A DNA stretch of 38,787 bases from Bacteroidia bacterium. GTDB lineage: Bacteria > Bacteroidota > Bacteroidia > J057. Under the pieces are notes generated by a model. That model searched no databases and was not told where the DNA came from. It worked only from the letters and a program-made list of their open reading frames with translations. The position numbers and the translations under genes are program-made. Of the stretch, positions 1 to 38,787 are shown one piece after another. Position 1 is the stretch's first letter. Every line of letters starts with the position of its first letter. The stretch spans positions 1 to 38,787 of the forward strand of contig JAUIKF010000068.1 of assembly GCA_030430575.1 (NCBI GenBank), given 5' to 3'.

Positions 1-79
1 GGCTTTGACGACGAGGATCAGTAAGTTGACTAAATTCTGACTCAAATAGCTCAAAGGGACTTTTTTCAATTGTTACCAT
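1..79 (-). CDS. Transposase N-terminus, ISAs1 family-like (partial, runs off the left edge)
   Basis: An ATG at 79-77 on the minus strand opens 26 codons that stay open to the window edge. The peptide contains FELFESEFSQLTDPRRQS. The Phe-Ser-x-Leu-x-Asp-Pro-Arg pattern resembles the N-terminal DDE_Tnp_1-associated domain of ISAs1-type DDE transposases, which begins with a short helix and a DPR signature. The start lies about 50 bases inside the proposed IS end, the usual spacing for such elements. The catalytic DDE residues would be outside the window. Only 26 residues support the family call. Confidence 0.5.
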   Translation of the reverse strand, partial: MVTIEKSPFELFESEFSQLTDPRRQS

Positions 80-127
80 CTCTTTTTAATGCAAGATATT
101 ACATTTCTTGGAGATGCGTTTGCCCTG
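1..127 (-). mobile_element. End of an ISAs1-like insertion sequence inserted in the STAND ATPase gene
   Basis: Read on the minus strand, the ATPase reading frame keeps family-like sequence up to a Glu-Pro-Glu-Lys at codon 226. It then enters the sequence CAGGGCAAACGCATCTCC, which starts at base 127. A terminal CAGGG is typical of ISAs1-family ends, and about 48 bases further in a new reading frame with transposase-like sequence opens. The element continues beyond base 1, so its other end, the full inverted repeat and any target duplication cannot be seen. The boundary is inferred from the loss of STAND-like sequence and the form of the end. Confidence 0.6.
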
Positions 128-805
128 TTTTTCTGGTTCATCCACTTCAAAAAACTGTTCATAATAAGGCGCATCCAGGATCGACTCGATGACGTTTTGG
201 ACCTTGGATCGCGTCATCTTTTCCAGGCGAAACCGGTGTTGGAAGATGGTGGGACAAAGGGGTTCAAACTCCGATAGATGACCAATAAATTCTTCCCGCA
301 TGATCAGGATGACCCGGCAAGGCACTTTGTAGCGAATCAGTTTATTGAGCCGCATGAAGAAGTCTTTTTTTTCTTCTTCATTGCCAGAAATAAGCACCTC
401 TTCAAATTGGTCAAACAAGAGATAGACGGGCTGAAAGCGTTCATTGAAAAGTCGCTCGATCGCTTGCCCAAAACCGATGGAATCATCCTTAGGTCTGCCC
501 GTTTGAGGATTGATCGCCACCTTTTCTGCTAGGGCTTCATTGATGCGCGCGAAGGTCGAGGAGATCATATCTTTGCCTCGACGGATGCTCAGGGCATACC
601 AGTCTGCATCAGAAAACTGATTGCGGAGTCCACATTCGATCAAGCTGGTTTTACCAGCCCCTGAAGGGCCATAGACCAGCAAATGCTTCACGCCACTCAG
701 CGCGTCATAAAGCGCTTCCGTCTCTGTTTCTCGTCCAAAAAAGATGTCTACATCTTTTTGCTCGTAGGAGTCCAGGAATTTGAATGGAGAAGTTTGCGTA
801 TTCAT
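86..805 (-). pseudogene. nSTAND1-type P-loop ATPase, truncated by an insertion sequence
   Basis: The N-terminal 226 residues are a typical nSTAND1 NTPase module. They open with PFKFLDSYEQKD and a FFGRE motif, followed by Walker A GPSGAGKTS (residues 46-54), Walker B LLFDQFEE (129-136) and a sensor-type MREEF (169-173). Family members continue for hundreds of residues with a winged helix and repeats or an effector domain. Here the last 13 residues (from Gln227) are encoded by IS sequence and end at a TAA, so the C-terminal half is lost or displaced. The ATG overlaps the stop of the upstream gene (ATGA), so the genes are translationally coupled. STAND ATPases act as ATP-dependent oligomerising switches in immune-like conflict systems. 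A stable NTPase-only remnant could still be made. Confidence 0.8.
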
Positions 806-2169
806 GAAGCAGCGGATTTAAAGGGTTTGAGGACGGCATCCATCTGCTCATAGAGATCATTGAGCTTGGGCTGTTTGGTGTTTTCGACGGAGACGGTAAG
901 GCTTTTATTGGAGGTCAGTGAAGTCTGACCTTGAAGCGGCAATTCATTTTTGTATTGGGCAAAATGGAACCTCCTGCCTCGTTTACTCTGACCGATATAA
1001 TAAAAGACCTCAGGTGTCTGGGTGTTTTTATTGGCAAAAACACTTTGATCAATCAACAGGGGGGAAAGAGAAATATAGGAAGAATCGTCCTGAATATTTT
1101 CCAGACAACTGCTGATATGTGTCCCTTTAAACAGCAAGACGCTGTGATTGTAGGTGAAATATTGATCAACGATGATGGTGTTGTAATCTCCACTTTCAGA
1201 ATCGGAAAAGGCCTGATCATACATGCCGTGGAGCTCTCCATATAGGTGAACAAAACTCTTGGTACTGCCCAGTCTATAGCTGAGGTTGATGTCCTTGATG
1301 CTGACCAGGCGGTATTTGGCGAGAAAAGCGAGCTTGCGCAGCCAATAGGTTAATCCCGTAAGGTATTGAGGAATTAATTCTGGCAATTCAGCTTCCTTAA
1401 TTTCCTGCCTGATCAGGCGGTTTCGTTGGGTTTCGAGGAAAAGGCTTGTCGCATACAGATCACTCTCTGTGTCCAGTAGCAGATCCAGAAAACGCCCGAT
1501 TTCTGCGACAAATGGCTCCGCATCCACCTCCGCCAGACTGGTCAATAAATTGAGGTAATCATAATTGCTCTCCTCCGCTAGCTGCCCATCAAATGGATTG
1601 CCATTTAATTGAAAATAGGCGTTGAGTAAGCCTGCCTGTGAGGTGTCCTCATGCTTGATCAGTTCCGCCAGGCGGATCAGGGTCAGGTAGCGAATCGAGC
1701 TAAACCACGCCTCTGTCATAAAGGAAAGGGACCGAAGGTCTCCTGCCTGTCCGGGAGGTGTGAGCATCTTCTGAAGGAAAACTTCTATCAGCCAACCATA
1801 ATAATTGATGATCTCGGAGGGGTTGTTGGGGACAGCTACCCGCTGCTTCTGAAGCTCTTGTTTCAGGCTTTGAATCCACCGATTTCTATCGGTGATGAGG
1901 TCTTGCCGCAACTCTTCCGGCAGCGATTTATCTGTCCGCGACTGATCGACCACAAAATCAAAGTTGCCCTCCGTGACGGTAGCGATGTTAAATGCTTTTC
2001 CCGCTGCTTCAAACATTTGACTTTGATAGTCCTTCAGCAATTCCTTCAGTTCTGAGAGTTCTTTGCGGATCTCTTTACTTTCCCCGTCCACATTGATGGT
2101 AATAGAACTTTCGCTTACCTCCTGAATGACAATGTTTTGATTTCCTTGAACTTCTGCCTGGTTGCTCAT
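802..2169 (-). CDS. Conflict-operon protein with N-terminal NIVIQ-type motif, function unknown
   Basis: This 455-residue protein is not recognised as a known family. Residues 9-26 (GNQNIVIQEVSESSITIN) form a short alternating hydrophobic motif. Close copies lie at the C-termini of the two proteins encoded just upstream. Residues 30-55 are charged and helical, probably coiled coil (IRKELSELKELLKDYQ). A long, mainly helical body follows (about 85-300), then a more beta-rich tail (about 310-440). There is no signal peptide, membrane helix or obvious enzymatic motif. It starts 9 bases after the EAD11-like gene and overlaps the STAND gene by 4 bases. Its role is inferred from context: a scaffold or effector partner of the STAND ATPase, perhaps assembled through the shared motif. 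Confidence 0.7.
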   Translation of the reverse strand: MSNQAEVQGNQNIVIQEVSESSITINVDGESKEIRKELSELKELLKDYQSQMFEAAGKAFNIATVTEGNFDFVVDQSRTDKSLPEELRQDLITDRNRWIQSLKQELQKQRVAVPNNPSEIINYYGWLIEVFLQKMLTPPGQAGDLRSLSFMTEAWFSSIRYLTLIRLAELIKHEDTSQAGLLNAYFQLNGNPFDGQLAEESNYDYLNLLTSLAEVDAEPFVAEIGRFLDLLLDTESDLYATSLFLETQRNRLIRQEIKEAELPELIPQYLTGLTYWLRKLAFLAKYRLVSIKDINLSYRLGSTKSFVHLYGELHGMYDQAFSDSESGDYNTIIVDQYFTYNHSVLLFKGTHISSCLENIQDDSSYISLSPLLIDQSVFANKNTQTPEVFYYIGQSKRGRRFHFAQYKNELPLQGQTSLTSNKSLTVSVENTKQPKLNDLYEQMDAVLKPFKSAAS

Positions 2170-2178
2170 CTATTTTTA

Positions 2179-2541
2179 TTAAGAAGGGTAAATATTGATG
2201 GTACTCCCGGTTACCCCTTGAATGACAATGTTTCCATCGCCTTCTACTTCGACTTGGTTGGTAGGAGAATTGGGGCTATCAGCCTGGGCCTGGCTTTGGG
2301 GGCTGATCTCCCTCATCATTTCCAGGATGGCATGTTGAATCTTTGCCTTTTCCAGATTGGCATCTTCTCGGGAAATGATTCCGCTTAGCTCTTCCTGCCG
2401 TAGGCGATTCCAACGGCCAGAAAGCAAAATAAGGGAGTTTTCGGTATCTGGGTCTGTATTGTTTTGAAGGAAAGTGGAAAGGGCTTTCGCAATATCTCCT
2501 TTGATCAGAAAGTCTTTTACTTGCTGTGACAAATCATTCAT
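2179..2541 (-). CDS. EAD11-like effector-associated domain protein with C-terminal NIVIQ motif
   Basis: Residues 5-78 match the pattern of Effector-Associated Domain 11, a small helical death-domain-like adaptor. They show a 'DFLIKGDIAKAL' opening helix, an 'N-S-L-I-L-L-S-G-R-W-N-R-L' central helix, the Gly-Ile-Ile-Ser turn at 54-57 and a final helix ending AILEMM. In the family such domains couple NTPase sensors to effectors through homotypic contacts. After a polar Gln/Ser/Pro linker (80-98) comes GDGNIVIQGVTGSTINI (101-117), the same motif as in both neighbours. The gene overlaps the upstream 138-residue gene by 8 bases and precedes the 455-residue gene by 9. The EAD11 call rests on pattern recognition, not a profile search. 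Confidence 0.7.
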   Translation of the reverse strand: MNDLSQQVKDFLIKGDIAKALSTFLQNNTDPDTENSLILLSGRWNRLRQEELSGIISREDANLEKAKIQHAILEMMREISPQSQAQADSPNSPTNQVEVEGDGNIVIQGVTGSTINIYPS

Positions 2542-2950
2542 CGTTCTTGGGGGTGTTTATGTTAATCGTTACGCCAGTACCAATATCTTGAATATTGATA
2601 TTCTTATCGCCTCGGATTTTGGTGATGTTTTGTTTGCTAAACATCTGCTCCAATGGCTTTCCTGCTGCGTCTTCTACCTGCTTAAGCATAGCCTGAATTT
2701 GAGACGCAAATTCTGGTTCTTCAAGCGCAGTCATCAGGACTTCATTGAAGTCTTTTTGGAAGTCTTCGTCTTCGGGGTACTTTTCCAGCCTTTCCAAGGC
2801 TTTTTCAGGGTCCTTTTTGCCTTTGAATAGGTTTTTTAATCCATCCTTCAAGGATGAAACGGCTTCTTTTGCGCCCGTTTTTACGGCTTCTTTGGTAAAT
2901 AGTGACACAAGCGCACCTACAGTGAGTTCTGCCATAAGGAGTTTCTCCAT
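2534..2950 (-). CDS. Small helical conflict-operon protein with C-terminal NINIQ motif
   Basis: First gene of the four-gene minus-strand operon. The N-terminal 30 residues are an amphipathic or weakly hydrophobic helix (VGALVSLFTKEAVKTGAKEA), followed by a basic stretch and a charged helical region to about residue 105. The C-terminus carries GDKNINIQDIGTGVTININ (114-132), matching the motif of the next two proteins. Met7 (2932-2930) is a plausible alternative start, because a GGAG lies nine bases upstream of it and the MAELTVGALV start looks natural. No family was recognised. A role as a membrane-active or adaptor component is only inference from the helix and the operon. Confidence 0.65.
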   Translation of the reverse strand: MEKLLMAELTVGALVSLFTKEAVKTGAKEAVSSLKDGLKNLFKGKKDPEKALERLEKYPEDEDFQKDFNEVLMTALEEPEFASQIQAMLKQVEDAAGKPLEQMFSKQNITKIRGDKNINIQDIGTGVTININTPKNDE

Positions 2951-3263
2951 GATGTTAGGTTTTGGTTTTAAATGATCAATTTAAACCAAAATATAGGATT
3001 TTTCTGATAGATGAAAATTGGGTTTAACTTTCTTCTATTATCGAAAAATTCTTAGGGTTTCCGCCTATCCTAGCCTGGAAATATAGGAGCCTTTTCTATA
3101 GATATACAAAGGACCCCCATTTACCCTTAACCATTAACCATTAACCATTCCCCTCCCCTTCATCGACTCCCACCCCCCATTCGTCTTTTTACCCCTTACC
3201 TTCTTCTATTGGCACTTTTTATATAGAAAAATAGCCGTAAATAGGGACAAAAAGCACAACGAT
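2951..3263. other. Divergent intergenic region between the EAD/STAND operon and the LytS gene
   Basis: This 313-base, AT-rich region has no credible gene. Next to the conflict operon it carries a long palindrome (2961-2990). Around 3121-3150 is a run of CCATTAA-type repeats (about three tandem copies), one of the short-word repeat families seen across the window. The rest is pyrimidine-rich on the plus strand. It should hold promoters for both directions, but no exact TAnnTTTG element was found for either gene. On the minus strand CCTATATTTTGG (about 2985-2996) is a near match. Confidence 0.55.
2961..2990. promoter_or_regulatory. 30-bp palindrome, candidate operator of the EAD/STAND operon
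   Basis: The arms TTTGGTTTTAAATGA and TCAATTTAAACCAAA are reverse complements at 13 of 15 positions with no spacer, centred on TGATCA. The site lies 11 bases upstream of the first start codon of the minus-strand operon and overlaps a near-match promoter. That position suits a repressor site or a 5'-UTR hairpin. No regulator gene is adjacent, so the binding protein is unknown. Confidence 0.45.
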
Positions 3264-4322
3264 ATGAAAACTAATCTCATGCAATTGCTGACCGGGCGCC
3301 TGGCGCGCAACCTCTATTTCTGGATTTTGATATTGCCATTGCCCTTTGTCTTTGATATACTTTCTCTCAGCCTTGGGGCTACTTTTGAGCAATATGCTTC
3401 AGCGACTGACAACCTTATTTCGAATATCATTATCGCGAGCATCATCGCCCCTGTGGTCTATACCAACAACCTGGTCTTGATGCCGCTATTTTTGGAAAAG
3501 AAACGCTACCGTAGGTATATTTTTTGGCTGGGAGGGCTTCTTTTTATTGGGACCTTTTCATTAGTGATTATCAAGATTTTTGCGATCTCCAGTATCACGC
3601 ATAGCCCATCTGTAGGGCCTGACGGATTCTTTCAAATGGGAATCGTCTTGACCCTATTTGTGGCGGGGTTTGCCGTCTCCAAACTCGGATTTGACTGGAT
3701 CGCTCAGAAGGAAACGCAGGGAAAATTGACCCAGCAGCAGCTCAGCAGCGAACTCAAATTTCTCCGAAATCAAGTCAACCCCCATTTCCTCTTCAATGTC
3801 CTGAACACCCTTTACGGCCTCGCCCGTAAGGAAAATGCGCCCAAAACTGCCGAGATGAGCCTCAAACTCTCGCAAATGATGCGCTACCTCCTGCACGACG
3901 CACAGCGTGACCTGATCAAACTGGAGACCGAAGTAGGCTATATTCGCCATTATGTCGAACTGGAGAAACTACGCAAGCCCGATGACATCGACATTCAACT
4001 CACGATCAAAGGAGAAGTGAACGGCTTGAAGATCGCACCTATGCTCCTGATCCCGTTTGTGGAAAATGCTTTTAAGCACGGCACAGACAGCCAGAGTGAA
4101 GACGCTTGGCTACATATAGACCTGGTCATATCTGCCCATACCCTTTACTTCCGCTGTGACAATAGTTATATTGAACCTCAGGGTACTGCCCTTCCCGAGG
4201 ACAGTGGCATCGGCCTCACCAATGTCAAGCGTCGCCTCGCGTTGCGTTACCCGCATCAGCACAAGCTGAAGATCGACCAGCAGGCCGATAGATTTGTCGT
4301 GGAACTAGAATTGAACGTGTGA
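3264..4322 (+). CDS. LytS-type sensor histidine kinase
   Basis: A 352-residue membrane kinase. About four transmembrane helices lie at residues 18-37, 52-73, 86-108 and 124-143. They are followed by the His_kinase domain with the phospho-acceptor in NPHFLFN (His174) and an HATPase_c domain. The N-box is PFVENAFKHG (264-273) and the G-box is GIGLTNVKRRL near the C-terminus. There is no periplasmic sensor domain, so the signal is probably sensed within the membrane. The LytTR response regulator follows 113 bases downstream on the same strand, so the pair should signal together. The target genes are not evident. The 3' half uses noticeably more G/C-ending codons than the membrane half. Confidence 0.93.
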   Translation: MKTNLMQLLTGRLARNLYFWILILPLPFVFDILSLSLGATFEQYASATDNLISNIIIASIIAPVVYTNNLVLMPLFLEKKRYRRYIFWLGGLLFIGTFSLVIIKIFAISSITHSPSVGPDGFFQMGIVLTLFVAGFAVSKLGFDWIAQKETQGKLTQQQLSSELKFLRNQVNPHFLFNVLNTLYGLARKENAPKTAEMSLKLSQMMRYLLHDAQRDLIKLETEVGYIRHYVELEKLRKPDDIDIQLTIKGEVNGLKIAPMLLIPFVENAFKHGTDSQSEDAWLHIDLVISAHTLYFRCDNSYIEPQGTALPEDSGIGLTNVKRRLALRYPHQHKLKIDQQADRFVVELELNV

Positions 4323-4435
4323 AATGTTCTATGTTCTATTTTCTAAGTTTTAGGTTCTATGTTCTATGTTCTATGTCAAAAAAGAACCCTGAACCCTGAA
4401 CCTAGAACCCCGAACCTAAAACCCAAAACTTCCTT
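4323..4435. repeat. Inverted 'GGTTCTATG / GAACCCTGAA' word repeat
   Basis: The left half repeats TTCTATG and GTTTTAGGTTC on the plus strand. The right half repeats GAACCCTGAACC and GAACCTAAAAC. GTTTTAGGTTC (4347-4357) and GAACCTAAAAC (4412-4422) are exact reverse complements, so the transcript could fold into a long imperfect hairpin between kinase and regulator genes. Related words without a clear second arm occur at 8316-8362, 35046-35085 and 38635-38672. Confidence 0.7.
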
Positions 4436-5137
4436 ATGATCTCCTGCCTTATCACCGACGACGAACCGATCGCACTGGATATTCTGGAAGAATATATCGG
4501 CATGTTTCCACAGCTTAAGCTGGTGGGGCGCTGCCAGCGGGCGTTGAAAGCATTTGATGTCATGCAACGGGAGCCTGTCGACTTGCTCTTCCTCGACATC
4601 AAGATGCCGGGTCTCAATGGCCTCGATTTCCTTCGAAGCCTTAAACATCCGCCCCTGGTTGTGCTGACAACTGCTTATGCAGAGCATGCGCTCGAAGGCT
4701 ATGAACTGGATGTCGTAGACTATCTCTTGAAACCCATTCCGCTAGAGCGGTTTGTCCAGGCAGTGGACAAAGTCCAGCAGCGCTTGGTGGCGCGCGACCC
4801 CAGCAAATTCCAACCCAAAGACCACCTCTTCCTCAAGGTGGAACACCGCCTCGTCAAGGTACGTTTTGACGAAATCCTCTACGTCGAAGGCCTCAAAGAC
4901 TATGTCAAAGTGATCTGCAAAGATCGTCGTGTGCTCAGTTTGATGAGTATGAAAAAGCTGCTGGCACAGTTGCCAGACCAGTTTGTGCGGGTGCACCGCT
5001 CGTATATCCTGTCGCTCGACCAGATTGAGGAGATTGAAGGCCAAGCCTTCAAGGTGGGGGAGAAGAGCATTCCGATCGGCATGAGTTATCGTGAGGAGGT
5101 GAAGGAGGTGCTGGTGAGGAGGAGAATGATTAGATGA
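4436..5137 (+). CDS. LytTR-family response regulator
   Basis: Residues 1-120 form a receiver domain with the acidic pair Asp8/Asp9, phospho-acceptor Asp54 (FLDIKMPG), the conserved Thr/Ser in LTT and Lys99-Pro100. Residues 130-228 are a LytTR DNA-binding domain with the typical DEILYVEGLKDYVKV and FVRVHRSYILSL signatures. It is the natural partner of the upstream LytS-like kinase. LytTR proteins bind pairs of short direct repeats in promoters, and none was identified here. The last codons (Met-Ile-Arg-stop) are written in the ATGA-type repeat words that form the following hairpin. Confidence 0.94.
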   Translation: MISCLITDDEPIALDILEEYIGMFPQLKLVGRCQRALKAFDVMQREPVDLLFLDIKMPGLNGLDFLRSLKHPPLVVLTTAYAEHALEGYELDVVDYLLKPIPLERFVQAVDKVQQRLVARDPSKFQPKDHLFLKVEHRLVKVRFDEILYVEGLKDYVKVICKDRRVLSLMSMKKLLAQLPDQFVRVHRSYILSLDQIEEIEGQAFKVGEKSIPIGMSYREEVKEVLVRRRMIR

Positions 5138-5195
5138 GAAAATGATTAAATGAGAAAATGGGCCTGAATTCCTCTACATTTAATCATTTTCTCAT
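5134..5195. terminator. 19-bp perfect inverted repeat overlapping the response-regulator stop codon
   Basis: ATGAGAAAATGATTAAATG (5134-5152) and its exact reverse complement (5177-5195) enclose a 24-base loop. The regulator's TGA stop lies inside the left arm. The stem is AT-rich, so this would be a weak intrinsic terminator, but its place at the 3' end suggests termination or mRNA-end protection. It is one member of the ATGA-word family found also near 7001-7086, 29273-29400, 36983-37129 and 37595-37701. Confidence 0.65.
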
Positions 5196-5574
5196 ATACT
5201 CATTTTATCATTTCTTTCCCCTGGCAGCCTCTCTGACAATTCCTTCGTCAATGAATTAAGGCAATTGGTATTATTTTCACCTTCACTGGCGCTCAAGCTT
5301 AGCTGAACGCTCAACAAAAGGTCTTATGGCACGATTCGAACGCTCGAACAATGAGTCTGTTCCGAAAACTCCTTTTTAAAGGAGTTTTGCCTAATTGCGA
5401 CGGGTTGAAACCCAGTCGCAATGGTAAAATGACGCGGAAAAGGCTATTGCGACGCGGCGTTCGACTGAGCTCACGCCGAAGTCTTTAGTCCGTCGCAAAA
5501 AGGGAAAAAGTCAAATTTGACTTTTCGGAGTGCACTCGACAATCGAACGCTCAGACCTCAAACCTTTATTCTCT
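5196..5574. repeat. Gene-free stretch with four unrelated palindromes in 160 bases
   Basis: No gene is seen here. Within 5365-5525 lie four structures. 1) AAAACTCCTT/AAGGAGTTTT, a 10-bp stem with 4-base loop (5365-5388). 2) ATTGCGAC/GTCGCAAT with an inner GGG/CCC (5394-5422). 3) A nested TTGCGACG/CGTCGCAA (5447-5454, 5491-5498) enclosing CGGCGT/ACGCCG. 4) AAAAGTCAAATTTGACTTTT, a perfect 20-bp palindrome (5506-5525). Structures 2 and 3 share TTGCGACG and look like two copies of one dispersed REP-like repeat. The last palindrome ends about 50 bases before the next start codon. Confidence 0.7.
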
Positions 5575-6777
5575 ATGCGATACCTCATTCTACTTTGCCT
5601 TCTCTTTACTGCCCATCTTTTCGCCCAGCCTGCCGGTCAGTTATTTGTTCAATCCTACCAGGGAGACTCTCTGGGCTATTTTGACTTCCCATCAGGCCAA
5701 TATCATTTCATCGACAACACTTCAGCTTCTGACCTGCTGGTCCATAAGGACCGTCTCTATGTAGCGACGGGGTATAGGTATGACCGTGGAGGAGATGTAT
5801 TGGTCTATGACCTGAATACCTTGCAACGGATCGATACGATTGCGGGAACTTATGCGGAGGAGTTGGCATTTTGGCAGGATATGCTCCTAGTGGCATCGAC
5901 GGACTCTCCGCTTTTCAAAGTCTATGATGCCAATAATGGCTATCAGCCTGTATTTGACTGGCTAGGCATAGATCAGTTTGAGTCGCCGCGCGACGTCCTG
6001 GTGGTGGAAGACCGGGCCTATTTGGTGACGACTTGGAGGCTCGCAACTATCGACATGATCACACAAGATACCTTGGCAGTGACCCAGATCGGAGAATTCC
6101 ACATAGGGGGAGATCACCTCATTGCCCATGGAGAATATATCTATATCGATATGGAGCTGTTTACGGCTGTGCCGAGGCGTGGTCTCAGTCGCATGCACAA
6201 AGACTCTTTGCGGACTGTCAATGAGCTGTTCGTCGGTGAGTTTATATGGCAAAGCTTTCCGCCTGTTTTGGTGGGGGATACCCTTCACTTATTTCATTAT
6301 CCTACCTTCTACGACATCACACAGGATAGCCTTCATTTGACCATGATGACAGATACTTTTCCCATAGCTTATGATGAAAAAAGTAAGTCCATGATCCTGC
6401 ATAGTAGGCTTGAAGGGCGGTTTTATTATCAGCAAAATGGGTTGTGGTCGGCCCCGTCGGACTCAGTAGGCAACCGAATTATGGCGACGTATTATCATCC
6501 CCAATCAGCTACCGCCATTTCCCCAACATTGACCTCTCCTACTTTTTCTATTTATCCAAACCCAGCCGATCAGGAAGTTTATATCAAAGGAATTAGCGGA
6601 AAAAATATGGAGAAAACCCAACTATTGGACCTCAAAGGGCGTGTGCTCTATGAAAAGAATGTCGGCAGCCAACAGGACGAAATTCGCATTCCGCTTGAAG
6701 GGCTGCCTGTAGGCACTTATATCGTGAGGATTCTGTCTGAAGGGAAATGGTTGGGAGCAAAAGTGGTCAAGGAGTAA
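5575..6777 (+). CDS. Secreted beta-propeller-like protein with type IX sorting domain (paralogue A)
   Basis: Signal peptide MRYLILLCLLFTAHLFA, probably cleaved before Gln18. The ATG at 5575 is preferred over an upstream GTG at 5530 because it gives a clean signal peptide. Residues 20-310 are repeated YVYDL/DTLA-type beta segments (for example VLVYDLNTLQRIDTIAGTY) that suggest a WD/YVTN-like propeller. Residues about 315-400 are a type A C-terminal sorting domain with IYPNP, a 'LLDLKGRVLYE' strand and 'LPVGTYIVRI'. It should be exported by Sec, moved across the outer membrane by the type IX system and attached or released. The gene at 7090 encodes a paralogue of matching length and order. Substrate and function are unknown. 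Confidence 0.85.
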   Translation: MRYLILLCLLFTAHLFAQPAGQLFVQSYQGDSLGYFDFPSGQYHFIDNTSASDLLVHKDRLYVATGYRYDRGGDVLVYDLNTLQRIDTIAGTYAEELAFWQDMLLVASTDSPLFKVYDANNGYQPVFDWLGIDQFESPRDVLVVEDRAYLVTTWRLATIDMITQDTLAVTQIGEFHIGGDHLIAHGEYIYIDMELFTAVPRRGLSRMHKDSLRTVNELFVGEFIWQSFPPVLVGDTLHLFHYPTFYDITQDSLHLTMMTDTFPIAYDEKSKSMILHSRLEGRFYYQQNGLWSAPSDSVGNRIMATYYHPQSATAISPTLTSPTFSIYPNPADQEVYIKGISGKNMEKTQLLDLKGRVLYEKNVGSQQDEIRIPLEGLPVGTYIVRILSEGKWLGAKVVKE

Positions 6778-7089
6778 TGGTTAATTGTTAAGGGTTAATG
6801 GTCAATGAGGGGTGGGGTAATGATTGTTAGTGCCCTTGCGTTTGAATTTGAATTTGCGCTTGAACTTAAATTTGATCCTGCTCTCTTGGTTATCTTTTGT
6901 GATGCCAAAGCACTAATAGCATAACCAATGATCAGTCAATCAAAAATTAATAATTCCCAAGCAGCGAAGCCATGAAAAATTTCGTCTTTTAGTAACACAA
7001 TGAGTGGATGAGAGAATGATAGAAGGAGTGAATAAAGCAGTATTCCCATTCTATTTTCCACTCATTCTCTCATCCTATCATTTCCCTCT
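6778..7089. repeat. Gene-free spacer made of three short-word repeat families
   Basis: No gene is seen. From the stop codon onward come TTAATGG/GGTTAAT words (6778-6807). Then come TTGAATTTGAATTTG words (about 6841-6880). Last is an ATGA-type stem: TGAGTGG plus GAGAGAATGA (7001-7019) pairs with TCATTCTCTC (7062-7071) and CCACTCA (7058-7064, overlapping), ending just before the next start codon. Because the same words recur elsewhere in the window, this spacer appears to have grown by repeat accretion. Confidence 0.6.
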
Positions 7090-8313
7090 ATGAAAGCCAT
7101 ATTTACCTTACTGCTCCTCCTCCTCTCAGCTTCTCTCATCGCACAGCCCGAAGGCAAGCTATTTATGCTTCAGCAAGGGGCATTGCCCAGTCTTTCCTAT
7201 ATCCAGTATCCTGGCGATACTTATCAGCAGGTGGATATTGTGGAGGGAAATGACCTAGCAGCCAATGAGGATAATCTGCTGGTAGCTCGTGGGTTTGGGG
7301 CAGATGGCGTATATGTCTATGACCTCGCTACCCTCACCCGCAACGATACCATCACAGGCACTTATGCCAACTGGATAGACATGTGGGAAGATGAAAAACT
7401 GGTAGTGGCCAGCAGCCAAGCACCCTATTTGCGCGTTTTTGATCTGGCTAATAATAACCAATTGCTATTCTCCTTGCTCGATACGAGCGTTCTCACCTAT
7501 GCGCCAGGACACTTGCTTGTAAGTGATGATCGTGCCTATGTGTTGTTGCAGGATAGGGTAGTGGTGGTTGATCTTGACCTGGAAGATACTCTTGCAGTAG
7601 TTCTTACGCCTCATCCGTTTCATTTTGGGGGACAAAATGCTTATTTGACCGATGGAGGGGACAAGTTCTACCTTAATGTTGAATATGCAACGGGAGCGAT
7701 TCGCTCTTCTCTCATGAGCATCGACAAGCTGACCCTTGCCGTAGATACGGCATTTCACTTCGAGGGCTGGTTCAACCAATACCCGCCTGTCGGTACGCCT
7801 GACAAGATTTATGTCTTTGAGTTTGAAAGCCATTTTGACATCATAGGAGATAGTCTTTACCTGTTTACGAGGCCCTCACAGTTTGTGGACTATGCCATCA
7901 ACTACGATCCGAAAAGCGAGGCGATATTCACTTATGGCGGCACGTTAACCCCCAATACGGTTCGCTACTACCACAATGGTATGTTCAGTACCCCTGTCTC
8001 TGCCCCGACCATGACCAACAGCCTATTTGTCGAAGGCACTAGCACTGCCATTGATGATGGAGAATTGATCGCCAAAACCCTTCAGCTTTTCCCCAATCCG
8101 ACCGTCGATCGCATCAACCTCACCTTCGAATCCCCCCAAATGATCCACGAGGTGCGTATCGTCGACACCAAAGGTCGCCTGCTTCTTCACCGCTCCTACG
8201 AGCAGTGGATGTCCTGGATGAAGTTTGACGTGAGCACCCTCGCCCACGGAGGCTATTTCCTCGAAGTGAACACAGCCGAAGGGAAGGTGAGTTCACCCTT
8301 TGTGAAATGGTAG
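7090..8313 (+). CDS. Secreted beta-propeller-like protein with type IX sorting domain (paralogue B)
   Basis: A 407-residue protein with signal peptide MKAIFTLLLLLLSASLIA and probable cleavage before Gln19. The body (20-320) aligns by eye with paralogue A: QPEGKLF, YVYDLATLTRNDTITGTY, LVVASSQAPYLRVFDLANN and FNQYPPVGTPDKIYVF mirror corresponding segments there. The C-terminal domain (about 330-407) has LFPNP and a final TLAHGGYFLEV strand, which marks type IX export. From about 8090 to the end the DNA is richer in C-ending codons than the body, so the sorting domain may have a separate history from the propeller. Tandem duplication followed by divergence is the simplest origin. Function unknown. 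Confidence 0.85.
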   Translation: MKAIFTLLLLLLSASLIAQPEGKLFMLQQGALPSLSYIQYPGDTYQQVDIVEGNDLAANEDNLLVARGFGADGVYVYDLATLTRNDTITGTYANWIDMWEDEKLVVASSQAPYLRVFDLANNNQLLFSLLDTSVLTYAPGHLLVSDDRAYVLLQDRVVVVDLDLEDTLAVVLTPHPFHFGGQNAYLTDGGDKFYLNVEYATGAIRSSLMSIDKLTLAVDTAFHFEGWFNQYPPVGTPDKIYVFEFESHFDIIGDSLYLFTRPSQFVDYAINYDPKSEAIFTYGGTLTPNTVRYYHNGMFSTPVSAPTMTNSLFVEGTSTAIDDGELIAKTLQLFPNPTVDRINLTFESPQMIHEVRIVDTKGRLLLHRSYEQWMSWMKFDVSTLAHGGYFLEVNTAEGKVSSPFVKW

Positions 8314-8385
8314 GGAAGAAAGTTCAGGGTTTAGGGTTCAGAGTTTTGAGTTTAATGTTCAGTAGGGCCAAAGAGTTTCTTCCCT

Positions 8386-8892
8386 TTGCCCTTCCTTGTT
8401 TCTTGTTATTTATTTTTACTTATCAATTCTTCATTAAAAATCCTCCCCGCAGACCCTGCTGACGCAGAAAAGCTGACAGCCATCGCCTTTGCTGCGAAGC
8501 GGCACTGGGGCTATCCTGAAGAATGGATTCAAGGGTGGGCAGTTGACCTGACCTATACGCCGGATTTTATTGCGTCACACATTGTGATAAAGGCCGTCAT
8601 CGACGATGAAATCGTCGGAGTAGGCATGTGGACGGAATTGCCTGCGGGCAATTATGAGTTGGAAGGACTATGGGTGCTGCCCGATAGCATCGGGCAAGGT
8701 ATCGGAAGGCGCTTGTTAAGCACCCTCCTGGCAGATGTCACCCCAGATCAGTATCCGATCAAGATCGTCGCAGATCCCTACGCCGTAGGCTTTTATGAAA
8801 AAATGGGCGCTGTCTATGTCGGCGAAATCCCTAGCACGCCCGAAGGGCGATTTTTACCGGTGATGGAATTACCATTACCGATCCCCCTGTAG
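8386..8892 (+). CDS. GNAT-family N-acetyltransferase without an ATG start
   Basis: The GNAT fold runs from about residue 17 (LKILPADPADAEKLTAIAF) to the end. The acetyl-CoA loop is Gln104-Gly-Ile-Gly (GQGIGRRLL), preceded by the beta-4 strand ELEGLWVLPD, and FYEKMGA lies near the C-terminus. HWGYPEEW resembles small-molecule acetyltransferases of the PhnO/RimI-like broad class. The open frame upstream contains no ATG. TTG at 8386 is the only usual start codon before the domain, and the 16 hydrophobic residues it would add are not typical, so the true start is uncertain. The last codons and the TAG stop lie within the perfect hairpin at 8880-8926. Confidence 0.75.
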   Translation: MPFLVSCYLFLLINSSLKILPADPADAEKLTAIAFAAKRHWGYPEEWIQGWAVDLTYTPDFIASHIVIKAVIDDEIVGVGMWTELPAGNYELEGLWVLPDSIGQGIGRRLLSTLLADVTPDQYPIKIVADPYAVGFYEKMGAVYVGEIPSTPEGRFLPVMELPLPIPL

Positions 8893-8926
8893 AGACGTTG
8901 GATTCCAACGTCTCTACAGGGGGATC
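8880..8926. terminator. 22-bp perfect hairpin shared by two convergent genes (dispersed repeat type)
   Basis: Two 22-base arms (8880-8901 and 8905-8926) are exact reverse complements around the loop ATT. The core TGTAGAGACGTTGG/CCAACGTCTCTACA resembles a palindromic repeat that recurs in many cyanobacterial and Bacteroidota genomes (from memory, not searched). It overlaps the GNAT stop codon and ends 4 bases before the stop of the convergent gene, so it could terminate both transcripts. Confidence 0.75.
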
Positions 8927-8930
8927 ACCA

Positions 8931-10427
8931 TTACGCCGCCGCCTTCCAAGGCTGAATTCCCAGCCTACGGGCTTGCTGATTTACGAAGCGCCCATAATCA
9001 AATATCTGATTGCTTTCAGGTTTCATCCCTGCCACTAGCGCTTGAAAGCGATGCAATTCCACAGCAATCGCAGCTTTGGTATCCACCTCAAATTTTGAAT
9101 GATGCAATTGTTTCAATACCTGTAAGAACGCGCGATCCAGCGTATGAGGGGCAGTGGAAATCACATAATAATAATCCTTTTCTACCTGCAAAAAGCGCTG
9201 GGTGAAGGTTTCATCTTCCTCCATTTGATATCGGATGATCAGCTCAAAAATAGCCACCTTTAGCCTCAATCCCTGATCGGCATTTGCATAATCATCCAGT
9301 AGAGATAGATCTATCAGGCTTCGAAGGGCCTTTTTGAATTCATTGCGATTGTAGTAAAGCCCAGCCATATTGATGTAAATGAATATCAGGTTAAAGGACT
9401 TCTTGCTCAGGGCTGCATCTTGTTTTAGCTTGATCATTAATTCCATGGCTTTTTTCTCATCGACAATGGAATAATTGAGGGCGAGAGCATTGTAGTAGAA
9501 AAATAAATAGGCGTCGTGGAGCATGGAATCAAAAGCTTCCATGGCGGTTTTGAGGCGTTTCGCCCACTCAAGGGATGCGGTGTATTTGCCGTTATGGTAT
9601 AAGGTATTGACCAGGTAGGTCAGCATTTGTAGTTTGATAGCGTGTGTCTGCTTGGTAAATAATTTTTCCTCTGAAAACCGCTGATATGTTTCCATGAGAT
9701 AGGCCTCTAAGGCATCAAACTGATCCCGTTGTAGCAGGAGTTTGCTGACTGCATCATAGATTTTGATGCGTACCTTGGGGCTCTTGAGGAGGAGGGGATC
9801 GCTGGCGTATTCGTCGACTGTCGCTTGCAATAACCCGAGGATGCGCTGATCCTTGATATTGTGGTTGCTAGAGACCTTGATCCGATAAGTAATGGCTGCC
9901 AGCAGGTCGTCGATGGCATTCAGCGCTTCGAGTTTTTGTCGATTTTCTTTGCGGAGCTGGATATAGGTTTCGGGGTTGACAGAAGGTTGGGCGTGGGAAA
10001 GTTGGATAAAAAGGCCATAGATGAGGTCGAGAATTTCAAAATTCTCGTGGTTGACCGCTTCGCGGGCGGCTCGCTTCAAATAGTGAAGCGCCACATCAAA
10101 GCGCTGATAGCGAAAGTGCAATTTTGCCACTGAAAACAGATAGAGATCGTTGCTAAATTCGTCCTCCTGGAAGTGTTGTAACCACAAACTTCGATTAATT
10201 TCGTCCATCAGACGATTTTTCAGCCGATAAAAGGGATTTTTCCCATTTTTACCGTACAGTTCTGCGGCAATTTCGTTCTCATTATAATCCGCGCCGTACT
10301 TCTTGATATGGTCAAAGAGGTACAAATCCTTGCGGTTTTGCTGGGCGTGACTCCTGGAAGCAAAAAGCTTAAAATGGCGAATCTCTTCTTTTTTCAATTG
10401 GGGAATAATACTGCCTAATAAATTCAT
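8931..10427 (-). CDS. Helical-repeat (TPR-like) cytoplasmic protein, function unknown
   Basis: A 498-residue protein from the ATG at 10427. That start gives MNLLGSIIPQLKKEEIRHFKLF; an in-frame ATG 33 bases upstream lies in the likely promoter. There is no signal peptide or membrane helix. It is almost entirely alpha-helical, with repeated degenerate helix pairs between about 90 and 440 (for example FDVALHYLKRAAREA, NGKYTASLEWAKRLK, NEFKKALRSLIDL), as in TPR superhelices that bind partner proteins. The N-terminal 80 residues could be a separate small helical domain. It is divergent from the sorted protein at 10516 and convergent with the GNAT. Similar proteins seem common in this bacterial group, but no function was recognised. 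Confidence 0.75.
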   Translation of the reverse strand: MNLLGSIIPQLKKEEIRHFKLFASRSHAQQNRKDLYLFDHIKKYGADYNENEIAAELYGKNGKNPFYRLKNRLMDEINRSLWLQHFQEDEFSNDLYLFSVAKLHFRYQRFDVALHYLKRAAREAVNHENFEILDLIYGLFIQLSHAQPSVNPETYIQLRKENRQKLEALNAIDDLLAAITYRIKVSSNHNIKDQRILGLLQATVDEYASDPLLLKSPKVRIKIYDAVSKLLLQRDQFDALEAYLMETYQRFSEEKLFTKQTHAIKLQMLTYLVNTLYHNGKYTASLEWAKRLKTAMEAFDSMLHDAYLFFYYNALALNYSIVDEKKAMELMIKLKQDAALSKKSFNLIFIYINMAGLYYNRNEFKKALRSLIDLSLLDDYANADQGLRLKVAIFELIIRYQMEEDETFTQRFLQVEKDYYYVISTAPHTLDRAFLQVLKQLHHSKFEVDTKAAIAVELHRFQALVAGMKPESNQIFDYGRFVNQQARRLGIQPWKAAA

Positions 10428-10515
10428 AACTTGTAGTTGGATGCGTAATATTACACGCAAAATCCTTTGAAAAGGATGGGTCAGAAGGTTAACTTATTTT
10501 TAGAATTATTTTTTC
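10428..10515. promoter_or_regulatory. Divergent promoter region with two small palindromes
   Basis: The 88-base gap between two divergent genes contains ATCCTTT/AAAGGAT with a 2-base loop (10462-10477). It also contains a near-palindrome GCGTAATATTACACGC (10443-10458) around TAATATTA. TAGAATTA just before the plus-strand start is only a partial match to TAnnTTTG. Both palindromes could be operators, but no direct evidence exists. Confidence 0.35.
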
Positions 10516-11244
10516 ATGAAAAAAACACTCTTTTTTCTAGGCATTTGGGGCATAGCGCTAAGTACTTTTGCCCAAACGGGAAGCCTCAACATCACCCCAG
10601 GCAGTTTCCGCATGATCAGTGCTGTCAATCAGCAATCTACTCCTGACTCTATCATCACACAAGATGCCGACACCCTTTCATTCAGGGCTACCTTTGAGTT
10701 TACAGGGGTGGGGACTCTATCTGACCAGCTCGGATTTGTCATTGCACGAGATTCTAATGGCACAATCGTCCATAGCGACTCCCTTTTGCAAGACACCATG
10801 ACTACAATGGTGAATGGTGATACCACGACGGTAGTTGTCAAGGATTTTGTAGATTCTTCAAATGCACGCTATAGCGGCGGCGGCGGTGGGGCAATCTTGG
10901 TGATCGTATGGCCTGTAGCACGTTTTACCCCATTAGACCCTGCTAGCGACTCGGTCAAGGCAAACATCATCGTGGACATTCATGCCTCCATTCCTCCCGA
11001 GTGGGAAAATGAACTGCAGTTCATTTATTTCCCCAATCCTGTCACTACCACCCTAAATATCAGCTATAAGACAATTCAAAAAGACGTTGAATACGTAAGG
11101 GTTTATGATATAGAAGGACGAGAGGTATTCAAAGCAATGGGAGCAGCCAATACCATTGACATGACCCACCTGAATGCAGGTTACTATTTCTTGCATATTC
11201 AGGGGAAAGATAAGGAGGCTGTGGTGAAATTGGAGAAGCGCTAA
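10516..11244 (+). CDS. Small secreted protein with type IX sorting domain
   Basis: Signal peptide MKKTLFFLGIWGIALSTFA, probably cleaved before Gln20. Residues 20-165 look like an immunoglobulin- or lipocalin-like beta domain of unknown role, with an unusual Gly-rich turn (YSGGGGGAILVIVW). Residues about 170-242 form a type A sorting domain (IYFPNPVTTTLNI, VRVYDIEGREVF, LNAGYYFLHI). It should be exported by the type IX machinery. It is the third such protein in 6 kb but is not similar to the two propeller-like paralogues outside the sorting domain. Function unknown. Confidence 0.8.
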   Translation: MKKTLFFLGIWGIALSTFAQTGSLNITPGSFRMISAVNQQSTPDSIITQDADTLSFRATFEFTGVGTLSDQLGFVIARDSNGTIVHSDSLLQDTMTTMVNGDTTTVVVKDFVDSSNARYSGGGGGAILVIVWPVARFTPLDPASDSVKANIIVDIHASIPPEWENELQFIYFPNPVTTTLNISYKTIQKDVEYVRVYDIEGREVFKAMGAANTIDMTHLNAGYYFLHIQGKDKEAVVKLEKR

Positions 11245-11263
11245 CCTTCTTCCCATTTCCCAG

Positions 11264-11295
11264 TTGTAAAATGACCTGCTTTTCTCTTACCTTTG
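11264..11295 (+). promoter_or_regulatory. Bacteroidota-type promoter of the superoxide dismutase gene
   Basis: TACCTTTG (11288-11295) is an exact match to the -7 consensus TAnnTTTG. A TTG at 11264-11266 lies 21 bases upstream in the -33 position. The start codon follows 48 bases downstream, leaving room for a short leader. Confidence 0.6.
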
Positions 11296-11343
11296 AGCAG
11301 CAATTTTAATTTTACCAAAACCCCCAAAACGCTTTTTAAACTT

Positions 11344-11943
11344 ATGGCATTTACACTCCCAGATCTCCCTTATGCACATGATGCATTAGAACCACATATC
11401 GACACCCGCACCATGGAAATCCACCACGGCAAGCACCACGCGGGATATACCAACAAACTCAACGCTGCCCTTGAAGGCACAGACGACGCTGGCAAGTCTA
11501 TCGAAGAGTTGCTCGCTTCTCCTGCTATCAATAGCCCAGCTATCCGCAACAACGGCGGTGGCTACTACAACCATAGCTTGTTTTGGCAAGTGATGAGCCC
11601 CAATGGTGGCGGTGAGCCTTCGGGTGCACTCGCTGACGCGATCAATGCGGCATTTGGCTCATTTGATGGCTTCAAAGACGCCTTCTCTAAGGCAGCAGCT
11701 ACGCGCTTCGGCTCTGGATGGGCTTGGCTTGTCAAGCATGAAGACGGCTCAGTAGGTGTCACCTCTACCCCCAACCAGGACAATCCCCTGATGACTGTTT
11801 CTCCCGAGATGGGCACGCCTATCCTCGGCCTCGATGTGTGGGAGCACGCTTATTACCTCAACTACCAGAACCGCCGTCCCGATTATATCTCTGCATTCTT
11901 TAATGTGGTGAACTGGGACAAGGTGGCGGAGTTGTATGGATAA
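11344..11943 (+). CDS. sodA: Superoxide dismutase, Mn-type (Fe/Mn family)
   Basis: Converts superoxide to hydrogen peroxide and oxygen in the cytoplasm. The 199-residue protein has the expected metal ligands: His27 ([10 protein letters not shown]), His77 (NHSLFW), Asp164 and His168 ([11 protein letters not shown]). Gly at the GGGYYNH position together with Gln145 in NQDNPL is the Mn-type arrangement; Fe enzymes place the glutamine in the N-terminal half. The ATG at 11344 gives the standard [17 protein letters not shown] start. An in-frame TTG further upstream overlaps the promoter and is rejected. The gene is followed by a strong hairpin terminator. The codons are richer in C than those of the neighbouring genes, consistent with high expression. 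Confidence 0.96.
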
Positions 11944-11966
11944 TTGAGAATAAATGTTCTCATGTC

Positions 11967-12000
11967 AAAAAGCCTTCTGAGAATTCTCAGAGGGCTTTTT
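11967..12000. terminator. Hairpin terminator after the superoxide dismutase gene (copy 1)
   Basis: AAAAGCCTTCTGAGAA pairs with TTCTCAGAGGGCTTTT (one G-T wobble), followed by further T residues. It is a bidirectional intrinsic terminator. A second copy, 31 of 33 bases identical in direct orientation, lies at 16140-16172 beyond the AT-rich insert. Confidence 0.85.
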
Positions 12001-12086
12001 GGGTTGACAGGTTGAGTAGGATAAAAGAGACTGTTCCCTTCAAGTATCACTGTTTTAAAAATATATGAAAACAAGGCTCATTTTTA

Positions 12087-15000
12087 TCATTTATTGATAT
12101 TATTCCTTTTTCTAAGTACTGGAGGCGCATTCTCTTTCAAGTCTGCAAGATTCAATCTTTTTAATCCTGTGTTAAATGCATCTTCGATTGTTCCTCCTGA
12201 AGCAATTGCTTTGTAAAATCCTTCAGAAAAAACTTTTGCAGTTTCATCATCTAAAATATCAGGCATTCCAATTACAAAATCTACATATCGAAGGAGAGTC
12301 TTTGCCCTTGCATCTGAGTAGCAAGCATTTAGTACAACACATTTTACTTTTTTTGCTTCTTCAAATAAATTAGCCCATTTTTCAATGTTTTCGTACTTCC
12401 CTGCTTGTCCATTAGTCTCGAATGAAATTCTTCCCGCTTGATCACCGTGTCCAGCAATATGTACAATATATGGATCTGAATCCCATAAAGCGGATTGTAA
12501 TTCAGTTAAAGTCACAGCAAATTCTTGATCTAGATTATAATCGTCCCTGTTCCGAGAATCTTTAATTGCCTTTTTAATTGCTGAAATTTCTAAATCGATT
12601 CGAACCCTCGAAGTATCTTCTGGATTTACCCCAATAAATAAAATATTCTTTTTTCTATTTTTATACCTATTATTTCTGTATTCAAATTTATTATCCGCAA
12701 GAAATTCTTCCTTTCTTTGGGTAGATGTGGAAACTCCATTTAGTAGTTCTTTAACATTCTTTTTGGCTTTTAATTCTTTAATATAAATTTCTTCATCCCC
12801 CATGTTCTCTAAATCCAAAAGAGTTTCATAATCGACAGAAACTTTCCCAAAATCATCTAAGGGTATCTGTTCGCATGGATTTGATCCTTTAATCTTTTCG
12901 TTTATAGTCAGGATATAATCTCTCAAAATTGATAAGACCTCTCGTCTATTTCCTTCCCCTACGATTTCTATTTGAATAACTTTTTTACCAGGAATGGCTC
13001 TTATCAAGGCAATACACCCTAACTTCTCAATTATTACTCCATTCCTCCAGTATTTTCCTTCTTGAATCAAGTTGTGGACTTTAACAATAAAACGAGCAAT
13101 TACATTCTTAGACAAATAATCATGTTTTATTTGAAACCGTAATTTTTCGTCATTTTGATAATCAGGCAATAATTCTTCAGGAGGATCTAGCGGAAAAACT
13201 CCAGGAACAAAGTATTTCTCTTGCTCTTCAGGAATTTGATAGCAGAGTTCAAAATATTCCATCATTTCCATGATGAAATTTTGCTCAATAATCGTAGGAT
13301 ATTCTTCTTTGCTGAGGATTGATTGAACCTGAGCAAGGTCGATCACTCCTTTTTGTTTATTTAATATATCAGATGTAACAATAGCATAAACACCTTTTGT
13401 AACCCATGAGGGATTCAAAACATGGGTAAAATGAAAACTAGTCTTCGAACTATAATCCTTAAAATTTAACATTAAGCCTAGGTCATGAAATAAGCCAACC
13501 ATAACCTTTAAGCTCAAATCATCCAAATCTGGGTGAACTCTTTGACAAACAGCTTTAAAATCAGGGAACTGCAAATAGTCTTTATTCTTTTTTGTTATGT
13601 GTTTTTTAATTTCCAGATAAAATGCGGGTACTCTATCATCAACATGATCTAAATTATTAGCTGTTTTTTTTATCAGCTTTTCAAGTTCTTCTATTCCTTC
13701 TCCAGTTGAACATGACGTCTTCACAAATGCAACGATATTCTCATTTTCCTCTTTTAGTTGCTTAAATCCGAAGCTTTGACTGTCAAATTGATCACATTTA
13801 TTCTGAACTACTATAATGGGCGAGTCACCCCCATAACTAGCAATAAGTCTTAGCCAATATTGTAGGTTTGATCGCTCATAAGAATCTTCATTTCTTGAAT
13901 TAATAACCAAAACATAAATACTCCTTCTTGTCATGAAGAATTTATGAGTCGCGTGCATTATCTCTTGTCCCCCAAAATCCCACATGTGGAGTAAAATTGG
14001 TTTATTTCTATATTTAATATCCCAATCTTTTATTGCTACTCCATGTGTTGGTGACTCTTGCGAATCATAAGATCCTGATATTAATTTTTTTGTCAAGGAT
14101 GTTTTTCCAACATCTCCAGACCCAACAAAAATAACTTTAGCTTCACTTAATTTTTTGGTCCCTTCCTGAAGATCGATGATAAATTGGAAAATTTCATTAG
14201 GCTCTTTGGTATAAATTTCGTCTGGAATATTAAAATTATTTCCTTCTAAATTAAGCCCCCTATCTTCTTCATGAATTTTCTGATTTGTAGTAAGGTTGGT
14301 TAGATTTTCAATTTCTTTAGGAAGTTTTTTTAACTGATTAAATCCCAAATCTAATTTTTCCAATTCTACAAGATTCTGAATCTCAGATGGGATTTTTGTT
14401 AATAGATTAGAGTCTAACGTTAGGATTTTGAGGTGAGGAAGTTTACAAATATCTTTTGGCAGGTCTGGAATATTGTTTTCATAAAGGTCTAACTTTTTAA
14501 GCCTTTTCAGGTATTTTATTGATTGCGGAACCACATTCAATCTGTTATTTCCCAGGTTAAGAATCTCTAATTGTTCTAGTTGTCCAATGAAATCTGGAAG
14601 ATGACGTAATTGATTATTATGAAATGATAATAGTTGAAGAGTTGTTAATTTTTGAACCTCTTTTGGGATTTCTTTAAGGAGATTATGCTCTAACTTCAAT
14701 TGTTTTAAGTGTACAAGTTGCCCAATTTCCGATGGGACAGTTTTAATTTTATTATGCCCTAAGTCTAGGTGTCGAAGGTTCGATAATTCAAAAATCTGAC
14801 TTGGGATAGCATTTAATTCACAATTCCTTAGAGAAAGTGATTCTAAATGGACAAGCTTGGAGAATTTTCTAGGTAACTCAGTGCATTGTTCTTTTTTTAG
14901 TTCGAGACTGAGAATTTGTTCTGCAATTGCAAAATCAATGAGTTCGTGGATATTAATTATTTGAGCAATTGAGTATTTCTCTCTTCTTTTTCGGCGATAC

Positions 15001-15596
15001 TTAGGATTACTAGCAGAAGCCCTAAGTTCAGCGGCTGACATAATGTTTGCTGATGTTTCTTCCTCTACTAGGGGTGCTTGCTTTTTTTCTTTTGTATCTG
15101 AAATATCAATTTTGCCAATAACTTTCAATCCTCGAAGGTTATTATGATCAGCAGTGTTATCCTCTCCCCCAATTTGTCCTTCTCCAGCTAGTTCATTTTT
15201 TTCAAGCTCCTCTGCTGGAGGAGTTCCTTTTTCTACTTCTTTAGCAACAGGTTCTATCAATGGATTCGTGGTGCTATTGGCGGATGCCCTCAATTGGGCC
15301 GCGGACATGAAGTCCGCTGGGGTTTCTTCTTCCTTGGGCGGTTTGGGAGGCTCTGGCTTGGTAGTGGTATGATGAAAACGCTCTTCATTTCGCTTTTCAA
15401 CAATTTGTTCACCCCTTTCTTTCATTTGTTTGTCAGAAGCAAACTCCTTCAAAAGCAAATCATACAATTCTCCTGGAATCTTTGTATTAGGTGAGTTCTC
15501 TACATGATGACCATTTCTCACTAAGTGGTCAACAAGCATTGTCGTACCAACATTTAATTCCTTAGCAACTTTAAACAGTCGTTTAACTTTTGACAT
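12087..15596 (-). CDS. IF2N-like / LRR / Roc-COR GTPase / CHAT-protease fusion
   Basis: An 1169-residue multidomain protein. Residues 1-65 resemble the N-terminal domain of translation factor IF-2 (RLFKVAKELNVGTTMLVDHL, ENSPNTKIPGELYDLLLKEF). A low-complexity linker (66-208) holds two copies of EEETxAxxMSAAxLRASA, at 89-106 and 178-195. Leucine-rich repeats span about 225-435 (LxxLxLxxNxLxxIPxxI, about nine). The Roc GTPase domain has a P-loop GSGDVGKTS (492-500), switch WDFGGQE (539-545) and NKCD (599-602). A COR-like region follows to about 930. The C-terminal CHAT caspase-like domain has His1050 (HIAGHG) and Cys1092 (LNACYS) as the predicted dyad. It starts 3 bases after the EACC1-like gene. 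The design suggests LRR sensing, GTPase switching and protease output in immunity or regulated death. Confidence 0.88.
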   Translation of the reverse strand: MSKVKRLFKVAKELNVGTTMLVDHLVRNGHHVENSPNTKIPGELYDLLLKEFASDKQMKERGEQIVEKRNEERFHHTTTKPEPPKPPKEEETPADFMSAAQLRASANSTTNPLIEPVAKEVEKGTPPAEELEKNELAGEGQIGGEDNTADHNNLRGLKVIGKIDISDTKEKKQAPLVEEETSANIMSAAELRASASNPKYRRKRREKYSIAQIINIHELIDFAIAEQILSLELKKEQCTELPRKFSKLVHLESLSLRNCELNAIPSQIFELSNLRHLDLGHNKIKTVPSEIGQLVHLKQLKLEHNLLKEIPKEVQKLTTLQLLSFHNNQLRHLPDFIGQLEQLEILNLGNNRLNVVPQSIKYLKRLKKLDLYENNIPDLPKDICKLPHLKILTLDSNLLTKIPSEIQNLVELEKLDLGFNQLKKLPKEIENLTNLTTNQKIHEEDRGLNLEGNNFNIPDEIYTKEPNEIFQFIIDLQEGTKKLSEAKVIFVGSGDVGKTSLTKKLISGSYDSQESPTHGVAIKDWDIKYRNKPILLHMWDFGGQEIMHATHKFFMTRRSIYVLVINSRNEDSYERSNLQYWLRLIASYGGDSPIIVVQNKCDQFDSQSFGFKQLKEENENIVAFVKTSCSTGEGIEELEKLIKKTANNLDHVDDRVPAFYLEIKKHITKKNKDYLQFPDFKAVCQRVHPDLDDLSLKVMVGLFHDLGLMLNFKDYSSKTSFHFTHVLNPSWVTKGVYAIVTSDILNKQKGVIDLAQVQSILSKEEYPTIIEQNFIMEMMEYFELCYQIPEEQEKYFVPGVFPLDPPEELLPDYQNDEKLRFQIKHDYLSKNVIARFIVKVHNLIQEGKYWRNGVIIEKLGCIALIRAIPGKKVIQIEIVGEGNRREVLSILRDYILTINEKIKGSNPCEQIPLDDFGKVSVDYETLLDLENMGDEEIYIKELKAKKNVKELLNGVSTSTQRKEEFLADNKFEYRNNRYKNRKKNILFIGVNPEDTSRVRIDLEISAIKKAIKDSRNRDDYNLDQEFAVTLTELQSALWDSDPYIVHIAGHGDQAGRISFETNGQAGKYENIEKWANLFEEAKKVKCVVLNACYSDARAKTLLRYVDFVIGMPDILDDETAKVFSEGFYKAIASGGTIEDAFNTGLKRLNLADLKENAPPVLRKRNNINK

Positions 15597-15599
15597 CGT

Positions 15600-16022
15600 T
15601 TAATTTCTCAGAATTTCTATCCGTTGTATTCTCTTTAAATCTTTAAGAAGCTGAAAACATTTTTCCTGTTCTTCCTTGGAGCCATTAATGGGTATTTGAA
15701 TCTCATCCTCTTCACTCTTTACTGTAATGAATTTCATTTCCCTTTCATGTTGCCGTTGCTTTTCGTTTTCAATTTGATTTATTTTCTTTTCATAGATTTT
15801 CAATACAGTAGTCACTAAGATTGTCATTAAGACTCCGATTAAGGCTAATTCTGCTCCTATAATAGTTGCAATAGCAACATCCGCGCTTCGAGTCCCTTTG
15901 GGCTTTGAATACAGAGAAAAGTCAATATTGGCGTTACCTGTCAATTCTCTATTAAGCTCATCTATTAATTCAGAGGGATTATCAAAGTCAGAAAGAATTG
16001 GGATTTCTATTGTATCACTCAT
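15600..16022 (-). CDS. EACC1-like single-pass membrane adaptor
   Basis: A 140-residue protein with one membrane helix (about 49-74, IATIIGAELALIGVLMTILVT). It is flanked by a short alpha/beta N-terminal part (SELIDELNREL, DFSLYSKPKGTRS) and a charged C-terminal part with IQIPINGSKEEQEKCFQLL. The order, a small N-terminal domain ending in a Pro-Lys-Gly-Thr-Arg-type linker, a helix, then a beta-alpha C-terminal domain, fits Effector-Associated Constant Component 1. That family accompanies NTPase and protease effectors in ternary conflict systems. It precedes the Roco-CHAT gene with a 3-base gap, so the two are cotranscribed. It probably tethers or senses at the inner membrane. The family call is by pattern only. 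Confidence 0.65.
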   Translation of the reverse strand: MSDTIEIPILSDFDNPSELIDELNRELTGNANIDFSLYSKPKGTRSADVAIATIIGAELALIGVLMTILVTTVLKIYEKKINQIENEKQRQHEREMKFITVKSEEDEIQIPINGSKEEQEKCFQLLKDLKRIQRIEILRN

Positions 16023-16139
16023 GGGTAAAAGAATTCTTATTCATTGAAAATATCAAATAACAAAAAGTTAAGAGGATAATCAATCTGTTATTGGTGAAAT
16101 AATTGTATACCTTATCTAAGCATAAGTAGCGTCCTTAAT

Positions 16140-16173
16140 AAAAGCCTTCTAAGGATTCTCAGAGGGCTTTTTT
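16140..16173. terminator. Hairpin terminator after the OsmC gene (copy 2 of the sodA terminator)
   Basis: AAAAGCCTTCTAAGGATTCT is followed by CAGAGGGCTTTTTT; the two halves form an imperfect stem with flanking A and T tracts, working in both directions. It differs from copy 1 at only two of 33 positions. It lies 38 bases past the OsmC stop (minus strand) and upstream of the EACC1-like gene. Confidence 0.75.
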
Positions 16174-16210
16174 GATTGAACTTGAACTTGAATTTGAGTT
16201 TGAACTTTTC

Positions 16211-16639
16211 TCACCCCAAATTCGCCTCCATCGTAATCTCACAATTCAGCACATTCGACACGGGACATCCCGCCTTGGCACGTCCTGCGATCTCTCGAAA
16301 CTCGGCTTCTCCGATACCTGGCACATGGCCTTCAAGGGCGAGGTGAACTGATTTGATGACCCAGCCATCCTCTTTTTCCATGACCAAGGTCGCCTTGGTC
16401 CTAAGCTCATCTGCGGTATACCCTGCAGCTACCAATTGGAAGCTCAGCGCCATGTTGAAACAGCCAGCATGGGCGGCTGCAATGAGTTCCTCGGGATTGG
16501 TGCCGAGCTGGCCGTCGTCGTTTTTGAAGCGGGAGACAAAGGAAAAAGGGAGGTCGGTAAAAGCGCCACTTTGGGTGCTGAGGTTGCCTGTACCTTCGAG
16601 TCCAGTACCTTTCCAGACTGCTGTTGCTCTTCTTTTCAT
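16211..16639 (-). CDS. osmC: OsmC/Ohr-family peroxiredoxin
   Basis: A 142-residue cytoplasmic thiol peroxidase that reduces organic hydroperoxides. Cys60 in NPEELIAAAHAGC is the reactive thiol with Glu50/Glu51 nearby, and Cys125 in AKAGCPVSNVL is the resolving cysteine. TFDL-type surroundings (KRRATAVWKGTG, SGAFTDLPFSF) match the OsmC branch rather than Ohr. The ATG at 16639 gives the standard MKRRATAVW start; an in-frame ATG 45 bases upstream adds residues with no family counterpart. It is divergent from thrS. It is convergent with sodA if the AT-rich islet is ignored, which would put two oxidative-stress genes tail to tail. Confidence 0.92.
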   Translation of the reverse strand: MKRRATAVWKGTGLEGTGNLSTQSGAFTDLPFSFVSRFKNDDGQLGTNPEELIAAAHAGCFNMALSFQLVAAGYTADELRTKATLVMEKEDGWVIKSVHLALEGHVPGIGEAEFREIAGRAKAGCPVSNVLNCEITMEANLG

Positions 16640-16712
16640 AATGATTCTTATTGTGAAAGGGGTTAAATCACCAATTTCGTCCAATTTTTACCGAAAAACC
16701 AAATCAAATTCC

Positions 16713-16720
16713 TAGCTTTG
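16713..16720 (+). promoter_or_regulatory. TAnnTTTG -7 element upstream of thrS
   Basis: TAGCTTTG matches the Bacteroidota -7 consensus exactly and lies 38 bases upstream of the thrS ATG. No good TTTG was seen at the -33 spacing, so the match is supported only by the -7 element and its position. Confidence 0.5.
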
Positions 16721-16758
16721 CAACCATTCATTTTTTACCGTAAATATTTCCACTCATC

Positions 16759-18696
16759 ATGAGTATTCAGATCATATTGCCAGACGGCGCCGCCAAAGCA
16801 TACGACGCTGGTGTCTCTGGTCTCAAAGTTGCCACAGACATCAGCGAGGGCCTGGCTCGTAACGCCCTGGCAATCAAGGTCAATGGCGAAGTCCGCGAAC
16901 TGGCAAGACCTATCACAGAAGATGCGAATATAGAAATCCTCACGTGGAGAAATGAGGATGGCAAAAAGGCCTTTTGGCACTCATCTGCCCATATCATGGC
17001 AGAAGCCATCTTACAGCATTATCCAGATGCCAAATTGGGATTTGGCCCGCCGATAGATGACGGTTTCTATTACGACATCGATTTTGGCGATACACCGTTT
17101 GGAAGTCATGACTTTGAGAAAATCGAGAAGACATTCATAGAGTTGGCAAGAACGGCTCAGACTTTTGAGCGTAAGGACGTGACCAAGGCGGAGGCATTGG
17201 CACACTACCAAGAGCGCGATAACCCTTATAAGGTAGAGTTGATCGAAGGCTTGGAAGACGGGGACATCACCTTCTATGAGTCAGGCAACTTTGTGGACCT
17301 GTGCAAAGGGGGACATATCCCTAACTCCAAGGTGATCAAGGCCATGAAGATCCTCAAGGTCGCTGGCGCCTATTGGCGAGGAGATGAGAAGAACAAGCAA
17401 TTGACGCGTCTGTATGCCATTTCTTTCCCCAAAGCGAAAGAGCTAAAAGAGCACCTCGAACGCCTCGAAGAGGCCAAAAAACGGGATCACCGTAAGATCG
17501 GTAAGGAGCTGGAGCTATTCACTTTCTCTGACAAGGTAGGCATGGGTCTGCCCCTCTGGCTGCCCAAGGGTGCACGTATGCGCGAGACCTTGGTAGCTTT
17601 CCTCAAGAAAGTACAAGAACGTGCAGGATATGAACCTGTGGTAACACCACATATTGGCAAAAAGGATCTCTACGTCACCTCAGGCCACTGGGCCAAGTAT
17701 GGTGAAGACTCCTTTAGCCCGATCAATACGCCTCATGAAGGAGAGCAATTCATGCTTAAACCCATGAACTGTCCCCATCACTGTGAAGTCTATGCTTCCC
17801 GTCCACGGTCTTATCGTGACCTTCCGTTGCGCTTGGCAGAGTTTGGAACGGTGTATCGTTATGAGCAACATGGCGAGCTACACGGCCTCACGCGTGTGCG
17901 CGGATTCACGCAGGATGATGCACACATCTTTTGCCGTCCCGATCAGGTAAAGGATGAGTTCAAAGCGGTAATTGACATCGTATTGTACATTTTCCGCGTC
18001 CTTAAATTCGAAAATTATACCGCACAGGTCTCCTTGCGCGATCCCGAAAAACCTGAAAAGTATTTTGGGACGGATGAGCAGTGGAACGCGGCGGAGCAGG
18101 CCATCATCGAAGCAGCCGAGGAGAAGGGACTGGTCACTGTCCATGAGACTGGAGAAGCGGCCTTCTATGGACCTAAACTGGACTTCATGGTCAAGGATGC
18201 CTTGGGCCGTCAGTGGCAGTTGGGAACCATCCAGCTCGATTATCAGCTTCCTGATCGCTTCCAACTAGAATATACCGGTTCAGACAATAGTCCACACCGC
18301 CCTGTGATGATTCACCGCGCGCCATTTGGCTCGCTAGAGCGATTCATCGCCGTACTTATCGAACATACATCAGGAGACTTTCCGCTGTGGCTAGCGCCTG
18401 AGCAGGGCATCGTTTTGCCTGTCAGTGAACGGATGAATGATTATGCCTATCAAGTGAGAGATCAATTGAGAGATGAGGGCTTCCGATTCACCGTAGATGC
18501 AAGCAATGAAACTACTGGCAAAAAGATTCGTAATGCGGAACTCAACAAGTACCCCTTCATGCTGATCGTCGGAGATACCGAAGTCGCCAACAAAAGTGTA
18601 GCGGTTCGTAAGCGTAGAGGTGGAGATTTGGGAGAAATGGGAATAGCTGCTTTCATTGACCATCTCAAAGGTGAGATAACGGAATTGTTGAAGTAA
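16759..18696 (+). CDS. thrS: Threonyl-tRNA synthetase
   Basis: Charges tRNA-Thr. The 645-residue length is normal. An N-terminal TGS domain (1-61) is followed by the editing domain, with its metal-type residues His74 and His78 (HSSAHIMAEA) and Cys182/His186 (CKGGH). The class II catalytic core has zinc ligands Cys338 (MNCPHH), His389 (DDAHIF) and His519 (VMIHRAPFG), spaced as in the E. coli enzyme. An anticodon-binding domain (about 550-645) completes it. infC follows 67 bases downstream on the same strand, the standard thrS-infC order, so they are probably cotranscribed. Confidence 0.98.
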   Translation: MSIQIILPDGAAKAYDAGVSGLKVATDISEGLARNALAIKVNGEVRELARPITEDANIEILTWRNEDGKKAFWHSSAHIMAEAILQHYPDAKLGFGPPIDDGFYYDIDFGDTPFGSHDFEKIEKTFIELARTAQTFERKDVTKAEALAHYQERDNPYKVELIEGLEDGDITFYESGNFVDLCKGGHIPNSKVIKAMKILKVAGAYWRGDEKNKQLTRLYAISFPKAKELKEHLERLEEAKKRDHRKIGKELELFTFSDKVGMGLPLWLPKGARMRETLVAFLKKVQERAGYEPVVTPHIGKKDLYVTSGHWAKYGEDSFSPINTPHEGEQFMLKPMNCPHHCEVYASRPRSYRDLPLRLAEFGTVYRYEQHGELHGLTRVRGFTQDDAHIFCRPDQVKDEFKAVIDIVLYIFRVLKFENYTAQVSLRDPEKPEKYFGTDEQWNAAEQAIIEAAEEKGLVTVHETGEAAFYGPKLDFMVKDALGRQWQLGTIQLDYQLPDRFQLEYTGSDNSPHRPVMIHRAPFGSLERFIAVLIEHTSGDFPLWLAPEQGIVLPVSERMNDYAYQVRDQLRDEGFRFTVDASNETTGKKIRNAELNKYPFMLIVGDTEVANKSVAVRKRRGGDLGEMGIAAFIDHLKGEITELLK

Positions 18697-18763
18697 GCAG
18701 ATTTTTTCTTATATTTAATCTAGTAACAAACAATTTGTAGAATATTAAATCAACTTAAAAAAT

Positions 18764-19327
18764 TTGGCAAAAAGAAAATCAAGAAGACCTCCTCCACGTA
18801 GACGTCCAGTACGTGAACACAGAATTAACCACGAAATTCGTGTCCCTACCGTGAGAGTAGTAGGATTGGAAGAATCAGAAAATGGCATCATGCCTACCAA
18901 AGAAGCCCTTAGACTGGCGATGGAAGCAGAGCTAGATCTGGTAGAAATCGCACCCAAGGCAGACCCCCCAGTGGTCCGGGTGATCGAGTACACCAAATTT
19001 GCCTATGAACTCAAAAAGAAGAAAAAGGCAAATAAGGTGAATCAACAAAAGACCGTGATGAAGGAAATTCGTTTTGGTCCCAATACCGATGACCACGATT
19101 TCAACTTCAAACTCCGACATGCCCAGAAATTCCTGGCTGAAGGCAATAAGCTCAAAGCTTATGTACAGTTTCGCGGTAGAAATATCCTCTATAAGGATCG
19201 TGGCCGTGACGTACTCCAACGCTTTGCAGAAGAATTGGCTGAAGAAGGGAAAATTGAAATGTTTCCCAAAATGGAAGGGCGCAGGATGATCATGATTATG
19301 GCACCTGTCAAACCTACAAAAAACTAG
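18764..19327 (+). CDS. infC: Translation initiation factor IF-3 with UUG start codon
   Basis: The N-terminal IF3 domain (about 20-90: HRINHEIRVPTVRVVG, GIMPTKEALRLA) and a lysine-rich linker (KKKKKANKVNQQ) precede the C-terminal ribosome-binding domain. That domain contains KEIRFGPNTDDHDFNFKLRHAQKFL. The 187-residue length is normal plus a short basic extension. The only usual start after the upstream in-frame TAA (18746) is TTG at 18764. A rare start codon is the known basis of IF-3 autoregulation in E. coli (AUU there), so the same logic may apply. rpmI and rplT, which usually follow infC, are absent; a strong terminator follows instead. Confidence 0.96.
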   Translation: MAKRKSRRPPPRRRPVREHRINHEIRVPTVRVVGLEESENGIMPTKEALRLAMEAELDLVEIAPKADPPVVRVIEYTKFAYELKKKKKANKVNQQKTVMKEIRFGPNTDDHDFNFKLRHAQKFLAEGNKLKAYVQFRGRNILYKDRGRDVLQRFAEELAEEGKIEMFPKMEGRRMIMIMAPVKPTKN

Positions 19328-19355
19328 ATCAAGTCATTGACTGATTTTTAGCTAT

Positions 19356-19389
19356 AGCGTCATCTCATTTACTTGGGATGACGCTTTTC
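19356..19389 (+). terminator. Intrinsic terminator after infC
   Basis: AGCGTCATC (19356-19364) pairs exactly with GATGACGCT (19377-19385) around a 12-base loop, and TTTT follows at once. It begins 28 bases past the infC stop and closes the thrS-infC unit. Confidence 0.85.
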
Positions 19390-19405
19390 GTGTTGGGAGG
19401 AGGAA

Positions 19406-19479
19406 GCTCAAACTCAAATACAAACTCAAATTCAAGTTCAAACTCAAGCCCAAACTCAAGCTCAAACTCAATACAGGGT
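19406..19479. repeat. 'CTCAAACTCAAATTCAAG' word repeat
   Basis: About 70 bases are built from six-base words such as CTCAAA, TTCAAG and CCCAAA with loose period 6. Reverse-complement relatives (AACTTGAATTTGAG) occur at 16179-16208, 6841-6880, 19691-19711 and 26689-26717. It does not encode a credible protein. Confidence 0.65.
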
Positions 19480-19510
19480 AACCAAAGTTTTTCGCCATAA
19501 CAGCATTGGT

Positions 19511-19643
19511 GTCATTTCGACGACCGTAGGCTTTGCGGAGGGAGGAGAAATCCAACATTCTTTTTTGTCTTGGCTACCATAAGCTTCGAATAGGCTGCTA
19601 GACCGGCGTGTTGGATTTCTCCTCGAAGACTCGTCGAAATGAC
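19511..19643. repeat. Dispersed 'GTCATTTCGACGA' stem-loop element
   Basis: GTCATTTCGACGA (19511-19523) pairs with TCGTCGAAATGAC (19631-19643). Inside it GGAGAAATCCAACA (19544-19557) pairs with TGTTGGATTTCTCC (19609-19622). The 133-base element is thus a long two-step hairpin. The GTCATTTCGAC...GAGAAATC wording is a repeat that I recall as frequent in Bacteroidota genomes. The rest of 19328-19715 holds the infC terminator and a short-word repeat, and no gene. Confidence 0.75.
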
Positions 19644-19715
19644 CTTTTGGAAAAGGTATGAAAGCTTTTTACACAAGATATTTAGTCTTAAGTCTTTTTG
19701 AACTTGAACTTTCTC

Positions 19716-19898
19716 TTATGGGCATATAACCGCTAATGCCAAGCTATCGCTTGAGAGTTGATATGCAGTAGCTATTGCCTGGGAATTACTCGCTTGCGGG
19801 ACCAAATCTGTACTTGCTGCTTGCTGATTTTGCTGACAAGTAGCTAAAAGGAGGCTGATGGCAAGGGAGAAAAGAATTACCTGGATAAAGGATTTCAT
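19716..19898 (-). CDS. Small predicted lipoprotein (60 residues)
   Basis: A lipoprotein signal MKSFIQVILFSLAISLLLAT precedes Cys21 with the lipobox Leu18-Ala-Thr-Cys. The mature part is only 40 residues and rich in Gln, Ser and Ala, ending Val-Ile-Cys-Pro. No family was recognised. The clean lipobox argues for a real gene, but its size and orphan position would also fit the remnant of a longer lipoprotein. Confidence 0.5.
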   Translation of the reverse strand: MKSFIQVILFSLAISLLLATCQQNQQAASTDLVPQASNSQAIATAYQLSSDSLALAVICP

Positions 19899-20207
19899 AG
19901 AAATAGATTAGGTTCTACTTATAAGCCAGGAGGCAAATGCGTGGTAAAATGAAAGGGAACCTAAACCAAAAAAATAGGGACTAAAGAGGGGGAGGCAATT
20001 TTGAATGAGCCATCATTTCCCTTCAGTCCAAGTATGTACGAAAAAATGGATGAACGTATTGTGAGGAATGTTGAAAAAGATTGAATACTCCTCTAGAAAA
20101 GGTGCTTATCTCGCAACGAGTCTTCGAGCGTTCTCGTAGCGCAGCGGTCTGACAGTGAGGGTAAGTGAACGATCTGACAGCGAGGTGAGTCATCGAACCG
20201 AGCGGTC
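19899..20207. repeat. Gene-free region with a 'GAGACCG'-family repeat ending at the holA stop codon
   Basis: 19899-20100 shows nothing recognisable. About 20105-20210 consists of words CGAGTCTTCGAGCG, GCAGCGGTCTGACAGTGAGG, GAACGATCTGACAGCGAGG and GAGCGGTCTCA, the same vocabulary as at 26101-26320, 30318-30450 and 35085-35230. The final GGTCTCA supplies the holA stop (TGA on the minus strand at 20210-20208). Confidence 0.65.
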
Positions 20208-21224
20208 TCAGTTCAGCAAGCGCCAAACCAAGGTCTTCAATAGATGGCGTTCCGCCATCAGAGTAGGCTTTTGCCCCTTGAGCATGAGGTCGGTATCCTG
20301 GATATAGCCGATATTGCGGTAAACAGCCGCCAGGGGGTAGTTCCGACGGCCATTGAGGGCATCGGTAGCCTGGAAATAATTGAGTTTCAATTGCTGACGG
20401 ATGCTGTTAGCGTCATTGAGTTTGGAGCTATAGACCAAGGCCACTTGGTGGAAGTAGCGAAATAGTCCGCCCACGATCATGACGCCTGGATTGAGCTTGG
20501 CGTTTTGGGTCATCTTATCGATGATAAGATGGGCTTTGTTGGCCTGCCTCAGCCCCAGTGCATTGATCAGTTCAAAGACGTTGAACTCTTTGTCGATGTC
20601 AATTTGCTCATACACATATTCCTTTGTGAGGCGCTTCTGATCGGTCGCCTTGAGGTAGAGAAACATCTTCTCCAGCTCATTGGCCAAGTGGCCAATGTTG
20701 GTGCCTAGGTTGGTGACCAAGATATCGGCAACAGCAGGATCTGCTTCAAATCCTTGACTCGAAATATAGCTAGGGAGCCAGTTTCGGATATCGCGCTCGT
20801 AGAGCTTCTTGGCATGAAAGTCCACGCCACTCGTCTTGCTCAAGGCTGTTACACCCGCTTTGGGGAGGCCCTTACGGGCATCTTTGTATACCAAGACAAG
20901 CACGGTAGTCGGCACAGGTTGCTTGAGGTAGGAGGCCAGTTTGTCCTGCTCGGGCTTGCCCATGCGTTGGGCTTCCTTGAGGATGACGAGGCGCCGCTCG
21001 GCCATCATGGGGAAACTGCGACAGGCGCCGAGCACCTGCTGTGCTTTAGCATCAGCCCCATAAAACACCTCTCGGTTAAACGAGGTCTCATGAGGCGCTA
21101 GCGCACCTTCATCTATCGCTGTCACAATTTGGTCAATGAAGTACCCTTCACTGCCGTGCAGATAATACACTGGCGCAAATTGCTTTTGCTTGATGGAATT
21201 GAGGATAGCGCCGTAGCCGTTCAT
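20208..21224 (-). CDS. holA: DNA polymerase III delta subunit
   Basis: The 338-residue delta subunit of the clamp loader, which opens the beta sliding clamp. The N-terminal region carries the family pattern PVYYLHGSEGYFIDQI (18-33). It continues through FNREVFYGADA, then FPMMAERRLVILKEAQ and the LVLVYKDARKG strand. The collar domain has EFNVFELINALGLRQANKAHLIID, and the C-terminal GLFRYFHQVALVYS is also typical. Family members are 330-345 residues. The stop codon is embedded in a dispersed repeat. The gene is divergent from the Rpn nuclease gene. Confidence 0.93.
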   Translation of the reverse strand: MNGYGAILNSIKQKQFAPVYYLHGSEGYFIDQIVTAIDEGALAPHETSFNREVFYGADAKAQQVLGACRSFPMMAERRLVILKEAQRMGKPEQDKLASYLKQPVPTTVLVLVYKDARKGLPKAGVTALSKTSGVDFHAKKLYERDIRNWLPSYISSQGFEADPAVADILVTNLGTNIGHLANELEKMFLYLKATDQKRLTKEYVYEQIDIDKEFNVFELINALGLRQANKAHLIIDKMTQNAKLNPGVMIVGGLFRYFHQVALVYSSKLNDANSIRQQLKLNYFQATDALNGRRNYPLAAVYRNIGYIQDTDLMLKGQKPTLMAERHLLKTLVWRLLN

Positions 21225-21286
21225 GGGGGTGAAATTAGACAGGATTCAGAGGATTAACAAGAAATGACAGAATTAGAAAAAATAGC

Positions 21287-21294
21287 TATTTTTG
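21287..21294 (+). promoter_or_regulatory. TAnnTTTG -7 element upstream of the Rpn nuclease gene
   Basis: TATTTTTG matches the Bacteroidota -7 consensus 31 bases upstream of the ATG. The surroundings are AT-rich, so a chance match is possible, and no -33 motif was found. Confidence 0.4.
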
Positions 21295-21325
21295 CACACA
21301 CCTAATAGCGTAATTTGTCATTAAA

Positions 21326-22207
21326 ATGAGCGAGGAAAAAGAAAGATATATCAATCCATTAACTGACTTTGGGTTTAAGAAACTTTTCGGAACTGAGCCG
21401 AATAAAGATTTACTAATTGACTTCCTTAACCAAATCCTCCCCGATAGAAAGATCAAGGATTTATCGTATTCATCAGGAGAAAAACAAGGTTTGACAGCAT
21501 TGGATAGAAAAGCAATTTTTGATTTGTACTGCATAGGCGATAAAGGGGAGCGTTTTATTGTCGAAATGCAAAAAGCGAAACAAAATTACTTTAAGGATAG
21601 AAGCGTTTTTTATGCTTCTTTTCCCATTCAAGAACAAGCCAAAAAGAAGTATTGGGATTATAAATTGGACCCTGTTTATTCTGTCGGGATTTTGGACTTT
21701 TCCTTTGATGACCACAAACACGAAAAAGAACTCCTACATGTTGTTGAATTGAAAAATCAAAGGTGTGAAGTCTTTTACGATAAATTGAAATTCGTATACA
21801 TTGAGCTATCAAAATTTAACAAGAAAGAGGAAGAATTAGAGACCCAGTTTGATAAGTGGCTATATGTTTTCACCCACCTATCTCAATTGCAAGATCGTCC
21901 GCAAAAATTACAAGAGCGCATTTTTACAAAACTATTTGAAGCGGCTGAGATTGCTGGATTTACCCCTGAAGAAAGGGAAGCTTATGAGGAAAGTTTAAAG
22001 TATTACCGAGATATAAAAAATGTGGTTGATACTTCAAGAGAAGAGGGGTTAATGGAAGGCATGGAAAAAGGCATGGAAAAGGGAATGGAAAAGGGAATAG
22101 AAAAGAGGAATATTGAGATCGCAAGAGAACTCAAAAAAAATGGGGTTTCTATGGAAATAATTATACAATCTACCGGTCTTTCAAGAGAAGAAATCGAAGT
22201 ACTATAA
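21326..22207 (+). CDS. Rpn-family PD-(D/E)XK nuclease/transposase-like protein
   Basis: The opening RYINPLTDFGFKKLFGTEPNKDLLIDFLN is hallmark sequence of the Rpn/PDDEXK_2 family, recombination-promoting nucleases once annotated as transposases (the run is residues 7-35). The nuclease core shows Asp66 (AIFDLYC) and Glu80-x-Gln82 (FIVEMQKAK). The tail is rich in MEKG repeats (residues about 243-258) and ends in a helical GLSREEIEVL segment. Length 293 is normal. Such genes spread horizontally and cut DNA in RecA-independent recombination; they also occur in defence islands. The gene is clearly more AT-rich than holA and the peptidase beside it, in keeping with transfer. Confidence 0.88.
   Translation: MSEEKERYINPLTDFGFKKLFGTEPNKDLLIDFLNQILPDRKIKDLSYSSGEKQGLTALDRKAIFDLYCIGDKGERFIVEMQKAKQNYFKDRSVFYASFPIQEQAKKKYWDYKLDPVYSVGILDFSFDDHKHEKELLHVVELKNQRCEVFYDKLKFVYIELSKFNKKEEELETQFDKWLYVFTHLSQLQDRPQKLQERIFTKLFEAAEIAGFTPEEREAYEESLKYYRDIKNVVDTSREEGLMEGMEKGMEKGMEKGIEKRNIEIARELKKNGVSMEIIIQSTGLSREEIEVL
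22052..22107 (+). repeat. In-frame 12-base tandem repeat in the Rpn gene
   Basis: About four and a half units of a 12-base repeat (GGAATGGAAAAG-like) encode the MEKG-MEKG-MEKG-IEKR string. The period is a multiple of three, so unit gain or loss would change protein length without shifting frame. MEKG-type runs of variable copy number are common in this family. Confidence 0.75.
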
Positions 22208-22253
22208 ATCTTAATATTTGTCAAAAAAGCATTATTACCCAATAACCACCTTT

Positions 22254-24374
22254 ATGAAAAGAATTCTGATCGCCCTGATACTTGTATGCGTGACATTTCC
22301 GCTATTCGGCCAGCTTACCCTGAGGGATTGTGTAGGGCCACGTGCCTTTCCCGCCCGTCTTTCACAGCTCAGCTGGCAAGGAGATGGGGAGAACTATGTA
22401 TATGTCAAAGGGAGTACCCTGATGCAAGGAGATGTCAAAGGAAATACGACTGAATTGCTGACCTTAGGCAAACTCAATAAGGCTTTTGAAGATGAGGAGG
22501 TTTCCCTGGGTCGCTTTCCTTCCATGACCTGGGAAGATGAGAATACCTTTTCCTTTTTTCACCAAAACACCCACTATACCTATACCCTTGATGATGGGAC
22601 AATGACAGAAGGCCTGAGCTACCCAGAAGAAGCAGAAAACCTCGACATAGGTCCCAATAACCGTGTGGCTTTTACCATCAGCCACAATGCCTATATCCAG
22701 GTAGCAGGTGAAGACAGTGAGCGTCAGTTGACGACGGATGGCTCGCTGGACCTGGTTTATGGAGAGGCGGCGCACCGATCAGAATTTGGGATTGTCAAAG
22801 GACTGTTTTGGTCAAATAGCGGCAATCACCTGGCATTCTATCGCCAGGACCAGTCCATGGTCACGGAGTATCCGCTGATAGACTATATGGAGAGAACGGC
22901 GAAGTATACGCCCATCAAGTATCCCATGGCAGGAGCGGCCAGTCATGAAGTGGCGATTGGCATTTACGATGTCGAAACGGAAAAGACGATTTTCCTCAAA
23001 GTCGACGGGCCTGCGGAGCAATACCTAACCAATATTACCTGGTCACCAGACGACAAGCTTGTCTATGTTGCCGTCCTCAACCGCGACCAGAATGACATGT
23101 CATTGAATGCCTATGATGTGGCTACAGGAGAGTTGGTAAAGACCCTTTTTACAGAAAAACACGACAAATATGTAGAACCCGAACATGGCCCCATCTTCCT
23201 GCCCAAGACTAAGGACCAGTTTATCTGGTACAGTGAGCGGGATGGGTACAACCACTTGTATCTCTACAATACTGAAGGGAAGCTCCTCAAGCAGTTGACA
23301 GAAGGAGACTGGATCGTGACCGATATTTTGGCCATAGACCCTGATGAGGCCTGCCTCATCTATACTAGCACTGAAGTCAGTCCTGTAGAACGACACACCT
23401 ACCGCCTTGACCTTAACAACGGCAAGCGCAAACGCCTTACCCAAGCGAAAGGTATGCATGCCTCCCAGGTCCGCGGTGACATGGCCTATATCTTGGATGC
23501 TTATTCTAACCTTGAAACGCCATATGTTCAGCAGGTAGTTAATATCAAAAAGGGTAAACAAACCGCCAGTCTTTTAGAAGCAGATGATCCATTAGCAGAT
23601 GAGAATTTAGGGGAAATGACGCTGATGACGTTGAAGGCTGAAGATGGACATGACTTGCACTGCCGTCTCATCAAGCCAGTAGACTTTGATCCGAATAAAA
23701 AATACCCCGTCATGATTTATGTCTATGGTGGTCCACACGTTCAGTTGGTACAAGATCGCTACCTAGGGGCTGCACGGCCATTTTTGCAGTATATGGCGCA
23801 AAAAGGCTATGTCGTCTTTACCCTCGACAACAGGGGTTCGGCGGATCGGGGTCGTACCTTCGAGCAGGCGATTTTCCGCCAGTGTGGAACAGCAGAGGTT
23901 GCAGACCAGATGGTAGGGGTAAATTGGTTGAAAAAACAATCTTATGTGGATGCAGACCGAATGGGGGTATATGGCTGGAGCTATGGCGGATTCATGACCA
24001 TGTCTATGATGCTCCGCAATCCTGGTGTCTTCAAAGCGGGGGTGGCTGGTGGGCCAGTCATCGACTGGAAGTACTATGAAATCATGTACACGGAGCGCTA
24101 TATGGACACGCCCGAAACGAATCCAGATGGCTACAAAACGGCCAGTTTATTGGGATATGTGAATAATCTGGAAGGGCAAAAGCTCTTAATTATCCACGGT
24201 CAGCAGGACAATGTTGTCGTGCCACAGCACACACAAGCCTTTGTGCGTAAGTGTGTGGAAAACAATGTGTTAGTGGATTATTTTCCCTATCCCACCCACC
24301 CACACAATGTCAGAGGATGGGATCGAGTACACCTTCTCAACAAGATTAGTTCCTATTTTGAGGAAAATTTGTAA
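22254..24374 (+). CDS. Dipeptidyl peptidase IV-like S9 serine peptidase, secreted
   Basis: A 706-residue enzyme from the ATG at 22254; an in-frame TTG upstream is rejected because it would bury the signal peptide. Signal MKRILIALILVCVTFPLFG is followed by a beta-propeller (about 30-450; WSPDDKLVYVAVLNRDQN is one blade). The alpha/beta hydrolase domain has the nucleophile Ser576 (GWSYGGFMT), Asp652 (HGQQDNVV) and His684. The His motif is His-Asn-Val instead of the usual His-Gly-Ile. YVYGGPHVQLV forms the oxyanion region. DPP-IV enzymes remove dipeptides after Pro or Ala, here probably in the periplasm for peptide use. The GldM-like gene begins 34 bases downstream and may be cotranscribed. Confidence 0.93.
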   Translation: MKRILIALILVCVTFPLFGQLTLRDCVGPRAFPARLSQLSWQGDGENYVYVKGSTLMQGDVKGNTTELLTLGKLNKAFEDEEVSLGRFPSMTWEDENTFSFFHQNTHYTYTLDDGTMTEGLSYPEEAENLDIGPNNRVAFTISHNAYIQVAGEDSERQLTTDGSLDLVYGEAAHRSEFGIVKGLFWSNSGNHLAFYRQDQSMVTEYPLIDYMERTAKYTPIKYPMAGAASHEVAIGIYDVETEKTIFLKVDGPAEQYLTNITWSPDDKLVYVAVLNRDQNDMSLNAYDVATGELVKTLFTEKHDKYVEPEHGPIFLPKTKDQFIWYSERDGYNHLYLYNTEGKLLKQLTEGDWIVTDILAIDPDEACLIYTSTEVSPVERHTYRLDLNNGKRKRLTQAKGMHASQVRGDMAYILDAYSNLETPYVQQVVNIKKGKQTASLLEADDPLADENLGEMTLMTLKAEDGHDLHCRLIKPVDFDPNKKYPVMIYVYGGPHVQLVQDRYLGAARPFLQYMAQKGYVVFTLDNRGSADRGRTFEQAIFRQCGTAEVADQMVGVNWLKKQSYVDADRMGVYGWSYGGFMTMSMMLRNPGVFKAGVAGGPVIDWKYYEIMYTERYMDTPETNPDGYKTASLLGYVNNLEGQKLLIIHGQQDNVVVPQHTQAFVRKCVENNVLVDYFPYPTHPHNVRGWDRVHLLNKISSYFEENL

Positions 24375-24408
24375 TAAGCCTTTTCTCAAATTTTCTTATG
24401 TTAGGCGT

Positions 24409-26100
24409 ATGATTACCGATGATTTACCTTCTGATAAACAGGGAAAATCTCCTTCACTCTCACTCCACCTTTGCCTAATCTTGGCAGGTTTGCTGGTCAC
24501 CATGATGGGAGCAGCAGGATGTGAATCTAAAGATAAAACAGGGGTGTTAGATGCCTTTGAGCAAAACTATTATCAACTCCGTTATAGCACCCGCGCGGCT
24601 GCCGAAGTCTCAGCTGAGATGATGGCCAACCTGAGCGATAGCCTCAATAGCAGACTATTAGATACCAACCTCCTGGCTTCCAATACCTTGGCAGAAGAAT
24701 TTTCGCTGGCGGATACTTTCAAGAAGAAGTACAAACGCATGTTGGATTTGCTCAAAGAAGTGGAGCGAAAGACCAACCAAGTAATGGATAATATGGACGT
24801 CCACGCCCGCCATATGGAAGCGATTGCTGTTCGCAATCCTGAGAATGGGCAATTTATGGAGCGGGATGAAAATAAGAATAGCTATCGCTATTGGATGGAC
24901 AAAGGCACGGCCCTCCAACTACGAAGTGACTTGCGCAGCTATGGCAATACCCTCAAAAATCTCCCTGGCAATGAGGACCTCAACTTTTCAGATGTGGATG
25001 ACGATTTGCTTTGGTTGCAGTTTAGCAATAAACGCCCTGTCATTAGCTATATGGCTTTGTTGGAAGGGCTGAAGAACTCGGTCTACCGCCATCAACAACA
25101 TGCCTTGAAGGAGTTCAGTGGCCAAATAGGGGCGCCCTATTTTCGCCCGAATAAACTCATCGTGAGGAATGTCCCTGAGTCGAAGGCCGTGCCCGCAGGA
25201 GCTGAATTTCGCACGTTTCTGGGCGTAGGCCTCACCTCCTCTCGCATTAAGGCGCTTTATGAAGGGGAAGGGATTTCGATTAATGAAGACAGTACTACCG
25301 CCATGCTCAGCGTGGCCGCAGATGGCAATGTCATCCCTGATAGTGCCCGTGAAGGTTTGCAACGGTATACTGCGACTGTTCGCGTACCCCGGGTGGATGG
25401 AGCGTACGAAGTCCTTACCGTAGAGGATGAATTCATCGTCAGACGCCCTGACGTGGTCGTAAAATCACCTGATATTCAGGTGCTTTATCGCAATTGTAAA
25501 AATACCTTGGACATAGAAATCCCTGACTTGGGAGATGACTATCAGCCATTTTTTGAATTGACCAATGGCACAATCACGGCTGATCCAGAAGTGCCACATC
25601 GTTACCACCTCAACCCTACGGAAAATCCATGCACAGTGGGAATTTTTTCCCTGATTGCAGGCGACACTGTCAAGGTAGATGAGTTGAATTATCGCGTCAT
25701 AGATCCTCCTAAGCCACGGATTGAATACTGGGTGAATGATCAGTTGTTTAATGGGACCAAACCCATTCCGAGTACCAGTCGCATTCTGCTCAAGGTGATT
25801 CCCGACCCCGAATTCAAGGCTGCCATGCCTTCTGACGCCCGATATGGCGTAGAGGAAGTCGAAGTCCTCGCCCAATGGACCCTTCAGCACCCTGAAGTAG
25901 AATCCACCAACTCGGGCGCAGGTCGTGAAGGAGATAAGGGAATCCCTGTAAGTCTGGGTGAGCGCATCCGCGAAGCCATCCCTGGTCTTCGCGTGTACCT
26001 ACGCGTCAAGGGCCTTTATCGCAAAAATCACCTCGGTGAAGACCTGCTGGTCACTAGCTACCAAGACTCCGAATTGGTAACAGGCATGGTCGTACGGTAG
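24409..26100 (+). CDS. GldM-like envelope protein (type IX secretion/gliding paralogue)
   Basis: A 563-residue protein. One N-terminal membrane segment (about 17-37) ends in GAAGC, which could be a weak lipobox (Cys38) or a plain anchor. The helical part (45-230) is followed by domains matching GldM periplasmic repeats: SPDIQVLYRNCKNTLDIEIP (about 348-368), an FELTNGTIT segment, and a last domain from RIEYWVNDQLF. Canonical GldM (about 510-520 residues) pairs with GldL as the proton-driven motor of type IX secretion. Here no gldK, gldL or gldN is adjacent, and the N-terminal helix differs from the GldL-binding form. It is therefore probably a divergent paralogue. ATG 24409 is chosen because an earlier in-frame ATG lies inside the peptidase gene. 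Confidence 0.68.
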   Translation: MITDDLPSDKQGKSPSLSLHLCLILAGLLVTMMGAAGCESKDKTGVLDAFEQNYYQLRYSTRAAAEVSAEMMANLSDSLNSRLLDTNLLASNTLAEEFSLADTFKKKYKRMLDLLKEVERKTNQVMDNMDVHARHMEAIAVRNPENGQFMERDENKNSYRYWMDKGTALQLRSDLRSYGNTLKNLPGNEDLNFSDVDDDLLWLQFSNKRPVISYMALLEGLKNSVYRHQQHALKEFSGQIGAPYFRPNKLIVRNVPESKAVPAGAEFRTFLGVGLTSSRIKALYEGEGISINEDSTTAMLSVAADGNVIPDSAREGLQRYTATVRVPRVDGAYEVLTVEDEFIVRRPDVVVKSPDIQVLYRNCKNTLDIEIPDLGDDYQPFFELTNGTITADPEVPHRYHLNPTENPCTVGIFSLIAGDTVKVDELNYRVIDPPKPRIEYWVNDQLFNGTKPIPSTSRILLKVIPDPEFKAAMPSDARYGVEEVEVLAQWTLQHPEVESTNSGAGREGDKGIPVSLGERIREAIPGLRVYLRVKGLYRKNHLGEDLLVTSYQDSELVTGMVVR

Positions 26101-26320
26101 GAGACCGCTCGCTTCGCTCGCTGCGAGAAGCGAGACCGTTCGGCCTGAAGGCCTCACTGCGAGACCTCTCGAAGACTCGCTACGAGACAAGAGAAGAAAA
26201 TGCTTTTAATCCCGTAGTGAGGCGAGTCTTCGAGCCGAGCTGTCTCGCAGTGAGTCGCAAAGCGACGAACGGTCTCGCCTCTCGCAGCGAGGGCTGAGTC
26301 TTCGAAGCCCGAGCGGTCTC
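26101..26320. repeat. 220-bp 'GAGACCG' inverted element between two convergent genes
   Basis: The element starts with GAGACCGCTCG on the first base after the GldM-like stop codon. It ends with the exact reverse complement CGAGCGGTCTC at 26310-26320, whose TCTCA supplies the stop of the convergent dgkA. Both arms are mosaics of words such as CTCACTGCGAGA, CGAAGACTCGC and GACCGTTCG, written forward on the left and reverse-complemented on the right, around an AT-rich centre (about 26185-26215). It could fold into a very long imperfect hairpin and act as a two-way terminator. No protein is encoded. Confidence 0.8.
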
Positions 26321-26672
26321 AAAACTTAGGCAAAAAGATAATCCCCCAAACTACAGCGCAGAAGATAACGGAAAGGAGTACAGCTCCCGCAGCTACGTCC
26401 TTGGCCTTGCCAGCAAGCGGATGGTGTTCAGGGGAGGCAAGGTCCACTACCTGCTCAATGGCCGTATTGACGGCTTCGAGGGCGATGACCAAGCCCATAC
26501 AGAGGGTAATCAAGCACCATTCTGTTCCACTGAGGCCTAGCCAAAGGCCCAGGGCTGTGATGAGTACCACGGCTAGTAGGTGAATCTGGGCGTTGGCTTG
26601 GGTGCGAAAGAGAAAGAATATGCCGTTGATGGCGTATCCAAAACTGCGAATGCGAGACTTTATATAGGACAT
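26319..26672 (-). CDS. dgkA: Diacylglycerol/undecaprenol kinase, DgkA family
   Basis: A 117-residue integral membrane kinase with three transmembrane helices (about 33-48, 52-68, 94-113). The family signature LEAVNTAIEQVVDL (65-78) carries the catalytic Glu66, Asn69 and Glu73. LAGKAKDVAAGAVLL follows (86-100). It phosphorylates diacylglycerol or undecaprenol in the inner membrane; which one cannot be told from sequence. The stop codon is part of a repeat element. It lies 58 bases downstream of the S41 protease gene and may share its transcript. Confidence 0.94.
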   Translation of the reverse strand: MSYIKSRIRSFGYAINGIFFLFRTQANAQIHLLAVVLITALGLWLGLSGTEWCLITLCMGLVIALEAVNTAIEQVVDLASPEHHPLAGKAKDVAAGAVLLSVIFCAVVWGIIFLPKF

Positions 26673-26730
26673 GATATTAAATCAGGTTATCAACTTGAGG
26701 TTGAGGTTGAATTTGGAATTTTCTCCTCCT

Positions 26731-28041
26731 CTATTCCGACCGCTTGATCTCCTTTTTATTGCCACTAGGATAGAGGATATGGTAGCCAGAAATTTGGCCA
26801 TTTTCCATAAAGAAATCCAACCTAGGGAGGTCTGAAAGGGGCGTTTGCTCACTTTCAAAGGTAAATTTTCCGTCTGGCTGTCTGAGCAGGCGGGTCGTGA
26901 TGCCACTTGTATGATTTTGGTAGAATAGCTTATCATCCCACAGGACAATTTCTCTTTCGCCATACTTCCCTACATACGGCACGAGTTCATCTCTTTGGAT
27001 GCCGAGCTGGGCAATTTGAAGGGTTAATTTATCGATAAGGAGCTGGTGTTCGGGATATTGGGAAATGGTTTCTTGAAGCCCTGCTAGGTGCCCATAAAGA
27101 AGGGCATCTGATGCCTCGACTACCTGATCAGGGATCACCCCCACGCCCTCCCAGTTGGTTTGGGTGATGGGATTGATGGCTTTGCCGATGGGGATCATGG
27201 CGCGAAAGCCATCGGGCAAGGCGTAGACTTTGGCGGGGTTGGCGCCGCCGCGCGTCGTATCGCCGATGATCGTAGCACGTCCTAGCTGCCGCAGGTCATA
27301 GGCCAAGCCTTCTGCTGCAGAGGCTGTTGATGGTCCCACTAGGAAGTAGAGTGGCATTTTTTCTAGGCGAGGGCCATCTAGCTTTTTGGTGGAGGTAAGG
27401 GGAATAGTAGCGTTCGAAGGGCGGAAATAAAGGCTGCTGAATGTCGTTAGGGGTTTCTTCGGGAAAAAATAGCTAGCAATATAGGCAAGCATCTCAGGCG
27501 AGCCACCCGTGTTGTGGCGCAAGTCGATGATCAACGCATCAGCATATTGCACAAAGGAAAAAGCGGCAGCCACTGTTTTTTGCCCTGCCTCCCATTCCGA
27601 AAAATCGTCAAATCGTACATAGCCGATATTTCCTTCCAGGAGTTCAGCCCGCTGGAACCCAAAGTTCTGGCGTTTGTCGAATGCCAGATAATAGGCATCA
27701 TCATAGTCAGTGACCTCTCCTTCATCGCTATACACATCCAGGGTTGAGGGACCTGCATAAATAAACAAATGCATGTCATTGGAGACCCTTTGCAGGTCTT
27801 CCGTCAACTGTGCGGCAAAGGCTTCCCGCTCCTTGATCGGAGAATAGCTGTTCTGAGACCATTTTTTATCCAATATATCCACCATCTTTTCCCCCATTTC
27901 TGGTGAGATATACAGATGCGTGAGCATGTCTTGAAGGTTTTGCACCACTTCACGCTTGGTTTTGGGGGAAAGGGGCGTGGTTTGGGCGGAAAGGAGGCTA
28001 CCATAGAGGAGGCAAAAGAGGAGAAGAAGGGGGTTTTTCAT
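26731..28041 (-). CDS. Secreted S41-family (IRBP/tail-specific type) serine protease
   Basis: Signal peptide MKNPLLLLFCLLYGSLLSA, probable cleavage before Gln20. The S41 core includes GNIGYVRFDDF (138-147), ALIIDLRHNTGGSPEM (169-184) and the nucleophile Ser241 in GPSTASAAEGLAYDL. GGANPAKVYALPDGF and WEGVGVIPDQVV (the latter typical of the 'GxGVxPD' C-terminal part) follow. No PDZ domain is evident, which fits the interphotoreceptor retinoid-binding (IRBP)-like subgroup. The C-terminal 90 residues look like a small beta domain. The ATG overlaps the stop of the PIN toxin gene by 4 bases, so it is translated behind a toxin-antitoxin pair. Its substrate is unknown. Confidence 0.92.
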   Translation of the reverse strand: MKNPLLLLFCLLYGSLLSAQTTPLSPKTKREVVQNLQDMLTHLYISPEMGEKMVDILDKKWSQNSYSPIKEREAFAAQLTEDLQRVSNDMHLFIYAGPSTLDVYSDEGEVTDYDDAYYLAFDKRQNFGFQRAELLEGNIGYVRFDDFSEWEAGQKTVAAAFSFVQYADALIIDLRHNTGGSPEMLAYIASYFFPKKPLTTFSSLYFRPSNATIPLTSTKKLDGPRLEKMPLYFLVGPSTASAAEGLAYDLRQLGRATIIGDTTRGGANPAKVYALPDGFRAMIPIGKAINPITQTNWEGVGVIPDQVVEASDALLYGHLAGLQETISQYPEHQLLIDKLTLQIAQLGIQRDELVPYVGKYGEREIVLWDDKLFYQNHTSGITTRLLRQPDGKFTFESEQTPLSDLPRLDFFMENGQISGYHILYPSGNKKEIKRSE

Positions 28042-28457
28042 GAATACGAACTCAAAAATTCTTCTGGTGTCTGAATAATCAATTTACTTCCTTTAAAATC
28101 TTTGGGGTTTCTAGTAACTATCGTTTTTATATCTGGAACTTGATATGCCGTAAAGTTCTGAATAGCATCTTCAAAGTCTTTAAAGTTTGCTCTTAATGCT
28201 TGTCGAATAGTCATTTTATTTACCCCCAATACTTCTACAATACGCTCCAAACGATCAAGCAAAATCATAGCCTTTTCATGTCCCACTAGCTTTCTTAGAA
28301 TATAATAAGTGTCTCCAAAACAAAGAGATGATACATAGACAACCAATTTTTCTTTTTCTGCAAGGTCAAAAATCTTGGTTGACGCATTCGCAAATGGTTC
28401 CCTATCTATCAAAAAATCAATGATGACATTTGTGTCAACAAAAACGGCTATTTTCAT
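28038..28457 (-). CDS. PIN-domain ribonuclease toxin (VapC-like)
   Basis: A 139-residue PIN domain. The acidic active site is formed by Asp8 (VFVDTNVIIDFL), Asp94/Asp97 (FKDFEDAIQ) and Asp120 in the TRNPKDF motif, typical of Mg-dependent RNases that cut tRNA or rRNA. SLCFGDTYYILRK is typical of the subgroup paired with DUF6364 antitoxins. The antitoxin gene ends 1 base upstream, and the toxin stop overlaps the S41 protease ATG. The pair is more AT-rich than its surroundings, which suggests transfer. Confidence 0.92.
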   Translation of the reverse strand: MKIAVFVDTNVIIDFLIDREPFANASTKIFDLAEKEKLVVYVSSLCFGDTYYILRKLVGHEKAMILLDRLERIVEVLGVNKMTIRQALRANFKDFEDAIQNFTAYQVPDIKTIVTRNPKDFKGSKLIIQTPEEFLSSYS

Positions 28458-28458
28458 A

Positions 28459-28722
28459 TCACCCTAAGTACTTTTTGAGTAGCTCCTCCTCGAGTATTTT
28501 TTTTGTATCAATAACTTCCCCTGAATACTTTACCGCTCCTTTTAAAGAACTGACGATAGGACTTAATCCGTCCTGTGTTTCAGATTCCGTCTTTTGATCC
28601 ATAATAACAGATCGGAGATATGATTCTATCAAGTTTGAAAGGCTTCGTTTTTGAGATTTGGCATATAGTTTTGCCTTTTCAATCACATGTTGATCAATGG
28701 TCAAGGTCAATTTAGTACTCAT
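28459..28722 (-). CDS. DUF6364-family antitoxin (RHH-like)
   Basis: An 87-residue protein. The N-terminal half TKLTLTIDQHVIEKAKLYAK (3-22) and RSLSNLIESYLRSV are the ribbon-helix-helix-like DNA-binding part. The C-terminal SPIVSSLKGAVKYSGEV and the final KKYLG should wrap the PIN toxin. It is the first gene of the operon. Antitoxins of this kind normally repress their own promoter, and a short inverted repeat lies immediately upstream of the start. Confidence 0.9.
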   Translation of the reverse strand: MSTKLTLTIDQHVIEKAKLYAKSQKRSLSNLIESYLRSVIMDQKTESETQDGLSPIVSSLKGAVKYSGEVIDTKKILEEELLKKYLG

Positions 28723-28728
28723 AATAAC

Positions 28729-28755
28729 ACGTATTAATTAATTGCTAATATACGT
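28729..28755. promoter_or_regulatory. Candidate operator of the toxin-antitoxin operon
   Basis: ACGTAT (28729-28734) and ATACGT (28750-28755) form a 6-bp inverted repeat, with TTA/TAA extensions inside. It starts 7 bases upstream of the antitoxin ATG (minus strand). The place and form fit autorepression by a ribbon-helix-helix antitoxin. On the minus strand TATTTTTG further upstream is a possible -7 element. Confidence 0.45.
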
Positions 28756-28816
28756 ATCCTTAGGCATTTTATCAAACCAAAAATAAAATAGTAACTTTAC
28801 AAAAAGTACCCTTCTT

Positions 28817-29275
28817 ATGCGTCTTCTCAGCCTTTTTCTCATCTGCTTCCTCCTCTTTACTGCCTGCAAACGCCCTAAGAAAGGCGCGCTCAGTCCTGAG
28901 GAGAAGAGCCGTTTAGAGCGCCTTGCTGAGTCAGAGTTAGAGACAGAGGAAAAGTTCCATGAATTGGGGAAATACATCGCCACCGTGATGAAGGAAGCCT
29001 TGTCCATGGATGCTGACTCCCTGATGATTGCTCATCTTCAAGAATTCTCCACCGAGAACAAGGACGCCTTGGAGATGCTCTCTGCCGAAATTGACTTTTG
29101 GTTCAAATATATGGACGAAGAAGAGCGCACCTACTTCATCATGCGCCTGCTGCCCATGGACTACGCCAAGAACCTCAAGGCCTATGAAGCGCGCTTTAAG
29201 AAGCGTACCCGCCACAGTCCTGAGTACCACCAATATTTAGATCGGATTACCCGGAATATTGAGATTCGGAAGTGA
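28817..29275 (+). CDS. Predicted small lipoprotein, helical
   Basis: MRLLSLFLICFLLFTAC is a lipoprotein signal with Cys17 in Leu-Phe-Thr-Ala-Cys. The mature 135 residues are highly charged and helical (SPEEKSRLERLAESELETEEKFHEL), possibly coiled coil, with a conserved-looking YMDEEERTYFIMRLLPMDY centre. No family was recognised; it should sit on a membrane facing the periplasm. The stop codon TGA lies in the ATGA-type repeat that follows. TAACTTTA (28792-28799) upstream is close to a -7 element. Confidence 0.7.
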   Translation: MRLLSLFLICFLLFTACKRPKKGALSPEEKSRLERLAESELETEEKFHELGKYIATVMKEALSMDADSLMIAHLQEFSTENKDALEMLSAEIDFWFKYMDEEERTYFIMRLLPMDYAKNLKAYEARFKKRTRHSPEYHQYLDRITRNIEIRK

Positions 29276-29400
29276 GAGAATGATAGAATGAGTGAATGAT
29301 AGAAGGAGAGAATGAAATGAGAAAATGCTTGCCCTGAGGCTTCGACGTGAGCTCTGCCGAACGTTCATCGAAGGGAGTAGATGATAAAATGAATAGATGA
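29273..29400. repeat. 'GAGAGAATGATAGAATGA' word repeat after the lipoprotein gene
   Basis: From the stop codon on, words of the form GAATGATAGAA, GAGTGAATGA and ATGAGAAAATG run for about 55 bases. They are interrupted by a CTTCGACGTGAGCTCTGCC-type segment and resume as GATGATAAAATGAATAGATG (about 29380-29400). The pyrimidine-rich second arm is poorly developed here compared with the other members. Confidence 0.55.
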
Positions 29401-29457
29401 ACAGTAGTAGCTAGTGGATTTCTTTTCTTTCATTCAAAATTCCCCAATCTCAGACAC

Positions 29458-30333
29458 ATGAATTCAACGCGCGCCTACATTTATATTCACATTGCTGTGT
29501 TCTTGTTTGGGTTCACGGGGATTCTAGGGAAAGGGATCACGCTGGAGAGTGGCCCACTGGTGTGGTACCGCATGGCGATCACCTTGGTGAGTCTGCTATT
29601 TTTTCCGAAAATCATCCAGAAAATGGCGGCTATCCCATGGAAGACGGTGTGGTACATTCTGGGCGTGGGGACTGTGGTAGCGGCGCATTGGGTGACATTT
29701 TTTGCGGGGATCAAGTTTTCGAATGTGAGCATTGCGCTGAGCTGTATGGGGTCTGTAGCGCTGTTTACATCGATTTTGGAGCCAATTTTACTGAAAAAAC
29801 CTTTCCGGTGGCAGGACACATTTTTGGGCTTGCTAGTGATTGTGGGCTTTGTCTTTATCTTTGGTTTCACGAGTGAAGACATGTACCTGGGCATCTTCAC
29901 GGCTATTCTCTCCGCCTTTCTGGCCGCCCTATTTGGTACCCTTAATAAGGGCCTTGTCGCCAAACACGATGTCTATGCCATCACGGCGATTGAGTTTATT
30001 GCAGGCGTGGCCTTGCTGAGCATCGCCTTGCCGATTTATTTACATTACTATCCAGCGGTAGAGATGATTCCTTCTATGACCGACTTAGGGTTATTGCTTG
30101 TGTTGGCGCTGCTTTGTACGACACTGGCTTTTACCCTGACGCTCCAGTCAATGAAGGTACTCTCTGCATTCTCTACTGCCCTGGCGATCAACCTCGAACC
30201 CATATATGCCATTGTCATGGCTGCATTCTTTTTTAGTGAGTATGAACAGTTGAATCTGGGATTCTATGCAGGGGCGGTGATCATTGTGATGGCGGTGTTT
30301 TTGAATCCAGTTTTGAAGACCGCTCGGGGCTAA
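29458..30333 (+). CDS. EamA/DMT-family transporter
   Basis: A 291-residue inner-membrane protein with ten predicted helices in two homologous EamA halves (about 5-140 and 150-285). Typical segments are HIAVFLFGFTGILGKGI (first helix) and a second-half end FFSEYEQLNLGFYAGAVII. Members export or import amino acids, nucleotide-type metabolites or other small molecules; the substrate cannot be told. The C-terminal codons (Lys-Thr-Ala-Arg-Gly-stop) are written in GACCGCTCGG repeat words, so the 3' end was probably remodelled by the adjoining repeat. Confidence 0.9.
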   Translation: MNSTRAYIYIHIAVFLFGFTGILGKGITLESGPLVWYRMAITLVSLLFFPKIIQKMAAIPWKTVWYILGVGTVVAAHWVTFFAGIKFSNVSIALSCMGSVALFTSILEPILLKKPFRWQDTFLGLLVIVGFVFIFGFTSEDMYLGIFTAILSAFLAALFGTLNKGLVAKHDVYAITAIEFIAGVALLSIALPIYLHYYPAVEMIPSMTDLGLLLVLALLCTTLAFTLTLQSMKVLSAFSTALAINLEPIYAIVMAAFFFSEYEQLNLGFYAGAVIIVMAVFLNPVLKTARG

Positions 30334-30800
30334 GAAGCCTCTCACTGCGAGATCGTTCGCTGGCGCTCACTGCGAGACCGTTCAGGCTCGAAGACTCGCC
30401 TTCACTGCGAGATCGTTCGGCTCGAAGACTCACCTCTCTGTCAGACAAGAGACTTCATCGCTCTCACACTCAACCTCACACTTCTTCTAGTTCGTGTCCT
30501 CCTTGTGCGGTTGGAATCTTGCAGGGAAGGGAAAAGGAGGAGGCCTGCACGAAAGGGTCAATGTAACCGCCCCAAAAAAGCTCCGCTTTTGAGATTCAAC
30601 AAAAAAAAATCCTCACCCATTTACCCTAACCAAAACCCCAAAACAGGCGCAGTTTTCCTACTTAACGTTTTCGGTAGAGCATGCTCTTTTCTCCCTCCAT
30701 TTTTTCTTCAAAAAAAGATAAAATCCATTAGGTTTTTTAGCCAGTAAAATCATACCTTTGCGCCCGATTTCAGAGGAGGTCATTTATTATAAAAAACCCT
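30334..30800. repeat. Long spacer: 'GAGACCG'-family repeat, a further hairpin, then a promoter
   Basis: 30318-30450 is a one-armed GAGACCG-family element (CTCACTGCGAGATCGTTCG, GCTCGAAGACTCGCC, about three units). 30490-30565 has TTCGTG and CCTCCTT paired with AAGGAGG and CACGAA, an imperfect hairpin. 30590-30740 is AT-rich with homopolymer A runs and no visible gene. An 80-codon open frame here has poly-lysine/asparagine composition and no gene-like features. A good promoter element lies at 30753-30760. Confidence 0.6.
30753..30760 (+). promoter_or_regulatory. TAnnTTTG -7 element upstream of the esterase/ATP-grasp cluster
   Basis: TACCTTTG is an exact -7 consensus match 40 bases before the esterase ATG. 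GAGGAGG (30772-30778) follows it, although it is farther from the ATG than a usual Shine-Dalgarno site. The -33 region has only T-rich sequence. Confidence 0.55.
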
Positions 30801-31508
30801 ATGGTAGAAAATCATTATAAGTGGTATTCCCCACACATCAGCAGAGAGTTTGAAATGCTCGTTTTTGGACATGCGGGCAAGCCGATCATCTTGTTCCCTA
30901 CGACCCTGGGTCGCTATTATGAAAACAGGGACTTCAAACTGATCGAGTCTATTCGTGGATTTATTGAGGAGGGCAAAGTAAAGATTTATTGCCCAGATAC
31001 AATGAATGATGATAGCTGGTATAATAAGCAGATTCACCCAGCAGATCGTCTCCGCACGCACAATGCCTATGAAAATGTCATTTTGCATGACATTGTTCTC
31101 AAGGTACGCCAGGATTCTCCTGACGGCCGCGTAGGCATGGCTGGCTGTAGCTTTGGTGGGTACCAGGCGGCTAACTTCGCCTTCCGTCACCCAGGGCTCG
31201 TGAGCCATTTGTACAGCATGAGCGGCGCTTTTGACATCCGCTCTTTCCTCAAGGGTTACCACGACATGAATGCCTACTACAACAATCCTGTGGAGTATAT
31301 GCCTGGCAATAACGACGGCAACCTCTGGAACATGAACATTGTTCTGGGAGCAGGTGAGCACGATATCTGTCGTCAAGACAGCGAAGAGATGTCACATCTC
31401 TTGAATAGCAAAAACATCAACCACTGGTTGGATATTCGCCCGGGGGCGAACCATGACTGGCCTGTGTGGAGAGGGATGTTTCCGCATTATCTTTGGCATA
31501 CCTTGTAA
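30801..31508 (+). CDS. Esterase D-like alpha/beta hydrolase
   Basis: A 235-residue cytoplasmic hydrolase of the esterase (PF00756) type. The nucleophile is Ser117 in AGCSFGGYQA, with probable acid Asp188 (GAGEHDIC) and His218 (GANHDWPVW). There is no signal peptide. It is the first gene of a same-strand set with an ATP-grasp ligase, a glutamine amidotransferase and a second ATP-grasp-like protein, and it has a good promoter. In that context it may deacylate or release a product of the ligases. The substrate is unknown. Confidence 0.88.
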   Translation: MVENHYKWYSPHISREFEMLVFGHAGKPIILFPTTLGRYYENRDFKLIESIRGFIEEGKVKIYCPDTMNDDSWYNKQIHPADRLRTHNAYENVILHDIVLKVRQDSPDGRVGMAGCSFGGYQAANFAFRHPGLVSHLYSMSGAFDIRSFLKGYHDMNAYYNNPVEYMPGNNDGNLWNMNIVLGAGEHDICRQDSEEMSHLLNSKNINHWLDIRPGANHDWPVWRGMFPHYLWHTL

Positions 31509-31527
31509 GGAATAATGTTGAATGATT

Positions 31528-31589
31528 GAATGTGGAATTTTGAATAAAAGGCTAAGGCTAATTCTCTCCCCATTCAAAATTCTCCATTC
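31528..31589. repeat. 'ATTCAAAATTC' inverted word repeat
   Basis: GAATGTGGAATTTTGAAT (31528-31545) pairs at 16 of 18 positions with ATTCAAAATTCTCCATTC (31572-31589). More copies of the right-arm words continue to about 31640, up to the next start codon. The region 31509-31645 has no gene. Confidence 0.7.
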
Positions 31590-31645
31590 AAGATTCAAAA
31601 TTCATTCAAAATTCTCCATTCAAAATTCATTCAAAATCTAGTATA

Positions 31646-32707
31646 ATGAAAAAAATAGGAATTCTTTACGGACGTGAGAACAGCTTTCCACCAGCTGTAA
31701 TCGAGCGTATCAACAGCAAAAATGTCAAAGGTGTAACTGCTGAGGCGGTGAAAATTGACATGGTACAGCAGGGAGCGATCTCTGATTATGCGGTCATTAT
31801 CGACCGTATCTCTCAGGATGTGCCTTTCTACCGCGCAGCATTGAAGAATGCAGCGAGTACAGGTACTGCCGTCATCAACAACCCCTTCTGGTGGAGTGCT
31901 GATGAGAAATTTTTCAACAACGCCCTGGCCCTGAAAGTAGGTGTACCTGTTCCAAAAACAGTTCTGTTGCCTTCTCATCACCGCCCTGATGACACGACGG
32001 AAGAGTCTTTCCGCAACCTAGCCCTGCCGCTCGATTGGGATGGAATGTTTGAATACATCGGATTCCCAGCCTTTATGAAGCCTCACTCAGGAGGTGGATG
32101 GAAAAGCGTATACAAAGTGCACAACACAGATGAGCTTTTCCAGGCGCATGCAGATACCGGCCAACTCGTCATGATGCTCCAAGAAGCCATTGATTTCAAC
32201 GAATACTTCCGTTGCTACTGCATCGGTGGGAAGCACGTTCATATCATGCCTTATGAGCCACGCAATCCTTTCCATGAGCGCTATTTGAAGAAGACAGCTG
32301 CTGATTATGATCCAGCGCTCATCAAGACTGTCACTGACTATGTATTGAAGTTGAATGAGGCGTTGGGCTATGATTTCAACACGGTAGAGTTTGCCGTTCG
32401 TGATGGCATTCCTTATGCGATTGACTTCTGCAATCCTGCGCCAGATGCAGACGAGTTTTCTGTAGGTCCTGTGAACTTTGAGTGGGTGATCGAAACTGTC
32501 GCCAACTACGCTATCGAGCGCGCTTTGGCTCATAAAGATGGGGAGAATAACCTCACTTGGGGTACATTCATGAGAGAGGCTATTGGGACAGGTACTGCCA
32601 AAAAGAAGGCTGCGCCTAGGGCAAAAGCAAAAGCTGCTCCTAAAGCCGCGCCCAAAGCGAAAGCTGCTAAGGCGAAGCCTAGAGCGAAGACTGCGGCTAA
32701 GAAATAA
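31646..32707 (+). CDS. ATP-grasp ligase with histone H1-like C-terminal tail
   Basis: Residues 1-310 are an ATP-grasp enzyme of the RimK/D-Ala-D-Ala ligase-like superfamily. An N-terminal Rossmann-like part (KKIGILYGRENSF) is followed by the ATP-binding GFPAFMKPHSGGGWKSVYKV (138-157), the QEAIDFNEYFRCY strand and a metal-binding IDFCNPAPDADEF. Such enzymes join a carboxylate to an amine using ATP. Residues 319-353 are almost only Lys, Ala, Pro and Arg (AAPKAAPKAKAAKAKPRAK), like the tails of bacterial histone H1-like proteins, which is unusual for this enzyme class. The tail could bind nucleic acid or anionic polymers. The gene is 137 bases after the esterase and 218 bases before the amidotransferase. 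Confidence 0.85.
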   Translation: MKKIGILYGRENSFPPAVIERINSKNVKGVTAEAVKIDMVQQGAISDYAVIIDRISQDVPFYRAALKNAASTGTAVINNPFWWSADEKFFNNALALKVGVPVPKTVLLPSHHRPDDTTEESFRNLALPLDWDGMFEYIGFPAFMKPHSGGGWKSVYKVHNTDELFQAHADTGQLVMMLQEAIDFNEYFRCYCIGGKHVHIMPYEPRNPFHERYLKKTAADYDPALIKTVTDYVLKLNEALGYDFNTVEFAVRDGIPYAIDFCNPAPDADEFSVGPVNFEWVIETVANYAIERALAHKDGENNLTWGTFMREAIGTGTAKKKAAPRAKAKAAPKAAPKAKAAKAKPRAKTAAKK

Positions 32708-32734
32708 GTTAGCCTTTTTCTATTGAAGGAATTT

Positions 32735-32905
32735 GCCACGGATTACACAGATTTTCACAGATTGAAAAAATCCTTGAAATTGTGTGCAATCTGTGGCTTA
32801 TTTTTGCTATTTCGCTGTGGTAAGCAAAAAAACCATATAAGACATATAAGGGCATATAAGTATGAAAGAGAAGCCCTTAAATGAACTTATATGCCTTATA
32901 TGGTT
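32735..32905. repeat. Two inverted word repeats in tandem
   Basis: First, GCCACGGATTACACAG and CACAGATTG (32756-32764) pair with CAATCTGTG (32787-32795); this wording recurs widely in bacterial genomes as I recall. Second, AACCATATAAG (32831-32841) and GGCATATAAG (32851-32860) pair with CTTATATGCC (32886-32895) and CTTATATGGTT (32895-32905). The second element reads through an in-frame ATG at 32881, which is why the amidotransferase start is placed later. Confidence 0.7.
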
Positions 32906-32925
32906 CCAATAAAAATGATAAGACT

Positions 32926-33735
32926 ATGCGATTAAAACTGGCGATACTAGACATGAATGCGGGGGTAGCGAATCAGGGGATGCGATGTATCAAAGAAATA
33001 GCCAACCAGTATATCGATCAGGTAGACTGGGAGGTATTTGATGTGCGGGCAAAAGGAGAAGTGCCAGATACGAGTTTCGATATCTATATCTCGAGTGGCG
33101 GGCCTGGTCACCCCTTGGAAGGGGATGGACATTGGGACCGTAAATACTATGAGTTGATAGATGCCCTCTGGCAGCACAATCAGCAGGGCAATTATCCCAA
33201 AAAGCACGCTTTTTTCATCTGCCATTCTTACCAAATGGTGTGTCACCATTTGGGAATTGGGAAGGTCTCTCGGAGGAGCAAGCGCTCCTTCGGCGCGCTT
33301 CCTGTCTTCATGACAGGCGCAGGCTACCAAGATCCATTGCTGGGCAAGCTGACCAACCCCTTTTACGTCGTTGACGTTCGCGACTATCAGGTGACAGCAC
33401 CAGACCACGACCAACTAGAGGCGCTAGGCGCTTCTATCTTAGCGATAGAACAACCTCGAGAAGTGGAAGGCCAGCCAAGAGCGATCATGACTGTTCGCTT
33501 TTCTCCTGAATGGTTTGGTACGCAGTTTCATCCTGAAGCAGACCCAGAAGGCATGACACGATATTATGAGCTTCCAGAAAAGCGGAAGGAGACCATTGAT
33601 ACCTATGGCGAAACTGTTTATGCCAATATCATTGCGCACCTCAATGATGATGACAAGGTCAAGCTCACTCATGATACCCTCTTGCCAGGCTTTATAGAAG
33701 GTGCCATAAGAGCGTCTGAACGGCTGAGCGTCTGA
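32926..33735 (+). CDS. Class I glutamine amidotransferase-like protein
   Basis: A 269-residue triad-type glutaminase domain. The nucleophile elbow is Cys99 in FFICHSYQM, with His202 and Glu204 in GTQFHPEADPEG, and an oxyanion strand SSGGPGHP. It should release ammonia from glutamine for a partner enzyme, most simply one of the two neighbouring ATP-grasp proteins. The ATG at 32926 gives MRLKLAILDMNAG; the earlier ATG at 32881 lies in a repeat. The last residues (Glu-Arg-Leu-Ser-Val) are encoded by the CTGAACGGCTGAG words of the following repeat. It differs from GuaA/TrpG types in lacking a fused synthase. Confidence 0.85.
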   Translation: MRLKLAILDMNAGVANQGMRCIKEIANQYIDQVDWEVFDVRAKGEVPDTSFDIYISSGGPGHPLEGDGHWDRKYYELIDALWQHNQQGNYPKKHAFFICHSYQMVCHHLGIGKVSRRSKRSFGALPVFMTGAGYQDPLLGKLTNPFYVVDVRDYQVTAPDHDQLEALGASILAIEQPREVEGQPRAIMTVRFSPEWFGTQFHPEADPEGMTRYYELPEKRKETIDTYGETVYANIIAHLNDDDKVKLTHDTLLPGFIEGAIRASERLSV

Positions 33736-33838
33736 GTGCCCGAACGAGGAACTTAGAACTTATCAGCATCTCACACAATCAGACCATCAGCCGTTCATAT
33801 TATCAGACATTTAGATCCTCAGACTATCAGACATTCAT
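33709..33838. repeat. 'ATCAGAC / GTCTGA' inverted word repeat overlapping the amidotransferase stop
   Basis: GAACGGCTGA (33718-33727) pairs exactly with TCAGCCGTTC (33787-33796). Around it GCGTCTGA words on the left answer ATCAGACCATCAG, TATCAGACATT and CTCAGACTATCAGAC words on the right. It fills the whole gap up to the next start codon and includes the amidotransferase stop. Confidence 0.7.
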
Positions 33839-33842
33839 TTTT

Positions 33843-35045
33843 ATGATTTCCTCAGCTAGAAAAGCTTTCAACGAATCATTCTCCGATGAGAGCTACCAGC
33901 AATTTCTGGACGACCTCAATTCTCACTACAATCATACGATTGCCTTTCGTGTAGCAGAGACGCCCATTTTTATTGACAAAGCGCTTAAGAAGCGCATGGT
34001 CCATGCAGCCAGAGAAATCAACGCTGTCCTCATGCGTCCCGATTTCAAGGAGATTACCAAAGATGCTGTCCCTCCGCCTTATAACGTCCCTGCGGAAAAT
34101 GACCATACCCTGTTCTTCTCACTTGACTTTGCGATTTGTAAAGATGAAAACGGGGAGCTTACACCTCAATTGATAGAACTACAGGGGTGCCCCTCTCTGT
34201 ATTGCTATCAGGACTGGGTGGCCAAGAAATTCAGAAAACATTATCCCTCTATCCCGGCTAACTATCCGCATTTAGGGAGTGGCCTCGATTCTGAGCGCTA
34301 TATGGAAATGTTGGGCAAAGCTATTTTGGGCGATCACAAACCTGAAAACGTGATCTTGCTCGAAATCGATCCAGAGGACCAATACACGATGATTGACTTT
34401 ATTTGTCATGAAGATGTGTTGGGGATCAAGCCCGTTTGTATAACAAAAGTGATCAAAGAAGGGCGCAAGCTCTTTTATATGCGAGATGGCGTCAAAACGC
34501 CTATTTACCGCATTTATAATCGCACGATATTTGATGACTTGATCCAGCGCAAAACGCTGAATCCAGACTTTAAACTCACCCACGACGTAGACGTGGAGTG
34601 GGCAGGCCATCCCAACTGGTTCTTTCGCATCAGCAAGTACACGATGCCCTTTATCAAGAGTCAGTATGTGCCTGAAACGCGCTTTTTGCATCAGGTCAAT
34701 CCTTTTCCCACAGACCTCGAAAACTACGTGTTGAAGCCGCTCTTCTCCTTTGCAGGTAGTGGCGTGATCTTCGACGTGACGCAGGCAGATATAGATGCCA
34801 TTCCTTCCGCGGCGCGCAACGAATATATCCTCCAACGGAAGGTGGAATACGCACCTGTCATCCAGGCGCCAGACGGCATGGTGAAATGTGAAGTTCGCAT
34901 GCTTTTTGTTTGGCCAGAAGACGCCGCTGAACCCCAGTTGGTCGTCAACCTAGGCCGCCTTAGCCGTGGCAAGCTTATCGGAGTGAAGTACAATAAGGAC
35001 AAGACCTGGGTAGGCGGTACCGTGTGCTTTGCGGAGCCAGGGTGA
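33843..35045 (+). CDS. ATP-grasp-like protein (possibly circularly permuted), function unknown
   Basis: A 400-residue cytoplasmic protein. LDFAICKDENG (94-104) followed by LIELQGCPSLYCYQ (110-123) resembles the metal and substrate end of circularly permuted ATP-grasp enzymes (Asp...Leu-x-Glu-x-Asn/Gln...Pro). VLKPLFSFAGSGVIFDV (about 296-312) resembles the ATP-binding Lys-Pro...Gly-Ser-Gly loop, and EYILQRKVEYAPV the following strand. The order is the permuted one. It is the last of the esterase, ATP-grasp and amidotransferase set on this strand. Glutathionylspermidine-synthetase-like or amide-ligase chemistry is therefore plausible but not shown. The family call is by motif order only. Confidence 0.6.
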   Translation: MISSARKAFNESFSDESYQQFLDDLNSHYNHTIAFRVAETPIFIDKALKKRMVHAAREINAVLMRPDFKEITKDAVPPPYNVPAENDHTLFFSLDFAICKDENGELTPQLIELQGCPSLYCYQDWVAKKFRKHYPSIPANYPHLGSGLDSERYMEMLGKAILGDHKPENVILLEIDPEDQYTMIDFICHEDVLGIKPVCITKVIKEGRKLFYMRDGVKTPIYRIYNRTIFDDLIQRKTLNPDFKLTHDVDVEWAGHPNWFFRISKYTMPFIKSQYVPETRFLHQVNPFPTDLENYVLKPLFSFAGSGVIFDVTQADIDAIPSAARNEYILQRKVEYAPVIQAPDGMVKCEVRMLFVWPEDAAEPQLVVNLGRLSRGKLIGVKYNKDKTWVGGTVCFAEPG

Positions 35046-35230
35046 GGGGAAAGTTTAAGGTTTGGGGTTTAGAGTTCAGGGTCTGAAGAAAAGCTTCTCG
35101 CTGCGAGACAAGAGATGAAGTAACTGCCTTTAGTCTCAAAGCGAGTCTTCGAGCGGTCTCGCAGTGAGCGATAGCGAACGATCTCGCAGCGAAGGCGAAG
35201 CCTGAGCGGTCTCGTAGCGAAGCGGTCTCA
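35046..35230. repeat. 'GGTTTAGGG' words followed by a 'GAGACCG'-family repeat
   Basis: 35046-35080 holds GTTTAAGGTTTGGGGTTTAG-type words. About 35085-35230 is a GAGACCG-family element with CTGCGAGACAAGAGATGAAG near its centre and GCGAGTCTTCGAGCGGTCTC, GCGATAGCGAACGATCTCGC and GAGCGGTCTC words to the right. Its end supplies the stop codon (TGA, minus strand) of the phosphodiesterase. It separates two convergent genes. Confidence 0.7.
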
Positions 35231-36139
35231 CCCACCACTTAGTTCCTTCACCACCTTGACCAATCTGTCGGGATAGTCCGAAATGATGCCATCTACCCCT
35301 AAGTCAATTAGTCGACGCATTTCCTCTTCGTCATTGATCGTCCAAGGGATGACCAGGATGCCTCTGCTGTGGAGGATGCGGATCATAGATTCATTGACGA
35401 GGATGTCTTGCGGGCTGTAGATGGTTGGATTGTAACCGACATCGTTCAGGTTTTTTTCTACTCCGAGCGAGTTTTCAACGAGAATAGTCGTCTTGATTTG
35501 GGGATCAATGGAATGAAAGGCGTGCAAAATGCGGAAGTCAAAAGACTGAATGGTTGTGCGATCAAGGATACCACTTTGCTGAAGAATGGGGAGCACCAAT
35601 TGTACAAATTGACTGGGGTCTGGGTGAAACAATCCATCGGTCTTTATATTGCTTTTGAGCTCGATATTATACGCTACCGGGGGAAGCCCATTTTTTTGTA
35701 CATACGCTTCTACCGCCATAATTACTTCACTGAGTAATGGCTTAAAAGCAGGGGCCTTTTCCTGCTCGGGAAAGTCTGTTACTGGCTTTGACCCACAATC
35801 AAACCGCATCACCTCTTCATAGGTCATCTCAAAGATGTTAAAAGACTTTTCGTCGGCTTCTGCTATCTCTTGTCCCAAGCTGTCTAGGCATATCCTACTG
35901 GACATATATGCCTCATGAGACAGGATGATTTGATTGTCTTGGGTGGCGACAACGTCCATTTCTAAAGTCGTAACGCCAAGGTCTATGGCCTTGAGGAACC
36001 CCGGGATGGTATTTTCTGGCATCAGACCTCGACATCCTCTGTGTCCTTGAATATCAAAATTGCTGAGGTCCATTTTTGCGGAATTATTGCAGGAAAAAAG
36101 AAGGGTCGATAGGAAAATAAATAGCAGGGAACGGGTCAT
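35228..36139 (-). CDS. Glycerophosphodiester phosphodiesterase, lipoprotein
   Basis: A GDPD-family TIM barrel that splits glycerophosphodiesters into alcohol and glycerol 3-phosphate. Catalytic and metal residues are His33-Arg34 (GHRGCRGLMPENT), Glu60/Asp62 (TLEMDVV) and His75 (ILSHEAY). The late barrel motifs are IIPWTIN-like (LVIPWTINDEEEM) and GVDGIISDYPD. MTRSLLFIFLSTLLFSC is a lipoprotein signal with Cys17, so it works at the periplasmic or outer surface. It lies 24 bases after the methyltransferase gene on the same strand. The TGA stop is embedded in a dispersed repeat. Confidence 0.93.
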   Translation of the reverse strand: MTRSLLFIFLSTLLFSCNNSAKMDLSNFDIQGHRGCRGLMPENTIPGFLKAIDLGVTTLEMDVVATQDNQIILSHEAYMSSRICLDSLGQEIAEADEKSFNIFEMTYEEVMRFDCGSKPVTDFPEQEKAPAFKPLLSEVIMAVEAYVQKNGLPPVAYNIELKSNIKTDGLFHPDPSQFVQLVLPILQQSGILDRTTIQSFDFRILHAFHSIDPQIKTTILVENSLGVEKNLNDVGYNPTIYSPQDILVNESMIRILHSRGILVIPWTINDEEEMRRLIDLGVDGIISDYPDRLVKVVKELSGG

Positions 36140-36163
36140 GAGAAAATAATTTTGAATGGAATG

Positions 36164-36979
36164 CTAGTAAAGTGGTTTCTTCCCAATAGTAATCATAACT
36201 GGCGGAGCTTGCAAAAAGGCATGTGGATTTTGGGCATGTTGGTGCCATTCTGCATGGTAAGCTGCCAATTGCGCTTCAGAAATCAAATTCGCATTAATAA
36301 GGTTTTGGTGGTTGACGCTGGTGCGTTCCAGCCATTGCCATAAGGGGCTGTTCGTTTTGCCTACTTTATAGATGGGAACCACTTCCTGCACCTGAAAGCC
36401 AGCCTGCTTCATTTTCCCTGCTACCTTTCCGCCTAAATCCGCATCCCCCCCAAAACTCCCCAATAATTGATGCACAGCCTTATACACCTCTTCGAAGATG
36501 GCACTCGAAGGCCATAGCTTGATTTCGCAAAAATTGAAATACTCCATCACAGCAAAGGTACCACCAGGTTTCAGGGCTGTGTATGCATGCTGGATCACCT
36601 GGTCAGGTTTATCTACAAACATCAGTACCCACCGCATGACGATGGCATCTAGTGTGTTAGGGGCTATAGGAATTGACTGCGTAATGTCTGCTTGCTGAGG
36701 AAAAAGCTGCTCGAATCCATTTGGTCGCACATATTTCTCCAAATACCCAATAAATCGTTCCGAGCTATCAAGGGCATGTATTTCTCCATTTTTACCTACT
36801 AAATCGGCTACTTCTCTACTCAAGAATCCAGGCCCACACCCCAAGTCTGCTACCTTTTGCCCTACCCCTATTCCAGCTAAATCAAGTAATCGCAGACTCT
36901 CTGTCCGCCACACGTCATGCTGGAAGCCTAGCCGGTCAATCTCCCGTTGATCTTGGTCGCGAAGTACGTATTGGTCCAT
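36164..36979 (-). CDS. SAM-dependent class I methyltransferase
   Basis: A 271-residue cytoplasmic enzyme with the SAM-binding motif I VADLGCGPGFLS (43-54), the acidic end of strand 2 (ALDSSERFIGYL) and motif IV DAIVMRWVLMFV. It resembles UbiE/methyltransf_11-type small-molecule enzymes. The substrate is not predictable. The ATG at 36979 (MDQYVLRDQDQREIDRLGF) is chosen; an in-frame upstream ATG would add 38 residues that are only the translation of the ATGA-type repeat. It is probably in one unit with the GDPD gene downstream. Confidence 0.88.
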   Translation of the reverse strand: MDQYVLRDQDQREIDRLGFQHDVWRTESLRLLDLAGIGVGQKVADLGCGPGFLSREVADLVGKNGEIHALDSSERFIGYLEKYVRPNGFEQLFPQQADITQSIPIAPNTLDAIVMRWVLMFVDKPDQVIQHAYTALKPGGTFAVMEYFNFCEIKLWPSSAIFEEVYKAVHQLLGSFGGDADLGGKVAGKMKQAGFQVQEVVPIYKVGKTNSPLWQWLERTSVNHQNLINANLISEAQLAAYHAEWHQHAQNPHAFLQAPPVMITIGKKPLY

Positions 36980-36982
36980 GGG

Positions 36983-37129
36983 GGAAATGATAGAATGATA
37001 GAATGAGGGAATGAGAGAATGAAATGAGAAGATGATAAAATGCTTGTCCTGAGAGTATTGAATATAAAAAAAGAGGAAAGCCTTTCTTGCCATTTTCTCA
37101 TTTATTCATCTACTCATTTAATCATTTCT
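36983..37129. repeat. 'ATGAGAA' inverted word repeat upstream of the methyltransferase
   Basis: GAATGATAGAATGAGGGAATGA words fill 36985-37045. CCATTTTCTCATTTATTC-type words fill 37090-37130. AAATGAGAA (37022-37030) pairs with TTCTCATTT (37095-37103), and the surrounding words also match loosely. The element fills the gap after the GNAT gene at 37130, whose stop codon it touches. Confidence 0.65.
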
Positions 37130-37594
37130 TCACAGTTTCTTTTGCATATAATGTAAGCGCTGTTCAAAGCCACACCTTTCGTAGAATCGCTGGGCATTAG
37201 CGTTGACAGCCCAGACAGTGAGTTCGAGATAGTCGAAGCCTCGCCTCCGGGCAAATCTCTCTACACTGGTCATCAATTCCAGTCCGATCCCACGGCGTTG
37301 AAAGGCTGGCAAAACCCCCATTTGGTCGATCAGCACTGATCTTAGCGCGTAATGGAAGGCTGTTTCCTCCAAAATTTGCTCCATGAATAACACGTATCCG
37401 ATGGGTAAATTATCCTCGTAGGCGATGAAAGCATGAGTCGTGTCTTTGGCCAGCATTTTTTCAATAGAAGGATATATTTTTTCGAAGTCAAATTTTTTAA
37501 AAAAGTCAGGTTTAAGTTCAGCATGCCAGTTCTGCAGTTCGCGATTGAGGGTCGTGATCCGCGTAGGGTTTTTATCTGGGCGTATGGTGATCAT
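37130..37594 (-). CDS. GNAT-family N-acetyltransferase
   Basis: A 154-residue GNAT. The acetyl-CoA loop is Gln99-Arg-Arg-Gly-Ile-Gly (FQRRGIGLELM), preceded by the strand LIDQMGVLPA, and NANAQRFYERCGFEQR is the usual C-terminal helix-strand. LELTVWAVN is strand 5. It is a free-standing acetyltransferase whose substrate (amine, antibiotic or protein N-terminus) cannot be told. It is flanked on both sides by ATGA-type word repeats. Confidence 0.9.
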   Translation of the reverse strand: MITIRPDKNPTRITTLNRELQNWHAELKPDFFKKFDFEKIYPSIEKMLAKDTTHAFIAYEDNLPIGYVLFMEQILEETAFHYALRSVLIDQMGVLPAFQRRGIGLELMTSVERFARRRGFDYLELTVWAVNANAQRFYERCGFEQRLHYMQKKL

Positions 37595-37701
37595 GGAGGA
37601 ATGAAAAATGAAGAATTAATAATGGAAAGTTAAAGAAATCTCCTAGCTACTGCTACTCATCTATTCATTTAATTCTCTCCTTCTATCATTCTCTCATCCT
37701 A
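37595..37701. repeat. 'ATGA / TCAT' word repeat between the GNAT and DUF1295 genes
   Basis: Purine-rich words GGAATGAAAAATGAAGAATTAATAAT on the left give way to CATCTATTCATTTAATTC and CTATCATTCTCTCATCC words on the right, an imperfect inverted arrangement as at 5134-5195. There is no gene in the gap. (The first run is positions 37595-37625.). Confidence 0.55.
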
Positions 37702-38628
37702 TCATTTTTTCCTAAAAGGATTTGGCACAAACCTCGGTACCCGTTTCTGGTACTCGGCATAGGCAGGATACTTACTAGCGGTGATTTTTTCGCTGAAGTC
37801 AGAGCTGCCGAGGAAAAGCAGGAGCAGCAAGATCGGCCCTACAGCTGACCAGTTGAGCCACTGACCTGTGGCAGCGACGCTGAAGAGGTAGAAACAGAGC
37901 CAAATGGCCTGCTCTGCGGCGTAGTTGGGGTGACGGACGATGGCCCATAAGCCCGTTGTACAAAAACCAGTTTCATAAGGTTCTCCGAGATAATATGCAC
38001 GGCGGATTCTTTTGTGTTTTTCCTCCTGAAAATCGTATTGCTGCTGGTCTGCGATCGTTTCGATGACGACAAACCCAAGTAATAGGACCCCTGCCAAGAC
38101 ATCCAAGATGCCTATGGGCTTCCCCGCTCCTTGCCAGGCGGCTAGGATTGGCAAAGTGAATAGGAGAATCAACGCATGTTGATAGAAGGAGATGAAAAAG
38201 AAGTTGAATAGGCCCCAACGAAAGCGTCCTTTCAGGTGAGGCATTTTCTGAAGAACAGCCCAGCGATAATCTTCTTCTCCCTCCCACGGAATCCACGAAT
38301 AGCCCCCTCTACGGGCAAAGTTGTACGTGAGGCGCACCCCCCAAATACTGACCAGGGCAGCCATTACTGTGACCCTGAGATCAAATCCGCTTTGTACGGC
38401 TACATACCAGGCATAGACCAGGGGAATGATACTCCAGAGTTTATCGGTTTGGCTGTAGTTGCCTGAAAGTTCACTGATCACAAAGCAGCCCAAGGCCACC
38501 CCACACATGATTTTGATCAGGGTGTAAAAGGCATCCCATTGTTCAATGGTGAAACCAACGCCTCCTGAGAAGGCAAAAAATGGCAAGGCAATTAATGTGA
38601 GGATGAGGAGGATAATGGTGCGGAGCAT
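37702..38628 (-). CDS. DUF1295-family membrane protein (steroid 5-alpha-reductase-like)
   Basis: A 308-residue inner-membrane protein with about seven to eight helices. The C-terminal signature GLWAIVRHPNYAAEQ (226-240) and ETIADQQQYDFQEEKHK (190-206) mark the DUF1295/isoprenylcysteine-methyltransferase-like superfamily, whose best-known members reduce steroid or enone lipids with NADPH. YSWIPWEGEEDYRW (110-123) is also typical. The physiological substrate in bacteria is unknown. It is the first gene of the minus-strand block. GTTCTATGTTCTAAG words lie upstream at 38635-38672. Confidence 0.9.
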   Translation of the reverse strand: MLRTIILLILTLIALPFFAFSGGVGFTIEQWDAFYTLIKIMCGVALGCFVISELSGNYSQTDKLWSIIPLVYAWYVAVQSGFDLRVTVMAALVSIWGVRLTYNFARRGGYSWIPWEGEEDYRWAVLQKMPHLKGRFRWGLFNFFFISFYQHALILLFTLPILAAWQGAGKPIGILDVLAGVLLLGFVVIETIADQQQYDFQEEKHKRIRRAYYLGEPYETGFCTTGLWAIVRHPNYAAEQAIWLCFYLFSVAATGQWLNWSAVGPILLLLLFLGSSDFSEKITASKYPAYAEYQKRVPRFVPNPFRKK

Positions 38629-38738
38629 TTGGAGAAAGTTCTATGTTCTAAGTTTTATGTTCTAGCCTGAATAATTCATAAACTCTCAAAGTTGCCAATA
38701 TTATCTCACTTTTGTCCTGTCATGTTGTCGAAAGGGTC

Positions 38739-38746
38739 TATGTTTG
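38739..38746 (+). promoter_or_regulatory. TAnnTTTG -7 element near the right edge
   Basis: TATGTTTG matches the consensus exactly, with TTTTG at 38710-38714 upstream at a somewhat long spacing. The window ends in ATG at 38785-38787, which is suitably placed to be the start codon of a plus-strand gene that lies outside the window. Confidence 0.4.
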
Positions 38747-38787
38747 TACTATTTTGCAAATGATTTCGGGATTAGCGTCCCCCTATG

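Follow-up and report, generated by a model that had tools for sequence, protein, structure and literature searches.

Plant NLR receptors carry integrated decoy domains. In such a receptor, a copy of part of a host protein, the proposed target of an attacker, is built into an immune protein, and the receptor described in this study is alike in this respect. It differs from the plant receptors in that it is bacterial, that it uses Roc-COR and CHAT modules and not NB-ARC, and that the copied part comes from a translation factor, IF-2; the effector that would attack this part is only hypothesised. The receptor shares the LRR-Roc-COR order and motifs of Roco proteins (bacterial Roc-COR proteins, relatives of LRRK2), but adds an IF-2 arm in front and a CHAT protease at the end. 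Its closest CHAT proteases by sequence are the SAVED-CHAT proteases (PADLOC SAVED_CHAT; PDB 8tl0, which we take to be a SAVED-CHAT). However, no SAVED domain was found in the receptor, and its CHAT domain is preceded by Roc-COR.

A comparable two-gene layout was described for EACC1-caspase systems. In these, a 5' gene for a small protein with a single membrane helix is followed by a 3' gene encoding a caspase-superfamily protein with a variable part (PMC7159879). Kaur et al. (2020; PMC7159879) name EF-Tu domains among the variable parts and suggest that inactive enzymes of related systems act as decoys; in their paper, the term 'IF2' occurs once, in a reference title, and 'initiation factor' does not occur. 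The locus has this layout, with the membrane helix assigned by eye, but the caspase-like domain is C-terminal in the receptor and N-terminal in the systems as described there (PMC7159879). In PARIS, AriA is the sensor and AriB the effector (PMC12409363), and AriB is released to act and stops translation by cutting tRNA (PMC12409363; PMC11455837). AriA of a genome from the same family (G003) carries the same kinds of IF-2 piece as the receptor, whereas switch and effector are different, so that the captured arm alone is in common. A literature search, with most subscription papers and preprints outside its scope, found no description of IF-2 arms in defence proteins.

Results

Domain organization of the receptor locus

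The features of the locus are given below by their positions in the window, which is the whole stretch of 38,787 nucleotides that was analysed. All lie on the minus strand.

12087..15596 (-): receptor gene, 1169 aa, with IF-2 arm, LRR, Roc, COR-A, COR-B and CHAT (ORF list, Pfam, PDB)
15261..15596 (-): residues 1-112, copy of own IF-2 1-112, comprising the N-terminal domain and the SAAQLR piece (104/112 identical)
15081..15140 (-): residues 153-172, copy of the second IF-2 linker motif (LKVxGKIDxxD), IF-2 309-328 (alignment)
15013..15066 (-): residues 177-195, second copy of the IF-2 EEETxAxxMSAAxLRASA piece (BLASTN E 4e-7 to infB 264-317)
14298..14891 (-): leucine-rich repeats, about residues 236-433
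13791..14138 (-): Roc GTPase domain, residues 487-602, Walker Lys498 (Pfam, motif)
12735..13628 (-): COR-A (657-799) and COR-B (817-954) (Pfam)
12174..12599 (-): predicted CHAT caspase-like protease, His1050 and Cys1092, Pfam stretch 1000-1141 (Pfam, PADLOC, PDB 8tl0, motifs)
15600..16022 (-): 140-aa protein with one membrane helix (by eye), 3-base gap upstream of the receptor gene

Pfam recognised LRR_8 (1.8e-34), Roc (3.1e-30, residues 487-602), COR-A (1.1e-26) and COR-B (3e-21), the Roc and COR matches all lying above the cut-off. With Roc directly followed by COR, the receptor is by its predicted domains a Roco (Roc-COR) protein. The CHAT domain was detected less strongly in Pfam (E 3.5e-4, 20.6 bits, under the 24-bit cut-off), and in PADLOC the receptor matched CHAT models only, and weakly (SAVED_CHAT 2.4e-5, chat 2.7e-5); its CHAT end matched PDB 8tl0, a 'CHAT domain-containing protein', at E 6.9e-10. 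The domain contains a His/Cys dyad (His1050 and Cys1092), which makes the receptor a predicted CHAT protease. Thus LRR, Roc-COR and CHAT in one chain, as read in an earlier note from the sequence, were borne out by Pfam, PADLOC and PDB 8tl0, and both Lys498 in the Walker motif and Cys1092 in the CHAT motif lie where that note had placed them; the switch and protease motifs are intact. Structure prediction without an alignment gave unusable models for residues 1-112 (pLDDT 53) and for the CHAT end (36.5).

The 140-aa gene lies on the same strand 3 bases upstream of the receptor gene, and the two form an operon-like pair in which the 140-aa protein is a partner by position only. The pair stands out by its high A+T content: the four 1-kb windows that span 12001 to 16000 have 32-38% G+C, compared with 42-51% in most others. 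It is flanked by a superoxide dismutase gene on one side and by osmC, thrS and infC on the other. No match to the partner was found in the 12 other genomes of the family or in plasmids; among viral contigs, 34 pattern stretches were obtained and none was confirmed, and PADLOC gave nothing better than E 0.027. EACC1 was not found in it with Pfam up to E 10 or with NCBIfam up to E 1, libraries that presumably include an EACC1 model. The 140-aa protein was therefore not assigned to EACC1: the layout fits, the profile does not. An ortholog of the receptor was not found either; one contig scan gave five Roc-COR relatives, none of which covered the arm or the CHAT end.

Identity and age of the IF-2 arm

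In the earlier note, the first 65 residues were said to look like the N-terminal domain of IF-2. The likeness is stronger than that and continues past residue 65. Residues 1-65 are 92% identical to the IF-2 of the source genome, and 104 of residues 1-112 are identical to its residues 1-112; at the DNA level, arm and infB share 80% identity over 335 bp (E 1e-83). Further downstream, residues 153-172 match the linker motif at IF-2 309-328, a repeat match to IF-2 88-106 occurs at residues 177-195 (BLASTN E 4e-7), and IF-2 linker pieces extend to about residue 206, an end set by a weaker protein alignment that finishes in basic stretches of both proteins. To judge by these alignments, the arm is a shortened, slightly rearranged copy of the N-terminal arm of IF-2 and shares descent with the N-terminus of infB. 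When residues 1-65 were searched against the source genome (E up to 10), matches fell at two loci, the receptor gene and infB on another contig, and the four further Roc-COR proteins inspected at their ends in that genome lack the arm. An IF2_N profile match of the arm was not obtained: Pfam IF2_N (PF04760) matched neither residues 1-112 nor the same stretch of true IF-2. Because the profile misses both alike, the identification rests on descent from infB and not on IF2_N. An arm profile retrieved no IF-2 structure from the PDB up to E 10. A weak relation of the arm domain to the second IF2_N domain of IF-2 was seen with hhalign (E 0.0024, probability 12).

Over 112 codons (Nei-Gojobori), the arm has diverged from own infB at 59.0 of 71.5 synonymous sites, against 10.0 of 264.5 nonsynonymous ones; within residues 66-112 the values are 23 of 31.7 and 3 of 109.3. 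For comparison, own IF-2 and the IF-2 of G009, the only further member of the genus among the 13 family genomes searched, show 62 synonymous and 42 nonsynonymous differences. The two comparisons differ significantly (Fisher P 3.3e-4), although silent sites are saturated in both and times are therefore not comparable. The copy is old, and its protein sequence, including the linker, has been kept under strong constraint. An assembly artefact, a recent duplication and gene conversion are ruled out, since most synonymous sites differ from infB; a faulty assembly join is likewise ruled out, infB being whole on another contig behind nusA.

Distribution of second IF-2-N matches

Genomes with a second match to the IF-2 N-terminus were sought in several samples. 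In the family (13 genomes, single-sequence search) and the order (22 genomes, profile A1), second matches were found in G000, the source genome of the receptor, and in G003. The class sample (396 genomes) and the phylum sample (392 genomes) are overlapping and not exhaustive. They were, like the orders of G101 and G282, limited to a completeness of at least 90; up to 15 candidates per genome were scored in the two samples, and second matches were taken from counts per genome with follow-up. At least 379 of the 396 class genomes matched at E<=1e-8, at least 12 of them with two matches. In the phylum, at least 219 of 392 matched at E<=1e-10 and at least three, G000, G586 and G647, had two. All four genomes of the order of G101 and 33 of 34 in the order of G282 matched, and only G101 and G282, respectively, had two matches.

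The genomes with two matches, at least 14 in number, comprise six with distinct non-IF-2 proteins, three with a protein of about 900 aa, three with a small basic protein and two with IF-2 genes or pieces. The last two, G181 with its two genes for IF-2 and G341 with a piece of 113 aa at the end of a contig, were left out of the carriers. The ~900-aa family (G057, G094 and G123, one genus) showed no clear defence setting where neighbours were read (G057, G094), and the same holds for the small basic IF-2-N proteins of G172, G285 and G356 (neighbours read for G285 and G356). In both of the latter cases, small basic proteins with IF-2-N and GKIDL lie among apparently ordinary genes.

Mobile elements were searched as well. 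Two IF-2 arm queries other than the receptor's own arm were run against 50,697 phage records; one gave no match and the other gave one, MT835665.1. MT835665.1 was dismissed as a phage-borne arm, being a nusA-infB-sufB piece of chromosome. Three arm queries against plasmids returned three records: one is annotated as infB, the second, which lacks annotation, is 87% identical to the first, and the third is a 1.77-Mb Prevotella record. In viral contigs, one narrow pattern derived from A1 gave 28 stretches, none of which was confirmed. On these phage, plasmid and viral-contig searches, a phage or plasmid origin of the arm was rejected.

Proteins that carry the arm

Besides the receptor, five distinct proteins carry the arm. 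In G003 it is found in a 360-aa ATPase that matches AriA of PADLOC (7e-51) and whose gene overlaps the AriB gene (3.9e-15) next to follow. Here the IF-2 domain lies after Walker A, in a stretch without alignment to E. coli AriA, and the C-terminal tail equals KPKVVGKIDLESFRRKTP of own IF-2 in 18 of 18 residues, with 10 nucleotide differences that are all silent. G282 encodes a 776-aa AriA-like ATPase (1.9e-15) with the IF-2 domain near the C-terminus. The 1182-aa BREX-island protein of G647 (weak cold-shock match, IF-2 domain in the middle) adjoins PglZ (5.4e-255), with BrxL (3e-91) beyond, and G586 encodes a 754-aa Mokosh MkoB-like protein (6.3e-7) beside MkoA (4.4e-112). The 552-aa protein of G101, for which PADLOC gave no match up to E 0.01, has an ExoX-like C-terminal motif (7.2e-8) and a UPF0489 neighbour. 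It shares 57/65 arm residues with own IF-2 (35 of 39.3 synonymous and 11 of 155.7 nonsynonymous sites differ), and by eye a second stretch, IDIDLLSQKTKPGKKSKK, resembles IDLDALNQKTKPGKKSKK of own IF-2; it was missed by the motif pattern. The GKIDL pattern was not found in the arms of G282, G586 and G647, nor in its strict form in that of G101. Four of the six carriers are tied to PADLOC systems (PARIS AriA with AriB, the AriA-like ATPase, the neighbour of PglZ/BrxL, and the MkoB-like protein with MkoA), a count over six proteins, by PADLOC name and uncontrolled for other housekeeping proteins. The position of the arm varies among carriers from N-terminal through after Walker A and the middle to near the C-terminus.

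When each arm was scored against 46 IF-2 arms, own IF-2 was best for G000, G003 and G101, best by one point for G282 (140 vs 139), second by one point for G647 and at rank 20 for G586. In the non-defence cases its rank was 1 for G356, 23 for G285 and 43 for G094. In a tree built from 55 arms over 66 columns, with many unresolved forks, the receptor arm was placed with IF-2 of G000 and G009 (100/98), its pairing with G000 alone being weak (88/31). The arm of G003 grouped with IF-2 of G003 (99/91), that of G101 with four IF-2s of its genus (98/87) and that of G647 inside its own genus clade (99/95); the arms of G282 and G586 are long branches of unsure place. At least four captures, in G000, G003, G101 and G647, thus look independent.

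Discussion

As an immune-type receptor that has a copy from a host protein built into it, the protein has the make-up of an integrated-decoy receptor. We propose that its arm is a decoy for phage factors that attack IF-2, a reading whose chances we consider about even. The N-terminal ~200 residues would imitate the N-terminal arm of own IF-2, so that an invader's factor that binds, cleaves or modifies this arm would also engage the copy. The engaged arm might then switch the LRR-Roc-COR unit, a GTPase switch, which would release the CHAT protease, and the protease would arrest the infected cell through cleavage of at least one protein, perhaps close to the membrane and in concert with the 140-aa partner. 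Sensing is favoured over effector delivery because the arm lies at the LRR end in the receptor and on the sensor AriA in PARIS. Support for the decoy comes from the near identity to own IF-2 (104/112) with saturated silent and few nonsynonymous changes, from the grouping of arms with IF-2 of their own lineage, from the ties of four in six carriers to PADLOC systems, from the silent-only changes in the AriA tail and from the differing places of the arm. It comes also from the finding that the arm has no match in the genome beyond the receptor and infB, four other Roc-COR proteins being without it. Extended to the phylum, presumably Bacteroidota, the proposal is that antiphage systems repeatedly and independently captured the IF-2 arm of their own cell as a decoy, with at least four lineage-specific captures (the Roc-COR-CHAT receptor, PARIS AriA, the BREX-island protein and the 552-aa protein); this is put forward tentatively, as slightly less probable than not.

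Several observations speak against a decoy. We know of no phage protein that attacks the IF-2 arm. The arm of G586 is unlike own IF-2 and that of G282 barely own-like, both being long branches, and the pattern for GKIDL was not found in three arms nor, in strict form, in that of G101. G101 has no PADLOC match and the receptor only weak CHAT matches; two more families, the ~900-aa and the small basic proteins, carry IF-2-N-like domains without a clear defence setting. Since the small basic protein of G356 scores best with own IF-2, own-likeness is not special to defence. The fusion of arm and receptor rests on one genome, because no receptor ortholog was found, and the constraint on the arm fits tethering equally well. 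In the case of tethering, the arm would anchor the receptor to the ribosome or initiation complex, as the usual binding partner of the IF-2 arm, and the receptor would strike the translation machinery locally or be freed when infection stops translation. That the arm is a real part of IF-2 under strong constraint is expected here as well, and lineage-specific capture also fits a need to match one's own partner. Moreover, two carriers are PARIS-like, and AriB is described as stopping translation by cutting tRNA (PMC12409363; PMC11455837); small basic proteins with IF-2-N and GKIDL stand among seemingly ordinary genes in the two cases read. However, the PARIS arm is on the sensor AriA, whereas AriB is released to act (as outlined in the same sources), and tethering has no obvious need for conservation of the linker (residues 66-112), where 23 synonymous changes stand beside 3 nonsynonymous ones. 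We regard tethering as the main rival, possible but rather unlikely. The earlier note had left the choice between a decoy and a docking unit; both fit, and the location on the PARIS sensor together with the silent-only AriA tail changes leans to the decoy. Its suggested link to translation is well supported, as the arm copies own IF-2 and lineage-specific copies recur in known antiphage proteins.

The same note had also considered a reused small helical adaptor, an old IF2_N-like fold that makes contacts in conflict systems and is unrelated to the function of IF-2. Such a fold would account for G586, G094 and G285, in which the IF-2 nearest to the domain is not the genome's own, and it stays an option for these three; the weak relation to the second IF2_N domain agrees with it. 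The domains of G000, G003, G101 and G647, however, fall in the IF-2 clade of their own lineage; in addition, linker motifs of IF-2 are present in G000 and G003, and a related stretch was seen by eye in G101. For the receptor, the 104/112 identity disfavours an adaptor, which we consider improbable. Least probable is an old chance fusion, in which a copy of the infB 5' end joined the receptor gene as a mere start region or solubility tail. The extreme N-terminal position of the arm in the receptor would suit it, but the saturation of silent sites while the protein changed little, the internal repeat of one IF-2 piece and the recurrence of the arm at internal and C-terminal places in unrelated proteins all argue against it.

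Conclusions

If the decoy reading is true, bacteria use plant-style integrated decoys built from their own housekeeping protein. The decoy would then point to an undescribed phage strategy, attack on the IF-2 arm, whose agents could be fished out with the arm as bait; repeated capture across the phylum would imply that such attackers of IF-2 form a widespread class not yet described. A rule for reading genomes would follow: where a defence protein contains a copy of part of a core gene with its silent sites saturated, that part would be a target of phages. If tethering is true instead, the arm would still be a new way to place immune effectors on the translation machinery.

IF-2 pieces in other proteins

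IF-2 pieces or IF-2-like domains were also detected in other proteins (positions are local to each stretch of DNA):

L063, 6558-8695: PARIS AriA with an IF-2 domain and an IF-2 tail; AriB adjoins
L105, 3113-6661 (-): 1182-aa protein with the IF-2 domain mid-protein, within a BREX island
L061, 3672-6087 (-): 552-aa protein with an IF-2 arm (the N-terminal part of IF-2) and an ExoX-like C-terminal motif; a UPF0489 protein adjoins
L110, 3881-6583 and L109, 4988-7720: protein of ~900 aa whose N-terminal domain is IF-2-like
L067, 4053-4856 and L066, 3661-4560 (-): small basic proteins whose N-terminus resembles IF-2 and which contain a GKIDL motif

The AriA carrier is another genome of the same family as that of the window, and the BREX-island protein additionally gave a weak cold-shock match. 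Possibly, the 552-aa protein and its UPF0489 neighbour form a new defence pair. The ~900-aa protein is present in three genomes, all of one genus, and in one of these (G057) its gene adjoins infB. The genes surrounding the small basic proteins look ordinary. In a motif-pattern search, the linker motif GKI[DE]L was found in many of the IF-2 arms; to our knowledge, it has no known function. The record MT835665.1 (L108), labelled Bacteriophage sp., reads as a piece of bacterial chromosome (nusA-infB-sufB).

Other genes of the window and its genome

Further genes of the window are:

86-2950 (-): nSTAND1 NTPase ORF (E 5.9e-33)
16759-19327 (+): thrS and infC (IF-3)
21326-22207 (+): protein of the PD-(D/E)XK transposase family (E 2.9e-75)
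28038-28457 (-): protein with a PIN_3 domain (E 1.6e-20)

Three small genes adjoin the nSTAND1 ORF at the left end of the window, and together they possibly represent another conflict-type cluster. The PIN_3 protein, whose gene is located where an AT-rich kilobase begins, may act as the toxin in a toxin-antitoxin pair. thrS and infC adjoin the cassette bearing the IF-2 arm, which is probably a coincidence. The genome of the window encodes further Roc-COR proteins (L005, L006 and L007), whose C-terminal ends appear by eye to be of the DUF4062 or TIR type; judged from these ends, the effector end looks to have been swapped among the Roc-COR proteins of this genome.
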